Of a DNA stretch of 50,185 nucleotides, positions 1 to 50,185 are shown piece by piece; position 1 is the stretch's first letter; every line of letters begins with the position of its first letter. The notes under the pieces were generated by a model. The model saw only the letters and a list, made by a program, of their open reading frames with translations. It ran no database searches and was not told the DNA's origin. The DNA comes from an uncultured Actinomycetes bacterium. GTDB lineage: Bacteria; Actinomycetota; Acidimicrobiia; Acidimicrobiales; Microtrichaceae. The stretch is from the NCBI GenBank assembly GCA_903852755.1, contig CAINRS010000118.1:1-50185 (forward strand), written 5' to 3'. Made by a program: the position numbers and the translations under genes.

Positions 1-168
1 CACCGGAGCGGGCGGCGCCGGCGGCGGCACGACCGGAGCAGGAGCAGCGACTGGAACCGGAGCAGGCACCGGAGCGGGCGGCGCCGGCGGCGGCACGACC
101 GGAGCAGGAGCAGCGACTGGAACCGGAGCAGGCACCGGAGCGGGCGGCGCCGGCGGCGGCACGACCGG
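1..168. repeat. 66-bp perfect tandem repeat, about 2.5 copies, inside the permease gene
   Basis: Bases 1-66 and 67-132 are identical, and 133-168 repeats the first 36 bases. The array continues past the left edge, so the true copy number is unknown. Because 66 is a multiple of three, each unit adds 22 residues (Pro/Ala/Val, containing VVPPPAPPAPVPAPVPV) to the permease tail without changing frame. Confidence 0.95.
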
Positions 169-3100
169 CGATGACGCCGCCCCGGCACCGAACATCGGAA
201 CCGCTGACGGGTTCGGTGCTCCGACCGGCGCGACGACCTCCTCGACGACCTCTGGACCACCGGAGACCCCGGCGGCACCGAAGGTCGGCACCGGTGCGTC
301 GGCCGGGCCGGAAGGCGCATCCTCAAGGCCCTCCACCGGTGCGACCTGTCGCTCGAAGGCCACGCGCTCGGCGCCGAACATCGGCACACCGAGCGGACCG
401 CCGACGGAAACCTGGGTCTGTTCCTCAGCGACCGCACCGGTGCGGCTCAGATCGGTCGTCTCCATCGGCGCCGGGCGCTCGGCTCCCACCACCGGCCCGG
501 CCGACGACCCGGCCGCTGCAGCGGCACCGAACATCGGGGCTGCGAGGGCGGCGGCTGATGCTGCAGGCGCATCGACCGGGGCGACGAACGGCGGCGGCAC
601 AGCAACCGGACCGAACGGCGGCGGCATGGCAACCGGACCGAACGGCGGCGGTGTCAGCACGGCACCGACCGGGGTTGGTACCGGGGCTGGCACCGGAGCC
701 GAGGAGGGAACTGGGACGGGGCTCGCCATCGGAACATCCCGACCCGCACGGCGACGACGGCGGCGGCGGAGTTCGAGATCGCCCGTGTCGCTCACCGCCT
801 GGAGCGGTGCCACTCGTGATGCCCAGCGCGCCGGCAGGACCGCAGCGAGCACACCGACGACCACGGCGAGCACGCCCACCAGACCGATCGCGACGACCGG
901 GACCCGGAAACTGTCGAGACCCAGCGGTGCGAGCGGCACGATGGCCGCCCTGCTGAGCGCCAGGCCGACGATCAGACCGAGCGTGGCACCGACCACCGCC
1001 AGGGCGACACCCTCGAGCAGAACCATCCGGTGGATCTGGGCCCGCGTCGCCCCCGTGGCCCGGAGGAGCCCGAACTCACGGCGCCGCTCCCCGACCGAGA
1101 GCAGCAGCGTGTTGACCACTCCCACGAGCGCCTGCAGCAGCGTGAACAGCAGCATCCACTGGATCACCCTCTGGAAACCGCGGAGCAACTGGGAGCGCTG
1201 GTCGACGAACTGCGCCGGCTCGAGCACGTTGGTCACGCCGTAGCGCGCAGCAAGGTCGACGACGGCCTGACGGGCTCCCGTGTCATCGGGGTCGAGCCGG
1301 ACCAGCGCGGCGAGGTCAGGGGTGGCGGGGACCTGACGCAGCACCACGGTCCGGTCGATCACCCCGTCACCGATCAGTGCGCCCGCGCCTCGGAACACCC
1401 CGGCGACCTCGAGGAACTCCGTCCCACCGCTGGTGAACAGGACCGGCACCCGGTCACCGTTGGTGACTCCGGCGTCGGTGGCGGCGCGTTCGGACAGCAG
1501 GATCGAGTCGGTGTCGAGCCGGCTCGGGGTCGGGCCGACGAACTCGAACCCGACCACGTCGAGCGCTGCGTCGGCGTCCAGACCCGTCATCCGCAGCGGC
1601 GTCACCCCAGCGGTACCCCTGGCCAGCTGCCACCCGGTGCTCGCCTCCACACCGGGGAGCCCCTTCAGGTCGGCGAGCAGCCCACCGGGCAGGCCGCCCC
1701 GGGTGAAGGTTCCCGAGTCGACCACCAGGTCGGCGCGGACGGTGCGGTCGACCTCGGCCTCGAGCGAGGCGACGAAGGACGACAGGCACACGGCGAGCGT
1801 GACGATCACGGCGGTGGCGACCGCCAACGCGCCCGTCGTGGCGGCGGTGCGGGTCCGGCTCCGTCTGACGTCCCGGGCAGCGATCCGTCGGAGCGCTGCC
1901 GGCGGGACCGGCACGGCCCGGATCCCGCCGGCGACGACCGTCGCGAGCGCCATCGGCGTCAGTCCGAGCAGGAACACGACGACACCGGCGACGACCGCTG
2001 CCGTCGCCGCGAGCATGGTCTCCCTGCCCTGGATCAACGCGATGAACACCGCCCCTGCAGCGAGCACCGCAGCGATGGTGGCGGTCCGCAACGTCACGAG
2101 CACCGGCGGGCTCGTCGCAACCGTGGCGTCGTCGACCGCCTCGATCGGCGCGACCCGGCACACCCGGCGGGCCGGGAGCACCGCAGCGGTGACCGTCGCC
2201 GCCACTCCGATGACGACCGCCCACCCGAGCGCCTGCCACGACACGATCGACCCCGCAACGGGAATGGGGCTCCCGAGCTCGGCGAGCACCCACTCGATGC
2301 CCCGGCCGATCAGCAGTCCGAGCGGGGCGCCGATGAGCGACGCCACGACGGCGAGCAGTGCGGCCTCGACGAGCGCGGCGAGGAGCAGCTGACGGGGACG
2401 CGCACCGACGAGCCGGAACGATGCGAAGGTCCGGCGCCGTTCGGCGTAGAGGAGGGCGAGCGAGTTGGCGACGGTGACCATGCCCACGAGCAGCGCGAGG
2501 GCGGCGAAGCCGATGAGGAGCGTCCGCACGAGGGCGAAGCTCCGCGTGAGCCCGTCCTGACGGTCGGCCGCAGCCGTCTGCGCGTCGACCAGTTCGACCC
2601 CGGCCGGGAGCGTCGAGCGGATCCGTTCGGCGACCTCCGCCTGATCGGCACCGGGGTCGAGCGTGATGCCGAGCCAGTTGTCGTCGAAGGGGCGGTCGAA
2701 CAGGTCCCGGGCCTCGGCGGTCGACAACAGTGCGAGGCTCGACCCCGGCGGCAGACCACCCTCGCCTGCGGCGACCAACCCGGTGATGCGGTAGGTCCCC
2801 ACCCGGTTCCGCCCGACCACCGACACCTCGTCGCCGATCTGCAGGTTCCCGGTGGCCGCCGACCCCTCGTCGATGACCAGGTCGTCGCTGCCGGTCGGCG
2901 GACTCCCGGTGACGAGGTCGTACGGAGGCTCGGGAGCGCCGGCTGGCCAGTTGGCACCCAGGGGTTGCTCGGAGAGTCCCGGAGCGATCACCGGCCGCCC
3001 GTCGGCCCCGAGGATGACGGCGACGTCCTCGATCCGGGGGGTGACCGCAGCGACGCCGGGCACCGTCCGCACGCTGTCGGCGACCGAGGTCGGGACCAGT

Positions 3101-3354
3101 CGGCGGACCTTCTCGAGGGAGGACTCGTAGGCGACCTCACCCTCGGCGACGAGGTCCTCGGCGCCGACCCCCGTCGCAGCGAGCGTCTCGAGACCGGCAC
3201 CGACCCGGTCGAGCAGCGTCAGGGCACCTGCGAGGTAGCCGACACCGAGCGCGATGGCCACGGTGGCGAGCAGGAGCCGACGACGCTGTCTCAGCAGCGC
3301 CTGCAACGTCCGCAGCGTGCCCCTCCCGGGGCGCCCCCTGGTCCCGCCGACCAT
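1..3354 (-). CDS. ABC transporter permease, FtsX/MacB type, with long Pro/Ala-rich C-terminal tail (C-terminus beyond window)
   Basis: Membrane permease subunit of an ABC exporter of the FtsX/LolE/MacB group. Reading the minus strand from ATG 3354 gives an uninterrupted frame to base 1, at least 1118 codons. The N-terminus is basic and followed by a TM helix, then a large extracytoplasmic MacB-PCD-like domain. The first FtsX block ends in PARRVCRVAPIEAV, and a second periplasmic domain and second FtsX block end in PARWASRVAPLQAV. These duplicated endings are typical of two-FtsX-domain permeases. After about residue 865 the protein changes to a Pro/Ala/Val-rich, probably disordered tail of more than 250 residues, with several PMFGA-like motifs and a 22-residue exact repeat at the window edge. 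The tail should lie in the cytoplasm (inference). No ATPase gene is visible; it may lie further left. The ATG sits 6 bases after TACCGT, suggesting a leaderless transcript. The substrate is unknown. Confidence 0.88.
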   Translation of the reverse strand, partial: MVGGTRGRPGRGTLRTLQALLRQRRRLLLATVAIALGVGYLAGALTLLDRVGAGLETLAATGVGAEDLVAEGEVAYESSLEKVRRLVPTSVADSVRTVPGVAAVTPRIEDVAVILGADGRPVIAPGLSEQPLGANWPAGAPEPPYDLVTGSPPTGSDDLVIDEGSAATGNLQIGDEVSVVGRNRVGTYRITGLVAAGEGGLPPGSSLALLSTAEARDLFDRPFDDNWLGITLDPGADQAEVAERIRSTLPAGVELVDAQTAAADRQDGLTRSFALVRTLLIGFAALALLVGMVTVANSLALLYAERRRTFASFRLVGARPRQLLLAALVEAALLAVVASLIGAPLGLLIGRGIEWVLAELGSPIPVAGSIVSWQALGWAVVIGVAATVTAAVLPARRVCRVAPIEAVDDATVATSPPVLVTLRTATIAAVLAAGAVFIALIQGRETMLAATAAVVAGVVVFLLGLTPMALATVVAGGIRAVPVPPAALRRIAARDVRRSRTRTAATTGALAVATAVIVTLAVCLSSFVASLEAEVDRTVRADLVVDSGTFTRGGLPGGLLADLKGLPGVEASTGWQLARGTAGVTPLRMTGLDADAALDVVGFEFVGPTPSRLDTDSILLSERAATDAGVTNGDRVPVLFTSGGTEFLEVAGVFRGAGALIGDGVIDRTVVLRQVPATPDLAALVRLDPDDTGARQAVVDLAARYGVTNVLEPAQFVDQRSQLLRGFQRVIQWMLLFTLLQALVGVVNTLLLSVGERRREFGLLRATGATRAQIHRMVLLEGVALAVVGATLGLIVGLALSRAAIVPLAPLGLDSFRVPVVAIGLVGVLAVVVGVLAAVLPARWASRVAPLQAVSDTGDLELRRRRRRRAGRDVPMASPVPVPSSAPVPAPVPTPVGAVLTPPPFGPVAMPPPFGPVAVPPPFVAPVDAPAASAAALAAPMFGAAAAAGSSAGPVVGAERPAPMETTDLSRTGAVAEEQTQVSVGGPLGVPMFGAERVAFERQVAPVEGLEDAPSGPADAPVPTFGAAGVSGGPEVVEEVVAPVGAPNPSAVPMFGAGAASSPVVPPPAPPAPVPAPVPVAAPAPVVPPPAPPAPVPAPVPVAAPAPVVPPPAPPAPV

Positions 3355-3360
3355 GGCACC

Positions 3361-3366
3361 ACGGTA
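3361..3366 (-). promoter_or_regulatory. Candidate -10 box (TACCGT), leaderless promoter of the FtsX permease
   Basis: TACCGT on the minus strand lies 6 bases before ATG 3354. No Shine-Dalgarno sequence is present, so initiation at the first base of the codon is plausible. Confidence 0.45.
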
Positions 3367-3408
3367 GGTCACGGAGCGTGGCCGGCGAAAGGCGGCGGGC
3401 GTCGCCGC

Positions 3409-4527
3409 TCAGGCAGACGCGAGTTCGAGGACCTGCTCCACATCCTCGGAGCAGACCACGGCGGTCAGCGATCCGTCCTCGACCACCACCGCCCACCAGT
3501 CGCTCCCCCGGCCCATCTGGTCGACCACCTGCGCCACGGTCTCGTTCGGGTCCACCCGGGTGAGCCCGATGAGTGGCGTGGCCAGCGAGCCGACCGGCAC
3601 CTCGGCCCGGTGCGCGGGTGGGATCCTCCGGATCGACTCGCGGACCAGCACCGAGCTGATCTCCCCGCGCTCGTCGACCAACGGGACGAACGGCGCCCGC
3701 GGGTCGTGGCGCAGCGCCCGTTCCAGATCGGCGACCGAGGATCCCGCCCCGAGGGGTTCGGGCAGCGGTCGGGAGACGACCGCGACGGACTCGGCGAGCA
3801 GCTCGGGCTGGGCCTGCGCGGCGAGCCACTCCCCCCGGGCTGCCGCGAGGAGGAACAGTCCGAGCGCAGCCGTCCACAACCCGGTCCACCACGACGACCA
3901 GATGCCGAGGGCGAGTCCCCCGACGACCAGACCGACGGCGAGCACCTGCCCGATCATCGCCGCCACCCTGGTGGCCGGACCCTTGCGGCCCCGCCGACGC
4001 CACAGGAACGACCGGAGCATGCGGCCGCCGTCGAGCGGGAATGCCGGGAGCAGGTTCGACACGGCGAGCACCACGTTGATCGCAGCGAGCCACACGAGCA
4101 GCCCGAACAGGACCTCGTTGCCGTCGAGTCGACCCACGAGCACCGCCGCACCACCGCTCAGCGCGGCGATGACCCCGCTCGCGAGCGGACCGGCCGCGGC
4201 GATGCGGAACTCGGCACCGGGGTCGTCTGCCTCACCCTCGAGCTTGGCCACCCCACCGAACAGCCAGAGCGTGATCTCGACGACGCGGACGTCGTTGCGC
4301 TGGGCGACGTAGCTGTGACCGAGCTCGTGGCCGACGAGCGACACCATGAACGCGATCACCCCGACGGCCCCGGCGAACCAGTAGGCGCTCGTCGGATGCG
4401 ACGGGGCGATGTTCGGCAACGACACGAACGCGAGGCTCCAGAACAACAGGGCGCACACCGCGAGGACGCCCAGGTTCACACCGATGGGCACGCCGAGGAG
4501 CCGCCCCAGGGTCAGGTGTGTGCGCAC
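3409..4527 (-). CDS. Site-2-protease-like zinc metallopeptidase (M50) with C-terminal CBS pair
   Basis: Predicted intramembrane metalloprotease of about 372 residues. Several TM helices are visible. The zinc motif HELGH is at about residues 67-71, and the second M50 motif NLLPAFPLDGGR lies in a later helix. The C-terminal 130 residues form two CBS-like repeats, as in the SpoIVFB/Rv2625c-like branch of M50 enzymes, which can sense nucleotides or energy state (family knowledge). The start is GTG 4527 (VRTHLTLGRLLGVPIGVN) because a TACGCT hexamer lies 6 bases upstream and the preceding in-frame residues look non-coding. An upstream ATG at 4572 is the alternative. It is divergent from the malonyl-CoA-decarboxylase-like gene. 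The substrate is unknown. Confidence 0.88.
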   Translation of the reverse strand: MRTHLTLGRLLGVPIGVNLGVLAVCALLFWSLAFVSLPNIAPSHPTSAYWFAGAVGVIAFMVSLVGHELGHSYVAQRNDVRVVEITLWLFGGVAKLEGEADDPGAEFRIAAAGPLASGVIAALSGGAAVLVGRLDGNEVLFGLLVWLAAINVVLAVSNLLPAFPLDGGRMLRSFLWRRRGRKGPATRVAAMIGQVLAVGLVVGGLALGIWSSWWTGLWTAALGLFLLAAARGEWLAAQAQPELLAESVAVVSRPLPEPLGAGSSVADLERALRHDPRAPFVPLVDERGEISSVLVRESIRRIPPAHRAEVPVGSLATPLIGLTRVDPNETVAQVVDQMGRGSDWWAVVVEDGSLTAVVCSEDVEQVLELASA

Positions 4528-4533
4528 GGCGTG

Positions 4534-4539
4534 AGCGTA
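4534..4539 (-). promoter_or_regulatory. Candidate -10 box (TACGCT) for the M50 peptidase
   Basis: TACGCT on the minus strand is 6 bases before GTG 4527. It supports this start over ATG 4572, which would lie upstream of the box. Confidence 0.45.
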
Positions 4540-4589
4540 CCGCCGAGCTGTTTGCGGAGCGGCGCAGCCCACGACTCAACTGTGCGACC

Positions 4590-5312
4590 GTGCAGGACCA
4601 CCGCCCGATCGGCTCGCTCCGACTGATCGACCCCGAGGACCGTCTGGTCACCGAACTCGGACGACTCGAGCCGGTGAACCCCCCACGGGACCCCGCAGAC
4701 CTCCGCCGCCGCCTCGCCGCCGACCGACTCCTGTACGTCCTCGACGTCGACGACGAACCGGCGGTGGCGCTCTGGGTCGCGCTCACGACCACCGTCCCCG
4801 TCCACCTGGACGAGGTCATCGGCGAGCACGTGCCCGTGCTCGATCCGGAGCTCGCCGACGTGGCGGTGTTCCACTCCGTGTGGAACATCCCGGGCCGACC
4901 GGCCGTGACCGGCGCAGCACGCTCGACCATCGAGTCGGCGATCGCCGACCTCGACCGGCGCCACCCCCGGGTGGGGACCGCCGTCACCATCTCCCCCCTC
5001 CCCGGCCTCCGGTCCTGGATCGAGGGCCGTGGCGTCGAGGTTCCACCTCCGAGCCGGGAACTCGACGACCTCGCGGCGACCTACCTGCGTTCACTCGACG
5101 AGGGCGTGCCGATCGACCCCGTGGCCCGCTTCCACCTGGGCAACGGTGCACGGCTGTTGCGGATCCTCCCCGGCGCAGACCCCTCTGCGCTCGGACTCGA
5201 GCGGTCCTTCGGCGTCATGGCGAACTACCGGTACGTGCCCGAGGACCGGGCCGCCAACCGACGGTCGCTCGCCGCCGGCGTCGTGGTCGACTCGACCGCT
5301 GCAGCGGAATGA
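4590..5312 (+). CDS. Malonyl-CoA decarboxylase-like protein, catalytic domain only
   Basis: About 240 residues matching the C-terminal GNAT-fold domain of malonyl-CoA decarboxylase, which converts malonyl-CoA to acetyl-CoA and CO2. Visible family signatures are AVFHSVWNIPG, VTISPLPGLRSWIE (catalytic Ser, about residue 135) and VARFHLGNGARL (catalytic His, about 182), followed by GVMANYRYV. The usual N-terminal helical oligomerisation domain is missing, since family members are about 400-490 residues. The start is uncertain: GTG 4590 gives VQDHRPIG, whereas ATG 4518 would overlap the divergent M50 gene and adds residues that look non-coding. Both catalytic residues are kept, so activity is plausible, but the substrate may differ. 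It is followed after 34 bases by the GGDEF-EAL gene. Confidence 0.75.
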   Translation: MQDHRPIGSLRLIDPEDRLVTELGRLEPVNPPRDPADLRRRLAADRLLYVLDVDDEPAVALWVALTTTVPVHLDEVIGEHVPVLDPELADVAVFHSVWNIPGRPAVTGAARSTIESAIADLDRRHPRVGTAVTISPLPGLRSWIEGRGVEVPPPSRELDDLAATYLRSLDEGVPIDPVARFHLGNGARLLRILPGADPSALGLERSFGVMANYRYVPEDRAANRRSLAAGVVVDSTAAAE

Positions 5313-5332
5313 CCCACCGAGCCGGGCGGACC

Positions 5333-5338
5333 TAGGCT
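5333..5338 (+). promoter_or_regulatory. Candidate -10 box (TAGGCT) for the GGDEF-EAL gene
   Basis: TAGGCT lies 8 bases before GTG 5347, compatible with a leaderless or near-leaderless transcript. Confidence 0.4.
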
Positions 5339-5346
5339 GCTCGGTA

Positions 5347-7470
5347 GTGACCGCAGAGCCTCCCCCGCCGGGGCCGGTGTCGGCCGACGGGCCGGCGTGG
5401 GCCGCTGGGACCGACGCACCGACACCGGGTGAGGTGCTCGCGAACCTGGGCGACGTGGTGGTGGTGATCGCAGCGGACCTGCGGGTCGCAGCGATCAACG
5501 ACGCAGCTGCGTCCCTGCTCGGCGAACCACCCGGGGCGATCATCGGCAGGAGCGCGCTCGACCTGATCCACCCCGACGACCTCGACGAGGCGGTCGCGCT
5601 GCTGGACCGGTACCAGAGCGGGGTGGAGATCGCCCGGCCGTCGATCCGACTGAACCGGGGCGGCGACCCGACCCTCGCCGTCGAACTCATCGCCCGCCGA
5701 CTCGAGCGTGACGGCGGCACGTGGTTCGTCTTCAGCGGTCGAGTCGAGCCGACCCTCAACACCGAGGACCTCATGGACGGGGTGGGCGTCGGCATCGTCA
5801 TGTGGGACGAGTCCGGGACGATCACCGAGTCCAACCGGACCGCAGCGGCGCTGCTCGGGGACGAGCACTCGGTCATGCCCCGACGGGTGCAGGACCTCGC
5901 CGGACGCTTCTGCGACCCCGACGATCCGTCGAGCGCTCGACACCTGCTGCTCGACGACCTCGGCGATCGTGCGCATCGCCACCGTCTCGGCGTCGTCGAC
6001 GTGCACGGCGACCTCCACGTGGTCGACCTCGAGATCCGGCCGTTCCGGATGCGGTACTCCGGACGGTCGACCGCGCTCATGGCGCTCCGCGACGTGACGA
6101 GCGAGCACGCTGCCCGGGCGGCGCTCATCAGCCGGGCGACCAGCGACGATCTGACGGGGCTCACCAACCGGGGCGAGTTCATGTCGGTGGTCGACGCTGC
6201 GATCGCCGACGGTCCGGTCGGGGTCCTGTACTGCGACCTCGACCGGTTCAAGTCGATCAACGAGCGCTACGGACACGTCGAGGCCGACCGGCTCCTCCTG
6301 GAGTTCGCCCGAGAGCTCGTGGACTCGCTCCCCGCTGGGTGCACCATCGGACGACCCGGCGGCGACGAGTTCGCCGTTGCGTTCCCCACGGCCGACTTCG
6401 CCGAGCTCGCCGAGCTCGCCGAGACGATCCGTGACGCGGCCCGGCGCGCCGGGTTGCAGACCCTGCACCTCACGACGACCGTCAGCGTCGGGACCAGCTG
6501 GACCTCGGGTGGTCAGGAGCCGGACGGGAACGCCGACTCACCGAACGCCGCCGCCCTCGTCGAGGAGGCCGACGAGGCCCTGCGGAGGGCGAAGCGCACC
6601 GGGCGCGACCGAGCCGCCCACTTCGACTCCGTCATGCGGTCCTGGCGGACGGACCAGACGGCCATGGCCGCAGCGGTGCGTGAGCACCTCGACGCCGGCC
6701 GGGTCGAGATCGCCGTCCAGCCCGTGGTCGACCCGCGCACCGGCCGGGTGTCCGGTGGCGAGGCCCTGGCCCGGATCCGTGACGCCGAGGGCCAGCTGGT
6801 CCCCGCAGCCCTGTGGATCGAGGCCGCGACCCGCACCGGCCTCATCGGTGCCGTCGACGAACAGGTGGTCGACCTGACCGCATCGCTCATCGCCGAACTG
6901 CACCGGCACCACGACCGGTCGGGACGGCCGCCGGTCGACCTCCCCGTGATCGGCGTGAACCTGTCCGACAGCACGCTCGCCCGACCCGACCTGGACGACT
7001 GGCTGCTCGAGGTCCTGGGGTCCCACGGGGCCCCACTCGACCACCTGGTGATCGAGATCCCGGAGACCGTGTTCCCGGTGATCCGCGACCGGTCGGCCGA
7101 GGCGCTCCGCAGACTCAAGGAGCGAGGGGCCTGGGTGGCGATCGACGACTTCGGGGTGGGGTACGCCTCGCTCGCCGAGGTCCGCGACCTGCCGGTCGAC
7201 ACCCTCAAGGTCGACCGGTCGTTCGTGGTCGCCGAGCCCGGCACGACCCACGAGGCGATCCTGCGGGCGTCGCTCGAGATGGCTCGGGCGCTCGAGTGCC
7301 GATCGGTCGCCGAGGGTGTCGAGACCGACCGCCAGCTCGACCTGCTCCTCGGGCTCGGTGTCGACTACGTGCAGGGGTACCTGACCGGTCGGCCGCTCGC
7401 AGCCGACGCGTTCGTCGAACACGCTGCGGAGCACACCGGCGTCGTCAGCGGTCCGACACAAGCTCGGTGA
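5347..7470 (+). CDS. PAS-GGDEF-EAL cyclic-di-GMP turnover protein
   Basis: About 707 residues, no TM helix seen, so probably cytoplasmic. An N-terminal PAS domain (about 25-135: VLANLGDVVVVIAADLRVAAIN, LIHPDDLDEA) is followed by a second PAS-like region (about 140-250). A GGDEF domain follows with an intact GGDEF at residues 338-342, then an EAL domain with EAL at 472-474, DDFGVGYAS near 600, and KVDRSFV and AEGVET motifs. Intact motifs in both halves suggest both diguanylate cyclase and phosphodiesterase potential. There is no RxxD inhibitory site at the usual position before GGDEF. The 3' end overlaps the convergent acylase gene by 26 bases. GTG 5347 was chosen because residues upstream in this frame lack any domain character. 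Confidence 0.9.
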   Translation: MTAEPPPPGPVSADGPAWAAGTDAPTPGEVLANLGDVVVVIAADLRVAAINDAAASLLGEPPGAIIGRSALDLIHPDDLDEAVALLDRYQSGVEIARPSIRLNRGGDPTLAVELIARRLERDGGTWFVFSGRVEPTLNTEDLMDGVGVGIVMWDESGTITESNRTAAALLGDEHSVMPRRVQDLAGRFCDPDDPSSARHLLLDDLGDRAHRHRLGVVDVHGDLHVVDLEIRPFRMRYSGRSTALMALRDVTSEHAARAALISRATSDDLTGLTNRGEFMSVVDAAIADGPVGVLYCDLDRFKSINERYGHVEADRLLLEFARELVDSLPAGCTIGRPGGDEFAVAFPTADFAELAELAETIRDAARRAGLQTLHLTTTVSVGTSWTSGGQEPDGNADSPNAAALVEEADEALRRAKRTGRDRAAHFDSVMRSWRTDQTAMAAAVREHLDAGRVEIAVQPVVDPRTGRVSGGEALARIRDAEGQLVPAALWIEAATRTGLIGAVDEQVVDLTASLIAELHRHHDRSGRPPVDLPVIGVNLSDSTLARPDLDDWLLEVLGSHGAPLDHLVIEIPETVFPVIRDRSAEALRRLKERGAWVAIDDFGVGYASLAEVRDLPVDTLKVDRSFVVAEPGTTHEAILRASLEMARALECRSVAEGVETDRQLDLLLGLGVDYVQGYLTGRPLAADAFVEHAAEHTGVVSGPTQAR

Positions 7471-9790
7471 CGACCAGGTCGGGATCGGCGTCGACGTCGG
7501 CGTCGTGGAACAGCAGCGGTCGGACTCGCCGCCCGGCGTAGGCCACGGTGCCCTCCGCGTGGCGGGCGGACATCTGGTCGCCGGACTGGCCGTAGGCGAG
7601 GACCCCGACCCCGACGGGACCGTCGGGGGTGACCTCGATCGCTGCGAGGAAGCTCGTGCCGTAGGTGACCTGGTACCCACCCTGCGCCAGACCGGACCGG
7701 TCGCGACCTGCGACGGGTGGCGGCCCGGCCGGGATCGGCTCGAGGGACGCCGAGGGCAGGGCACCGGTCGCTCCGAGCACGTTCACGACGCCCTCCACCT
7801 CGGTCCCGCCCGGGACCGGGACCCGCTCGGTCCCGCGCACCGCCCACTGGACGTCGGCCAGCGGAGCGTCCAGGTCGACACCTGCCTCGGCGAGCACCCG
7901 GACTGCGTGGCCCACCGCTCGCAGGACCGGGTCGGCCGACGGCGACTCGGCGACCTGCGGCGCCAGACCGGCCGGGGTGGTGAGCAGCCTCGCCGGGTCG
8001 AAGCCCTCGGCGAAGAGCGGCCCTGCGGCGCGCAGGTCGCCCGGGGCGAACTCGCTCAGGAACTCCCGCCACAGGGCGACGCCCCGGGACTGCAGCGTCA
8101 CGCGTCGGTCCCAGGAACCGAGCACCTCGGCGACGGCGGCCGGGTCGACGCGGTGGCCCTCGACCTCGTACGGCCCCACCGAGCGCAGACGTGCGACGAC
8201 GTCGTCGAGCAGGAGGTCGGCCGACCCGGACGGCCCGTCGTAGACGGCGTCGAGCAGGTCCGTGAGCACGACGCCGCCACGACCGGCCAGATCGAGCGCC
8301 TGCGCGAGGTTCTGCCTCGTCCGAAGGGACCGGGCCGTGCGCTCCAGGCCGCACAGGACGGGGTAGCCCTCGAGCGGATGGTCCGGGTGGGTGAGCCAGT
8401 GGGAGTCGTTGGCGTTGACCACGAGGTCGCGACGCCACAGCTCCGGAAGCGCGGACGGCGGCTCGAGTCCCGGGGAGCGGGCGTCGGGGTGGTCCTGCCA
8501 CTCGTCGTCCGGGTCGCTCCCGTCGAGCATCGCGATGCGGAACTCGAACATGAGCGCAGCCACCGGATCGGTGTCGAGTCGACTGCGGAAACGCTCCTGG
8601 GCCGCCGGGGTGAGCCGGGGGGTGGCCGACGCGTCCGTGTACCAGACGTCACCGGCGGCGTCCGCGGCGAGCGTGTTCACCCAGGGCAGCCCGCCGACGG
8701 AGTGGAACACCGACCGGAACTCCCGGAGCGACCCGGCGAGGTCCATCCGGAGGAACTGCTCCACGAAGGCGTGGTTGTCCAGGTTGGCGTCCCGGTAGGT
8801 GAACCCGACACCGTTGCCCCAGCCGAGCATGGGCACGTTGAGCATCGGCCCGTGGTGGGTGGTCCACAGCGTGCGGCGCACCTCGCCGACGCCGGCGACC
8901 TCGGCGGAGACCTCGACGGGATCCATCTGTCGGTGGTCGTCGCCGAATCGGTAGCGGGTCGGGTCGTCGGGGTGCAGGTCGAGCCGGTACACGGTGAATC
9001 GGTGGCCCGCCGAGAACGTGTGGGTCCACGCCACGTGCCGGTTCGCACCGATCTGGACCGCCGGGGTGCCGATCAGGCTCACTCCGTAGACGTCGAGCAC
9101 ACCGGGGATCTGCAGGTGACACTCCCAGAAGCGGGACTCGGCGAACCACGGGAAGTGCGGGTTGACGAGCACCATGCCGTGCCCCGATGCGGTGACGTCG
9201 CCCCCGAGGGCCCAACCGTTGCTGCCGAGCGACGGGGCACCGAGCGACTCGATCGGCGCCGGCGGGGTGGACCCACCGGGCTCCGGGGCCTCGGCCCGTC
9301 CGATCAGCTGCACCAGGTTGCGACCCGACCCCATCAGCCCGACGTCGCCGAGCCACGCGTAGAAGTCGAGTTCGTCGACGGCCCGGATCCAGGAGGCTTC
9401 CCGACACCACGACGGGAGTGACAACTCACCCGCTGCCGCCTCGTCGACCGCCCGGTTGACCCCGGCGACGTACCCGCTGATGAGCGCACGCGCCTCGGGC
9501 GACTGGGCGGAGCGGAACGCCTCGGCCCGGCCACGGAGGTCGAGCAGCCGGTACCCCAGGTCGGCCGAGAGAATCGAGTCGTGACGACCGGCACCCCAGT
9601 GGGCGGCCCGCTCGCCACGCACCTTGAGGATCTGGTCGGCGATCACCGGCAGGTGGTCACGTGCGCACGCCCACCCCTGTCCGTACCCGAGCGACCCCCA
9701 GTCGTCGGCCGTGACGTGCACGACGCCGTGGGTCGTCCAGCGGATCCTCGCCCGGTACGGCCCGTCGGTGGGTGTCGCGTCGACGCTCAC
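7445..9790 (-). CDS. Penicillin acylase family protein (Ntn-hydrolase amidase)
   Basis: About 781 residues. The family hydrolyses amide bonds of penicillins, N-acyl-homoserine lactones or other acyl amides after self-cleavage. LGSNGWAL at about residue 190 supplies the new N-terminal nucleophile Ser of the beta chain, so the alpha chain would be about 189 residues. Further family motifs include HGVVHVTADDWGSLGYGQGWACARD at the N-terminus (first half quoted from adjacent stretches), VNPHFPWF, WTHTFS and TTHHGPML. Most relatives are secreted, but no signal peptide is visible here, so the enzyme may be cytoplasmic. GTG 9790 overlaps the TGA of the upstream aldehyde dehydrogenase (GTGA), indicating translational coupling. 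A TTG at 9796 is the alternative start. The substrate is unknown. Confidence 0.88.
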   Translation of the reverse strand: MSVDATPTDGPYRARIRWTTHGVVHVTADDWGSLGYGQGWACARDHLPVIADQILKVRGERAAHWGAGRHDSILSADLGYRLLDLRGRAEAFRSAQSPEARALISGYVAGVNRAVDEAAAGELSLPSWCREASWIRAVDELDFYAWLGDVGLMGSGRNLVQLIGRAEAPEPGGSTPPAPIESLGAPSLGSNGWALGGDVTASGHGMVLVNPHFPWFAESRFWECHLQIPGVLDVYGVSLIGTPAVQIGANRHVAWTHTFSAGHRFTVYRLDLHPDDPTRYRFGDDHRQMDPVEVSAEVAGVGEVRRTLWTTHHGPMLNVPMLGWGNGVGFTYRDANLDNHAFVEQFLRMDLAGSLREFRSVFHSVGGLPWVNTLAADAAGDVWYTDASATPRLTPAAQERFRSRLDTDPVAALMFEFRIAMLDGSDPDDEWQDHPDARSPGLEPPSALPELWRRDLVVNANDSHWLTHPDHPLEGYPVLCGLERTARSLRTRQNLAQALDLAGRGGVVLTDLLDAVYDGPSGSADLLLDDVVARLRSVGPYEVEGHRVDPAAVAEVLGSWDRRVTLQSRGVALWREFLSEFAPGDLRAAGPLFAEGFDPARLLTTPAGLAPQVAESPSADPVLRAVGHAVRVLAEAGVDLDAPLADVQWAVRGTERVPVPGGTEVEGVVNVLGATGALPSASLEPIPAGPPPVAGRDRSGLAQGGYQVTYGTSFLAAIEVTPDGPVGVGVLAYGQSGDQMSARHAEGTVAYAGRRVRPLLFHDADVDADPDLVVTELVSDR

Positions 9791-11391
9791 CGCCAACGCA
9801 GCGTCTTGAGCAGGCGGAGCGACCGGGTCATCACGTCGGCGAATCCTGCGTCACCGAGCCGCTCGAACGGCGGTGCCAGATTGAGCAGCCGTTGGGTGGC
9901 GATGGTCTGTGCCTCGGTGTACTTGAGGAGGGCGGACGCTCCGTGGCGACGACCGATGCCCGAGTCCCCCATCCCGCCCATCGGCGCGTCGATGCTCCCC
10001 CACGCAGCGGCGAACGCCTCGTTGACGTTGACCGTCCCGGCCCGCAACTGCATCGCGACCTTCCTCGCCCGACGCGTGTCACGGCCCCACACGCTGGCGT
10101 TGAGGCCGTACGTGGAGTCGTTCGCCTGTTGGATGGCCTCGGCAACGGAGCCCACCCGGTAGACGCTCACGAGCGGACCGAACGTCTCCTCTCGATGGCA
10201 CTCCATGCCGGGACCGACCCCGCTCAACACGGTGGGTTCGAAGAAGAACGGTCCCAGGTCCGGCCGGGCCCGACCGCCGGCCAGCACGGTCGCACCGGCG
10301 GCGACGGCGTCGGCCACGTGCGCCGAGGTCACGTCCAGCTGTTCCCCGGAGGTGAGGCTGCCGACCGCCGTGTCGAAGCTGAACGACGGTCCGATCGTCA
10401 GAGCCGAGACCCGCTCCACGAACCGACGGACGAACTCGTCGTGGATCGAGTCGTGCGCGTAGATCCGCTCGATCGAGATGCACAACTGGCCTGTCGAGGA
10501 GAAGCACGCCCGCACCGCCCCCTCGACGGCGCGGTCCAGGTCTGCGTCGTCGAGCACGATGAGCGCGTTCTTGCCGCCCAGTTCGAGCGCACAGTCCACC
10601 AGACGCCGCCCCGCCTCCGCTGCGATGTGCCTGCCGGACTCGGTCGAGCCGGTGAACATGATGAAGTCCGCTGCGTCGAGCACGGCCGGCCCGATGGCCG
10701 AGCCTCGGCCGAGGACGATCTGCCAGAGGTCCTCGGGCAGTCCGGCGCGCCGGGCCAGGTCGAGGGCAGCGAGCGCCGTCAGCGCCGTCTGGTTGTCGGC
10801 CTTCTGGATCACCGCGTTACCGGCGAGGAGTGCCGGGATGGTGTCCCCCGCCCCCAGGCTGAGCGGGTAGTTCCACGGTGAGATGATGCTCACCACGCCG
10901 ACGGGGTGGTGCAGCTCCTCGGCGACCGTGAGGCCCGGGATCAGGCCGCGACGGCGACTCGGCGCCAGCACCGACGGAGCGGAACGGCCGTAGTAGCGGC
11001 AGGTGATGGCGATGTCGGCGACCTCGAGGTAGGCGTCACGGCGCGCCTTGCCGTTCTCGGCCTGGATCAGGTCCATGAGTCGGTCCCGCTCGTCGAGCAC
11101 CAGGTCGTGGAGCCGCAGCACCACAGCGGCACGGTCCCGGACCGAGCGCTGTGCCCAGTCCACCTGCGCCCGCCGGGCGCGCTCGGCGGCCGCAGCGACG
11201 TCGTCGGGAGTGCACTGGGGCAGCTCCACGAACGGCTCGCCGGTGAACGGCGCCGTGGTCGTCACCGGTGGTGCGTTGTGGGACGGGGCGACGAGCCCGA
11301 CCAGACGTTCGCGCTCGGCCGCGTTGATCGACGCCGGGAGGACGGGACCCCGCCCGTCCGACCCCAGGGTCCGTGGTTCGGTCGCCGTCAC
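9787..11391 (-). CDS. Aldehyde dehydrogenase, succinate-semialdehyde dehydrogenase type
   Basis: NAD(P)-dependent ALDH-superfamily enzyme of about 534 residues, oxidising an aldehyde to its acid. Visible motifs are SPWNYPLSL (cofactor region), FTGSTESGR, LELGGKNALIV (general base Glu) and SSTGQLCISIER with catalytic Cys about residue 304, followed by ETFGPLVSVY. Overall sequence style resembles the GabD2-type succinate-semialdehyde dehydrogenases of actinobacteria; substrate is inference. GTG 11391 is preceded by AGGAGG with a 5-base spacer, one of the clearest ribosome-binding sites in the window, which rules out the longer upstream reading. The next gene (acylase) starts inside its stop codon, so the two form an operon. 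An amide hydrolase and an aldehyde oxidiser could act on the same compound. Confidence 0.9.
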   Translation of the reverse strand: MTATEPRTLGSDGRGPVLPASINAAERERLVGLVAPSHNAPPVTTTAPFTGEPFVELPQCTPDDVAAAAERARRAQVDWAQRSVRDRAAVVLRLHDLVLDERDRLMDLIQAENGKARRDAYLEVADIAITCRYYGRSAPSVLAPSRRRGLIPGLTVAEELHHPVGVVSIISPWNYPLSLGAGDTIPALLAGNAVIQKADNQTALTALAALDLARRAGLPEDLWQIVLGRGSAIGPAVLDAADFIMFTGSTESGRHIAAEAGRRLVDCALELGGKNALIVLDDADLDRAVEGAVRACFSSTGQLCISIERIYAHDSIHDEFVRRFVERVSALTIGPSFSFDTAVGSLTSGEQLDVTSAHVADAVAAGATVLAGGRARPDLGPFFFEPTVLSGVGPGMECHREETFGPLVSVYRVGSVAEAIQQANDSTYGLNASVWGRDTRRARKVAMQLRAGTVNVNEAFAAAWGSIDAPMGGMGDSGIGRRHGASALLKYTEAQTIATQRLLNLAPPFERLGDAGFADVMTRSLRLLKTLRWR

Positions 11392-11497
11392 GTTGCCCTC
11401 CTGACTCGTTGACGCACACCGGCGAACGCCGGGAGCGACCCGCGGAGTCTCGCCGCGCCACCGACAGCGGGCAAGCGCCACGGGGGCAGGCGCCCAC

Positions 11498-11503
11498 TAG
11501 CCT
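11498..11503 (+). promoter_or_regulatory. Candidate -10 box (TAGCCT) of tRNA-Val
   Basis: TAGCCT ends 10 bases before the mature 5' end of tRNA-Val, implying a leader of only a few bases. Confidence 0.45.
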
Positions 11504-11513
11504 CCGGGACCTC

Positions 11514-11587
11514 GGGCGTGTAGCTCAGCTGGTCAGAGCACTTCCCTTACAAGGAAGGAGTCGGGGGTTCGAGTCCCTCCGCGCCCA
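11514..11587 (+). tRNA. tRNA-Val (anticodon TAC)
   Basis: Full cloverleaf. The acceptor GGGCGTG pairs with CGCGCCC (one G-T). The D-arm is GCTCAGCTGGTCAGAGC. The anticodon stem CTTCC/GGAAG encloses loop CTTACAA with anticodon TAC. The T-arm has loop TTCGAGT. The discriminator is A at 11587; CCA is not encoded. Confidence 0.96.
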
Positions 11588-11598
11588 CCGACGCCACG

Positions 11599-11604
11599 TA
11601 GCAT
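11599..11604 (+). promoter_or_regulatory. Candidate -10 box (TAGCAT) for the D-2-hydroxyacid dehydrogenase
   Basis: TAGCAT lies 6 bases before GTG 11611. Its -35 region would fall inside the 3' part of tRNA-Val. Confidence 0.45.
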
Positions 11605-11610
11605 CGACCG

Positions 11611-12573
11611 GTGGGTGACGGACCGGTGGGAGCAGCGGCGGTCCAGCGGTTCCCCGTCGACGCCGTGGCCGTCGGCCCCGGAGACGCCCCGGACTGGCTG
11701 GTGCAGTCGGTCCGTGACGGCGGGGCGACCGTCGTCCCGCCCGGACAGGCCGACGCGCTGTTGTGGATACATCCCGACGACCCCGGAGGACTGGCCGCCG
11801 TGCTCCGGTCCCACGGCGGCCACCTGCGCTGGGTGCAGCTCCCCTGGGCCGGCGTCGAACCGTACGTCGGGGTGCTCGACCGGGAACGGATCTGGACCTG
11901 CGGCAAGGGCGTGTACGCCGAGCCGGTCGCGGAGCTCGCCCTCACCCTCGTGCTCGCCGGACTCCGGGGGCTGCCGACGTACCTCCACGACGCGCCGCTG
12001 GTCGAGCGCGGGACGATCGGCCGCAACCTCCGCGGCGCCGACGTCGTGGTGGTCGGCGCCGGGGGGATCACCGACGCGTTCCTGCGGATGGTGGCACCGT
12101 TCGATGCGATCACGACGGTGGTCCGGCGCCGGAGCGAACCCCACCCCGGGGCGCGGCGCACCGTCACCCTCGACGGGCTCGACGACGCGCTCAGGGATGC
12201 CGACGTCGTCGTCGTCGCCTGTGCGCTCACCCCCGCGACCACCGGACTGTTCGACGCCCGCCGGTTCGCACGCATGCAACAGCACGCGTGGCTCGTCAAC
12301 GTGGCGCGGGGCGCGCTCGTCGTCACCGACGACCTGCTCGAGGCGCTGCGCGCCGGGACCATCGGCGGTGCCGGCCTGGACGTGACCGACCCCGAGCCGC
12401 TCCCGCCCGACCACCCGCTGTGGGCCGAGACCAACTGCGTCATCACCCCGCACGTCGGCAACACCGCCGACATGGGACGGCCGCTCCTCGCCGAGCGGAT
12501 CCGCTCGAACGTGGCCCGACGGATCGCCGGCGCGCCGCTCCTCGGCCCCGTCGACGTCGACGCCGGCTACTGA
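11611..12573 (+). CDS. D-isomer-specific 2-hydroxyacid dehydrogenase family protein
   Basis: About 320 residues. The NAD-binding domain contains VVVGAGGIT; the last Gly of the usual GxGxxG is replaced by Thr. It is followed by the catalytic set: NVARGALV (Arg), DPEPLPPDHPLW (Glu) and ITPHVGN (His). The family reduces 2-keto acids or oxidises D-2-hydroxy acids. The N-terminal substrate domain is short and divergent, so the substrate cannot be named. It starts 24 bases after tRNA-Val at GTG 11611. The next gene is convergent. Confidence 0.88.
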   Translation: MGDGPVGAAAVQRFPVDAVAVGPGDAPDWLVQSVRDGGATVVPPGQADALLWIHPDDPGGLAAVLRSHGGHLRWVQLPWAGVEPYVGVLDRERIWTCGKGVYAEPVAELALTLVLAGLRGLPTYLHDAPLVERGTIGRNLRGADVVVVGAGGITDAFLRMVAPFDAITTVVRRRSEPHPGARRTVTLDGLDDALRDADVVVVACALTPATTGLFDARRFARMQQHAWLVNVARGALVVTDDLLEALRAGTIGGAGLDVTDPEPLPPDHPLWAETNCVITPHVGNTADMGRPLLAERIRSNVARRIAGAPLLGPVDVDAGY

Positions 12574-12690
12574 GACCGGCTACCGATGCAGCGCAGTCAG
12601 GACACCCACGACGGCGATCCCCTCAATGTCCCGCAGCGCCGTCCCAGCCCCGCAGAGCCGTCCCAAGGATCACGTCCATCCGACGGCACC
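12574..12690. other. Convergent intergenic spacer
   Basis: 117 bases between two converging genes. I see no strong hairpin with a T-run and no credible small gene. Confidence 0.5.
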
Positions 12691-13278
12691 TCACTGGATG
12701 GATCCGAGCCGGTCCAGCAGGGTCGCGAACCCCGCCGTCGCCTCGGCCACTGACAGGTCGCCGCGGGCGTGTGCCAGTCCGAGCTCGGTGAGCGCGCCGA
12801 ACATCGCCACGACGAGCGCCGTGGTGACCGGAACACCGAGGTCTCCGTCGTCTGCGAGCGCCCGGAGTCCCAGATCCATGGACTGCAGGCCGATGGACCG
12901 GTCGATCTCCTGCCAGCGCTCGAGACCCAGCACGGACGGCGCGTCGGCCACGGCGATCTGGCGGTACTCCGACCCGCCCATGAACTCGATGCACGCCCGG
13001 GCTCCGGCCAGGATCGCCGCACGGGCCCCGTTCGCAGCCGCCGCCGTGGCGGCAGCCGACACCGCCTCGTTGAGCTCCTCCTCGACCTGGGTGAACACTG
13101 CGGCGAACAGCTCCGCCTTGTCGGCGAAGTGGTGGTAGAGGGCCCCTCGTGTGAGGTCGAGCTGCTGGACAAGCTCGGTGGTGCCGGTCGCTGCGTAGCC
13201 GCGTTCGGCGAACGAGTTCCGGGCGGCCGCCAGGATGGATCGTCGGGTCTCGGCTGCTTCCTCGGCGGTCCGGCGCAC
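12691..13278 (-). CDS. TetR-family transcriptional regulator
   Basis: About 195 residues. The N-terminal helix-turn-helix is clear: TRRSILAAARNSFAERGYAA, then TTELVQQLDLTRGALYHHFADKAELFAAV. The C-terminal ligand domain is helical and unassigned (FMGGSEYRQIAVADAPSVLG). GTG 13278 is preceded by GAGGAGCAAC, a good ribosome-binding site. The frame stays open far upstream, but those residues have no protein character. The gene lies 40 bases downstream of the dehydrogenase on the same strand and may be co-transcribed with it, or self-regulated from the intervening palindrome. Confidence 0.93.
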   Translation of the reverse strand: MRRTAEEAAETRRSILAAARNSFAERGYAATGTTELVQQLDLTRGALYHHFADKAELFAAVFTQVEEELNEAVSAAATAAAANGARAAILAGARACIEFMGGSEYRQIAVADAPSVLGLERWQEIDRSIGLQSMDLGLRALADDGDLGVPVTTALVVAMFGALTELGLAHARGDLSVAEATAGFATLLDRLGSIQ

Positions 13279-13306
13279 AGTTGCTCCTCGCAGTCTCGGG
13301 GAACCG

Positions 13307-13320
13307 GAGTTTACATACTC
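13307..13320. promoter_or_regulatory. Candidate TetR operator/promoter
   Basis: GAGTTTACATACTC is an interrupted palindrome (GAGT-6-ACTC) in an AT-rich patch that is unusual here. It overlaps the dehydrogenase stop codon and lies just upstream of the TetR gene. On the minus strand TATGTA could be a -10 element. The regulator and target are inferred from position only. Confidence 0.35.
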
Positions 13321-14386
13321 ACTGCATGTTCTGCAGGGCCCGGTCCTGCGCTGCTCCCAGGGCTGCGTCGGTCCGTCGGAGCGCTTCGAGCTCGTCAGGG
13401 GCCACGGCCACGTCGACCGACGGGACCCAGCCGTTCTGCGCCACCACGACCGGCACGGCCATGGCCGCCTGCAGATCATGCCAGAGGCCGCGTACCCACA
13501 CCTGCGCGGGGACCGCCCACCAGACGCCTGCGACGAACGCCTCGACCAGATCGGCCACGGCGTGCGCGGTGGCCACCTCGGTGGTCCGACCCGAGGTGAA
13601 GTTGGTGAAGTACGGCTTGACCGCGACCCGGAGGTCGGCCGGGAGCGACTGCACGAACGTCCAGGCCCCGGACACGTCCCCGGCCCGGATGAGATCCAGC
13701 AGACCCGTTCGGGCGTCCACGATCTCAGCGGGCAGGTCCGCCAGGTCGCGGTCACGCCTGGTCCCGGCCACCAGGTCCGCCACCGCTGCACTCCCGACAC
13801 CCCGGACGCCGATGGCCGACCAGATCGGCACCATGTGGTCACCGTGCTCGCCCAGCACGAACGCCCCGACGTCGCGCCGGGAGACGCCGAGTTCGGCTGC
13901 GAGCTCCCGACGCAGTCGCAGCGTGTCGGACCACGCCGCAGCGCCGAGCACCCGCTCTGGTCGGAGGTGCTCGGCGAAGATCCGGACGCCGAGCTCCACC
14001 GGATTGGACTGGACCACGACGATCGGTGCGTGGGGTCGCTCCGACAGAGCCACGGCGTAGTCGCGGAACACCACGGCGTTGTGGGCCGCCAGGGCTGCCC
14101 GGTCGACGGTGGCTCCCGGGTCGAGCGACACCGTCTCGCCCGCCAGCACGACGACCAGCTCGGCGTCGACCTCCTCGGGACCGAAGGCCAGTTCGATCCG
14201 AGGCGCCCAGTCCGCGAACGCGTCCTCCAGGTCGGACCGCAGCCCCCACAGCTCGTGCTCGCTCGCACCACCACGACGACCCACGAGCTGGAGTCGGTCC
14301 GAGGGCAGCACGGTGTTCCGCTGCAGCAGCTGGGCGGCGAGCTGCCGCCCGCACGCCCCGGCAGCACCCACGATCGCGACGTCCAT
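13319..14386 (-). CDS. Malate/lactate dehydrogenase-like NAD-dependent oxidoreductase
   Basis: About 355 residues, close to but longer than usual LDH/MDH (about 310-330). The Rossmann motif GAAGACG is at residues 7-13, QSNPVE near 126, the SDTLRLRREL helix (Asp154 and Arg157 in the position of the catalytic Asp/Arg) and GEHGDHMVP with proton-acceptor His181. The family interconverts 2-hydroxy acids and 2-keto acids with NAD. The specificity loop is too divergent to choose malate or lactate. ATG 14386 is preceded by AGAAGGA. The TetR gene lies downstream on the same strand. Confidence 0.85.
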   Translation of the reverse strand: MDVAIVGAAGACGRQLAAQLLQRNTVLPSDRLQLVGRRGGASEHELWGLRSDLEDAFADWAPRIELAFGPEEVDAELVVVLAGETVSLDPGATVDRAALAAHNAVVFRDYAVALSERPHAPIVVVQSNPVELGVRIFAEHLRPERVLGAAAWSDTLRLRRELAAELGVSRRDVGAFVLGEHGDHMVPIWSAIGVRGVGSAAVADLVAGTRRDRDLADLPAEIVDARTGLLDLIRAGDVSGAWTFVQSLPADLRVAVKPYFTNFTSGRTTEVATAHAVADLVEAFVAGVWWAVPAQVWVRGLWHDLQAAMAVPVVVAQNGWVPSVDVAVAPDELEALRRTDAALGAAQDRALQNMQ

Positions 14387-14456
14387 GGGTTCCTTCTACT
14401 GGACGCCGACCCGACCAGCCCGGAATAGCCGACCGCGGACCACCGTTCGACGCGCT

Positions 14457-15767
14457 GTGGCGCAGTTGCCGACACCGACACCCGGCGAGGAAGCGCACTG
14501 GGTGGAGCGGCACCTCTCCCACCTGTGCACCACCCCGGCCGTTCGGGCGAGCGCCAGCCACCGGGGTGGACAAGTCGCCGCCGATGCGGCGCTCGCAGCG
14601 TTCGACGTCGCCGGCTACGCAACCCACCGATCGGTCGTGTCACCAGCCGGGAACCGGGGGGCATCAGCCCTGTCGCCGTGGATACGGCACGGCCTGCTCG
14701 ACCTGGGCCGGGTCTGGGACCACGTCGACGGTGGACCGGCGCACGACGTCGAGGCCTTCCGGAGCGAGCTGCTCTGGCAGGAGTACGCACGGCACCTCTA
14801 CGCGCGGGTGGGACCGCGCACCCGTCGGCCGCTGCGGGGTGGCCCGAGCACGGCCGACCCCGCCACTGCACCGCCGCCCCGGGGCGACCCCGCAGCAGGG
14901 TGGACGATCCTCGATCCGGACGCCGCCTGCACCAGGGAACAGGTCGACACGCTCCTCACCGACGGCTGGATCACCAACCGGGGCCGCCTGTGGCTCGCCT
15001 CCCAGTGGTCGGTCCGGCTCGGCGCCGACTGGTCCGCCGGCGAGGACCTGATGTTCCGGTCGCTGCTCGACGGGTCACGAGCTGCCAACCGGCTCGGGTG
15101 GCAGTGGACCAGTGGGGCCGGGAGCAGTCGACCGTGGACGTGGACACGCGAGCAGGTCGAACGGTTCGCCCCGGACCGATGCGGGTCGTGTGCGCTGCGC
15201 ACCCGCTGCCCCGTGGAGTCGACTCCCGCCGACCCCGGACATCCCGGGCGGACCGGAGCCGAGTCCGGGCCCGACCGGACGGTCGCCGACCCCGAGCTCG
15301 ACCGACTGCTCCGCCGTGACCCGGACGTGGCGGGGACCGCAGGACCACAGGTCGTGACGCGCTCGGATGCGGATCCTGTCCGAGCCGTGTGGCTCACGGC
15401 GGAGTCGCTCGGTGACGCCGATCCGGCCCTCGCTGCCCACTCGGAGCTGCCGGCAGTGTTCGTGTTCGACGAGCCGCTCCTGGCCCGGCTCCGTCTGGCA
15501 TCGACGAGGCTCGTGTTCCTCGCCGAGTGCCTCGCCGACCTCGGTGGCCGACGTGAGGTCGTGGTGCACCTCGACGACCCGGTCGCAGCACTCGACGGGC
15601 GGACCGTGGCCACCACGGCGGCGCCCGTGCCCGGCAACCGCCGGATCCGCCGGCGCCTCGGCGACGGCGTCGAGGTCCACCCGTGGCCGTGGCTGGTGCC
15701 GCCGCACGACCGGTCGGTCCGGTCCTTCAGCGCCTGGCGCCGGCACGCGTCGGTCCCAACGGTTTGA
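14457..15767 (+). CDS. Photolyase/cryptochrome-like protein with FAD domain first and a photolyase alpha/beta-like domain last
   Basis: About 436 residues. Residues about 35-240 match the FAD-binding domain of DNA photolyases: GNRGASALSPWIRHGLL, ELLWQEYARHLY, GWITNRGRLWLASQW, then DGSRAANRLGWQWTSGAG. A cysteine cluster CGSCALRTRC (Cys242, 245, 251) follows. After a polar linker, residues about 295-430 look like the antenna-binding alpha/beta domain, normally N-terminal: AVWLTAESLGDADPAL, AVFVFDEPLL, LVFLAECLADL. The order is therefore reversed relative to standard photolyases. The start is uncertain: GTG 14457 was chosen, since upstream residues overlap the divergent gene and look non-coding. 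Repair or sensory function cannot be decided; the Cys set could bind metal (inference). Confidence 0.78.
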   Translation: MAQLPTPTPGEEAHWVERHLSHLCTTPAVRASASHRGGQVAADAALAAFDVAGYATHRSVVSPAGNRGASALSPWIRHGLLDLGRVWDHVDGGPAHDVEAFRSELLWQEYARHLYARVGPRTRRPLRGGPSTADPATAPPPRGDPAAGWTILDPDAACTREQVDTLLTDGWITNRGRLWLASQWSVRLGADWSAGEDLMFRSLLDGSRAANRLGWQWTSGAGSSRPWTWTREQVERFAPDRCGSCALRTRCPVESTPADPGHPGRTGAESGPDRTVADPELDRLLRRDPDVAGTAGPQVVTRSDADPVRAVWLTAESLGDADPALAAHSELPAVFVFDEPLLARLRLASTRLVFLAECLADLGGRREVVVHLDDPVAALDGRTVATTAAPVPGNRRIRRRLGDGVEVHPWPWLVPPHDRSVRSFSAWRRHASVPTV

Positions 15768-15811
15768 GGGCCGGCCGCTTCGTCGACGGACCGGTCACCG
15801 ACGTCCGCCGG

Positions 15812-15817
15812 TAGTGT
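15812..15817 (+). promoter_or_regulatory. Candidate -10 box (TAGTGT) for the amidase operon
   Basis: TAGTGT lies 7 bases before GTG 15825. No Shine-Dalgarno sequence is seen, consistent with a leaderless start of the four-gene run. Confidence 0.45.
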
Positions 15818-15824
15818 CGCTGGA

Positions 15825-16601
15825 GTGAGCACGACGGTGGCACTCGTCCAGCTCCGGTCCGACGACTCCGAACCGGTGGCCGATCGCGTCGACCGGGCGC
15901 TCGCGCTCACCCGCGACGCCGCCGGCCCCGCCGACCTGGTGGTCCTGCCCGAACTGTGGGTGTGCGGGGCCTTCGACGTCGAGGGTGCGCAACGACTCGC
16001 CGAACCGGTCGACGGCCCGCTCGTCGCAGCGTTCCGCTCGGTGGCAGCGACGGCCGGTACGTGGATCCACCTCGGGGCGGTCCCGGAGCGCGACGGTGAG
16101 CGGACCCACAACACCTCGGTGGTCCTGGCACCCGACGGCACCGTCGCCGCCACCTACCGCAAGCGTCACCTGTTCGGTTTCGACGGCGGCGAGACGACGC
16201 TGATGACTGCCGGCGACGATCTGGTGGCGCTCGACACCCCGCTCGGGCGGACCGGGGTGGCCACGTGCTACGACCTGCGGTTCCCGGAGCAGTTCCGGTC
16301 GCTCGTCGACCTGGGAGCCACGGCGTTCCTGATGGCCTCGGGCTGGCCGGAGCGGCGGATCGAACACTGGCGGGTGCTGCTGCGGGCCCGGGCCATCGAG
16401 GATCAGGCCTGGGTCGTCGCCTGCAACGGCGTGGGAACCCAGGCCGGCGTGACCCTGGGTGGCCGCTCCGCCGTGGTCGACCCCCTCGGTACGGTGGTCG
16501 CCGAGGCCGACACCGGTGAGGAGGTGCTCGTCGCCACGATCGACCCGGCGCTACCCGAACGGTGGCGGCACGAGTTCCCCGCACTCGACGACCGGCGCTG
16601 A
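15825..16601 (+). CDS. Carbon-nitrogen hydrolase (nitrilase superfamily), omega-amidase-like
   Basis: About 258 residues, normal length. The catalytic triad is visible: Glu in LPELWV, Lys in YRKRHLFGF, Cys in GVATCYDLRFPE. The YRKRHLF and CYDLRFPE context resembles omega-amidase/NIT-type amidases acting on small carboxamides. The exact substrate is inferred. It is the first gene of a compact run: 26 bases to the DinB-like gene, which is then overlapped by the SDR gene, itself overlapped by the FMN oxidase gene. Confidence 0.88.
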   Translation: MSTTVALVQLRSDDSEPVADRVDRALALTRDAAGPADLVVLPELWVCGAFDVEGAQRLAEPVDGPLVAAFRSVAATAGTWIHLGAVPERDGERTHNTSVVLAPDGTVAATYRKRHLFGFDGGETTLMTAGDDLVALDTPLGRTGVATCYDLRFPEQFRSLVDLGATAFLMASGWPERRIEHWRVLLRARAIEDQAWVVACNGVGTQAGVTLGGRSAVVDPLGTVVAEADTGEEVLVATIDPALPERWRHEFPALDDRR

Positions 16602-16627
16602 GCGCGCCCCGGACCCCAGGAGGTCAC

Positions 16628-17194
16628 GTGTACGAACTGGTGCTGGACTCACTGCGACGGCGCATGCGCGCCATGCACTCGCTCTACCACGACGCGACGG
16701 CGACCATGACCGTGGAGCACGTCAACCACGTCGAACGCGACGGCGTGCTCCCCATCGCGTTCTCGTTGTTCCACTACACGAACATGGAGGACGCCGCGTT
16801 CATGGTGCTCGCCGGGGCACCACCGATCTGGGACGCCGCCTGGCAGGACCGCGTGGGCATGGCGATCGACGACCACGGCAAGGAGCGGACCGTCGAGGAG
16901 ATGGTCCACCAGCGTGTCGGGGACTACGAGGCGTTCCGCGAGTACCAGCGCGCCGTGTTCGACCGGACCGAGTCGTGGCTCGACACGCTCGTCGGACCCG
17001 AGCTCGACGAAGTCCTGGTCCCGCGGCCGCTGCCCCCGGTCGTCGCCAACACCTACTCGGCCCGGGTCGCCGGCCCCGAGGGCATCCGGCGGCTCGACGG
17101 GATCGAGTGCTGGCTGTACCAGCACGGACTGCGGCACATGGGCGAGATCGAACTCGCACGGGGCTTCGTCGGCCTGGGCGGGATGACCTCGTGA
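16628..17194 (+). CDS. DinB-like four-helix protein
   Basis: About 188 residues. The helical pattern and scattered conserved His residues (EHVNHVERDGVLP, LFHYTNMEDAAF, HGLRHMGEIELARG) resemble the DinB/YfiT superfamily, whose members bind a metal with three His and often act as thiol-dependent transferases or have no known role. GTG 16628 follows AGGAGG closely, deciding the start. The TGA overlaps the GTG of the next gene (GTGA), so production is coupled to the SDR. The biochemical role is not known. Confidence 0.7.
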   Translation: MYELVLDSLRRRMRAMHSLYHDATATMTVEHVNHVERDGVLPIAFSLFHYTNMEDAAFMVLAGAPPIWDAAWQDRVGMAIDDHGKERTVEEMVHQRVGDYEAFREYQRAVFDRTESWLDTLVGPELDEVLVPRPLPPVVANTYSARVAGPEGIRRLDGIECWLYQHGLRHMGEIELARGFVGLGGMTS

Positions 17195-17946
17195 ACGCGG
17201 CGACTCCGGAGGGCCGCCGGGTGGCGCTGGTCCACAACGCCAGCGCGTACGTCGGTCCTGCGATGTGCCGCTGGTTGGCGGCCCACGGTCACGACCTGGT
17301 CGTCGCCGAACCGGCCGTCGGGCTCGTCGACGAGCTCACGGCGCTGGGCTCGACCGTCGAGGTGGCCGAGGGTTCGTCCAACCCTGCCCGCGAGGGGGCC
17401 ACCGACGCGCTCGTGGCCGCGGCGTTCGGTCGCTTCGGGCGTCTCGACGCCGCCGTGGCCGCGTCCGGGCAGATCGTGGGCGGACGCTTCGTCGAGGACG
17501 CCACCTTCGAGGACTTCGAGCGGGTCGTGCAGGGCTGCATGGAGGCACCGTTCCGGTTCCTCAAGTCGGTGGTCCCGGCGATGATCGACCACGGCGGCGG
17601 GCAGGTGCTGGTCATCACCAGCGCCACGGCGGCGCGCGCCACCAAGGGCGCGCCGCTCTACTCCATGGCGCGCGCCGGTGCGACGCACCTGGTCCGCAAC
17701 GTGGCCGCCGAGGTCGCCCGGCGGAACGTGCAGGTCAACGCCATCGGGACGAACTTCATGGACTTCCCCGAGTTCCGGGCGGCGACCGGAGCGGACGAAC
17801 CGGCGGTCCGTGAGCGCATCGAGGCCGCCGTCCCCATGGGTCGGCTCGGGACCATGGAGGAGTTCGCCGCCATGTGCGGCGTGTTCCTCGACGGGACGAG
17901 CCGGTTCACCACCGGCCAGTTCGTCACGTACGCCGGGGGCTGGTGA
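17191..17946 (+). CDS. Halohydrin-dehalogenase-like short-chain dehydrogenase/reductase
   Basis: About 251 residues, SDR fold, but not a standard SDR. The glycine-rich NAD(P) motif is replaced by HNASAYVG (residues 15-22), and the catalytic set is Ser144-x12-Tyr157-x3-Arg161 (ITSATA... YSMAR) instead of YxxxK. Ser-x12-Tyr-x3-Arg and an aromatic-x-Gly in place of the glycine loop are the hallmarks of halohydrin dehalogenases, which form epoxides from vicinal halohydrins without cofactor. The C-terminal GRLGTMEEF and TGQFVTYAGGW also fit HheC from memory. The published first motif needs Thr where this protein has His15, so dehalogenase activity is inferred, not certain. Residues T187-N188-F189 align with the halide-pocket PNY of HheC. 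Start and stop overlap both neighbours by 4 bases. Confidence 0.75.
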   Translation: MNAATPEGRRVALVHNASAYVGPAMCRWLAAHGHDLVVAEPAVGLVDELTALGSTVEVAEGSSNPAREGATDALVAAAFGRFGRLDAAVAASGQIVGGRFVEDATFEDFERVVQGCMEAPFRFLKSVVPAMIDHGGGQVLVITSATAARATKGAPLYSMARAGATHLVRNVAAEVARRNVQVNAIGTNFMDFPEFRAATGADEPAVRERIEAAVPMGRLGTMEEFAAMCGVFLDGTSRFTTGQFVTYAGGW

Positions 17947-19109
17947 GCGACGTGGATGCGGACCGGCGGAGCGGCGCGGCCAGCGACGACACGGCGGCGC
18001 AGTTCGTGGACCTGCACGACGTCGAGGCCGCAGCGGCCGGCCGACTCGACGAGATGACCCTCGGGTACTACTCGGGCGGCGCCGGGGAGGAGCGGACCCT
18101 GCGGGCGAACCTGACGGCCTGGGGGGAGCTCGACCTCTGGTACCGGACCCTGGTCGACGTCGCACACCGGTCGACGGCGACGAGCGTGCTCGGCTGCGAC
18201 CTGCCGGTACCGATCCTGGTGGCGCCCACGGCCCTGCACCGCCTCGCCCACCCGGACGGGGAACTGGCGACTGCACGGGCGTGCTCGCAGGCCGGCGTGC
18301 CGATGGTCGTGTCGAGTCTGTCGTCGACGCTGCTCGAGGACATCTGCGCAGCGACGACCGCTCCGGTGCTGCTGCAGCTGTACATCGGTGCGCACCGGGC
18401 GGTGACCGAGGCCTTGGTGGCCCGGGCCGAGGCCGCCGGGTGTGTGGGTGTCCAGCTCACCGTCGACACCCCGATCTGGGGTGACCGCCACCGTGAACGC
18501 CGGACCGGGTTCCACCTCCCCGACGGGATCGACGTCGTCAACCTCACCCGGCACGCCGGACTCACCCGGCAGTCCGGACCGGCCGGGGCACCTGCCGACC
18601 GGTCGAGCGGGACCGGCGGCATCGGTGACGTCCTCGGTTGGACCGTCTCGCCGTCGGTCACCTGGGACGACCTGGCGTGGCTGTGCGACCTGACCCCGTT
18701 GCCGGTGCTGACCAAGGGCGTCGTCAGACCCGACGACGCCCGGAGGGCACTGGCCGCCGGTGCCGCCGGAGTGGTGGTCTCCAACCACGGCGGGCGTCAG
18801 CTCGATGGTGGTCCGGCGACAGCACGGGCGCTGGGGCCGGTTGCGGCCGCGGTGCGGGCCGCCGATCCGGCGGCCACGGTGCTGGTCGACGGTGGGGTCC
18901 GCAGCGGGGCCGACGTGATCCGGGCGCTCGCGCTGGGGGCGGACGCGGTCCAGTTGGGTCGTCCGGTGCTCTGGGGCCTGGCCGTCGGCGGACAGGACGG
19001 CGTGGCACAGGTGCTGGACCTGATCGCAACGGATGTGGACCGATCCATGGCACTGACCGGCTGTGCCTCGCTCGGGGACGTCACGGCGGATCTGCTCCAC
19101 CCCGGGTGA
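17943..19109 (+). CDS. FMN-dependent alpha-hydroxyacid oxidase/dehydrogenase
   Basis: About 388 residues, TIM-barrel flavoprotein of the glycolate oxidase/lactate dehydrogenase (L-2-hydroxyacid) family. Visible motifs: YYSGGAGEERTLRAN at the N-terminus (substrate Tyr), PILVAPTALHRL, TVDTPIWGDRHRERR, PVLTKGV (FMN Lys), SNHGGRQLDG (catalytic His and substrate Arg), VDGGVRSGADV and GRPVLWGLAVGG (phosphate binding). It would oxidise an L-2-hydroxy acid to the keto acid. GTG 17943 overlaps the SDR stop (GTGA). It is the last gene of the operon; the next gene is convergent. Confidence 0.9.
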   Translation: MSDVDADRRSGAASDDTAAQFVDLHDVEAAAAGRLDEMTLGYYSGGAGEERTLRANLTAWGELDLWYRTLVDVAHRSTATSVLGCDLPVPILVAPTALHRLAHPDGELATARACSQAGVPMVVSSLSSTLLEDICAATTAPVLLQLYIGAHRAVTEALVARAEAAGCVGVQLTVDTPIWGDRHRERRTGFHLPDGIDVVNLTRHAGLTRQSGPAGAPADRSSGTGGIGDVLGWTVSPSVTWDDLAWLCDLTPLPVLTKGVVRPDDARRALAAGAAGVVVSNHGGRQLDGGPATARALGPVAAAVRAADPAATVLVDGGVRSGADVIRALALGADAVQLGRPVLWGLAVGGQDGVAQVLDLIATDVDRSMALTGCASLGDVTADLLHPG

Positions 19110-19145
19110 TCAGCCGCCGGAGCAGCCCGGTGCGCGACCGCGTGG

Positions 19146-20492
19146 TCAGGACGAGTCGAGTCGGAGGCACCCGTGACGCTGGGACCGGAGCACCGCACCA
19201 CGGGGTGTGGTGAACGAGAACCACTGGTCACCGGTGTGCACCATGTGCCAGCCGTTGCGGTGGACGACCCCGTGGTGGTGCCTGCACAACGACGACAGGT
19301 TCTCCATGTCGGTCGGGCCCCCGTCGACGGCGCGGACCACGTGGTGGGCATCCGTCCACGGCGCCGGAGCGTCGCAGCCCGGGAAGACGCATCCGCCGTC
19401 CCGGGCCGCGAGGACCAGACGTTGGTCCGGGGTCACGAATCGGACGTCGTGACCGAGGTCGAGCGGCACGCCGAGCGAGTCGACCACGAGCGCCCGGACG
19501 ATCGGATCGCACAGCAACAGGTCCACATCTCCGTCGAACACCTGACCGGCGCCCACCTCGAGCGACACCCGGCGGGCGCGGCCACCGCCGGGCACCGGAA
19601 CACCGGGAGCTCGTCGACCGATGAGCGCCGGATGGTCGACCGGGATGACGACCGTGGCCTCGACCGCAGGTGAGGTTCCCGATCCGGGCGCCGCAGCGCG
19701 GATCAGCTCGACGAGGGCATCCGCCCGCAGCTGGGCACGGGTCGGGATCGGCAGGTCACCGGAGGACCGGGCCTCCCTCCGACTCCGCCGGAGGAGCCGA
19801 CCGGTGTGAGCGTCGAGCAGGTGCTCGACGGCGATCGCCTCCGCCCCGACCAACGTGCCCGAGAGGTGGAGGACCCCGTCGAGTCCCCACCCCCACGACA
19901 GGCGCCGGTCGTCGGTGGACGGGCGGTGACCCCCGTCGGCATCGGCGAGGTCCACGAGCGCCCGGCACCGACGCGCCCAGGCGTCGAACCGCAGGACTCC
20001 GGCCAGCTGGACGAGTTCCTCCTGGGCGCCCTCGACGACTGGAGCGACCCGCGGGTTGGACAGACCGGCGAGCACCGCCACGTGGTCGAGCGTCACCCGG
20101 CCGTCGCGGAGTGCCCGGTCGACCAGTGGCAACCGACGGAGCAGCCGGCCGGCGCGGAGCAGCTTCCCGGCGACCTTCGGGTCCCTACGGAACTGGGCCG
20201 CGAGGTACTGCCGGACACGCGTGCCGTAGCGCTCATCGGTGACCGATCGGGCGTCGAGCTCGGCGACCAGGTGCGCGCTCGCCGCCTCCAGCGATCGACG
20301 TGCCGACTCGACCTGGGCAAGGCGCACGAGCAGGTCGTCGTCGGACAGTCCGTGGACGTTCGTCGAGGCGGCGGCGCTCGCGTGCCCGGTGAGCGCACAG
20401 GCCGATCCGACCTGCGGGAACGGCGTTCGGGCCGGATCCGGTGCGGTCGGTTCGGGGGCCGGCTCGCCCACGGGCAGAGGAGGATCGAACAT
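19146..20492 (-). CDS. DUF222 domain protein with C-terminal HNH endonuclease domain
   Basis: About 448 residues. The N-terminal helical DUF222 region (VRLAQVESARRSLEAASAHLVAELD, RRLPLVDRALRDGRV) is followed by a C-terminal HNH module: RDGGCVFPGCD, DAHHVVRAVDGGPTDMENLSSLC and HHHGVVHRNGW. This matches the abundant actinobacterial 13E12/DUF222-HNH family, often in many copies per genome; its biological role is unclear. ATG 20492 was chosen because TATGGT sits 7 bases upstream; a second ATG at 20504 lies inside that hexamer. No mobile-element ends were seen nearby. Confidence 0.9.
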   Translation of the reverse strand: MFDPPLPVGEPAPEPTAPDPARTPFPQVGSACALTGHASAAASTNVHGLSDDDLLVRLAQVESARRSLEAASAHLVAELDARSVTDERYGTRVRQYLAAQFRRDPKVAGKLLRAGRLLRRLPLVDRALRDGRVTLDHVAVLAGLSNPRVAPVVEGAQEELVQLAGVLRFDAWARRCRALVDLADADGGHRPSTDDRRLSWGWGLDGVLHLSGTLVGAEAIAVEHLLDAHTGRLLRRSRREARSSGDLPIPTRAQLRADALVELIRAAAPGSGTSPAVEATVVIPVDHPALIGRRAPGVPVPGGGRARRVSLEVGAGQVFDGDVDLLLCDPIVRALVVDSLGVPLDLGHDVRFVTPDQRLVLAARDGGCVFPGCDAPAPWTDAHHVVRAVDGGPTDMENLSSLCRHHHGVVHRNGWHMVHTGDQWFSFTTPRGAVLRSQRHGCLRLDSS

Positions 20493-20499
20493 GTGTTCG

Positions 20500-20505
20500 A
20501 CCATA
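20500..20505 (-). promoter_or_regulatory. Candidate -10 box (TATGGT) for the DUF222-HNH gene
   Basis: TATGGT on the minus strand is 7 bases before ATG 20492 and contains the alternative ATG 20504. Confidence 0.4.
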
Positions 20506-20580
20506 CGACCTGGTCGTGACACCGTCGACGGCGTGGACCGGGTCGCGCGACCCGCGACGATCCAGTGAGCGAACGCCGGG

Positions 20581-21117
20581 CTACGGATCGAGCGCCGGGA
20601 GTCCGTCGATCGAGACCGAGTTCTTCTCGCGGCGGTACGCCTCGAGTCCGTCGTCGGACTTCTGCTCCGCCCACTCGACGAGTCGGGAGCGCTCTCCCTG
20701 GTAGGCCATGTGCGGGACGGCGTAGCCACACGAGTCCGAGACCCGCTCCGCTGCGGCGACGATGATCGACCGGGCACCCGGGGTATCGGGGAAGACCCCC
20801 GCGAAGGCTGGATCGTCCACCGGGACGACGGTCCCCCGACCGTGGATCCGCACGATCCGCGGCGGGCCCTCGAAGGCGCACCACATGAAGGTGATCCGAC
20901 CGTTCTCCCGCACGTGGGCGATCGTCTCGGCCCCACTGCCCGTCAGGTCGAGGTACGCGACCGTCCTCGGGTCGACGATCCGGAACGTGTCGTAACCCTT
21001 CGGCGACAGGTTGACCGAACCCGATCCCGACAGGGGTGCGGAGCCGACGAAGAACAGCCGCTGGCGGCCGATCCACTCGGCGAGCTCGCCGGAAATGTCG
21101 TCGTGGACCCGCCCCAT
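20581..21117 (-). CDS. Pyridoxamine 5'-phosphate oxidase-fold protein
   Basis: About 178 residues, split-barrel flavin-binding fold. RLFFVGSAPLSGSGSVNLSPKGYDTFRIVD and TGSGAETIAHVRENGRITFMW (quoted in parts) are characteristic of the PPOX-like family annotated as general FMN/F420-linked oxidoreductases. The true cofactor and substrate are not known. ATG 21117 lies 7 bases after TAGCAT. It is transcribed separately from the Nudix gene upstream, which ends at 21128. Confidence 0.82.
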   Translation of the reverse strand: MGRVHDDISGELAEWIGRQRLFFVGSAPLSGSGSVNLSPKGYDTFRIVDPRTVAYLDLTGSGAETIAHVRENGRITFMWCAFEGPPRIVRIHGRGTVVPVDDPAFAGVFPDTPGARSIIVAAAERVSDSCGYAVPHMAYQGERSRLVEWAEQKSDDGLEAYRREKNSVSIDGLPALDP

Positions 21118-21124
21118 GGATCGA

Positions 21125-21130
21125 ATGCTA
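21125..21130 (-). promoter_or_regulatory. Candidate -10 box (TAGCAT) for the PPOX-fold gene
   Basis: TAGCAT on the minus strand ends 7 bases before ATG 21117 and overlaps the stop codon of the upstream Nudix gene. Confidence 0.45.
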
Positions 21131-21727
21131 GGCGCCGTCGACCCTGCGCTCGGTGCCCTCGGCCCTGCGCTCGCCCCCCGGGGTGGACGTCCCGGGGGCA
21201 GGTGCGGGCCGACCCGAGCCCGGCAGCGCGTCGAGCCGACCGGCGCGGGCCAGCGCCCCGAGCGCCGAGGCCGTCTCGGGCTGGAGTTGGGGCAGGTCGT
21301 CGAAGGCGAACCACCGCGTCTCGGCGATCTCGGGAGAGCTGGGCCGCACGTCATCGAGGGACGCGAGCGGTGAGGGTCGCGCAGCGACGACCACGTCGAC
21401 CCTCCGGTAGGCCGGATCGACCACCACGGCCGGCGCTCCCTCGAGCTCCACGGCGAGTCCAACCTCCTCGGCGGTCTCGCGCACGGCGGCCTGCTCCGGC
21501 GGCTCACCCCGCCGGGTCATTCCTCCCGGGGCGCCCCACCGGCCCTGGTAGGTGTGCCGCACGAGCAGGACGGCCCCGTCGGCACGACGCACGACGCAGA
21601 GGGCCCCGACCGTGTAGTGCGGCGATCCCGCCCAGACGAGCCACCGGCGGAGGCGGCGCGGCAACCGCGCGAAGACCCGGAGGAACAGCGCGTACGCGGC
21701 GGTGCGGATCCGGTTCGCCCCGCTCAC
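21128..21727 (-). CDS. Nudix hydrolase
   Basis: About 199 residues. The Nudix box is intact: G at GGMTRRGE followed by RETAEEVG, the metal-binding helix that cleaves nucleoside-diphosphate-linked compounds. It is preceded by TVGALCVVRRADGAVLLVRH (quoted as the strand entering the fold). An N-terminal basic helix (ARLPRRLRRWLVW) and a Pro/Gly-rich C-terminal tail flank the domain. GTG 21727 overlaps the TGA of the inositol-phosphatase gene (GTGA), so the pair is translationally coupled. The substrate is unknown. Confidence 0.9.
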   Translation of the reverse strand: MSGANRIRTAAYALFLRVFARLPRRLRRWLVWAGSPHYTVGALCVVRRADGAVLLVRHTYQGRWGAPGGMTRRGEPPEQAAVRETAEEVGLAVELEGAPAVVVDPAYRRVDVVVAARPSPLASLDDVRPSSPEIAETRWFAFDDLPQLQPETASALGALARAGRLDALPGSGRPAPAPGTSTPGGERRAEGTERRVDGA

Positions 21728-22539
21728 GGCGCGGCCGGCGCCGGTCGGCCTGGCGGCATGGACCGACGACGGTCGAGCAGCACTGCGAACAACTCGGCCG
21801 AGCCCGCCGTCACCAGCGTCCGCCGGGTGTCGGTCGTCAACTCGACGAGCGGGCGGTCGTGCAGGTCCCCGACGTGCCCGCCGGCCTCGGTCAGGACGAG
21901 GAGCCCACCGAGGTAGTCCCAGGGGTGGATGGCGTCGACCGTGCAGTCCATCGAACCGTCGAACGTCCCGTCGGCGACGGCGCACAGGTCGAGCGCCATC
22001 GCCCCGAGCGTCCGGTACTGGCGCCAACCGGCGTGGGCGCCCGCGTACCCGTTGAGCACGAGCACCGCACCGGAGAGCGCTCCCTGATCGGAACAGGTGA
22101 TGCGACGTCCGTCCCGGGTCGCTCCCCCACCGCGCAGTGCCCGGTACCGCACCCCGGTCGCCAGGTTGGCGACCACCGAGGCCCGGACACCCTCACCGTC
22201 GACCGCCGCCAGGCTGCACGCGTACCACGGGATGCGACGGGAGGCGTTCGTCGACCCGTCGACCGGGTCGACCACGACCACCACCGGGCGGTCCGTCCCT
22301 CGCAGGCCGGACTCCTCGGACAGCACCCCGACAGGGGAGCCGTCGAGGACCGCTCCGTCCAGGACGTCGAGCGCTGCCCGGTCGGCCACCAGGTCGAGCG
22401 CGTACTGGCCGGCCCGCTCACCCCCGTCCCGCCACCGTTCGGGCGACTCGTCGGCGAACCGGTCCAGTGCCGCGGCAACGGCGTCGACGGTCCGGTCGAG
22501 CAGTTCGAGCACCTCGTCGTCGCCGGAGGCAGCAGGCAT
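21724..22539 (-). CDS. Inositol monophosphatase family protein
   Basis: About 271 residues, normal for the family (IMPase/CysQ/FBPase-like Mg2+ phosphatases). Metal-binding motifs: SEESG (about residue 75), DPVDGST with two Asp, and DAIHPWDYLGG. It hydrolyses a phosphomonoester; inositol-1-phosphate, histidinol phosphate or PAP are all possible. ATG 22539 (MPAASGDD) lies 7 bases after TACATT. A longer in-frame reading to 22629 adds residues with no family similarity. It forms an operon with the downstream Nudix gene. Confidence 0.9.
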   Translation of the reverse strand: MPAASGDDEVLELLDRTVDAVAAALDRFADESPERWRDGGERAGQYALDLVADRAALDVLDGAVLDGSPVGVLSEESGLRGTDRPVVVVVDPVDGSTNASRRIPWYACSLAAVDGEGVRASVVANLATGVRYRALRGGGATRDGRRITCSDQGALSGAVLVLNGYAGAHAGWRQYRTLGAMALDLCAVADGTFDGSMDCTVDAIHPWDYLGGLLVLTEAGGHVGDLHDRPLVELTTDTRRTLVTAGSAELFAVLLDRRRSMPPGRPAPAAP

Positions 22540-22546
22540 GCGGGCG

Positions 22547-22552
22547 AATGTA
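22547..22552 (-). promoter_or_regulatory. Candidate -10 box (TACATT) for the phosphatase-Nudix operon
   Basis: TACATT on the minus strand is 7 bases before ATG 22539. Confidence 0.45.
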
Positions 22553-22640
22553 CCGGTCACCGCAACCGACGTGCCCGCCGGGACCACTGGCTGCGCGGCC
22601 TGTCGAGGCTTTCCCGTGGGGCGCACCAACTGGCAAGGTG

Positions 22641-23210
22641 ATGGCGATGGCAGTCGTCGACGTGGCCGGGTTCGTCTCCGACCTCAAGAACCACGCGGCC
22701 GACCACGGGTTCCACATCCACGACGACCGGCACTTCGTCGAGACCTACTCGATGCGACAGGCGTGGGAGGTCGACCTCCACCCCGAGGAGGCCTGCGGTG
22801 GCCCGCTGGAGTTCCACCTGTCGGTGGAGGTCGACCCCCGGACGCTGCTCGCCTTCGAGGACCAGATCCTCGACCTCGATCCCGACGAGACCCCGGAGGA
22901 GCTGCACGTCCTGCCGGTGACGTTCACCTGGTCGCTCCCGCCGCTCCCGCGGTGCCCCGACCTGCTGCTGCTGGCGACCGAACTCGCCGGCATCGGAGGA
23001 CCGGACCTGCCGGTCGAGGTCTCCGCCGTCGACACGTTCGCCCGGGTCACCGACGCGTCCGAACGCTCGTTGACCGTGGTGGCCCGGATCCAGGTGGGGC
23101 TGACCCGGATCTACCTGGGTGAGGAACAGCTCTGCGACGCCCTCGACCGCTGCCTGGAGGTCAGCCACTACCTCCTGGAGGCGTCGCCCGTCTGGCTCGA
23201 ACCGGGCTGA
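22641..23210 (+). CDS. Conserved-looking protein of unknown function
   Basis: About 189 residues, acidic, no TM helix or signal peptide, so probably cytoplasmic. I do not recognise a family. The sequence has strong protein-like composition, with alternating strand and helix patterns such as PLEFHLSVEVDPRTLLAFE and SLTVVARIQVGLTRIYLG, and a final helix LCDALDRCLEVSHYLLEA. The start could be ATG 22641, ATG 22647 or GTG 22638. It stands alone: divergent from the phosphatase and followed by a small GC hairpin and the 331-base spacer before the sigma gene. Confidence 0.7.
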   Translation: MAMAVVDVAGFVSDLKNHAADHGFHIHDDRHFVETYSMRQAWEVDLHPEEACGGPLEFHLSVEVDPRTLLAFEDQILDLDPDETPEELHVLPVTFTWSLPPLPRCPDLLLLATELAGIGGPDLPVEVSAVDTFARVTDASERSLTVVARIQVGLTRIYLGEEQLCDALDRCLEVSHYLLEASPVWLEPG

Positions 23211-23541
23211 GCGGCCGCCGTCGGCGGCGCACCCGGTCGGCGGACCCGGCAGGTCGGACCGGGCCCCACACCGGGCACCGGTCGTCAGGGTGCATCCGAG
23301 CGCACCGGCCCCGGCGAATCACCCGCACGTCCGAGTTCACGACCGGGCCCGGCACGGCCGGATGCGCCGTGTGGGCCAGTACGGCCCGTCGAGCTCGACC
23401 CCGACGCAGGGAGCACGCAGTGGACACCGAGCACCGAACGGAGCCGAGCGGGCCCGGCCACCCGGCCCTGACGCGGGACCGGGGGCGATCGTGAGCGTGG
23501 TCGCCTTCGCGGTGGCAGCACCCGACCGCTACATTCGCGCC
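23211..23541. other. 331-base intergenic region before the ECF sigma gene
   Basis: No convincing gene. At 23214-23228 GCCGCC-GTC-GGCGGC could form a short hairpin without a T-run (weak terminator). A GTG at 23491 is in frame with the sigma gene and would extend it by 17 residues. The TACATT box before GTG 23542 argues for the shorter form. Confidence 0.5.
23530..23535 (+). promoter_or_regulatory. Candidate -10 box (TACATT) for the ECF sigma gene
   Basis: TACATT lies 6 bases before GTG 23542, consistent with a leaderless transcript. Confidence 0.45.
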
Positions 23542-24096
23542 GTGGACCGTGCCCCGGCACCCCCCGACGACCCGGTCACCAGCGCCTTCGTCAGCGGTGA
23601 CGAGCGAGCCCTGCGGGCCGTCTACGACGCCCACTCCCGGCTGGTGCACAGCTACTGCCGTCGGGTCGTGGGGCCCGACGCCGCCGCCGACGTCACACAG
23701 GAGGTCTTCCTGGCCGCCTGGCGGAGCAGGGAGCGGTTCGACCCGGGACAGGGAACGCTGACCGGGTGGCTGATGGGAATCGCCCGCTTCAAGGCGATCG
23801 ACGCCACCCGGGCGCGCGCCCGGCGACCGGAGATCAGTGACGAGCAGGCGCCGGAGGCGTCGGTCGAGGACCGGGATCCCGACGACACGGCCCTGCGCAT
23901 GCTCCTCACCGAGGCGCTGCAGCAACTCCCGGATCGGGCCCGTCGGATGGTCGAACTGGCCTTCTTCGAGGACCTCACCCACACCGAGATCGCCGAGCGG
24001 ACCAACCAGCCGCTCGGGACCGTGAAGAGCGACATCCGCCGCGGGCTCGAGCGCCTGCGGCGCAACATGGAGGGATTCGATGCGGCACCAGCTTGA
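23542..24096 (+). CDS. ECF-type RNA polymerase sigma factor
   Basis: About 184 residues with the two sigma domains only. Region 2: ALRAVYDAHSRLVHSYCRRVV, DVTQEVFLAAWR and TGWLMGIARFKAIDATR (each quoted as short pieces). Region 4: LQQLPDRARRMVELAFFEDLTHTEIAERT and LGTVKSDIRRGLERLR. The style resembles SigK/RpoE-like ECF factors. The 3' end overlaps the following anti-sigma gene by 17 bases, a typical co-translated pair in which the membrane protein holds the sigma factor inactive until a signal arrives. Confidence 0.92.
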   Translation: MDRAPAPPDDPVTSAFVSGDERALRAVYDAHSRLVHSYCRRVVGPDAAADVTQEVFLAAWRSRERFDPGQGTLTGWLMGIARFKAIDATRARARRPEISDEQAPEASVEDRDPDDTALRMLLTEALQQLPDRARRMVELAFFEDLTHTEIAERTNQPLGTVKSDIRRGLERLRRNMEGFDAAPA

Positions 24097-24757
24097 CGAT
24101 CTCACCGACGACGTCGAGGAGCTCCGCGAGTTCGAGCGGATCGCCGGCGTGCTGGCGGCTGGACCACTCAGCGCGACCGACGATCCGCCTGCGGACCTGT
24201 GGGACCGCATCGCCGCGGCCGTGGATGCCGACTCGGCCCGCACCGGTGCCGGGGCGTCGACCCCGGCCACCGTCACCTCGCTCGCGGATCGCCGCGGGAC
24301 CGACGACGACCGACGCCGGACCGCACGTGCCGGGCGGCTCGTCCTCGCTGCCGCCGCAGCGGTACTGGTCGTCGTGGCCCTGGGCGCGGTCCTGTTCCAG
24401 CGGGCGTCAGGTGGTGGCACCGAGCTGGTGGCCTCGAGCGACCTCGCGCTCCTCGCCGGTGGCGGATCGGCCCGGGCGGAACTGGTGCGTTCGGACGACG
24501 ACACCGTCCTGCGAGTCGACCTGAGCGGGCTCACGCCTGCCGAACGTTCCGACTTCTTCGAGCTGTGGCTGCTCGATCCGGCCAACGGCAACCCGCAGCC
24601 GCTCGCCAAGTTCGAGCAGAGCGACGGCGTGGTCGAGGTGGTCCTGCCGCCCGGCCTGTCCACCTCGGAGTTCCCGGTGGTCGACATCTCCGAGGAGCTC
24701 GACGACGGCGATGCGAGCCACTCGGGGAAGAGCATCCTCCGGGGCGAGCTGGCCTGA
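24080..24757 (+). CDS. Anti-sigma factor, RskA type, membrane-anchored
   Basis: About 225 residues: an N-terminal cytoplasmic helical domain (1-85), one TM segment (LVLAAAAAVLVVVALGAVLF, about 92-111) and an extracytoplasmic RskA-like domain with FELWLLDPANGNPQPLAKF, VVDISEELDDGDASHSGKS and a final ILRGEL. It should bind and inhibit the sigma factor encoded just upstream, with which it overlaps by 17 bases. The N-terminal domain has no HxxxCxxC zinc motif, so it is of the zinc-free kind, as in RskA. The signal is unknown. Confidence 0.88.
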   Translation: MRHQLDDLTDDVEELREFERIAGVLAAGPLSATDDPPADLWDRIAAAVDADSARTGAGASTPATVTSLADRRGTDDDRRRTARAGRLVLAAAAAVLVVVALGAVLFQRASGGGTELVASSDLALLAGGGSARAELVRSDDDTVLRVDLSGLTPAERSDFFELWLLDPANGNPQPLAKFEQSDGVVEVVLPPGLSTSEFPVVDISEELDDGDASHSGKSILRGELA

Positions 24758-24847
24758 CCGGGGGTCATCCCGGGTCCGAAGGAACTCCCGGGGACCGACT
24801 GCTCGTCCCGATCGTCGATCGGTTCGGCGCCGGTCGAATCAGCGAAC

Positions 24848-27232
24848 TCACAGCAGGTCGTGGTCGAGCAGGTTGCGGAACGCAACCCACCCCGGCACTG
24901 CCGGGAGGAACGTCGCCGTCACCTGGTAGGCGAGCGATGCAGCGACCGCCACCTCCTGGGACGCACCGACGGCGGTCAGCGCTCCGGCGACTCCGACCGA
25001 CGAGATGGCGGTCGAGCCTCCCGGGACCGGGACGGCGAAGGCGAGCGTCGACACGCCGGTGTTGATGAGCAGCACCGTCCAGAAGTCGACCGGAGGTCCG
25101 AACGCAGCGACGCAGCAGTAGAGGACGAAGGCGTACAGGAGTGCGTTGCCCGCCCAGCCGAGCACCAGCTGGCTCAGCTGACGGGGTGAGCGGGCCACCG
25201 ACACCACGACGCCCCACGCGCTCCGGGCCGGCTCGATGATCCGCGACCGCAGTGCCGGGATCCCGAACACCACGGCGCAGACCACCCCGATGACGACCGC
25301 TGCGACGACGACCACGCCGAACAGCGTGCGGGGCGAGACCGGACCGAGATCCAGCGAGATCGGCGAGAGGACCAGGGCGATCAGGCAGACCGAGCTCGTG
25401 ACCACGATGTTGGCGACCCCCGACACCACTCCCCCTGCGGCCACCGCGGCCGCCAGGTCGACACCCTGCTTCTGGAGGTAGCGGACCTGCGCAGCCAGGC
25501 CACCGACCGAGGGGACCGCCAGGTTGGCGAAGGTGAGCGACAGCTGCAGCTCGGTGGTGCGTGCGAGCGGGATGCGCACGGGGACGCTGCCCATGAGCGC
25601 GACCGCAGTCGCGAGGTTGGTCGACAGCGAGACCACCAGTGCGAGCACGATCCATCCCGGCGTGGCGTCACGCATCGTCGCCCACAGGGTCGCCGGATCA
25701 CCGACCTGGGACAGGAGGGCGGCGACCCCGAGGAACGTCCCGACCACCAGCAGCAGCGTCGTGCCGGAGACTCGGTGCAGCTCGGTGAGGCGCGGCGGCT
25801 CCACCCCCAGCGCCGTCGCGAGTTCGGTCCGCAGTTCGGTGAGCTCACCGGCCACCCGCTTGCGGCCGGAGCGACCCTGACCCCGCAACGACGTGGGCAG
25901 CACCGCCGTCTGCAGCACGGGCAGGACCGCTGCCAGCTCGTCGGACCCGAGCACCGCATGGGCGGCACCCACCGCACGCTCCGGACCCACGAGTCGGCTC
26001 GTGGACACCAGCACAGCGGCGACGTCGAACGTCGACTGGCCCCGGGCGCTGGAGGCGACCGCATCAGCGAAGGCCACGATGGCCGGGCCGTCGGCGGTCA
26101 CCACCACGTGCTCCGCGGTGAGGTCGAGGTGGACGACGTTCGCGCCGTGGAGGCGCTGCACCTCCGACCACACGGCCCGAAGCAGTGCGTCGTCGACCTG
26201 CGCAGCGGGGAGCTCCGACAACGGCGTTCCACCGACCGGTCGCTCGGCGTAGAGCGCCGCCCCCGGTCCGGCGACCCCCGTGACCACGACCTCGGGGACC
26301 CGCACCCCGGCGCGGGCGGCCCGCAGCACGCAGTACGCCTCGTGCTCCACGTCCTCGATGCGGGTCAGGAAGAGCCGACCCGGCACCGAGCGGTACAGGA
26401 TCCGCCGCCACGCCCGTCCGAGCACCTGTGCATCGGTCTCGTCCCGGCCGAGCACCCGGATGCGGAGCGATCCACCGACGTCGGAGGCCTCGAACTCGGT
26501 GGAGGTGGAGTTCTGCCGGTCGCCGAGTCGCAGGTCGGTGACCTCCACGCCCAGTTCGGCGAGCGCCGCCCGCATCTGCTCCACGGTCGGTCGGCCTCCG
26601 GGCGACCCGAACCCGAAGTGCACCCCGGCAGCGACGCCGACCCCGAGGATCCACGCCACGACCGCTGCCCAGGCCGTGGCCGCGCCGAGGTACATGCCGC
26701 CGAGGATCGTGAGCAGCACGACGAACGCTCCGACACGACGCGTCGGCCGGGTCAGGTACGGCGCCGCAGTGCGGACGACGGCCGCGACCACGGCGACGCG
26801 TACCGCCGGGAACGACGGTGCGACGCTGCCGACCTCGGTCGTCCTGGCGAGCAGGTCCTGCAGATCCACGTCCGGCGTCGTCACCGCAGCGGCGAAGCCG
26901 ACGAGCCGGGCGAGCGACCAGGCCAGCACCCCGGCGAGCAGGAGATCACGGGCGAGCCGCCACCGCCGCCCCACGAGCGCAGCAGCGACGACCAGACCCA
27001 CGGCCCACAGGGTCCCGAGCCGGTAGCAGAGCTCGACCAGGGAGGCGGGGCCGGCGGGGAGGGCCTCGAAGAACTCGCTGACAGCCCGGAGCGCTCCCGT
27101 CGGCTCCGGGTCGACCACGAGCGCCCAGCAGACCACCAGCGACGCGAGGATCAGCAGGAGCCCGTCGGAGAACCTCCGGCGGTACGGCAGCTCCGACGCG
27201 GGCCCGAAGGTCGTGTGTCGCAACGGGCCCAC
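24848..27232 (-). CDS. Large membrane protein: N-terminal TM domain, kinase-like domain, C-terminal YbhN/LPG-synthase flippase-like domain
   Basis: About 794 residues. Residues about 20-215 form a multi-TM domain. Residues about 230-480 form a soluble kinase-like domain (LRIRVLGRDETDAQ, VEHEAYCVLRAARAG, VVHLDLTAEHVVV). Residues about 490-790 carry the TM helices of the UPF0104/LPG_synthase_TM family (TELQLSLTFANLAVPSVGGLAAQVRYLQKQG in pieces, VPVPGGSTAISSVG), as in MprF flippases. In the kinase-like part the DFG region reads AFADA and the HxDxxxxN Asn is His, so it is probably a pseudokinase. GTG 27232 was chosen because TAGCGT lies 7 bases upstream; ATG 27283 is the alternative. A role in lipid or cell-envelope precursor translocation is inference. 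Confidence 0.85.
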   Translation of the reverse strand: MGPLRHTTFGPASELPYRRRFSDGLLLILASLVVCWALVVDPEPTGALRAVSEFFEALPAGPASLVELCYRLGTLWAVGLVVAAALVGRRWRLARDLLLAGVLAWSLARLVGFAAAVTTPDVDLQDLLARTTEVGSVAPSFPAVRVAVVAAVVRTAAPYLTRPTRRVGAFVVLLTILGGMYLGAATAWAAVVAWILGVGVAAGVHFGFGSPGGRPTVEQMRAALAELGVEVTDLRLGDRQNSTSTEFEASDVGGSLRIRVLGRDETDAQVLGRAWRRILYRSVPGRLFLTRIEDVEHEAYCVLRAARAGVRVPEVVVTGVAGPGAALYAERPVGGTPLSELPAAQVDDALLRAVWSEVQRLHGANVVHLDLTAEHVVVTADGPAIVAFADAVASSARGQSTFDVAAVLVSTSRLVGPERAVGAAHAVLGSDELAAVLPVLQTAVLPTSLRGQGRSGRKRVAGELTELRTELATALGVEPPRLTELHRVSGTTLLLVVGTFLGVAALLSQVGDPATLWATMRDATPGWIVLALVVSLSTNLATAVALMGSVPVRIPLARTTELQLSLTFANLAVPSVGGLAAQVRYLQKQGVDLAAAVAAGGVVSGVANIVVTSSVCLIALVLSPISLDLGPVSPRTLFGVVVVAAVVIGVVCAVVFGIPALRSRIIEPARSAWGVVVSVARSPRQLSQLVLGWAGNALLYAFVLYCCVAAFGPPVDFWTVLLINTGVSTLAFAVPVPGGSTAISSVGVAGALTAVGASQEVAVAASLAYQVTATFLPAVPGWVAFRNLLDHDLL

Positions 27233-27239
27233 CGACCTG

Positions 27240-27245
27240 ACGCTA
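27240..27245 (-). promoter_or_regulatory. Candidate -10 box (TAGCGT) for the YbhN-like gene
   Basis: TAGCGT on the minus strand is 7 bases before GTG 27232 and would lie downstream of the alternative ATG 27283. Confidence 0.4.
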
Positions 27246-27346
27246 CACAGGTGCCGCAGGGTCGGACCCGGTGCCGGAACCATTGCTCGAACCGGCGGTG
27301 GACCGAGCAGTGGACGGGATCGTGCGCCGGGCGGTGAATTGGATCG

Positions 27347-27419
27347 TGGGCCGGGTGGGAATCGAACCCACGACCGAGCGATTATGAGTCGCCTGCTCTG
27401 ACCACTGAGCTACCGGCCC
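27347..27419 (-). tRNA. tRNA with CAT anticodon, probably tRNA-Ile2 (lysidine type)
   Basis: Complete cloverleaf: acceptor GGGCCGG/CCGGCCC, D-arm GCTCAGTGGTCAGAGC, anticodon stem GGCGA/TCGCT around CTCATAA (anticodon CAT), T-arm GTGGG-TTCGATT-CCCAC, discriminator A. The anticodon arm is the same as that of E. coli ileX as I recall it and lacks the GGG/CCC stem of initiator tRNA, so Ile2 read as AUA after lysidine modification is favoured over elongator Met. CCA is not encoded. Confidence 0.9.
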
Positions 27420-27425
27420 GGCGGG

Positions 27426-27431
27426 AGCGTA
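27426..27431 (-). promoter_or_regulatory. Candidate -10 box (TACGCT) of the CAT-anticodon tRNA
   Basis: TACGCT on the minus strand ends 6 bases before the mature 5' G of the tRNA. Transcription could therefore start at or next to the mature end. Confidence 0.4.
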
Positions 27432-27504
27432 GCCACGCACTCGACCGCCGGGGCGGGCCGTCGATCTCCGGTCATCGACACGGCCCGTCGACACGGACCG
27501 TCGC

Positions 27505-29481
27505 TCAGGTGGTTCCGTCCCGAACGATCGCAGCGGCCACCCGGAGCAGCAGCACCGACCCGAGGAACAGACCACCCGCACCGAGCAGGACCACCAGTCG
27601 GGTGTCGCCTCCGAGTCGGGGCCCGACCTCGAGCCCCATGAGCAGGACCGAGACCACGGCCAGCGTCGCACCCACGAACGCGAGCGTGACGCGGTTCCAC
27701 AGCGTCCGTTGGAACCGGTCCTCGTCCTCGGCCTGGACGGTGCGGACCTGGAGGGCGCCGCGGGATGCGAGCGCCAGGGTCCGGGCCACGTCGGCCGGCA
27801 GGCGCCGGAGCACCGGGAGTTCCTCGAGCAGCGCCTGCTGGAGCATCTCGTTGGGGTCACCGCCCTGCTCCTGGGCCGCCTGCTGCGCCAGGTCCCGGCC
27901 GGCTGCGACGACCGAGAACCCGGGACTGAGCACCCCGAGGGTGCCGTCCAGCGTGACGAGCGCCCGCATGAGCACCACCAGGTCTCCGGGCAGGGTGATG
28001 TCGAACTCGCCGAGCACCGGGATCAGATCGGTGAGCGCGGCGACGCTCACGCCCCCGCCCGGGGTGACGTTCTGGGCGAGCAGGCGGGCGAGCGACCGGT
28101 CGAGTCGATCACGTGAGACGTGGGCACCGACGTCGGCGACCCGCTCCACACCGTCGCGGAGCATGCCCGCGTCCCGCCGGACGAGCGCGACGAGCATGTC
28201 GATGACCGCCTGCTCCTGGATCGAGTCGAGTCGACCGGTGGCGCCGTAGTCGATCATCCCGAGCGTGTCGTCGTCGAGCACCATCACGTTGCCCGGGTGC
28301 GGATCCGCGTGGAACACGCCCCGCTCGAGGATGTTCGTGATGTTGACCGAGAGCAGCTCACGGGCCAGGGCGTCGCGATCGAGCGGCCTGTCGGCCGGTA
28401 CCTCGGACAGGGGGACGCCGTGGAGCCGTTCCTGGACCATCACCCGCCGCGTGCAGAGGTCCGCGTGAACCGAGGGGACGCGCACCGGCGAGTCGTCGCG
28501 CACCGCCATGTCGTGCATGAAGTTGGTCGCCTGCGCCTCGCTCGTGAAGTCGAGTTCGGAGCGGAGGCTCCGCCCGAACTCCTCGGCCAGGATCGACACA
28601 CGCAGATCCCGGCCGACCACCGACCGGCGCTCGGCCAGCCGGGCGAGCTGGTTCAGCGCGGCCAGATCCCGCTCGATGGCGTCGTCCACACCGGGCCGCT
28701 GGACCTTGACCACGACCTCCTCACCGCTGCGCAGGACCGCCGTGTGCGTCTGTCCGATCGACGCCGCTGCGAGCGGCTCCCAGTCGAACTCGTCGAAGAC
28801 CTCCTCGACGGACCGGCCCAGCTCGGACTCGATCACCCCGCGCACCGCCTCGGCGGCGATCGGGGTGGAGCGGCTCTGCAGCCGCGACAACTCCTCGCAC
28901 ACGCCCGCCGGGAGCAGGTCGATGCGGGTCGCAGCGATCTGCCCGAGCTTGACGTAGACACCGCCAGCCTCCTCGAGTGCCTCACGCAACCGCACCGCCG
29001 GAGGTGCGAGCCCGGCGTCGTCGTCGGTACCGCCACGGACCCGGCCGAGCAGCTGGTGTCGGCGCAGGATCCCGATGAGTTCGCGGTAGCGGCTGATCGG
29101 CTCGACCTTGGCCCGGAGACCCGCGACCGGTCGGGGTGCGGCGACCAGACCCGCCCGGTCACCACGGGCCAGCGTGCCGGGCCGGGCGAACAGGTCGTTG
29201 GCCACGAGCAGCACCATCGTCAGCGGGACGGCGAGGAGCAACGTGAACAACCCGAGCCGATCCTCTCCCCAACTCCAGTCGAGCAACGAGGCGGTGACGA
29301 CGAGCGCCACGACCCACGCCACGACGGCGGCGACCACGGTCTGCAGCCAGCCGCGGCGCACGCCGAGCAGCCGGACCGCCACGAACGTGGCCACGACGAA
29401 CACCACGACCGCACCCACCAGGTACACCACGTCGCGCAGCGCACCCACCAACCCGAGCACGTGGACCGGCGCCATGCTCAC
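27505..29481 (-). CDS. UbiB/ABC1/AarF-family kinase-like membrane protein
   Basis: About 658 residues: two to three N-terminal TM helices (1-95), a UbiB-type atypical kinase domain, and two TM helices at the C-terminus (about 605-655). All family signatures are kept: VYVKLGQIAATR (KxGQ), the Ala-rich loop AAASIGQTH, VVVKVQRPG (Lys), HADPHPGNVM (catalytic Asp and Asn) and MIDYGATG (metal Asp). Family members support ubiquinone or lipid metabolism and transport with ATPase activity. GTG 29481 overlaps the stop of the PAP2 gene by four bases (GTGA), so the two are coupled. Confidence 0.93.
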   Translation of the reverse strand: MSMAPVHVLGLVGALRDVVYLVGAVVVFVVATFVAVRLLGVRRGWLQTVVAAVVAWVVALVVTASLLDWSWGEDRLGLFTLLLAVPLTMVLLVANDLFARPGTLARGDRAGLVAAPRPVAGLRAKVEPISRYRELIGILRRHQLLGRVRGGTDDDAGLAPPAVRLREALEEAGGVYVKLGQIAATRIDLLPAGVCEELSRLQSRSTPIAAEAVRGVIESELGRSVEEVFDEFDWEPLAAASIGQTHTAVLRSGEEVVVKVQRPGVDDAIERDLAALNQLARLAERRSVVGRDLRVSILAEEFGRSLRSELDFTSEAQATNFMHDMAVRDDSPVRVPSVHADLCTRRVMVQERLHGVPLSEVPADRPLDRDALARELLSVNITNILERGVFHADPHPGNVMVLDDDTLGMIDYGATGRLDSIQEQAVIDMLVALVRRDAGMLRDGVERVADVGAHVSRDRLDRSLARLLAQNVTPGGGVSVAALTDLIPVLGEFDITLPGDLVVLMRALVTLDGTLGVLSPGFSVVAAGRDLAQQAAQEQGGDPNEMLQQALLEELPVLRRLPADVARTLALASRGALQVRTVQAEDEDRFQRTLWNRVTLAFVGATLAVVSVLLMGLEVGPRLGGDTRLVVLLGAGGLFLGSVLLLRVAAAIVRDGTT

Positions 29482-30185
29482 GACCCCACCGCCGTGCGCA
29501 CACGGGTCACCGAGGAGCCGGCCGGGGAGGTGGCACCGACGGTTCCGGACGCAGGGGACACCTCGACACCGACCGCCAGGTTCCAGATGGTGGCGAGCAG
29601 GTGTCCGAGCGCGGCGCCGCCCACCACGTCGAGCGGGAGGTGGGCCGCCACGTGGACGCGGGCGAACCCGACGATCGGGGCGAGGACCCGCAACAGCAAC
29701 CCGAGCTCCGGCGAGAGCGCCGGAGCTGCCACACCCGCAGTGGCGAAGGCCACCGTGGCGTGGCCGGAGACGAACCCGTAGCCGGTCCGGGGCGTTCCCC
29801 AGCGCAGGCGCGTGCCGTCGAGTTCGTCATCCGGGCGGCCGCGTCGCACGGCGTCCTTGACGACCGAGGCGAGCCGCCAGGCCACGACCCCGACGACGAC
29901 TGTGCCGACAGCGGGCCGCCACGACCGTGTCTGCCACCACACGACCGCACCCGAGATGAACGGCCCCCACAACGAACCGAGCTGCATCGGGAGCCAGAGG
30001 ACCGCCTCGAGCCAGTTGGGCAGGCGGTTGATCCGGGCGAACACCTGGCCCTCGGCGGTCGAGGTCCCCCGTCGAGCCAGGGCCCCCGAGGCGACGAGCA
30101 CCCCGGCCGAGAGCACTGCCGAGGCCAGGTCCTCCGGTCGCCGCTCGACGACGGCCGACGGTGTGGAGGTCTCGACCGCGCTCAT
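29478..30185 (-). CDS. PAP2-family phosphatase, membrane protein
   Basis: About 235 residues with five or so TM helices. The three-part phosphatase signature is present: KDAVRRGRP, VSGHA and ARVHVAAHLPLDVVGG. The family removes phosphate from lipid phosphates such as phosphatidate or undecaprenyl pyrophosphate at the outer face of the membrane. It is the first gene of an operon with the UbiB-like kinase. ATG 30185 follows TACGGT by 9 bases. The lipid substrate is not determined. Confidence 0.9.
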   Translation of the reverse strand: MSAVETSTPSAVVERRPEDLASAVLSAGVLVASGALARRGTSTAEGQVFARINRLPNWLEAVLWLPMQLGSLWGPFISGAVVWWQTRSWRPAVGTVVVGVVAWRLASVVKDAVRRGRPDDELDGTRLRWGTPRTGYGFVSGHATVAFATAGVAAPALSPELGLLLRVLAPIVGFARVHVAAHLPLDVVGGAALGHLLATIWNLAVGVEVSPASGTVGATSPAGSSVTRVRTAVGS

Positions 30186-30194
30186 CGGAGCGTC

Positions 30195-30200
30195 ACCGTA
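30195..30200 (-). promoter_or_regulatory. Candidate -10 box (TACGGT) for the PAP2-UbiB operon
   Basis: TACGGT on the minus strand is 9 bases before ATG 30185, giving a very short leader. Confidence 0.35.
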
Positions 30201-30249
30201 CCGTGTGCACGGGCCGGGAACCTCTGGGCGACCGGCGGTCGCGATGGGG

Positions 30250-32709
30250 TCAGCCCAGGGCCCGGACCCGACGGGACCCGACCGCCTCGAGCAGGAACGA
30301 CTCGACCTCGACCTCGGGCATCGGCGGTGAGAACAGCCAGCCCTGCGCCCGGGTGCACCCGAGTTCGATGAGCGCGAGGCGTTGCTCCTCGGTCTCCACG
30401 CCCTCGGCGACCGACTCGATCCCGAGCGCTGCGCAGAGGTTCAGCACCGCCTCGATGAGGCTGGCACCCACCGGTTCGGTGATCGTCGAGACGAAGGACC
30501 GGTCGATCTTGAGGACGTCGATCGGGAACCGCTGCAGGTGCGACAGCGACGAGTAGCCCGTACCGAAGTCGTCCATCGCCAACCGCACCCCGAGCCCCTT
30601 CAGGCCCTCGAGTCGCTCCTGGGCGGTGGCGGGATCCAGGTTCAGCGCGCTCTCGGTGATCTCGAGCGTCAGGCGGCTGGGGGGCATTCCGGTCTGTTCG
30701 AGCTGGGCGCGCACCCGGTCGACCACCCCGGCGTCCTGCAGCTGGCGGGGAGCCAGGTTGACGGCGAGCGCCGGCCGGTCGATGCGGCCCTCGACGGTCG
30801 GCCACGCCGAGGCGACGCTGCACGACCGCCGCAGCACGTAGGTGCCGATCTCGTCGATCAGGTCGGAGTTCTCGGCGATCGGGATGAACTCCCCGGGCGG
30901 GACCATCCCGTGGTCGGGGTGGTCCCAGCGGACGAGCGCCTCGAGCGACTCGACGATGCCGGTCGTCAGCTCGACGACCGGCTGGTAGTGGACGCGGAGC
31001 TCACCGCGTGCGGCGGCGCCGCGGAGCTGGGAGTCGATCTCGAGGCGCCGGACGGCAGCAGTGTGCAGTTCCGGCCGGAAGGACTCGGCGCGGTTGCGGC
31101 CCTCACCCTTGGCGGCGTACATGGCGGCATCCGCGTTCCGCAGCACCTCGTCGACCTGGTCGCCCGTGGTCCCCACTGCGATGCCGACGCTCGCGGTGGT
31201 CACCACCCGGCGGGAGCCGATCGGCATCGGCTCGGCGACGACCGCCAGGATGCGGCGGGCGATCTCGACGACGTCGTCGGCGCTACGCAGGTCCGAGACC
31301 ATGACCGCGAACTCGTCCCCACCCATGCGCGACACCAGGTCCACCGACCGCACGCACGAGCGAAGCCGCTCGGCGACACCGACGAGCAGCTCGTCCCCGA
31401 CCGGGTGACCCAGGCTGTCGTTGATCGTCTTGAAGTCGTCGAGGTCGACGAACAGCACCCCGACGCGCCGCTCACCGGCGTCGGTGCATGCGAGGGCGGC
31501 CCGGAGCCGGTCGCGGAACAGCGACGTGTTCGCCAGTCCGGTGAGCGGATCGTGCGAGGCCTGCCGGGCGAGTTCGGTCTGGAGCATGCGGTGGGCCGTG
31601 ATGTCCCGGAAGCTCCACACCCGACCGACGACCTCCTCGCCGATCCGGCGCGGCCGGGAGTCCCGCTCGAGCACCCGGCCGTCGACGAACTCGACGACGT
31701 CGTGGGTCTCGAGCTCCGGGTTGCGCTGGAGCTCGAGCACCCGGGCGAGGAACTCCTCCGGATCACGGAGCCGACCGACGACGTGACGGAGGGAGCGTTC
31801 GTCGACCGGCAGGTCCAGGAAGCTCTCGCCGAGACCCCACATCTCCACGAACCGCTGGTTGCAGAGCGTGACCCGACCGTCCTTGTCGAGGACCAGCACA
31901 CCCTCGGCCGTTGCGTCGAGCGTCGCTGCGAGCAGCGAGTTTGCGGCGTGGACCTGCCGCTCGGCGTCGATGCGCCGGCCGACGTCGTGGATCGTCACGA
32001 CGATGCCGTCGACCGTCGGGTCACCGGCGAGGCTGGAGACGTCGACCGCCACCGGCACCGCCGTGCCGTCGTGGCAGCGGAACTCGGCATCGCAGCTCAG
32101 GTGCTGGGCACCGGACTCGACGTCTGCGGCGAGTGTCTCGACCTCGGAACGGGTCCGGTCGGACAGGAGCTGGACGAACGGTCGCCCCTCGAGCTCCTCG
32201 GGGTCCCATCCGTACGACCGGGTCACGCCGGCGGTCGAGGCGACGATGCGCCAGTCGGTGTCGAGCAGCACCATCACCGAGGCCGAGTTGTTGATGATGG
32301 CCCGCAACCGCTGGTCGTCACTCCCGGCGATCTCCCAGCGGCGGCGCTGGGTCAGGTCCCGCAGCGTGAGCGCGATGCTCGACCCCAGCGATGCGCCGAC
32401 CAGCTCGACGAGTCGCCAGCCGTTCGGGGTCCGCACCCGGAGCTCGATGGGTGAGCCGACCTCCCGGCCGCTGATGGTCGCCAGACTCGCGAGGGCCAGT
32501 CCGACGTCGTCGGGGTGCACCACCTCGAGGGCCGGGAACCCGATGGAGTCCTCGAGCCGACGACCGAAGAGCTCCTCGGCAGCGCGGTTGCCCCACACCA
32601 CGTTGGCGCCCTCGTCGACCACCACGAGCGGGTCCGGCAGCGCTGCGGCCAGACCCCTGGTGACGTCATCGAATCGCCCTGCTGCCCCATCACGTGTTCC
32701 CCGAGCCAC
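30250..32709 (-). CDS. Triple-PAS GGDEF-EAL cyclic-di-GMP turnover protein
   Basis: About 819 residues, no TM helix, cytoplasmic. Three PAS modules (about 20-125, 135-255, 265-385; the third with LVLDKDGRVTLCNQRFVEMWG). A GGDEF domain follows with SRMGGDEFAVM and an RSVD I-site five residues before GGDEF, so product inhibition by c-di-GMP is expected. The EAL domain has LEALVRW, NLAPRQLQ, EITESAL, DDFGTGYSSL, KIDRSFV and AEGVET. Both catalytic motifs are intact. The start is GTG 32709 and it is divergent from the glycosyltransferase gene 59 bases away. The signal sensed by the PAS domains is unknown. Confidence 0.92.
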   Translation of the reverse strand: MARGTRDGAAGRFDDVTRGLAAALPDPLVVVDEGANVVWGNRAAEELFGRRLEDSIGFPALEVVHPDDVGLALASLATISGREVGSPIELRVRTPNGWRLVELVGASLGSSIALTLRDLTQRRRWEIAGSDDQRLRAIINNSASVMVLLDTDWRIVASTAGVTRSYGWDPEELEGRPFVQLLSDRTRSEVETLAADVESGAQHLSCDAEFRCHDGTAVPVAVDVSSLAGDPTVDGIVVTIHDVGRRIDAERQVHAANSLLAATLDATAEGVLVLDKDGRVTLCNQRFVEMWGLGESFLDLPVDERSLRHVVGRLRDPEEFLARVLELQRNPELETHDVVEFVDGRVLERDSRPRRIGEEVVGRVWSFRDITAHRMLQTELARQASHDPLTGLANTSLFRDRLRAALACTDAGERRVGVLFVDLDDFKTINDSLGHPVGDELLVGVAERLRSCVRSVDLVSRMGGDEFAVMVSDLRSADDVVEIARRILAVVAEPMPIGSRRVVTTASVGIAVGTTGDQVDEVLRNADAAMYAAKGEGRNRAESFRPELHTAAVRRLEIDSQLRGAAARGELRVHYQPVVELTTGIVESLEALVRWDHPDHGMVPPGEFIPIAENSDLIDEIGTYVLRRSCSVASAWPTVEGRIDRPALAVNLAPRQLQDAGVVDRVRAQLEQTGMPPSRLTLEITESALNLDPATAQERLEGLKGLGVRLAMDDFGTGYSSLSHLQRFPIDVLKIDRSFVSTITEPVGASLIEAVLNLCAALGIESVAEGVETEEQRLALIELGCTRAQGWLFSPPMPEVEVESFLLEAVGSRRVRALG

Positions 32710-32756
32710 GGTCTTCCATCGGCAGTCCGGTCGGGAACCTGAGCATTCCCGGTCGG

Positions 32757-32762
32757 TACGCT
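32757..32762 (+). promoter_or_regulatory. Candidate -10 box (TACGCT) for the glycosyltransferase
   Basis: TACGCT lies 6 bases before ATG 32769 in the divergent spacer. Confidence 0.45.
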
Positions 32763-32768
32763 CGCCGG

Positions 32769-34004
32769 ATGGCCCGGATCGCCTACACCATGTCCAGGTT
32801 CCCCAAGGTGAGCGAGACGTTCGTGGCCGACGAGATCGCTGCCGTCGAGGCCCGCGGCGTGCAGGTCGAGATCCTCCCGCTCGTCCACCACCGTGACCCC
32901 GTCACCCATCCGACCGGGGCCCGGCTCGAGTCCCGGGCGCACTACGTCCGGCCGTGGAGCCCCCGTGCGATCGGAGCGCTGCTCTGGTGGCTCCTGCGCC
33001 ACCCGACCACGACGACCCGGACCCTGGCGACCGTGGTCGCCGGGACCGCCCGGTCGCCGCGCTTCCTGCTCCGATCCGTCGCCCTGCTGCCGCAGGCCGC
33101 CTGGTTCGCCCGCCACTGCGACTCGGTGGGGGTGACCCACGTGCACGCCCACTTCGCGACCCATGCGGCGACCAACGCCTGGGTGATCCGGCAGCTGACG
33201 GGCATCCCCTACTCGTTCACGGCGCACGCCCACGACATCTACGTGGACACGACGTTCCTCGGGCGCAAGATCTGCGACTCCACGACGGCGGTCGTCATCT
33301 CCGAGTACGGCCGGGACCGCATGGCCGCCGTCGCCCCGGAGTGCACCGAGCGGCTCCGGGTGCTGCACCTCGGGGTCGACCTCACCGAGGCGGACCGACG
33401 ACGAGCGCGCCGCGTTCCCGCCGACCGGGACCGGGACCCTGACCGACCGGCCCGACTCCTGTGTGTCGCCCGTCTGGACCCGACCAAGGGACACCTGTAC
33501 CTGCTCGATGCCGTCAGCTCCCTGGTCCGGGACGGCCGCCGGGTGGAGCTCACCCTGATCGGCGAGGGTCCGGACCGGCCGATCGTCGAACAGCGGATCA
33601 GCGACCTGGGACTGGGAGGCACCGTGCGACTGCTCGGTGCCCGGTCCCACGACCAGGTGTTCGACGCCATGGAGGCTGCCGACGTGGTCGTCTCCGCGTC
33701 CGTCGAGGCGGCGAGCGGGGACGCCGAAGGCATCCCGGTGACACTCATGGAGGCCATGGCCATCGGCGTGCCCGTGGTCGCGACCCGCACCGCCGGAGTC
33801 CCCGAACTCGTCTCCGACGGGACGAGCGGCGTCCTGGTCCCCCAGCGGGACCCGGCGGCGCTCGCCCGGGCCGTCGCCGGACTGCTCGACGACCCCGACC
33901 GGTCGGCTCGGCTCGCCGACGGTGCAGCAACTCAAGTCAGGGCCTCGTTCGACCGTGAGGTCGTGGTCGACGAACTGCTCGGGATCCTGCTCGACGGCAA
34001 CTGA
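32769..34004 (+). CDS. Glycosyltransferase family 4 (WcaL/AmsK-like)
   Basis: About 411 residues, GT-B fold. The N-terminal domain opens with MSRFPKVSETFV, typical of exopolysaccharide glycosyltransferases, and has HVHAHFATHAAT and FTAHAHDIY. The C-terminal domain has LLCVARLDPTKGH and the EX7E motif in EGIPVTLMEAMA. It transfers a sugar from a nucleotide donor to an acceptor in surface polysaccharide synthesis (family inference). ATG 32769 follows TACGCT by 6 bases. It is a single gene, not in a visible polysaccharide cluster. Confidence 0.9.
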   Translation: MARIAYTMSRFPKVSETFVADEIAAVEARGVQVEILPLVHHRDPVTHPTGARLESRAHYVRPWSPRAIGALLWWLLRHPTTTTRTLATVVAGTARSPRFLLRSVALLPQAAWFARHCDSVGVTHVHAHFATHAATNAWVIRQLTGIPYSFTAHAHDIYVDTTFLGRKICDSTTAVVISEYGRDRMAAVAPECTERLRVLHLGVDLTEADRRRARRVPADRDRDPDRPARLLCVARLDPTKGHLYLLDAVSSLVRDGRRVELTLIGEGPDRPIVEQRISDLGLGGTVRLLGARSHDQVFDAMEAADVVVSASVEAASGDAEGIPVTLMEAMAIGVPVVATRTAGVPELVSDGTSGVLVPQRDPAALARAVAGLLDDPDRSARLADGAATQVRASFDREVVVDELLGILLDGN

Positions 34005-34023
34005 GCCCCGCCCCCGTACCGGG

Positions 34024-34029
34024 TAACCT
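34024..34029 (+). promoter_or_regulatory. Candidate -10 box (TAACCT) for the nuclease lipoprotein gene
   Basis: TAACCT lies 85 bases before ATG 34115. This gene has a normal leader with a GGGAGG ribosome-binding site, unlike the leaderless genes. Confidence 0.35.
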
Positions 34030-34114
34030 GACCCACGGTTCGTCTGCGCCGTGCGGAGGCGCCCGGGCCGACGGGAGCGCCGGTCGACCTGCACCGGCGA
34101 GGACGAGGGAGGAC

Positions 34115-34552
34115 ATGGTGGTGCGACGTCGTGGACGCGTCTGGGCCGTGCTGGTGGTGGCTGCGGCCGCCATCCTGGTGACGGGGTGTCGGATGGGGAC
34201 GGTCACCTACGTGGTGGACGGCGACACGCTCGACGTCGACGGCGTGACGGTGCGGGTCCAGGGAATCGACACCCCAGAGCGGGGACGGTGTGGGTACCAG
34301 CGCGCCAAGGACCGGGTCGCCGAACTCGTCGCGGGCCGTCGGGTCGTGGTCTCCAACGGCGGGGGCGACACCCGTGACCGCTACGACCGCGAGATCGCCT
34401 ACGTGCAGTGGGACGGACTCGACCTGGGCACCGTGCTGATCGGCGAAGGACTGGCGAGGGCCCGCTACGACGGGCTCGACGGGTACGACCGCCACAGCCT
34501 CCAGGACCGCTACCGGAGCCTGGACGCGTCGACCCGCGACGTCTGCAAGTGA
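34115..34552 (+). CDS. Thermonuclease-like (SNase) lipoprotein
   Basis: About 145 residues. A basic N-terminus, a hydrophobic stretch and lipobox LVTGC (Cys about residue 25) indicate export and lipid anchoring. The SNase fold follows: VVDGDTLDV, VRVQGIDTPERG, RDRYDREIAYVQWDG. The calcium/catalytic Asp, Glu and Arg positions of staphylococcal nuclease appear kept, so extracellular nucleic-acid cleavage is plausible. The length is near the minimum for the family. GGGAGG before ATG 34115 fixes the start. Confidence 0.88.
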   Translation: MVVRRRGRVWAVLVVAAAAILVTGCRMGTVTYVVDGDTLDVDGVTVRVQGIDTPERGRCGYQRAKDRVAELVAGRRVVVSNGGGDTRDRYDREIAYVQWDGLDLGTVLIGEGLARARYDGLDGYDRHSLQDRYRSLDASTRDVCK

Positions 34553-34579
34553 CTCGGGCCGATCGACCGACCCGCTCGG

Positions 34580-34652
34580 CTCCGGGGGTGGGGCTCGAAC
34601 CCACGACCCGCTGATTAACAGTCAGCTGCTCTGCCAGCTGAGCTACCCCGGA
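34580..34652 (-). tRNA. tRNA-Asn (anticodon GTT)
   Basis: Cloverleaf: acceptor TCCGGGG/CCCCGGA, D-arm GCTCAGCTGGCAGAGC, anticodon stem GCTGA/TCAGC with loop CTGTTAA (anticodon GTT), T-arm GTGGG-TTCGAGC-CCCAC, discriminator G. CCA is not encoded. Confidence 0.96.
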
Positions 34653-34677
34653 TGGCCCTCCCGCAGGAGGTGCCGGA

Positions 34678-34683
34678 ACAATA
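34678..34683 (-). promoter_or_regulatory. Candidate -10 box (TATTGT) of tRNA-Asn
   Basis: TATTGT on the minus strand lies 25 bases before the mature 5' end, giving a normal short leader. Confidence 0.35.
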
Positions 34684-34689
34684 GCGGCA

Positions 34690-34703
34690 GGCCGGGAACG
34701 GCC
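34690..34703. terminator. Possible hairpin after rpoD
   Basis: GGCCG-GGAA-CGGCC forms a 5-bp stem with a tetraloop between the rpoD stop and tRNA-Asn. There is no T-run, so a terminator role is uncertain. Confidence 0.25.
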
Positions 34704-34735
34704 CAACCTGCGCCGGTGCGGGCCGCAGGGTCCGC

Positions 34736-36001
34736 TCAGTCCGACCGGAGGAAGTCCTCGAGCTTCTCCCGGCGGTGTGGGTGCCGCAGCTTGGCCAGGG
34801 TCTTGGACTCGATCTGGCGGATCCGTTCGCGTGTCACCCCGAAGGCCCGTCCGACCTCCTCGAGTGTCCGCGGGTGGTGGCCGTCCAGGCCGAACCGCAT
34901 GCGGACGACGTCGCGCTCGCGTTCGGACAGATCGTCGAGCGCCGCCATGATCTGCTCCGAGAGCGAGTTGGCGGTGGCCGCCTCGAGCGGAGCGAGCGCC
35001 TGCTGGTCCTCGATGAAGTCGCTGAGCGACGTGTCGTCCTCGTCGCTCACGGTCTGGTCGAGCGACAGGGTGTCCTGGGAGATCTTGAGGATCTCGCGCA
35101 CCCGGTGCGGCGGGAGCTCGGTCTTGCGGGCCAGCTCCTCGATCGTCGGCTCCCGCTCGAGTTCCTGGGTCAGTTGCCGCTGCATCCGCTGGATCCGGTT
35201 CATCGACTCGACCATGTGCACTGGGATCCGGATCGTCCGGGCCTGGTCGGCGATCGCCCGGGTGATGGCCTGTCGGATCCACCAGGTGGCGTAGGTCGAG
35301 AACTTGAAGCCCTTCGTGTAGTCGAACTTCTCGACCGCCCGCATGAGGCCGAGGTTGCCCTCCTGGACGAGGTCGAGGATCGGCAGGCCCCGCCCCAGGT
35401 AGCGCTTGGCGATGGACACCACGAGTCGGAGATTCGCCTGGGTGAGCTGCTCCCGGGCCCGGTCCCCGTCCCGGCGGGTGCGCTGCAGTGCCGCCCGCTC
35501 GGCCGGAGGGACCGAGCCGATCTCACCCGAGACGCTGAGGTCGGCGAGCCGCTCCTCGGCCCGGACGCCGGCCTCGATCCGTTGCGCGAGCGCCACCTCC
35601 TCCGGCCCGGTCAGCAACGGCACCCGCCCGATCTCGCGCAGGTACATCGTCATGGGATCGGCGGAGGTCGACTCGGTGGACGAGCGGCGACCGGGGATCC
35701 CCCGGCGGGTCCCCGCCTGTCGACGATCCGCCCGCCGAGCGGCACGTCGGGACCGGCCGTCGTCCGAAGCGGATGGCTGATCGGCTGCACCGATCGTGGG
35801 CTGCGACTCCGCCACGACGTCGATGCGTACCTCGACCTGCCGCGCCGACCAGAAGGCGACCGTCTCGTCGACCACCTCGTCGGTCATCTCGAGTTGCAGC
35901 ACGCTCAGCGCGTCGTCGAGCAGCAGCACGCCGTCGGACCGCTCGGCCCGGGCCGCCAGCATCTCGATGTCGGACTCGACCACGGACTGCCAGATGCCCA
36001 C
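34736..36001 (-). CDS. rpoD: Principal-type RNA polymerase sigma-70 factor
   Basis: About 421 residues. Region 1.2 ([17 protein letters not shown]), region 2 ([49 protein letters not shown]), region 3 ([13 protein letters not shown]) and region 4 ([29 protein letters not shown]) are all present, so it recognises -10 and -35 promoters as the housekeeping or group 2 sigma. The N-terminal 100 residues are variable and acidic/basic. It starts at GTG 36001, three bases after the dnaG stop, placing it last in the PPDK-dnaG-rpoD operon. The dnaG-rpoD arrangement supports a primary sigma role. Confidence 0.93.
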
Positions 36002-36004
36002 CAG

Positions 36005-37885
36005 CTACCCCAACTCCCCCGCGCCGGGCGGAGGTGCACTCGACCCGGACGACGGATCGGAATCGTCGTCCCCAGGTTCCCCGTCGCCGGGATGACCTGA
36101 CTCCGATCTGATGAAGGCTACCAACTCGGTGAGCGTCTCCACGTCGACGTTGGGACGACGCAGGTGGTCCAGGGTCACCTTGAGCCACGAGATCACCTCG
36201 ACGAACGCGAGGGGGTCCGACGAGCCCCGCGCCTCGGCCTCGAGGTCGCCCAGCGTCCGGCGACCCACCTCGCTGACGAACCTGGCGAGGACATCGGCCG
36301 GGTCGACCTCGAGCGGTTCGACCGAGAGCCGGGCGACCGTCGCTGCGACCTCGGGTCCGACGTGGTCGACCGCCTCGGCCGGCGACCCCCACTCGTCGAG
36401 CGCCCGGTAGGCCGCAACCGCAATCGGATGGCGGAACATCGAGGCGTCGAGCACCCCGCCGGCGACCTCGGGGTGGTGGATGCGGAGTCGGAGCGCCTCG
36501 GACTCCACGCCGTCGGCGAGCTCGGGGAGCCGGCCGACCGTGGGCGACGCGGACCCGGATTCCTCCCGACGACGGGTCGGGGTGTCGGTGGGGGCCGGCC
36601 GAGGAGCGAGACGGACCTGTTCGAGCCGGGCGCGCATCTGGTCGGCCGGAACCCGGCAGCGGTCGGCGAGGTCCATGACGTACTGGTCCCGCACCAGCGC
36701 ATCCGGGTGCTCGGCCACCACACCGAGGGCGGCGTCGGCGGCCCGGGCCCGACCCTCGGGCGTCTCGAGATCCGCTGCCCGCATGACCCGCTCGATCCGG
36801 AACGACAGGAAGGGACGGGCCTCGGCGACCGCAGACTCCAGCAGGCCCGGTCCGGTCCGGGCGAGCTCGTCCGGATCGGCCCCCTCGGGCAGGTCCACCA
36901 CGAACACCGAGATCTCGTGGGCCTGCTCCCATGCGTAGACACGCTCGGCCGCGGCCTGGCCCGCCTCGTCGGCGTCGTAGGCCAGCACGATCCGCCGGGA
37001 GAACCGCTTGAGCGAGCGGATGTGGTCCTCGGTCAGTGCGGTGCCGCAGGTGGCGACCGCCCGCTCCACCCCGGCCCGGTCGAACCCGATCACGTCGGTG
37101 TAGCCCTCGCAGACGACCACCTCGTTGGCGTGCACGATGCCGCCCTTGGCCCGGTCGAGCCCGTAGAGCGCCCTCGACTTGTTGTAGAGGACGTTGTCCC
37201 GGGAGTTCTGGTACTTCGCTCCCTCGGCGCCGGGGAGCTTGCGCCCCCCGAAACCGATGACCCGGCCCCGTTCGTCGTCGATCGGGAACAGGACCCGCCC
37301 GCGGAAGAAGTCCTGCTGCCGTCCGGCCCGGTTGGTGAACCCCAGTCCGGCGGCCTCGACGTCCTCGGGTGCCGCCCACAGCGCCCGGACGAGCTGGTCC
37401 CAGTCGTCGGGCGCCCACCCCAACCGGTACCGGACGACCTCGTCGGAGGTGAAGCCCCGACTGCGGAGGTAGTGGCGGGCGGCCCCGGCGTCGGGTGAGG
37501 TGCGCAGACGGTCGTGGTACCACTCCGCCGCCCGGTCGACGAGGTCGAGGAGCCGGGCCTGCCGGCGCCGACCCTCGTGCTCCTCCCGGTCGCTGTATCG
37601 GAGGGTGATGCCCGAGCGGGCGGCCAGCAGCTCGACGGCACCCACGAAGTCGAGGTGCTCGATCTCCCGGACGAACGTGATCGCATCACCCGACGCCTTG
37701 CAGCCGAAGCAGTGGTACAGGCCCTCGGTGTCGTTCACCGAGAAGCTCGCCGTCTTCTCGGCGTGGAACGGACACAACCCCGACCACCGCTGACCGACCC
37801 GCTTGAGCTGGGTGTACTGGGCGACGAGCCCGACGATGTCGGTCGACTCGCGGACCCGGGCGACGTCCTCGTCGAGGATCCCCAT
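36005..37885 (-). CDS. dnaG: DNA primase
   Basis: About 626 residues, full length. N-terminal zinc finger CPFH...CFGC (about residues 40-65) for template recognition, RNA polymerase core with TOPRIM motifs (VVVCEGYTDVIGFDRAG, LAYDADEAGQ), then a helical C-terminal region for helicase binding. ATG 37885 (MGILDEDVARVRESTDIV) is the family-typical start and shares one base with the TGA of the PPDK-like gene (TGATG), so translation is coupled. rpoD follows after three bases. Confidence 0.96.
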   Translation of the reverse strand: MGILDEDVARVRESTDIVGLVAQYTQLKRVGQRWSGLCPFHAEKTASFSVNDTEGLYHCFGCKASGDAITFVREIEHLDFVGAVELLAARSGITLRYSDREEHEGRRRQARLLDLVDRAAEWYHDRLRTSPDAGAARHYLRSRGFTSDEVVRYRLGWAPDDWDQLVRALWAAPEDVEAAGLGFTNRAGRQQDFFRGRVLFPIDDERGRVIGFGGRKLPGAEGAKYQNSRDNVLYNKSRALYGLDRAKGGIVHANEVVVCEGYTDVIGFDRAGVERAVATCGTALTEDHIRSLKRFSRRIVLAYDADEAGQAAAERVYAWEQAHEISVFVVDLPEGADPDELARTGPGLLESAVAEARPFLSFRIERVMRAADLETPEGRARAADAALGVVAEHPDALVRDQYVMDLADRCRVPADQMRARLEQVRLAPRPAPTDTPTRRREESGSASPTVGRLPELADGVESEALRLRIHHPEVAGGVLDASMFRHPIAVAAYRALDEWGSPAEAVDHVGPEVAATVARLSVEPLEVDPADVLARFVSEVGRRTLGDLEAEARGSSDPLAFVEVISWLKVTLDHLRRPNVDVETLTELVAFIRSESGHPGDGEPGDDDSDPSSGSSAPPPGAGELG

Positions 37886-39453
37886 CAGTCCCCACCCCCG
37901 GCGACCGGGACGCCGCCGAGCGGGACGTCGTCGAGCTGGACTCCGAGCAGGCGGGCGGCCGCGATCCTGCCCAACTCGAGCCGGGCCACGGGGACCCGGT
38001 AGGCCGAACACGACACGGAGTGGAACGGCACCTCTGCGAGCCTGCGCAGTGACACCGGGTCGCCGGCGTGCTCACCGCAGAGACCCCACGACGAGTCCGG
38101 GGCCCGCCGGACCGCTCCGGCGACGAGGTCGGCCACGGTGTCGTCGAGCGTGGCGAAGGGGCTCGCAGCGAGCATCCCGCGGGAGCGGTAGGCCTCGACC
38201 ACGCGGGCCTCGGTGTCGTCCCGACCGAGACCGAGGGTCAGCTGGCTCAGATCGTTGGTGCCCACGCTCAGGAACGCAGCGTGGGCTGCGAGCCGGTGCG
38301 CTCCGAGCGCCGCAGCAGGCGTCTCGACCATCACGCCGACCGGCGGGACGGGTACCGAGGCCGATGCCGCAGCAGACCGCACGACGTCGAGAGCCAGCTC
38401 CAGCTCCGCCGGCCACGACACCATGGGGACGAGGAGCCGGAGGTCGGACGGGATGCCGGCGTGCTGCCGGTCCGCCAGGGCGGCGAGGAGCCCGCGGACC
38501 TGGGCGGCCACCAGCTCCGGAGCGGCGACGGCGAGCCGGACACCGCGAACACCGAGCATCGGGTCGTGCTCCCGCCAGTCGCCGGCGAGCCTGCGAAGTT
38601 CGGGGTCGGCCCGCTCGTCGTCCGGGGCGGGCAGGAACTCGTGGAGCGGCGGGTCGAGCAACCGGACGACGACCGGAACACCCGCCGCGGCGTCGAGGAG
38701 CTCGAGGACCGCGGCACGCTGGTGCTCGGCGAGGTCCGCCGAGGCCTGCTCGGCGTCGCGACCACCGAGCAGGAGCGTCCGGAGCAACCCCAGGTCGCCG
38801 CCCAGGAACTGGTGCTCGGTTCGGCACAGTCCGACCCCGAGCGCCCCGAGCGCCATCCCGGCCCGGACCTCCTCGGGTGTGTCGGCGTTGACCCACACCT
38901 GTGGCCGGCCCCCGACGAGACGGTCGCACCACCCGAGCAACTCGTCGAGCTCCTCGTCCAGACCGGTGGCCGCGACGTGGCGACCGACCCCCGAGCGGAG
39001 CTCGCCCGAGGAGCCGTCGACGCTCACCCACTCGCCATCGTCGACCCGGACGTCCCCGAACCGGACCGCTCCGTCCTCGATGCGGGCCACCGACACGCCG
39101 CAGACGGCGGGGAGTCCCCACCCGCGGGCCACCACCGCAGCGTGGCTGGCGAGTCCGCCGCGCACGGTGACCACGGCCGCGGCGACGCGCATCGCCGGCT
39201 CGTCGGCGGGTCCGGTCTCGTCGAGGACCAGCACCGGGGACTCACCGCGATCGGCGGCGTCGAGCGCGGCGTCGAACGAGGTGGCCACGGGCCCCGACGC
39301 AGCGCCGGGGGACGCGGCCACGCCGACGGCGAGCAACCCCCCGGACGGCGTCGACCGGCCGTGCAGCGCCTCCCGGAGCCGGGCCGGATCGAACCCGAGC
39401 ACCTGCTCGGCCACCTCGGTGGCGTCCGGATCAGGGGTCGTCGGTCCGTCCAC
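37885..39453 (-). CDS. Pyruvate phosphate dikinase-like protein lacking the ATP-grasp domain
   Basis: About 522 residues. It contains the swivelling phospho-His domain (GGLASHAAVVARG, His about 104) and the PEP/pyruvate TIM barrel (LCRTEHQFL, RLLDPPLHEFLP, VGVMVETPAAAL, GTNDLSQLTLG and VSCSAYRVPVARLE with the active Cys about 482). These match PPDK rather than PEP synthase or enzyme I. The N-terminal nucleotide-binding domain (about 350 residues) is absent, and GTG 39453 is preceded by a promoter-like TAGCAT rather than a coding remnant. It may need a separate partner or have a regulatory role (inference). It is translationally coupled to dnaG. Confidence 0.85.
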   Translation of the reverse strand: MDGPTTPDPDATEVAEQVLGFDPARLREALHGRSTPSGGLLAVGVAASPGAASGPVATSFDAALDAADRGESPVLVLDETGPADEPAMRVAAAVVTVRGGLASHAAVVARGWGLPAVCGVSVARIEDGAVRFGDVRVDDGEWVSVDGSSGELRSGVGRHVAATGLDEELDELLGWCDRLVGGRPQVWVNADTPEEVRAGMALGALGVGLCRTEHQFLGGDLGLLRTLLLGGRDAEQASADLAEHQRAAVLELLDAAAGVPVVVRLLDPPLHEFLPAPDDERADPELRRLAGDWREHDPMLGVRGVRLAVAAPELVAAQVRGLLAALADRQHAGIPSDLRLLVPMVSWPAELELALDVVRSAAASASVPVPPVGVMVETPAAALGAHRLAAHAAFLSVGTNDLSQLTLGLGRDDTEARVVEAYRSRGMLAASPFATLDDTVADLVAGAVRRAPDSSWGLCGEHAGDPVSLRRLAEVPFHSVSCSAYRVPVARLELGRIAAARLLGVQLDDVPLGGVPVAGGGD

Positions 39454-39462
39454 GGACCCGGG

Positions 39463-39468
39463 ATGCTA
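39463..39468 (-). promoter_or_regulatory. Candidate -10 box (TAGCAT) for the PPDK-like-dnaG-rpoD operon
   Basis: TAGCAT on the minus strand lies 9 bases before GTG 39453, between glyS and the PPDK-like gene. Confidence 0.4.
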
Positions 39469-39500
39469 ACGGCCGCCGGTGCCAGTGGCGCCGGGGCGGC

Positions 39501-40817
39501 TCAGGCGAGCCGCTCTGCGAGGAGCGCCGCCACCTCGCCCACCGGCACCCGCTCCTGCTCCATGCTGTCCCGGTCCCGGACCGTGACCGCCCCGTCCTCG
39601 AGCGACTCGAAGTCGTAGGTCACGCAGAACGGGGTGCCGAGTTCGTCCTGGCGCCGGTAGCGGCGGCCGATCGACTGGGTCTCGTCGTAGTCGCACACGA
39701 ACGACGCCCGGAGCGACGCCACCAGGTCCTGGGCGGGACCGGTGAGCTCGGGCTTCTTGGACAACGGCAGCACCGCCACCTTGTACGGGGCGATCCTCGG
39801 GTGGAACCGGAGCACGACCCGGGTCTCACCCCGGACCTCCTCCTCGTCGTAGGCCGCCATCAGGAAGGCCATCGCGGTCCGGGTGGCCCCCGCGGCCGGC
39901 TCGATCACGTGGGGGACCCAGCGCTCATCGGCCGCCTGGTCGTACCACTCGAGCCGCTCACCCGAGTGGGCGGCGTGCTGGGTCAGGTCGTAGTCGCCAC
40001 GGTTGGCGATCCCCTCGAGCTCGTCCCACCCCCACGGGAACAGGAACTCCACGTCGGAGGTGCCGGAGCTGTAGTGGGACAGCTCGTCGGACTCGTGTGC
40101 CCGCAGGCGCAGCAGATGCTCCGGCATCCCGTGGTCGAGGTACCACTGGTACCGCTCGGAGCACCAGTACTCGTACCACCGCTGGGCGTCGGCCGGCGGC
40201 ACGAAGTACTCCATCTCCATCTGCTCGAACTCCCGGGTCCGGAAGACGAACTGACCGGGGGTGATCTCGTTGCGGAACGACTTGCCGATCTGGGCGATCC
40301 CGAACGGCGGCCGGACCCGGGTGGTGTCGACCACGTTCTTGAAGTTGATGAACATCCCCTGCGCCGTCTCCGGCCGCAGGTAGGCGACCGCTGCGGCGTC
40401 CTCGACCGGTCCGGCCTGCGTCTTGAACATCAGGTTGAACTGTCGCGGCTCGGTGAACGTGCCGCGCTTCCCGCACGCCGGGCACTGCTCCGGGTCGTCG
40501 AGCTTGTCGAGCCGGAACCGTTGGTGGCAATTGGTGCAGTCGACGAGCGGGTCCGTGAAGTTCGCCAGGTGCCCGGAGGCCTCCCAGACCTGCGGGGGCG
40601 ACAGGATGGAGGCGTCGAGGCCGACCACGTCGCCGCGGAGCTGCACCATGGACCGCCACCACGCATCCTTGACGTTGCGGAGCAGCAGGACACCGACCGG
40701 CCCGTAGTCGTAGGTGCTGCGGAACCCGCCGTAGATCTCGGCCGACGGGTAGACGAAGCCGCGGCGCTTGGTCAGGTTGACGATGCGGTCGAACAACTCG
40801 GGGGACGGCGTGGACAT
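39501..40817 (-). CDS. glyS: Glycyl-tRNA synthetase, single-chain dimeric type
   Basis: About 438 residues, class II synthetase of the alpha2 type. Motifs: FVYPSAEIYGG at the N-terminus, a CTNC...CPAC zinc insert (about 93-120), AYLRPETAQGMFINF, IAQIGKSFRNEI (motif 2) and AGATRTAMAFLMAAY (motif 3 region), followed by an anticodon-binding domain (VAVLPLSKKPEL). It charges tRNA-Gly. ATG 40817 lies 8 bases after TAGCCT, suggesting a leaderless mRNA. A longer reading to 41600 lies over the RDD gene and is not coding. Confidence 0.96.
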   Translation of the reverse strand: MSTPSPELFDRIVNLTKRRGFVYPSAEIYGGFRSTYDYGPVGVLLLRNVKDAWWRSMVQLRGDVVGLDASILSPPQVWEASGHLANFTDPLVDCTNCHQRFRLDKLDDPEQCPACGKRGTFTEPRQFNLMFKTQAGPVEDAAAVAYLRPETAQGMFINFKNVVDTTRVRPPFGIAQIGKSFRNEITPGQFVFRTREFEQMEMEYFVPPADAQRWYEYWCSERYQWYLDHGMPEHLLRLRAHESDELSHYSSGTSDVEFLFPWGWDELEGIANRGDYDLTQHAAHSGERLEWYDQAADERWVPHVIEPAAGATRTAMAFLMAAYDEEEVRGETRVVLRFHPRIAPYKVAVLPLSKKPELTGPAQDLVASLRASFVCDYDETQSIGRRYRRQDELGTPFCVTYDFESLEDGAVTVRDRDSMEQERVPVGEVAALLAERLA

Positions 40818-40825
40818 CGTCGGCG

Positions 40826-40831
40826 AGGCTA
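40826..40831 (-). promoter_or_regulatory. Candidate -10 box (TAGCCT) for glyS
   Basis: TAGCCT on the minus strand is 8 bases before ATG 40817. Confidence 0.45.
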
Positions 40832-40901
40832 CCGCCGGGCAGCAGTGGACCGGCGCGCCCCCGGTGCCGGATGGGTGCCGACCACCCGGCCCCAGCAGGA
40901 C

Positions 40902-40907
40902 TAACGT
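40902..40907 (+). promoter_or_regulatory. Candidate -10 box (TAACGT) for the RDD gene
   Basis: TAACGT lies 42 bases before ATG 40950. The gene also has GGAGGT as ribosome-binding site, so it has an ordinary leader. Confidence 0.35.
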
Positions 40908-40949
40908 CGCGGCGTCGGCGGAGGCCGACCGCGCCACGGAGGTGCCGCC

Positions 40950-41648
40950 ATGACCGACCCGAACGTCCCGCCGCCGCCCGGGGGCAACCAACCGCCGCCC
41001 GGACCGCCACCCCAGCCACCGGGTACACCGCCCCCCGCCGGGTACCCGCCACCCGGCCCCCCGGCCGGCCAGCCGCCCGCAGCACCGCCGCCCGCAGCAC
41101 CGCCGCCCGCAGCACCGCCGCCGGCCCAACCGCCCGGGGGTTACGCAGCCCCTCCCGGCGGCTACGCCACCCCGGCCGCCCAGCCCTACCAGGGCGCCCC
41201 GAGCGGAGGGGCCTACGCCGAGCCGTGGAAGCGCCTCGTCGCCTACATCATCGACGTGATCGTGTTGAACATCGTCTCGGTCCCGATCTTCCTGATCGTG
41301 GGTGGAGGTGTCAACGTGTTCCGTACCAGCTTCGACTTCCGCCTGGTGCTCGCCTCGCTGCTGGTCTACGCGCTGTGGGTCGCGTACTTCGCGCTCATGA
41401 TCAGCACGCGCGGCCAGACGCTGGGTGGCATGGCCCTCAGCGTGAAGGTGATCAGTCCCGACGGCTCCATGCCGACGACGGAGCAGGGGTTCAAGCGGGC
41501 CATCTACCACGCCGTGAGCGTCGTCCCCTGCGTGGGCGGCCTGCTCCTCCTCGGGATCACCATCTGGGGCCTGGTGACGATCTTCACCGACCCCCAGCAC
41601 CGGACTCCGTGGGACAACTGGGGCAACACGCTCGTCGTCGACGCCTGA
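40950..41648 (+). CDS. RDD-family membrane protein with Pro-rich N-terminus
   Basis: About 232 residues. The first 85 are Pro/Gly/Ala-rich and probably disordered on the cytoplasmic side, including three PAAPP repeats. The RDD domain follows: WKRLVAYIIDVIVLNIV, a second TM, GQTLGGMALSVKV and a third TM near the C-terminus. The function of RDD proteins is mostly unknown; some have been linked to ion transport. GGAGGTGCCGCC before ATG 40950 fixes the start. It is divergent from glyS and convergent with recO. Confidence 0.88.
   Translation: MTDPNVPPPPGGNQPPPGPPPQPPGTPPPAGYPPPGPPAGQPPAAPPPAAPPPAAPPPAQPPGGYAAPPGGYATPAAQPYQGAPSGGAYAEPWKRLVAYIIDVIVLNIVSVPIFLIVGGGVNVFRTSFDFRLVLASLLVYALWVAYFALMISTRGQTLGGMALSVKVISPDGSMPTTEQGFKRAIYHAVSVVPCVGGLLLLGITIWGLVTIFTDPQHRTPWDNWGNTLVVDA
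41076..41120. repeat. 15-bp tandem repeat, three exact copies
   Basis: CCCGCAGCACCGCCG three times in frame in the RDD gene, encoding three PAAPP-type units. Such repeats can expand or contract without frameshift. Confidence 0.9.
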
Positions 41649-41664
41649 TCACACACGAGCGCAC

Positions 41665-41694
41665 ACGACGGGAGCCCCACGGGGCTCCCGTCGT
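41665..41694. terminator. Strong bidirectional hairpin between RDD gene and recO
   Basis: ACGACGGGAGCCCC, then AC, then the exact reverse complement GGGGCTCCCGTCGT. It is a 14-base perfect inverted repeat in the convergent spacer. There is no T-run on either side, so it may stop transcription as a pure GC hairpin or protect 3' ends. Confidence 0.65.
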
Positions 41695-41741
41695 CGCGTC
41701 CGGACCCGGGCCGACCGGCGTGGCGACGCCGTGACCGTAGG

Positions 41742-42461
41742 TCAGGTGGCGTGCAGGACCCGGACCGAGCGGAGCCGGCGCTCGAGGTGTGCCTCGACCA
41801 CCGCCGTCGCCAGTGCGTCGACCTCCCGGGTGACGTCCCCGTCGGGCAGGTCGAGCACCACCGCCAGTCCACCACCGAGCACGGCCCGGCAGACAGCGAG
41901 CGCCTCGTCGCTGATCGCCCGTCCGCCGCCGCACGGCCGGCACCGGACGCCCCCGGCCTCGACCGCGAAGCCGACCTCGGCGTCCACCTCACCGCAGACC
42001 ACGCACTCCCGGAACTCCGGCGCCACGCCCTCGGCCGACAGGAGCTTCAGGTAGAACGCTGCCGGGAGGAGGGGCGGATCCCGCTCCTCCACCACACCGA
42101 GCGCCCCGACCAGCATGTCGTAACGACGACTCACCCGCTCCCGGTCCGGTGCCACCAGGTCGACGACCTCGAGCAGGGCTGCGGCGTGCGCCACGCGTGA
42201 CATGTCGTCCCGCAGCCGGGGACGGGCCACGATCGTCTCGGCCTGCGTGATCAGGTCGAGTTCGCCACGACCCTCGTGCAGTTGCACCTGCACCTGCGAC
42301 CCGGGCTCGAGCCGGGAACCGAACTTCGACTTCGTACGCCGGACACCCTTGGCGACGGCCCGGACCTTGCCGGTGTCACGGCACAGCAGGACCACCACCC
42401 GGTCGGCCTCGCCGAGCTTGTAGGTGCGCAGCACCACTGCGTCGTCCCGGTACAGGCTCAC
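41742..42461 (-). CDS. recO: DNA repair protein RecO
   Basis: About 239 residues. An N-terminal OB fold (SLYRDDAVVLRTYKLGEADR, AVAKGVRRTKSKFG) is followed by a helical domain with the zinc site CVVCG...CRPC. RecO loads RecA on SSB-coated DNA together with RecR. GTG 42461 was chosen: the family usually starts just before the YRDDAVVLR strand, and the in-frame residues before it are not conserved in style. It lies 75 bases downstream of uppS and is probably in the same era-uppS-recO transcription direction. Confidence 0.93.
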   Translation of the reverse strand: MSLYRDDAVVLRTYKLGEADRVVVLLCRDTGKVRAVAKGVRRTKSKFGSRLEPGSQVQVQLHEGRGELDLITQAETIVARPRLRDDMSRVAHAAALLEVVDLVAPDRERVSRRYDMLVGALGVVEERDPPLLPAAFYLKLLSAEGVAPEFRECVVCGEVDAEVGFAVEAGGVRCRPCGGGRAISDEALAVCRAVLGGGLAVVLDLPDGDVTREVDALATAVVEAHLERRLRSVRVLHAT

Positions 42462-42536
42462 CGGATCAGTCTCCCACGGCGGACGGGACCGACCGCCGAC
42501 CCCCGGCACCGGCGCCCCGGCACCGGTCAGGTGGGC

Positions 42537-43283
42537 TCAGGTGGGTTCGCCGTCGGCCGGGTCGGCGTCGGAGAGCCCCCCGAACCGTCGGTCCCGGCGC
42601 TGGAACTCCGCCACCGCCTCGTACAGGTCCCCCCGGCGGAAGTCGGGCCAGAGCACGTCGGTGAAGACCAGCTCCGAGTAGGCCATCTCCCACAGCAGGA
42701 AGTTGGAGGTCCGGTACTCCCCCGAGGTCCGGATGACCAGCTCGGGGTCGGGCATCGACGGGTCGTACAGGTGGCGGCGGATCGTCCGCTCGTCGACCTT
42801 CTGGGCGGGCACCCCCTCGGCGACGATCGCCCGGACGGCGTCCACCAGCTCGGCCCGACCGCCGTAGTTGAACGCCATCGAGACCGTCATCGCCGTGTTG
42901 TCCCGGGTCAGCGCGACCGTCTCGTCGATCCGCCGCAGGATCCGCCGAGGCACCCGCCAGTCCCGGCGGCCGAGGAACTGCATCCGGACGTTCTTGGCGT
43001 GCAGCTCGTCCCGTCGGGTCAGCAGCAACCGCTCGTTGAAGTTCATGAGGTAGCGGACCTCATCGACGGGCCGCTTCCAGTTCTCGGTGGAGAACGCGTA
43101 CACCGTCAGCCAACGGATCCCGGCGTCGAGGGCACCCCAGATGGTGTCCATCAGCGCCTCCTCACCGGCGGCGTGGCCGTCGGTGCGGGGGAGGCCACGG
43201 CGCTGTGCCCACCGGCCGTTCCCGTCCATCACGATGGCCACGTGCACGGGGATCCGCCGGGCATCGAGCTCGGTCAACTCCAC
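42537..43283 (-). CDS. uppS: Isoprenyl (undecaprenyl) diphosphate synthase
   Basis: About 248 residues, cis-prenyltransferase. HVAIVMDGNGRWAQRRGLPR (catalytic Asp), GHAAGEEAL, YAFSTENWKRP, FNYGGRAEL and DLVIRTSGE-like PELVIRTSGEYRTSNFLLW are all present (quoted in short pieces). It makes the long cis-isoprenyl carrier for cell-wall synthesis from FPP or GPP and IPP. GTG 43283 lies 6 bases after TACGGT, indicating its own promoter despite the nearby era gene upstream. Confidence 0.95.
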   Translation of the reverse strand: MELTELDARRIPVHVAIVMDGNGRWAQRRGLPRTDGHAAGEEALMDTIWGALDAGIRWLTVYAFSTENWKRPVDEVRYLMNFNERLLLTRRDELHAKNVRMQFLGRRDWRVPRRILRRIDETVALTRDNTAMTVSMAFNYGGRAELVDAVRAIVAEGVPAQKVDERTIRRHLYDPSMPDPELVIRTSGEYRTSNFLLWEMAYSELVFTDVLWPDFRRGDLYEAVAEFQRRDRRFGGLSDADPADGEPT

Positions 43284-43289
43284 GGCCGC

Positions 43290-43295
43290 ACCGTA
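43290..43295 (-). promoter_or_regulatory. Candidate -10 box (TACGGT) for uppS
   Basis: TACGGT on the minus strand is 6 bases before GTG 43283. Confidence 0.45.
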
Positions 43296-43330
43296 TCCGA
43301 TCCACCACCAGCCCGAGGGGGAGCGATCGG

Positions 43331-44188
43331 TCAGTACCCCAGCTGCTCGAGCGATCCGGGCCGGGACTGCCAGTCCCGCTCCACCCGCACCTTGAGTTCC
43401 AGGTAGGCGCCCTCGGGGAGCTGCCGGCGGACCCGGGTCCCGACCTCCTTGAGGACCGACCCGCCCCGTCCGATCACCATCCCCTTCTGCGACTCCCGTT
43501 CCACGAGGATCTCGACGGTGACGTGCGGCCACTCCCAGGTGACGGTGCGGGTGGCGATCGAGTGCGGGAGCTCCTCGCGCACGACCCGCAGGAGCTGCTC
43601 CCGGACCAGCTCGGCCACCCGGAACCCCTCACCGAGGTCGGTCGTGACACCCGCGGGGAACCACGCCGGACCCTCGGGCAGGCGACTCCACAGGTGGTCG
43701 ACGAGCGCATCCACACCCTCGCCGGTCCTGGCCGAGACGGGGAACCACTCGGCCACGTCGAACTCCGACGCCTCGGCCAGCCGGGCCAACAGCACGTCGG
43801 GTGACACCCGGTCGATCTTGTTGACCACCACCACCGATCCGGGCGGGAGCTGGGCGCCGATCCGCCGGTCCCCCGGACCCACCCGACCGGTGGCCTCGAT
43901 GATCATGCACGTCACGTCGACGTCGCCGATCATCTCGGTGGCCGCGGCGTTGAGCCGCTCCCCCATCAGGGTGCGGGGCCGGTGGATCCCCGGGGTGTCG
44001 ACGAACACCAGCTGTGCGTCCGGCCGCTGCAGCACGCCCCGGATCTGGTGCCGCGTCGTCTGGGGCTTGTCCGAGACGATCGACACCTTCTCACCGAGGA
44101 TCCGGTTCAACAGCGTCGACTTGCCGACGTTCGGCCGTCCGACGAGCGACACGAACCCGGACCGGTAGGGGATCCCGGCCTCCTCCAC
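43331..44188 (-). CDS. era: GTPase Era
   Basis: About 285 residues. G1 GRPNVGKST, G2 region TTRHQIRG, G3 DTPG, G4 NKID, then a KH domain with GMVIGRGGSVLKEVG. Era binds the 3' end of 16S rRNA during 30S assembly. GTG 44188 starts 5 bases after the stop of the CNNM/CorC gene, within the phoH-ybeY-CNNM-era gene string. Confidence 0.96.
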   Translation of the reverse strand: MEEAGIPYRSGFVSLVGRPNVGKSTLLNRILGEKVSIVSDKPQTTRHQIRGVLQRPDAQLVFVDTPGIHRPRTLMGERLNAAATEMIGDVDVTCMIIEATGRVGPGDRRIGAQLPPGSVVVVNKIDRVSPDVLLARLAEASEFDVAEWFPVSARTGEGVDALVDHLWSRLPEGPAWFPAGVTTDLGEGFRVAELVREQLLRVVREELPHSIATRTVTWEWPHVTVEILVERESQKGMVIGRGGSVLKEVGTRVRRQLPEGAYLELKVRVERDWQSRPGSLEQLGY

Positions 44189-44193
44189 GCGGC

Positions 44194-45468
44194 TCAGGCC
44201 TCGACCGTGGACTCGGCCTGGTCCCCGGAGCGCAGCGTGACGCGCACCCGGGTCACCCGTCGGCCGTCGACACGCTCCACGACCATGCGGGCGTGGTCGA
44301 GTTCGACGACGTCGCCGACGACCGGAACCCGGCCCAGGTGACTGAACACGAGCCCGCCGACGGTGTCCCAGTCCCCCTCCGGGAGCGGGACCTCCAGGTC
44401 GTCGCTCAGGTCGCCGACGTTGTACGAGCCCACCACCAGACGGTCCCCGCCCGGCAGCTCCTTGACCTGCTCGGCGGCCCGGTCGAACTCGTCGTCGATC
44501 TCACCGACGAGCTCCTCGAGCAGGTCCTCGAGCGTGACGACTCCGGCGTTCCCGCCGTACTCGTCGACCACGATCGCCAGGTGGGTCCGCAGGGACCGCA
44601 TCTCGCTGAGCAGGTCACGGACCGGCTTGGTCTCGGGGACGAAGAACGGGTCGCTCATGACCGTCGTGACCGACGTGGCACCAGCCCCCTCGCGTTCGGC
44701 CTTGAAGGCCCGGCGGACGTTCACCACCCCGACCACGTCGTCCGGTCCGGTGCCGAACACCGGGAGCCTGGTCAGGCCGGCGTCGATCGCCACCGTGACC
44801 GTCTCGCTCACCGACGCATCGCGCCCCACGGCGACGACGTCCGGCCGCGGCACCATGACCTCGCGCACCACGGTGTCGCCGAAGTCGATGATGGACGCGA
44901 TCAGCTCGGCCTCGGAGTCCTCGATGACCGAGGCCTCGGCGGCCTCCTCGGCCAGGGCGAGGATCTCCTCCTCGGTGACGAACGGTCCCGCCTTGAGGCC
45001 CTTGCCCGGGAGCACGATGTTGGCCACCCCGATGAGGCCCCGGGCGGGCCAGCGCATGAGCCTCCCGATGAACTCCACGACCGGGGCCGTGAGCAGGGCG
45101 GCACGCTCGGTGTGCTGCAGCGCCCAGGTCTTGGGGGCCGCCTCGGCCAGGGTGAACAGCACGGCGACGTTCAACACGATGCCGACCGCCACACCGATGG
45201 GCCCGAACAGTCGGGCGGCCAGCACACCGACGAGCGCCGCCTGCACGGTCTGGACGATGTTGACCGCCAGGTAGACGGCGTTGAGGTCACGCTCGAGGTT
45301 GCCGACGATGCGCTTCACCGCGGGACCGCGCCGCGGGTGCTGCTCGGCGAGGGCGGCCGCCTTCGACTTGGTCATCCGGGTGATCGCCGTCTCGGCGACG
45401 GCCAGGAAGGCCGCCGCCACCACCAGGACGAGGACGACCACCAGCAGCGCGATGTCCGACCCGCTCAC
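44194..45468 (-). CDS. CNNM/CorC-HlyC family membrane protein (DUF21, CBS pair, CorC domain)
   Basis: About 424 residues. An N-terminal DUF21 domain with four hydrophobic segments (SDIALLVVVLVLVVAAAFLA and later segments), then a CBS pair around VREVMVPRPDVVAV and IVVDEYGGNAGVVTLEDLLEELVGEI (in pieces), and a C-terminal transporter-associated CorC_HlyC domain. The family is linked to magnesium or cobalt efflux, often misnamed hemolysin. GTG 45468 overlaps the ybeY stop (GTGA). Confidence 0.93.
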   Translation of the reverse strand: MSGSDIALLVVVLVLVVAAAFLAVAETAITRMTKSKAAALAEQHPRRGPAVKRIVGNLERDLNAVYLAVNIVQTVQAALVGVLAARLFGPIGVAVGIVLNVAVLFTLAEAAPKTWALQHTERAALLTAPVVEFIGRLMRWPARGLIGVANIVLPGKGLKAGPFVTEEEILALAEEAAEASVIEDSEAELIASIIDFGDTVVREVMVPRPDVVAVGRDASVSETVTVAIDAGLTRLPVFGTGPDDVVGVVNVRRAFKAEREGAGATSVTTVMSDPFFVPETKPVRDLLSEMRSLRTHLAIVVDEYGGNAGVVTLEDLLEELVGEIDDEFDRAAEQVKELPGGDRLVVGSYNVGDLSDDLEVPLPEGDWDTVGGLVFSHLGRVPVVGDVVELDHARMVVERVDGRRVTRVRVTLRSGDQAESTVEA

Positions 45469-46004
45469 GCCGTCACCTCCGGGGTCGTCGCCTCGCCGGA
45501 GCGGTCCCCCCAGGGGTCGGCCGACAGCTCGACGCCCAGTTCGTCGAGGAGCTCCCGCTCCCTCGCCCACATCGCCGCCTCGTCCCCGGGCGTGGCGTGG
45601 TCCCACCCGCACAGGTGCAGGCCACCGTGCACGACGAGCAGCGCCAGCTCGGCGGCCAGGTCCCCGGCGTGCCCTGGCGCCTGCGCAGCCGCCACCTCCG
45701 GGCACACCACGACGTCACCGACGAACCAGGGTTCGGGCTCGTCGACCGGACCACGGCCGTCGATCGGGAACGACAGCACGTCGGTGGGACCGGCGTGGCC
45801 CAGGTGCGTCGCCGCCAGGTCGGCGATGTGCGCTGCGTCCACCACGGTCACCGACGCCCCGGCCCGGGCCGGGAGTCCCTCGCCGGCGAGCACGGCGTCG
45901 AGCAGCCGGGCACACTCGTCGAGCGAGACCTCGACGGAACGGTCCGACCGGTCGTCGACGACGGTGATCCTGTCCCGACCCAGGTCGTCGGGCGACGTGC
46001 TCAC
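45465..46004 (-). CDS. ybeY: Endoribonuclease YbeY (rRNA maturation factor)
   Basis: About 179 residues. The zinc site HGGLHLCGWDHATPGDE with three His is intact, and TDVLSFP upstream is the second family motif. It acts in 16S rRNA 3' processing and ribosome quality control. Starts at GTG 46004, overlapping the phoH stop by four bases, and its own stop overlaps the CNNM gene start; the three proteins are translationally coupled. Confidence 0.95.
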   Translation of the reverse strand: MSTSPDDLGRDRITVVDDRSDRSVEVSLDECARLLDAVLAGEGLPARAGASVTVVDAAHIADLAATHLGHAGPTDVLSFPIDGRGPVDEPEPWFVGDVVVCPEVAAAQAPGHAGDLAAELALLVVHGGLHLCGWDHATPGDEAAMWARERELLDELGVELSADPWGDRSGEATTPEVTA

Positions 46005-47038
46005 TGCTGCCCGCGCCGGGCGTAGGCGTCGACGATGTCCTGCACGATCCGGTGGCGGACGACGTCGCGTGAACTCAGGTGCACGAATCCGAGCCCGTCG
46101 ATGCCCTCGAGCACCTGCTCCAGGCCGTCGAGACCGGAGCGCCCCCCCTGCACGTCGACCTGGGTCACGTCACCGGTCACCACCGCCTTGGACCCGAACC
46201 CGATGCGGGTGAGGAACATCTTCATCTGCTCGGGCGTGGTGTTCTGCGCCTCGTCGAGGATGATGAAGCTGTTGTTGAGGGTCCGGCCCCGCATGAACGC
46301 GAGCGGTGCCACCTCGACGGTCCCCCGTTCCAGGTACCGGGCCGCGCCCTCGGGGCCGACCATGTCGTGCAGGGCGTCGTAGAGCGGACGCAGGTACGGG
46401 TCGACCTTGGCCATCAGGTCACCCGGCAGGAACCCCAGTCGCTCCCCCGCCTCGACGGCGGGACGGGTCAGCACGATCCGCTCGACCTGCTTGCGCTGCA
46501 GCGCCTGGACCGCCATGGCCACCGCCAACCACGACTTGCCCGTTCCGGCCGGTCCGATCCCGAAGGTCACGATGTTCGTCGCGATCGCGTCGACGTACCG
46601 CTTCTGTCCGCTCGTCGACGGCCGGATCCGGGCCCCCCGGTGGGAGCGCAGCACCTCGTGGGTCAGGACCTGTGACGGCCGCTCGTCGGCCCGGACCATG
46701 TCGATGGTCCTCCGGAGCACCCGGTCGTCGAGTCGGTGGCCCCGCTCGGCGAGCACCACGAGCTCCTCGAACAGCCGCCCCACCCGTGCTGCATCCTCAC
46801 CGCTCGTGGTGATCTCGTTGCCCCGGACCACCACCAACGTCGAGGGGAAGGCCGACTCCACCACGTCGAGGAAGCCGTCACCGGGGCCGAGCAGCTCGGC
46901 CATGAGGTGGTTGGACGGGACCCGGACCACCACCGAGGTCGGGTCGGGGTCGTCGTCGACCGCGACGTGGTGCTCGTGGCCTGCGTCGTCGACGCTGCCG
47001 TGGGCCGCGGGCGTCCGGGCCGTCTCGGTGCCGTCCAT
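46001..47038 (-). CDS. PhoH-family ATPase (PhoH-like, YbeZ type)
   Basis: About 345 residues. The N-terminal region has a KH-like segment ([14 protein letters not shown]), followed by the PhoH P-loop ATPase domain: [45 protein letters not shown] (Walker B) and TGDVTQVD. Next to ybeY it corresponds to YbeZ, a partner in RNA processing. The start is either ATG 47050 or ATG 47038. ATG 47038 is preferred because a TAGCAT box at 47049-47054 overlaps the upstream ATG. Confidence 0.92.
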
Positions 47039-47048
47039 GCTCGGCTCC

Positions 47049-47054
47049 ATGCTA
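47049..47054 (-). promoter_or_regulatory. Candidate -10 box (TAGCAT) for the phoH-ybeY-CNNM-era operon
   Basis: TAGCAT on the minus strand ends 10 bases before ATG 47038 and overlaps the alternative ATG 47050. Confidence 0.4.
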
Positions 47055-47098
47055 CCCGTCCGGCGGCGCGGTGCCCTGCGGGAACAGCCCGGAGCGGC

Positions 47099-47440
47099 TC
47101 AGGACCCGCTGAGCTGATCCCGCAGCCAGGTGACGCCGTCGGGCTCGTCGGCCCGGACCTCCCAGCCCTCGAGCAGCGCCTCGAGGTCGGCACGCTCGGC
47201 CACCGTCGCCACGACCTCGACGGTGATCAGGTCGACTGGCATGTCGGGGACGTAGGAGTCACCGAGCGGGTCCATCTCGACCGGTTCGGACGGCTCGGCC
47301 ATCAGGTAGAGCTCACCGGTGTCGACGACCCAGTTCGCCTCGTGACGACGCCCCTCGGCGTCCAGCCAGTCACGTCCGAAGTTGACCTCGTCGGAGGACC
47401 TCCGCCGGGGGTCGGCGTCGTAGAACTCCTCGATGTTCAT
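47099..47440 (-). CDS. Small acidic protein of unknown function
   Basis: About 113 residues, strongly acidic, no TM helix. The N-terminus MNIEEFYDADPRRRSSDEVNFGRDW and the segment EANWVVDTGELYLMAEP (quoted in pieces) look conserved, but I do not recognise a family. A GGGAG-containing leader precedes ATG 47440 and a TAGGGT box lies at 47480-47485. It is upstream of and co-directional with phoH, and divergent from the tad locus. Confidence 0.7.
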   Translation of the reverse strand: MNIEEFYDADPRRRSSDEVNFGRDWLDAEGRRHEANWVVDTGELYLMAEPSEPVEMDPLGDSYVPDMPVDLITVEVVATVAERADLEALLEGWEVRADEPDGVTWLRDQLSGS

Positions 47441-47479
47441 CCTGTGCTCCCACCTGCTCTGGCCGGGTCGTCCCCCCAG

Positions 47480-47485
47480 ACCCTA
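47480..47485 (-). promoter_or_regulatory. Candidate -10 box (TAGGGT) for the small acidic protein
   Basis: TAGGGT on the minus strand lies 39 bases before ATG 47440, leaving room for the visible ribosome-binding site. It sits in the 244-base divergent spacer 47441-47684; I see no gene in that spacer. Confidence 0.3.
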
Positions 47486-47684
47486 GAGCCGACGGAGCCG
47501 CGACCATCAAGCAGTCCGGGTCCGGCGACCCGTTGCGCCCCCGCACCCGCCCGCGTAGACCACCGGGGTCGCCGGCCGGACACCCCAGGGTCCACCGGCG
47601 GTCGCCTCCGGGTCCCGCGACCCGGCTCGCCGGTCCAACCGGCCGCACGGCCCGTCGACGGGCCCCTCCTCCCGGAGCTCCTCC

Positions 47685-48431
47685 GTGCAACGTCCGAGAC
47701 GCCGACCCGACCGGTCGAACCCGCCCGGACCCGGTGGGTCACCCGGCCCCGACCGGCCGAGCCGTCGCACCGCCATCCCGCTGACCGGCCGGAGCCTGCT
47801 CGGTGCCGCCCTCGTGGTCGGATCCGTGGGCACGGTGCTCGCCGCGCACCGGGCCGCGGTCGCACCCGCCGGCACCGAGGTGGTGGCAGCCGCCCGCGAC
47901 CTCCGTGCCGGTGCGACGCTGCGGGCCGAGGACCTGCTCCTGGTGCGGGCCGACCTCCCCGCCGAGGTCGCGACCGTGCCCGCCGCATCGGCTCCGACGG
48001 TGATCGGGGCGACCCTGACCGGCGACGTGGAGCAGGGCGCCCTCCTCACGACGTCCGACCTCACCCCGACCGGCGCTGCGCCCCTCGGGAGCAGTCGGAT
48101 CAGCCTGTCCACCCCACCGGAACGGACTCCCCGCAACCTCGGTCCCGGCGTCCGGGTCGACGTGCTCGTGACGGACGCCGAACAGGGCACCACCGACCTC
48201 GTGATCAGCGGCGCCACGGTGACCGCGACGACGGCCGGCGGCGACGGCGCCATCGGGACCGGTGCCCCGATGGTCGTCGAGCTCGCCGTCCCCGACGGCC
48301 TCGCCGCTGCCGCCGTGGTCGACGCCGCCGTGCGTCACCAGGTCACGCTCGTCGTCCCCACCGGAACGCCTCCGGGGACACCTCCGGGACCGGCCGACCC
48401 GAGCCCGGGCGGAGGATCGACCAGTGGGTGA
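47685..48431 (+). CDS. CpaB/RcpC-like SAF-domain protein, pilus assembly
   Basis: About 248 residues. A Pro/Arg-rich N-terminus is followed by one TM helix (about 35-55, LLGAALVVGSVGTVLAAH), then a SAF domain (VVAAARDLRAGATLRAEDLLLVRADLP in pieces) as in CpaB of Flp/Tad pili, where the exported domain is thought to bind peptidoglycan. The C-terminus is Pro/Gly-rich. Its role is supported by the following CpaE-like and CpaF genes. The start GTG 47685 is the likeliest; the next gene begins 8 bases before its end. Confidence 0.78.
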   Translation: MQRPRRRPDRSNPPGPGGSPGPDRPSRRTAIPLTGRSLLGAALVVGSVGTVLAAHRAAVAPAGTEVVAAARDLRAGATLRAEDLLLVRADLPAEVATVPAASAPTVIGATLTGDVEQGALLTTSDLTPTGAAPLGSSRISLSTPPERTPRNLGPGVRVDVLVTDAEQGTTDLVISGATVTATTAGGDGAIGTGAPMVVELAVPDGLAAAAVVDAAVRHQVTLVVPTGTPPGTPPGPADPSPGGGSTSG

Positions 48432-49614
48432 GCACTCCACCCCGGACCGATCGGGACGGGTCGTGCTCGGACTCGCCGGAGGCCGCGTCGAGTGGACCGC
48501 CCGGCTGTCGCGGTGGGCCATGTCCGCCACGGCAGACGTCGACTTCCTGCGGTGCCTCTCGGGCACCGAGGTCCGGGCCGTCCTCGGCGCCGGGCGGCCG
48601 GTCACGGCGCTCCTGCTCGACGCCTCGGTGGTCGACCGGGACCTCATCGACCTCGCGCACGGGTTCGGTGTGCCCACCGCACTCGTCCACTCCGGTGGAC
48701 CTGCAGCGGACTGGGTCGACCTCGGGTGCGTTGCCCTGCTCCGTGAGCCGGTCGCACCGACCGACGTGCTCGACCTCCTCGACGAGGTCGAGGCCCGCTC
48801 GGCCCCGCCTCGACCGGTGACCCGGCGGCGGGTCGTCGACCTCGACGGCCCACCGGAGCCTGCGACCCTCATCGCGGTGACCGGGGCCGGAGGATCGGGC
48901 GTCACCACGGTCACCATGCTCCTCGCCCACGCGCTCGCCACCCGGCCACCGACCCGACCGGTCCACGGCCGGCAGACCGCAGTCGTGGACGCGACCAGTT
49001 CCGGTGGACTGGGTCTCTACCACGACCTGGTCGACCCACGAGGTGGTGTCGCGGACCTCATCGAGCTCCACCGACGCGACCGCGTCGACCCGGACGAGGT
49101 CCGCGCCCTGTCCGACTCGGTCGAGGGTCGCCCCTACCTCGTCGTCGCCGGTGATGTGCACGGCGGCGCAGACCGCACCACCACCGCCACAGCGAGCGCA
49201 GTGCTCGACGGACTCCGCCGAACCTTCGCCACCGTGGTGGTCGACGCCGGGTCGCTCACCGGCACTCCGACGGCCGCACCCGAGTCGCTGCGGTCGGTGG
49301 CGGTGCGCGACGCCGACGTGGTCGTCGCCGTCGGGCGCAGCGGACTCCACGGGGTGCACCGCCTCGCAGTCTGCCTCGACGAGGTGCTGGTCCTCCGCGG
49401 TCCGGGTGCCCCCGTGGTCACGGTCTGCACCGCAGCGCCCAGGTCGCCCGGCGAGCGGCGCGCTGTCGCCGTCGGGATCGGCCGGGACCGGGCCGACGTC
49501 GTGTTCATCCCGGTGGTCACCCGTCTCGAGCGGGTGCACCGCGACGTGGGCCCGCTCCCGACGGCGGTTGCCGAGGCGCTGGCCGGACCGGTGCGCGCCC
49601 GGGTGGCATCGTGA
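48424..49614 (+). CDS. CpaE/Ssd-like P-loop protein of the tad locus
   Basis: About 396 residues. An N-terminal receiver-like domain is followed by a MinD/ParA-type P-loop domain beginning at TGAGGSGVTTVTML (about 153-166). The Walker A Lys is replaced by Val160, and the ParA signature Lys is also absent. A similar loss is known in the actinobacterial septum-site-determining protein Ssd. ATP hydrolysis is therefore doubtful. Proteins of this type (CpaE/TadZ) place the pilus machine at the pole or midcell. It overlaps the CpaB gene by 8 bases and the CpaF gene by 4. Confidence 0.75.
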   Translation: MGEHSTPDRSGRVVLGLAGGRVEWTARLSRWAMSATADVDFLRCLSGTEVRAVLGAGRPVTALLLDASVVDRDLIDLAHGFGVPTALVHSGGPAADWVDLGCVALLREPVAPTDVLDLLDEVEARSAPPRPVTRRRVVDLDGPPEPATLIAVTGAGGSGVTTVTMLLAHALATRPPTRPVHGRQTAVVDATSSGGLGLYHDLVDPRGGVADLIELHRRDRVDPDEVRALSDSVEGRPYLVVAGDVHGGADRTTTATASAVLDGLRRTFATVVVDAGSLTGTPTAAPESLRSVAVRDADVVVAVGRSGLHGVHRLAVCLDEVLVLRGPGAPVVTVCTAAPRSPGERRAVAVGIGRDRADVVFIPVVTRLERVHRDVGPLPTAVAEALAGPVRARVAS

Positions 49615-50185
49615 CCGGCGACGGCAGGCCCGTTGCGGACGACGACCCGGCGGTCGTCGTCGAACGAGCGGTCCAGTCCCGGGCCGCCGAGTTGCGGATC
49701 GACGTCGGGAGTTCCGAGGGGCGAGCAGCGCTGCGGGAGCTCGTCGACGACGAGGTCCGTCGCTGGGACGAATCACAACGTCGGCAGGGCGGCGCCGGCA
49801 TCGTGGGCGACCCCGGGCGACTCGCAGGGCAGGTCTTCGGCAACGTCGCGGGCTACGGGCCACTCGCCGCGCTCCTCGAGGACGACGACGTCTGGGAGAT
49901 CATGATCAACGCGCCCACAGCGGTCTTCGCCAAGCGACACTCGGGTTCGAGCGGCTACCACCACGAGGTCTTCCACGACGACGCGCACGTGGAGCGGATC
50001 CTCACGAAGCTCCTCGACGACTCCTCCACATCACACCGCAAGCTCGACCCCGCCGAGGGCCTGCAGGACGCCGTGCTCGACGACGGCTCCCGGCTGCACA
50101 TCGTGCACCCCGACCTGTCCCGGGGTGGACACCTGATCGTCAACATCCGCAAGTTCACCGGCATGCCGGTGGGTCGACTCGAGGA
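49611..50185 (+). CDS. Type II/IV secretion ATPase CpaF/TadA, N-terminal part (cut by window edge)
   Basis: The first 191 codons are present. An N-terminal helical region is followed by the CpaF-type domain: VFGNVAGYGPLAALLEDDDVWEIMINAP in pieces, then DDGSRLHIVHPDLSRGG and LIVNIRKFTG, just before the Walker motifs that lie beyond the edge. It powers assembly of Flp/Tad pili. GTG 49611 overlaps the stop of the CpaE-like gene (GTGA). Confidence 0.9.
   Translation, partial: MTGDGRPVADDDPAVVVERAVQSRAAELRIDVGSSEGRAALRELVDDEVRRWDESQRRQGGAGIVGDPGRLAGQVFGNVAGYGPLAALLEDDDVWEIMINAPTAVFAKRHSGSSGYHHEVFHDDAHVERILTKLLDDSSTSHRKLDPAEGLQDAVLDDGSRLHIVHPDLSRGGHLIVNIRKFTGMPVGRLE

Follow-up and report, generated by a model that had tools for sequence, protein, structure and literature searches.

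The window, a stretch of 50,185 nucleotides from an uncultured bacterium of the Acidimicrobiales (GenBank contig CAINRS010000118.1), contains an apparent operon on the forward strand in which a carbon-nitrogen hydrolase gene is followed by genes for a DinB-fold protein, a predicted halohydrin dehalogenase (HHDH) and an FMN-dependent oxidase. HHDHs are used in biocatalysis. The features of the locus are as follows.

15825..16601, + strand: carbon-nitrogen hydrolase (PF00795), first gene of the apparent operon
16628..17194, + strand: DinB-fold protein, its start placed at a GTG after AGGAGGT
17191..17946, + strand: predicted G-type HHDH of the short-loop branch, 251 residues, GTG start and TGA stop (assigned from sequence, fold and tree)
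17233..17256, + strand: motif 1 region HNASAYVG, residues 15-22, with His at the place of the published Thr and with Tyr20 and Gly22 kept
17620..17622, + strand: Ser144 of the predicted triad, kept in 119/119 distinct sequences
17659..17661, + strand: Tyr157 of the predicted triad, kept in 119/119 distinct sequences
17671..17673, + strand: Arg161 of the predicted triad (Lys in ordinary SDRs), kept in 119/119 distinct sequences
17746..17769, + strand: GTNFMDFP block, residues 186-193, strongly conserved
17943..19109, + strand: FMN-dependent alpha-hydroxy acid dehydrogenase/oxidase (PF01070)

GTGA overlaps join the stop codon of the DinB gene to the start of the HHDH gene, and the HHDH stop codon to the start of the FMN oxidase gene. 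Because of these overlaps, and because residues 8-251 of the translated ORF align with solved HHDHs (up to 2e-96), we consider the reading frame to be real. The gene order carbon-nitrogen hydrolase, DinB, HHDH and FMN oxidase also occurs in L016-L019, assigned to genomes G027, G030, G029 and G031 of the window's genus. In another genome of the same genus, G028 (96% complete), the carbon-nitrogen hydrolase, DinB and FMN oxidase genes are contiguous and the HHDH gene is absent (L204, contig C14:41000-50000); a search of that genome gave no HHDH match at an E value of 1e-40 or 1e-20. This empty site indicates that the HHDH gene was lost in G028 or gained elsewhere in the genus. The notion that the operon partners are obligate partners of the HHDH is weakened, since G028 has all three without it.

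The DinB-fold protein (16628-17194) weakly matches the model of the mycothiol transferase Rv0443, with 43 bits for a cut-off of 170. Its His set is invariant in 12/12 aligned rows, and the gene was detected in 80/397 genomes of the order, only one of which had more than a single match. The best NCBIfam model for the carbon-nitrogen hydrolase is deaminated glutathione amidase, at 119.8 bits versus a cut-off of 355. A nitrilase reading of this protein, with cyanide opening followed by nitrile hydrolysis, was considered and set aside.

Assignment to the G-type halohydrin dehalogenases

A sequence-only reading of the ORF had proposed resemblance to HHDHs, and the residues that it cited are present in the translated protein. 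HNASAYVG replaces the SDR glycine motif at residues 15-22, S144-x12-Y157-x3-R161 stands instead of Ser-Tyr-Lys, the length is 251 residues, and MGRLGT and TGQFVTYAGGW are found on the C-terminal side. Of the three cofactor glycines, two have given way to Asn16 and Tyr20, and the signature of NAD(P)-dependent SDRs, TG-x3-G-x-G with Y-x3-K, is missing, the corresponding segments being HNASAYVG and YSMAR. HHDH motif 2, S-x12-Y-x3-R, is present, as is an aromatic-x-Gly replacing the cofactor loop (Tyr20-Val-Gly22). The strict HHDH motif 1, T-x4-F/Y-x-G, is broken by His15, which occupies the place of its Thr, as had also been noted. This pattern is not a product of chance, since S144, Y157, R161, Tyr/Phe20 and Gly22 are near-universal across 119 distinct sequences. 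With loose patterns, 14 other SDR-like loci of the same genome gave 11 frames with TG-x3-G/A-x-G and YxxxK, doubtful matches only in L008 and L014, and no match in L005.

Comparison of the window protein with all PDB chain sequences by phmmer yielded 171 distinct matches, and the ranking given here comes from the best 60 of these. G-type HHDHs fill the first eight places among the distinct sequences, several of them deposited as "putative oxidoreductase" and identified as HheG. The best is 7wkq (325 bits, 2e-96); AbHheG 8h8y reached 276 bits (2e-81), 8hqp 270 bits and five HheG sequences 164-168 bits (about 1e-47). Chains beyond the G-type HHDHs scored at most 86 bits, which was the score of the "dehalogenase" 6a41; 7b73, an SDR according to its deposition, had 82 bits. 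Halohydrin epoxidases A and B and HheC follow the same two-motif logic and reached only 60-72 bits in this ranking. The likeness to HheC that had been noticed earlier is real but weak (64 bits for HheC 1pwx, versus 164-168 for HheG and 325 for 7wkq), and an HheC-like identity was rejected because the match is far weaker than that to HheG.

We built a tree of 75 rows from G-type HHDHs and 11 SDRs, other HHDH types being compared by score alone. The window protein grouped with HheG to the exclusion of the SDRs, and this split had an SH-aLRT value of 100. Clustering with NAD-binding SDRs, which had been named beforehand as the outcome that would speak against an HHDH, was thus not seen, as all 11 SDRs fell outside the G-type clade. 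An AlphaFold2 model, calculated from the window protein together with 51 relatives, had a mean pLDDT of 90.3. Rows 1-25 of a Foldseek search and rows 1-8 of a VIA-align comparison (Z 38.3 to 31.2) were G-type HHDHs throughout. In the latter, AbHheG had a Z of 38.3 (rmsd 1.3, 244 residues), HheG 34.6-34.9 (top row, rmsd 1.5, 244 residues) and 7wkq, a chain with only 205 residues, 31.2 (rmsd 1.4), and the best NADP-bound SDR had a Z of 30.7 (rmsd 1.7, 236 residues). Because SDRs share the fold (Z 31-38 versus 30.7), Z alone would not decide between HHDH and SDR; sequence scores and the tree decide the matter, with the predicted fold in agreement.

If the protein were an NAD(P)-dependent SDR oxidoreductase that happens to have YxxxR, this would account for the overall fold, for SDR folds aligning at a Z of about 30, and for the Pfam and NCBIfam matches, which are to SDR models. 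However, these NCBIfam models, all SDR among the best 25 of 184 matches, score far under their cut-offs, the best at 104.6 bits for a cut-off of 215. The two replaced glycines, the 164-325 bits of the G-type HHDHs against 86 or fewer for other PDB chains (among the best 60 of 171), and the exclusion of all 11 SDRs from the clade make this identity highly improbable, and we rejected it on scores and tree, the fold agreeing. As NCBIfam offers only SDR models below their cut-offs, automatic annotation would probably label the protein an SDR oxidoreductase. The earlier proposal of a halohydrin dehalogenase thus holds by PDB scores, tree and predicted fold. We are confident that the gene is to be classed as a cofactor-independent G-type HHDH, belonging with 7wkq and AbHheG in the short-loop branch. 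Its product is very probably an epoxide-making and -opening enzyme, by prediction of a type described before in related actinobacteria.

The motif threonine, the loop and a proposed mechanism

The protein 7wkq (Acidimicrobiia bacterium) is 64% identical to the window protein and has the same triad and short 36-48 loop, but Gly at the Thr place where the window protein has His15. It matches a protein of the MAG Baikal-deep-G22 in the stretches compared (L024), a locus in which the HHDH gene alone was found of the window genes searched. AbHheG (8h8y; Acidimicrobiia bacterium; 56% identity) also has a short loop, and Ser instead of His15. According to the accessible part of a mutagenesis report, only Ser gave an active enzyme among HheG Thr13 mutants (PMC11976700); the residue of AbHheG is thus the sole replacement that HheG tolerated, whereas the His of the window protein is not. 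HheG of Ilumatobacter coccineus (5o30, 6i9v, 6i9w) shares about 42% identity, the triad and a GTN-MDFP block. It differs in having the motif 1 Thr and a flexible loop that is 12 residues longer, with 25 residues in the 36-48 stretch compared with 13. The flexible loop 39-47, used as a mark of the G type, is thus short in the window protein, which shares this trait with 7wkq and AbHheG. The long version occurs in 3/144 rows, duplicates kept (the HheG PDB row, L198 and L200). We do not treat the loop as defining the G type, because PMC11536340, in its accessible part, terms a short-linker protein an HheG homologue. L200 is one residue apart from 6i9v, and that residue is the T123G mutation of the PDB entry, which indicates that genome G163 carries HheG itself. 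L196, L197 and L199 combine the Thr with a short loop and group with HheG (SH-aLRT 100), and the loop and the Thr were thus not changed together.

Conservation was determined over 119 distinct non-PDB sequences, among them the window protein and the genomic copy of HheG. The Ser-Tyr-Arg triad is intact in all of them. The motif 1 Gly is present in 117/117 sequences with a residue at that place (2 gaps), and the aromatic residue is Tyr in 110, Phe in 5 and His in 2, with 2 gaps (Tyr or Phe in 115/117). In contrast to these near-universal residues, the Thr place holds Ala in 59 sequences, Asn in 20, Thr in 10, Ser in 9, Gly in 9, His in 7, Pro in 1 and Asp in 1, with 3 gaps: Thr is found in 10/116 sequences with a residue there, and the other 106, the window protein included, lack it. 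The new observation is that, judging from their sequences, most of the G-type relatives in our sample lack the supposedly essential Thr. N188 and F189, suggested earlier as candidates, with Y20, for a halide pocket, are invariant in a 52-row alignment (A1), and Tyr or Trp occurs at the place of F189 in some more distant relatives. L177 and L194, which branch away from the other members of the G-type clade, keep the Thr and have His for the motif 1 aromatic residue (HLGP).

The published filter for mining HHDHs is T-x4-F/Y-x-G (PMC4989007 among its sources, in the accessible text). It misses most of our sample, since only 10/116 sequences have the Thr. That residue is an unsafe criterion for HHDHs, because 7wkq (Gly) and 8h8y (Ser) lack it, because two natural HHDHs are reported to vary at this place (PMC11976700, accessible part), and because 106/116 sequences here are without it. 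Mining by this motif would skip the majority of these G-type relatives, which are a possible source of new biocatalysts. His15 could be unfavorable, since HheG stayed active only with the Thr-to-Ser change; by itself, it is no sign of a non-dehalogenase, as the Thr place is naturally variable. The changed Thr had been interpreted as the mark of a new sub-branch or of a related non-dehalogenase. The branch turns out not to be new, as two members have been crystallized (7wkq and AbHheG) and Thr variation has been reported, and the second suggestion does not follow from His15 alone, given the variability of the place and the 106/116 sequences without Thr. The window protein is a further member of a known, little-described branch with a short loop and no motif Thr. 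A structural puzzle remains, in that HheG tolerates only Thr-to-Ser in the accessible mutagenesis data, yet Ala and Asn are commonest one branch away.

HheC and HheG interconvert halohydrins and epoxides and accept azide, cyanide and similar anions in the reverse reaction. By homology to these enzymes, Ser144 and Tyr157 would hold the substrate oxygen, and Arg161 would lower the pKa of Tyr157. Tyr157 would take the hydroxyl proton of a vicinal halohydrin, and the resulting alkoxide would displace the halide to form the epoxide. In the reverse direction, an anion held at the SDR cofactor place, lined by Tyr20-Val-Gly22 and probably by the GTNFMDFP loop, would open an epoxide, which, as with HheG, is probably bulky or internal. 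The GTNFMDFP block is presumed to be close to the nucleophile site, a role assigned from sequence. His15 would stand for the published Thr, as do Ala, Asn, Gly and Ser in relatives. Parts of the HHDH mechanism are described in the accessible text of PMC4989007.

Sulfatase genes near HHDH genes and the natural reaction

In the accessible part of a 2016 review, only two of the HHDH genes then known shared an operon with an epoxide hydrolase gene, and other physiological functions of HHDHs are said not to be excluded (PMC4989007). Relatives for a first survey of gene neighborhoods were found with query peptides, and the best 80 of 90 were kept, which makes the set lean toward the query. After gene calling and clustering in these 80 loci, the commonest neighbor cluster besides HHDH was a large sulfatase, found in 37 loci, and by hand count an ORF with the CxPS/TR sulfatase motif, from one of several clusters, was present in 38/80. 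Three sulfatase representatives matched PF00884 with 124-225 bits. One of the representatives was closest in the PDB to arylsulfatase entries, e.g., 4cxk (298.5 bits) and 1hdh (296 bits), which we take to be from Pseudomonas. In L062, L066 and L072, a second sulfatase type lies directly upstream of the HHDH gene on the same strand, at 12 to about 80 bases, and the L072 sulfatase protein also has a DJ-1/PfpI-like domain. The sulfatase and HHDH genes are similarly close in L079 and L084, the spacing in these two and L072 being about 10 to 80 bases.

A second set consisted of HHDH matches with E values up to 1e-45; it also leans toward the query and overlaps the 80-locus set. Such matches were found in 58/397 genomes drawn from the order, which makes HHDH an accessory gene. 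For linkage, we used 60 HHDH genes in 57 other genomes plus the window (61 loci), with about 10 kb per side where the contig allowed. A sulfatase gene was present in the fetched stretch of 20/61 loci, versus 2.2 expected from Pfam PF00884 counts with positions taken as random, and none of one million random draws gave more than 12 linked regions. The link was seen in 7/18 families (1.9 expected) and 12/37 genera (2.1 expected), and drawing a single locus per family or per genus gave means of 3.4 linked (0.55 expected) and 10.4 linked (1.2 expected), respectively. Arrangements vary. The sulfatase gene may be upstream of the HHDH gene on the opposite strand, mostly at 77 to about 1000 bp; it was also found upstream on the same strand (6 bp), downstream on the opposite strand (10 and 809 bp) and downstream on the same strand (644-1271 bp). 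On a quick tree with SH-aLRT support only, the linked-sulfatase label changed 9 times.

As controls, we used 60 loci of ordinary SDRs from the same genome set, with a total of 947 kb, nearly equal to that of the HHDH stretches. They came from 40/58 genomes matching one SDR, taken from a longer list with five rows skipped and several loci per genome, and control and HHDH genomes were not matched one to one. Over the whole stretch, 7/60 control loci had a sulfatase gene, 6/7 of them in family f53, and the Fisher p value was only 0.008. Within 1.5 kb, a limit chosen after the distances had been seen, the counts were 18/60 for HHDHs versus 1/60 for control SDRs (p 2e-5). Nine of the 20 sulfatase-linked regions belong to the same family, f53. 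The profiles for sulfatase, haloalkane dehalogenase (HLD) and DinB were made from neighbors of the first 80 loci; as these loci and the 58 genomes overlap, detection was not independent. The window locus has no sulfatase or HLD gene nearby; its genome has eight PF00884 matches and one NF002043 (HLD) match over the cut-offs, all on other contigs. No sulfatase was found in the 17 regions whose HHDH scored <360 bits on the local profile, HheG's L200 included. A search for "halohydrin dehalogenase" together with "sulfatase" retrieved no open-access paper. Many of the HHDH genes found here adjoin sulfatase genes, a new lead on natural function.

Two other genes also accompany HHDH genes. An HLD cluster adjoins 11/80 loci, two scanned members scoring 354 and 468 bits for an NCBIfam cut-off of 265, and HLD genes were present in 3/60 HHDH regions versus 0/60 control SDR regions. 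By genome, HLD was found in 52/58 genomes with HHDH (hand count) versus 177/339 without (Fisher, 2e-8, kinship ignored), and it is common in any case (229/397 genomes). DinB genes are located in 16/80 loci by hand count, upstream in some and downstream in others, and in 5 HHDH versus 1 control SDR regions (60 each). They occur in 31/58 genomes with HHDH versus 49/339 without (6e-10, kinship ignored).

These data bear on two accounts of the natural reaction. We regard it as plausible, if short of probable, that the window protein is a G-type homologue whose natural reaction is the opening of an epoxide, or its formation from a non-halogenated beta-substituted alcohol, and that the DinB thiol transferase, carbon-nitrogen hydrolase and FMN alpha-hydroxy acid oxidase process the epoxide or ring-opened product. 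In the accessible part of PMC10099379, HheG, HheG2 and HheG3 use several anions in the ring opening of cyclic epoxides, and various beta-chloroalcohols were hardly dehalogenated by HheG3, "in analogy to its relatives", for which reason "dehalogenase" may misname the natural reaction. The GTGA-coupled operon with DinB and FMN oxidase genes and the frequency of DinB in HHDH genomes (31/58 versus 49/339) favor the same account. However, dehalogenation of chlorocyclohexanol was used to screen HheG (PMC11976700, accessible part), which indicates that HheG accepts a bulky chlorohydrin; HLD co-occurs with HHDH (52/58 versus 177/339), and the three partners do not need HHDH, since they occur without it in one genome of the genus.

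The alternative is a modular pathway for halogenated sulfate esters, in which a sulfatase would free a hydroxyl adjacent to a C-Cl bond, the HHDH would close the epoxide and release chloride, and HLD and the thiol transferase would handle the remaining chlorines and the epoxide. This pathway would explain the sulfatases in 20/61 regions, 7/18 families and several orientations, their proximity relative to control SDRs (18/60 versus 1/60 within 1.5 kb, p 2e-5) and the HLD genes beside 11/80 loci and in 3/60 versus 0/60 regions. We nevertheless consider it unlikely, as the window locus has no sulfatase and its genome's sulfatase and HLD matches are on other contigs, the 17 most divergent HHDH regions (L200 included) have none, 9/20 linked regions are from f53, and controls reach 7/60 over whole stretches. 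The linkage is the part worth following: it suggests a connection with sulfated, halogenated or epoxide-bearing natural products, and puts the question of the natural role of HHDHs into testable form. We hypothesize that sulfated halohydrins are natural HHDH substrates.

An extension that we hold to be improbable is that the G-type HHDHs of Acidimicrobiia form, with FGE-type sulfatases, HLD and the DinB thiol transferase, a loose module dismantling halogenated sulfate esters such as the chlorosulfolipids of freshwater golden algae. If true, it would account for a trait of the G type not shared by other HHDHs, its acceptance of bulky cyclic and internal epoxides. Several of the related MAGs bear lake names, such as LaPlata and Baikal, and these presumably come from freshwater. 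The first description of chlorosulfolipids was from Ochromonas danica, a freshwater golden alga, with Poterioochromonas added later (PMC13413282, accessible part). Among the open-access titles and abstract beginnings listed, which are weak evidence of absence, no report of bacterial chlorosulfolipid breakdown was found. Among the matches listed, at least five genomes have a sulfatase match and an HLD match within about 2 kb of each other and away from the HHDH gene: G163, which is that of HheG (contig C1), G296 (C141), G260 (C20), G038 (C1) and G151 (C195).
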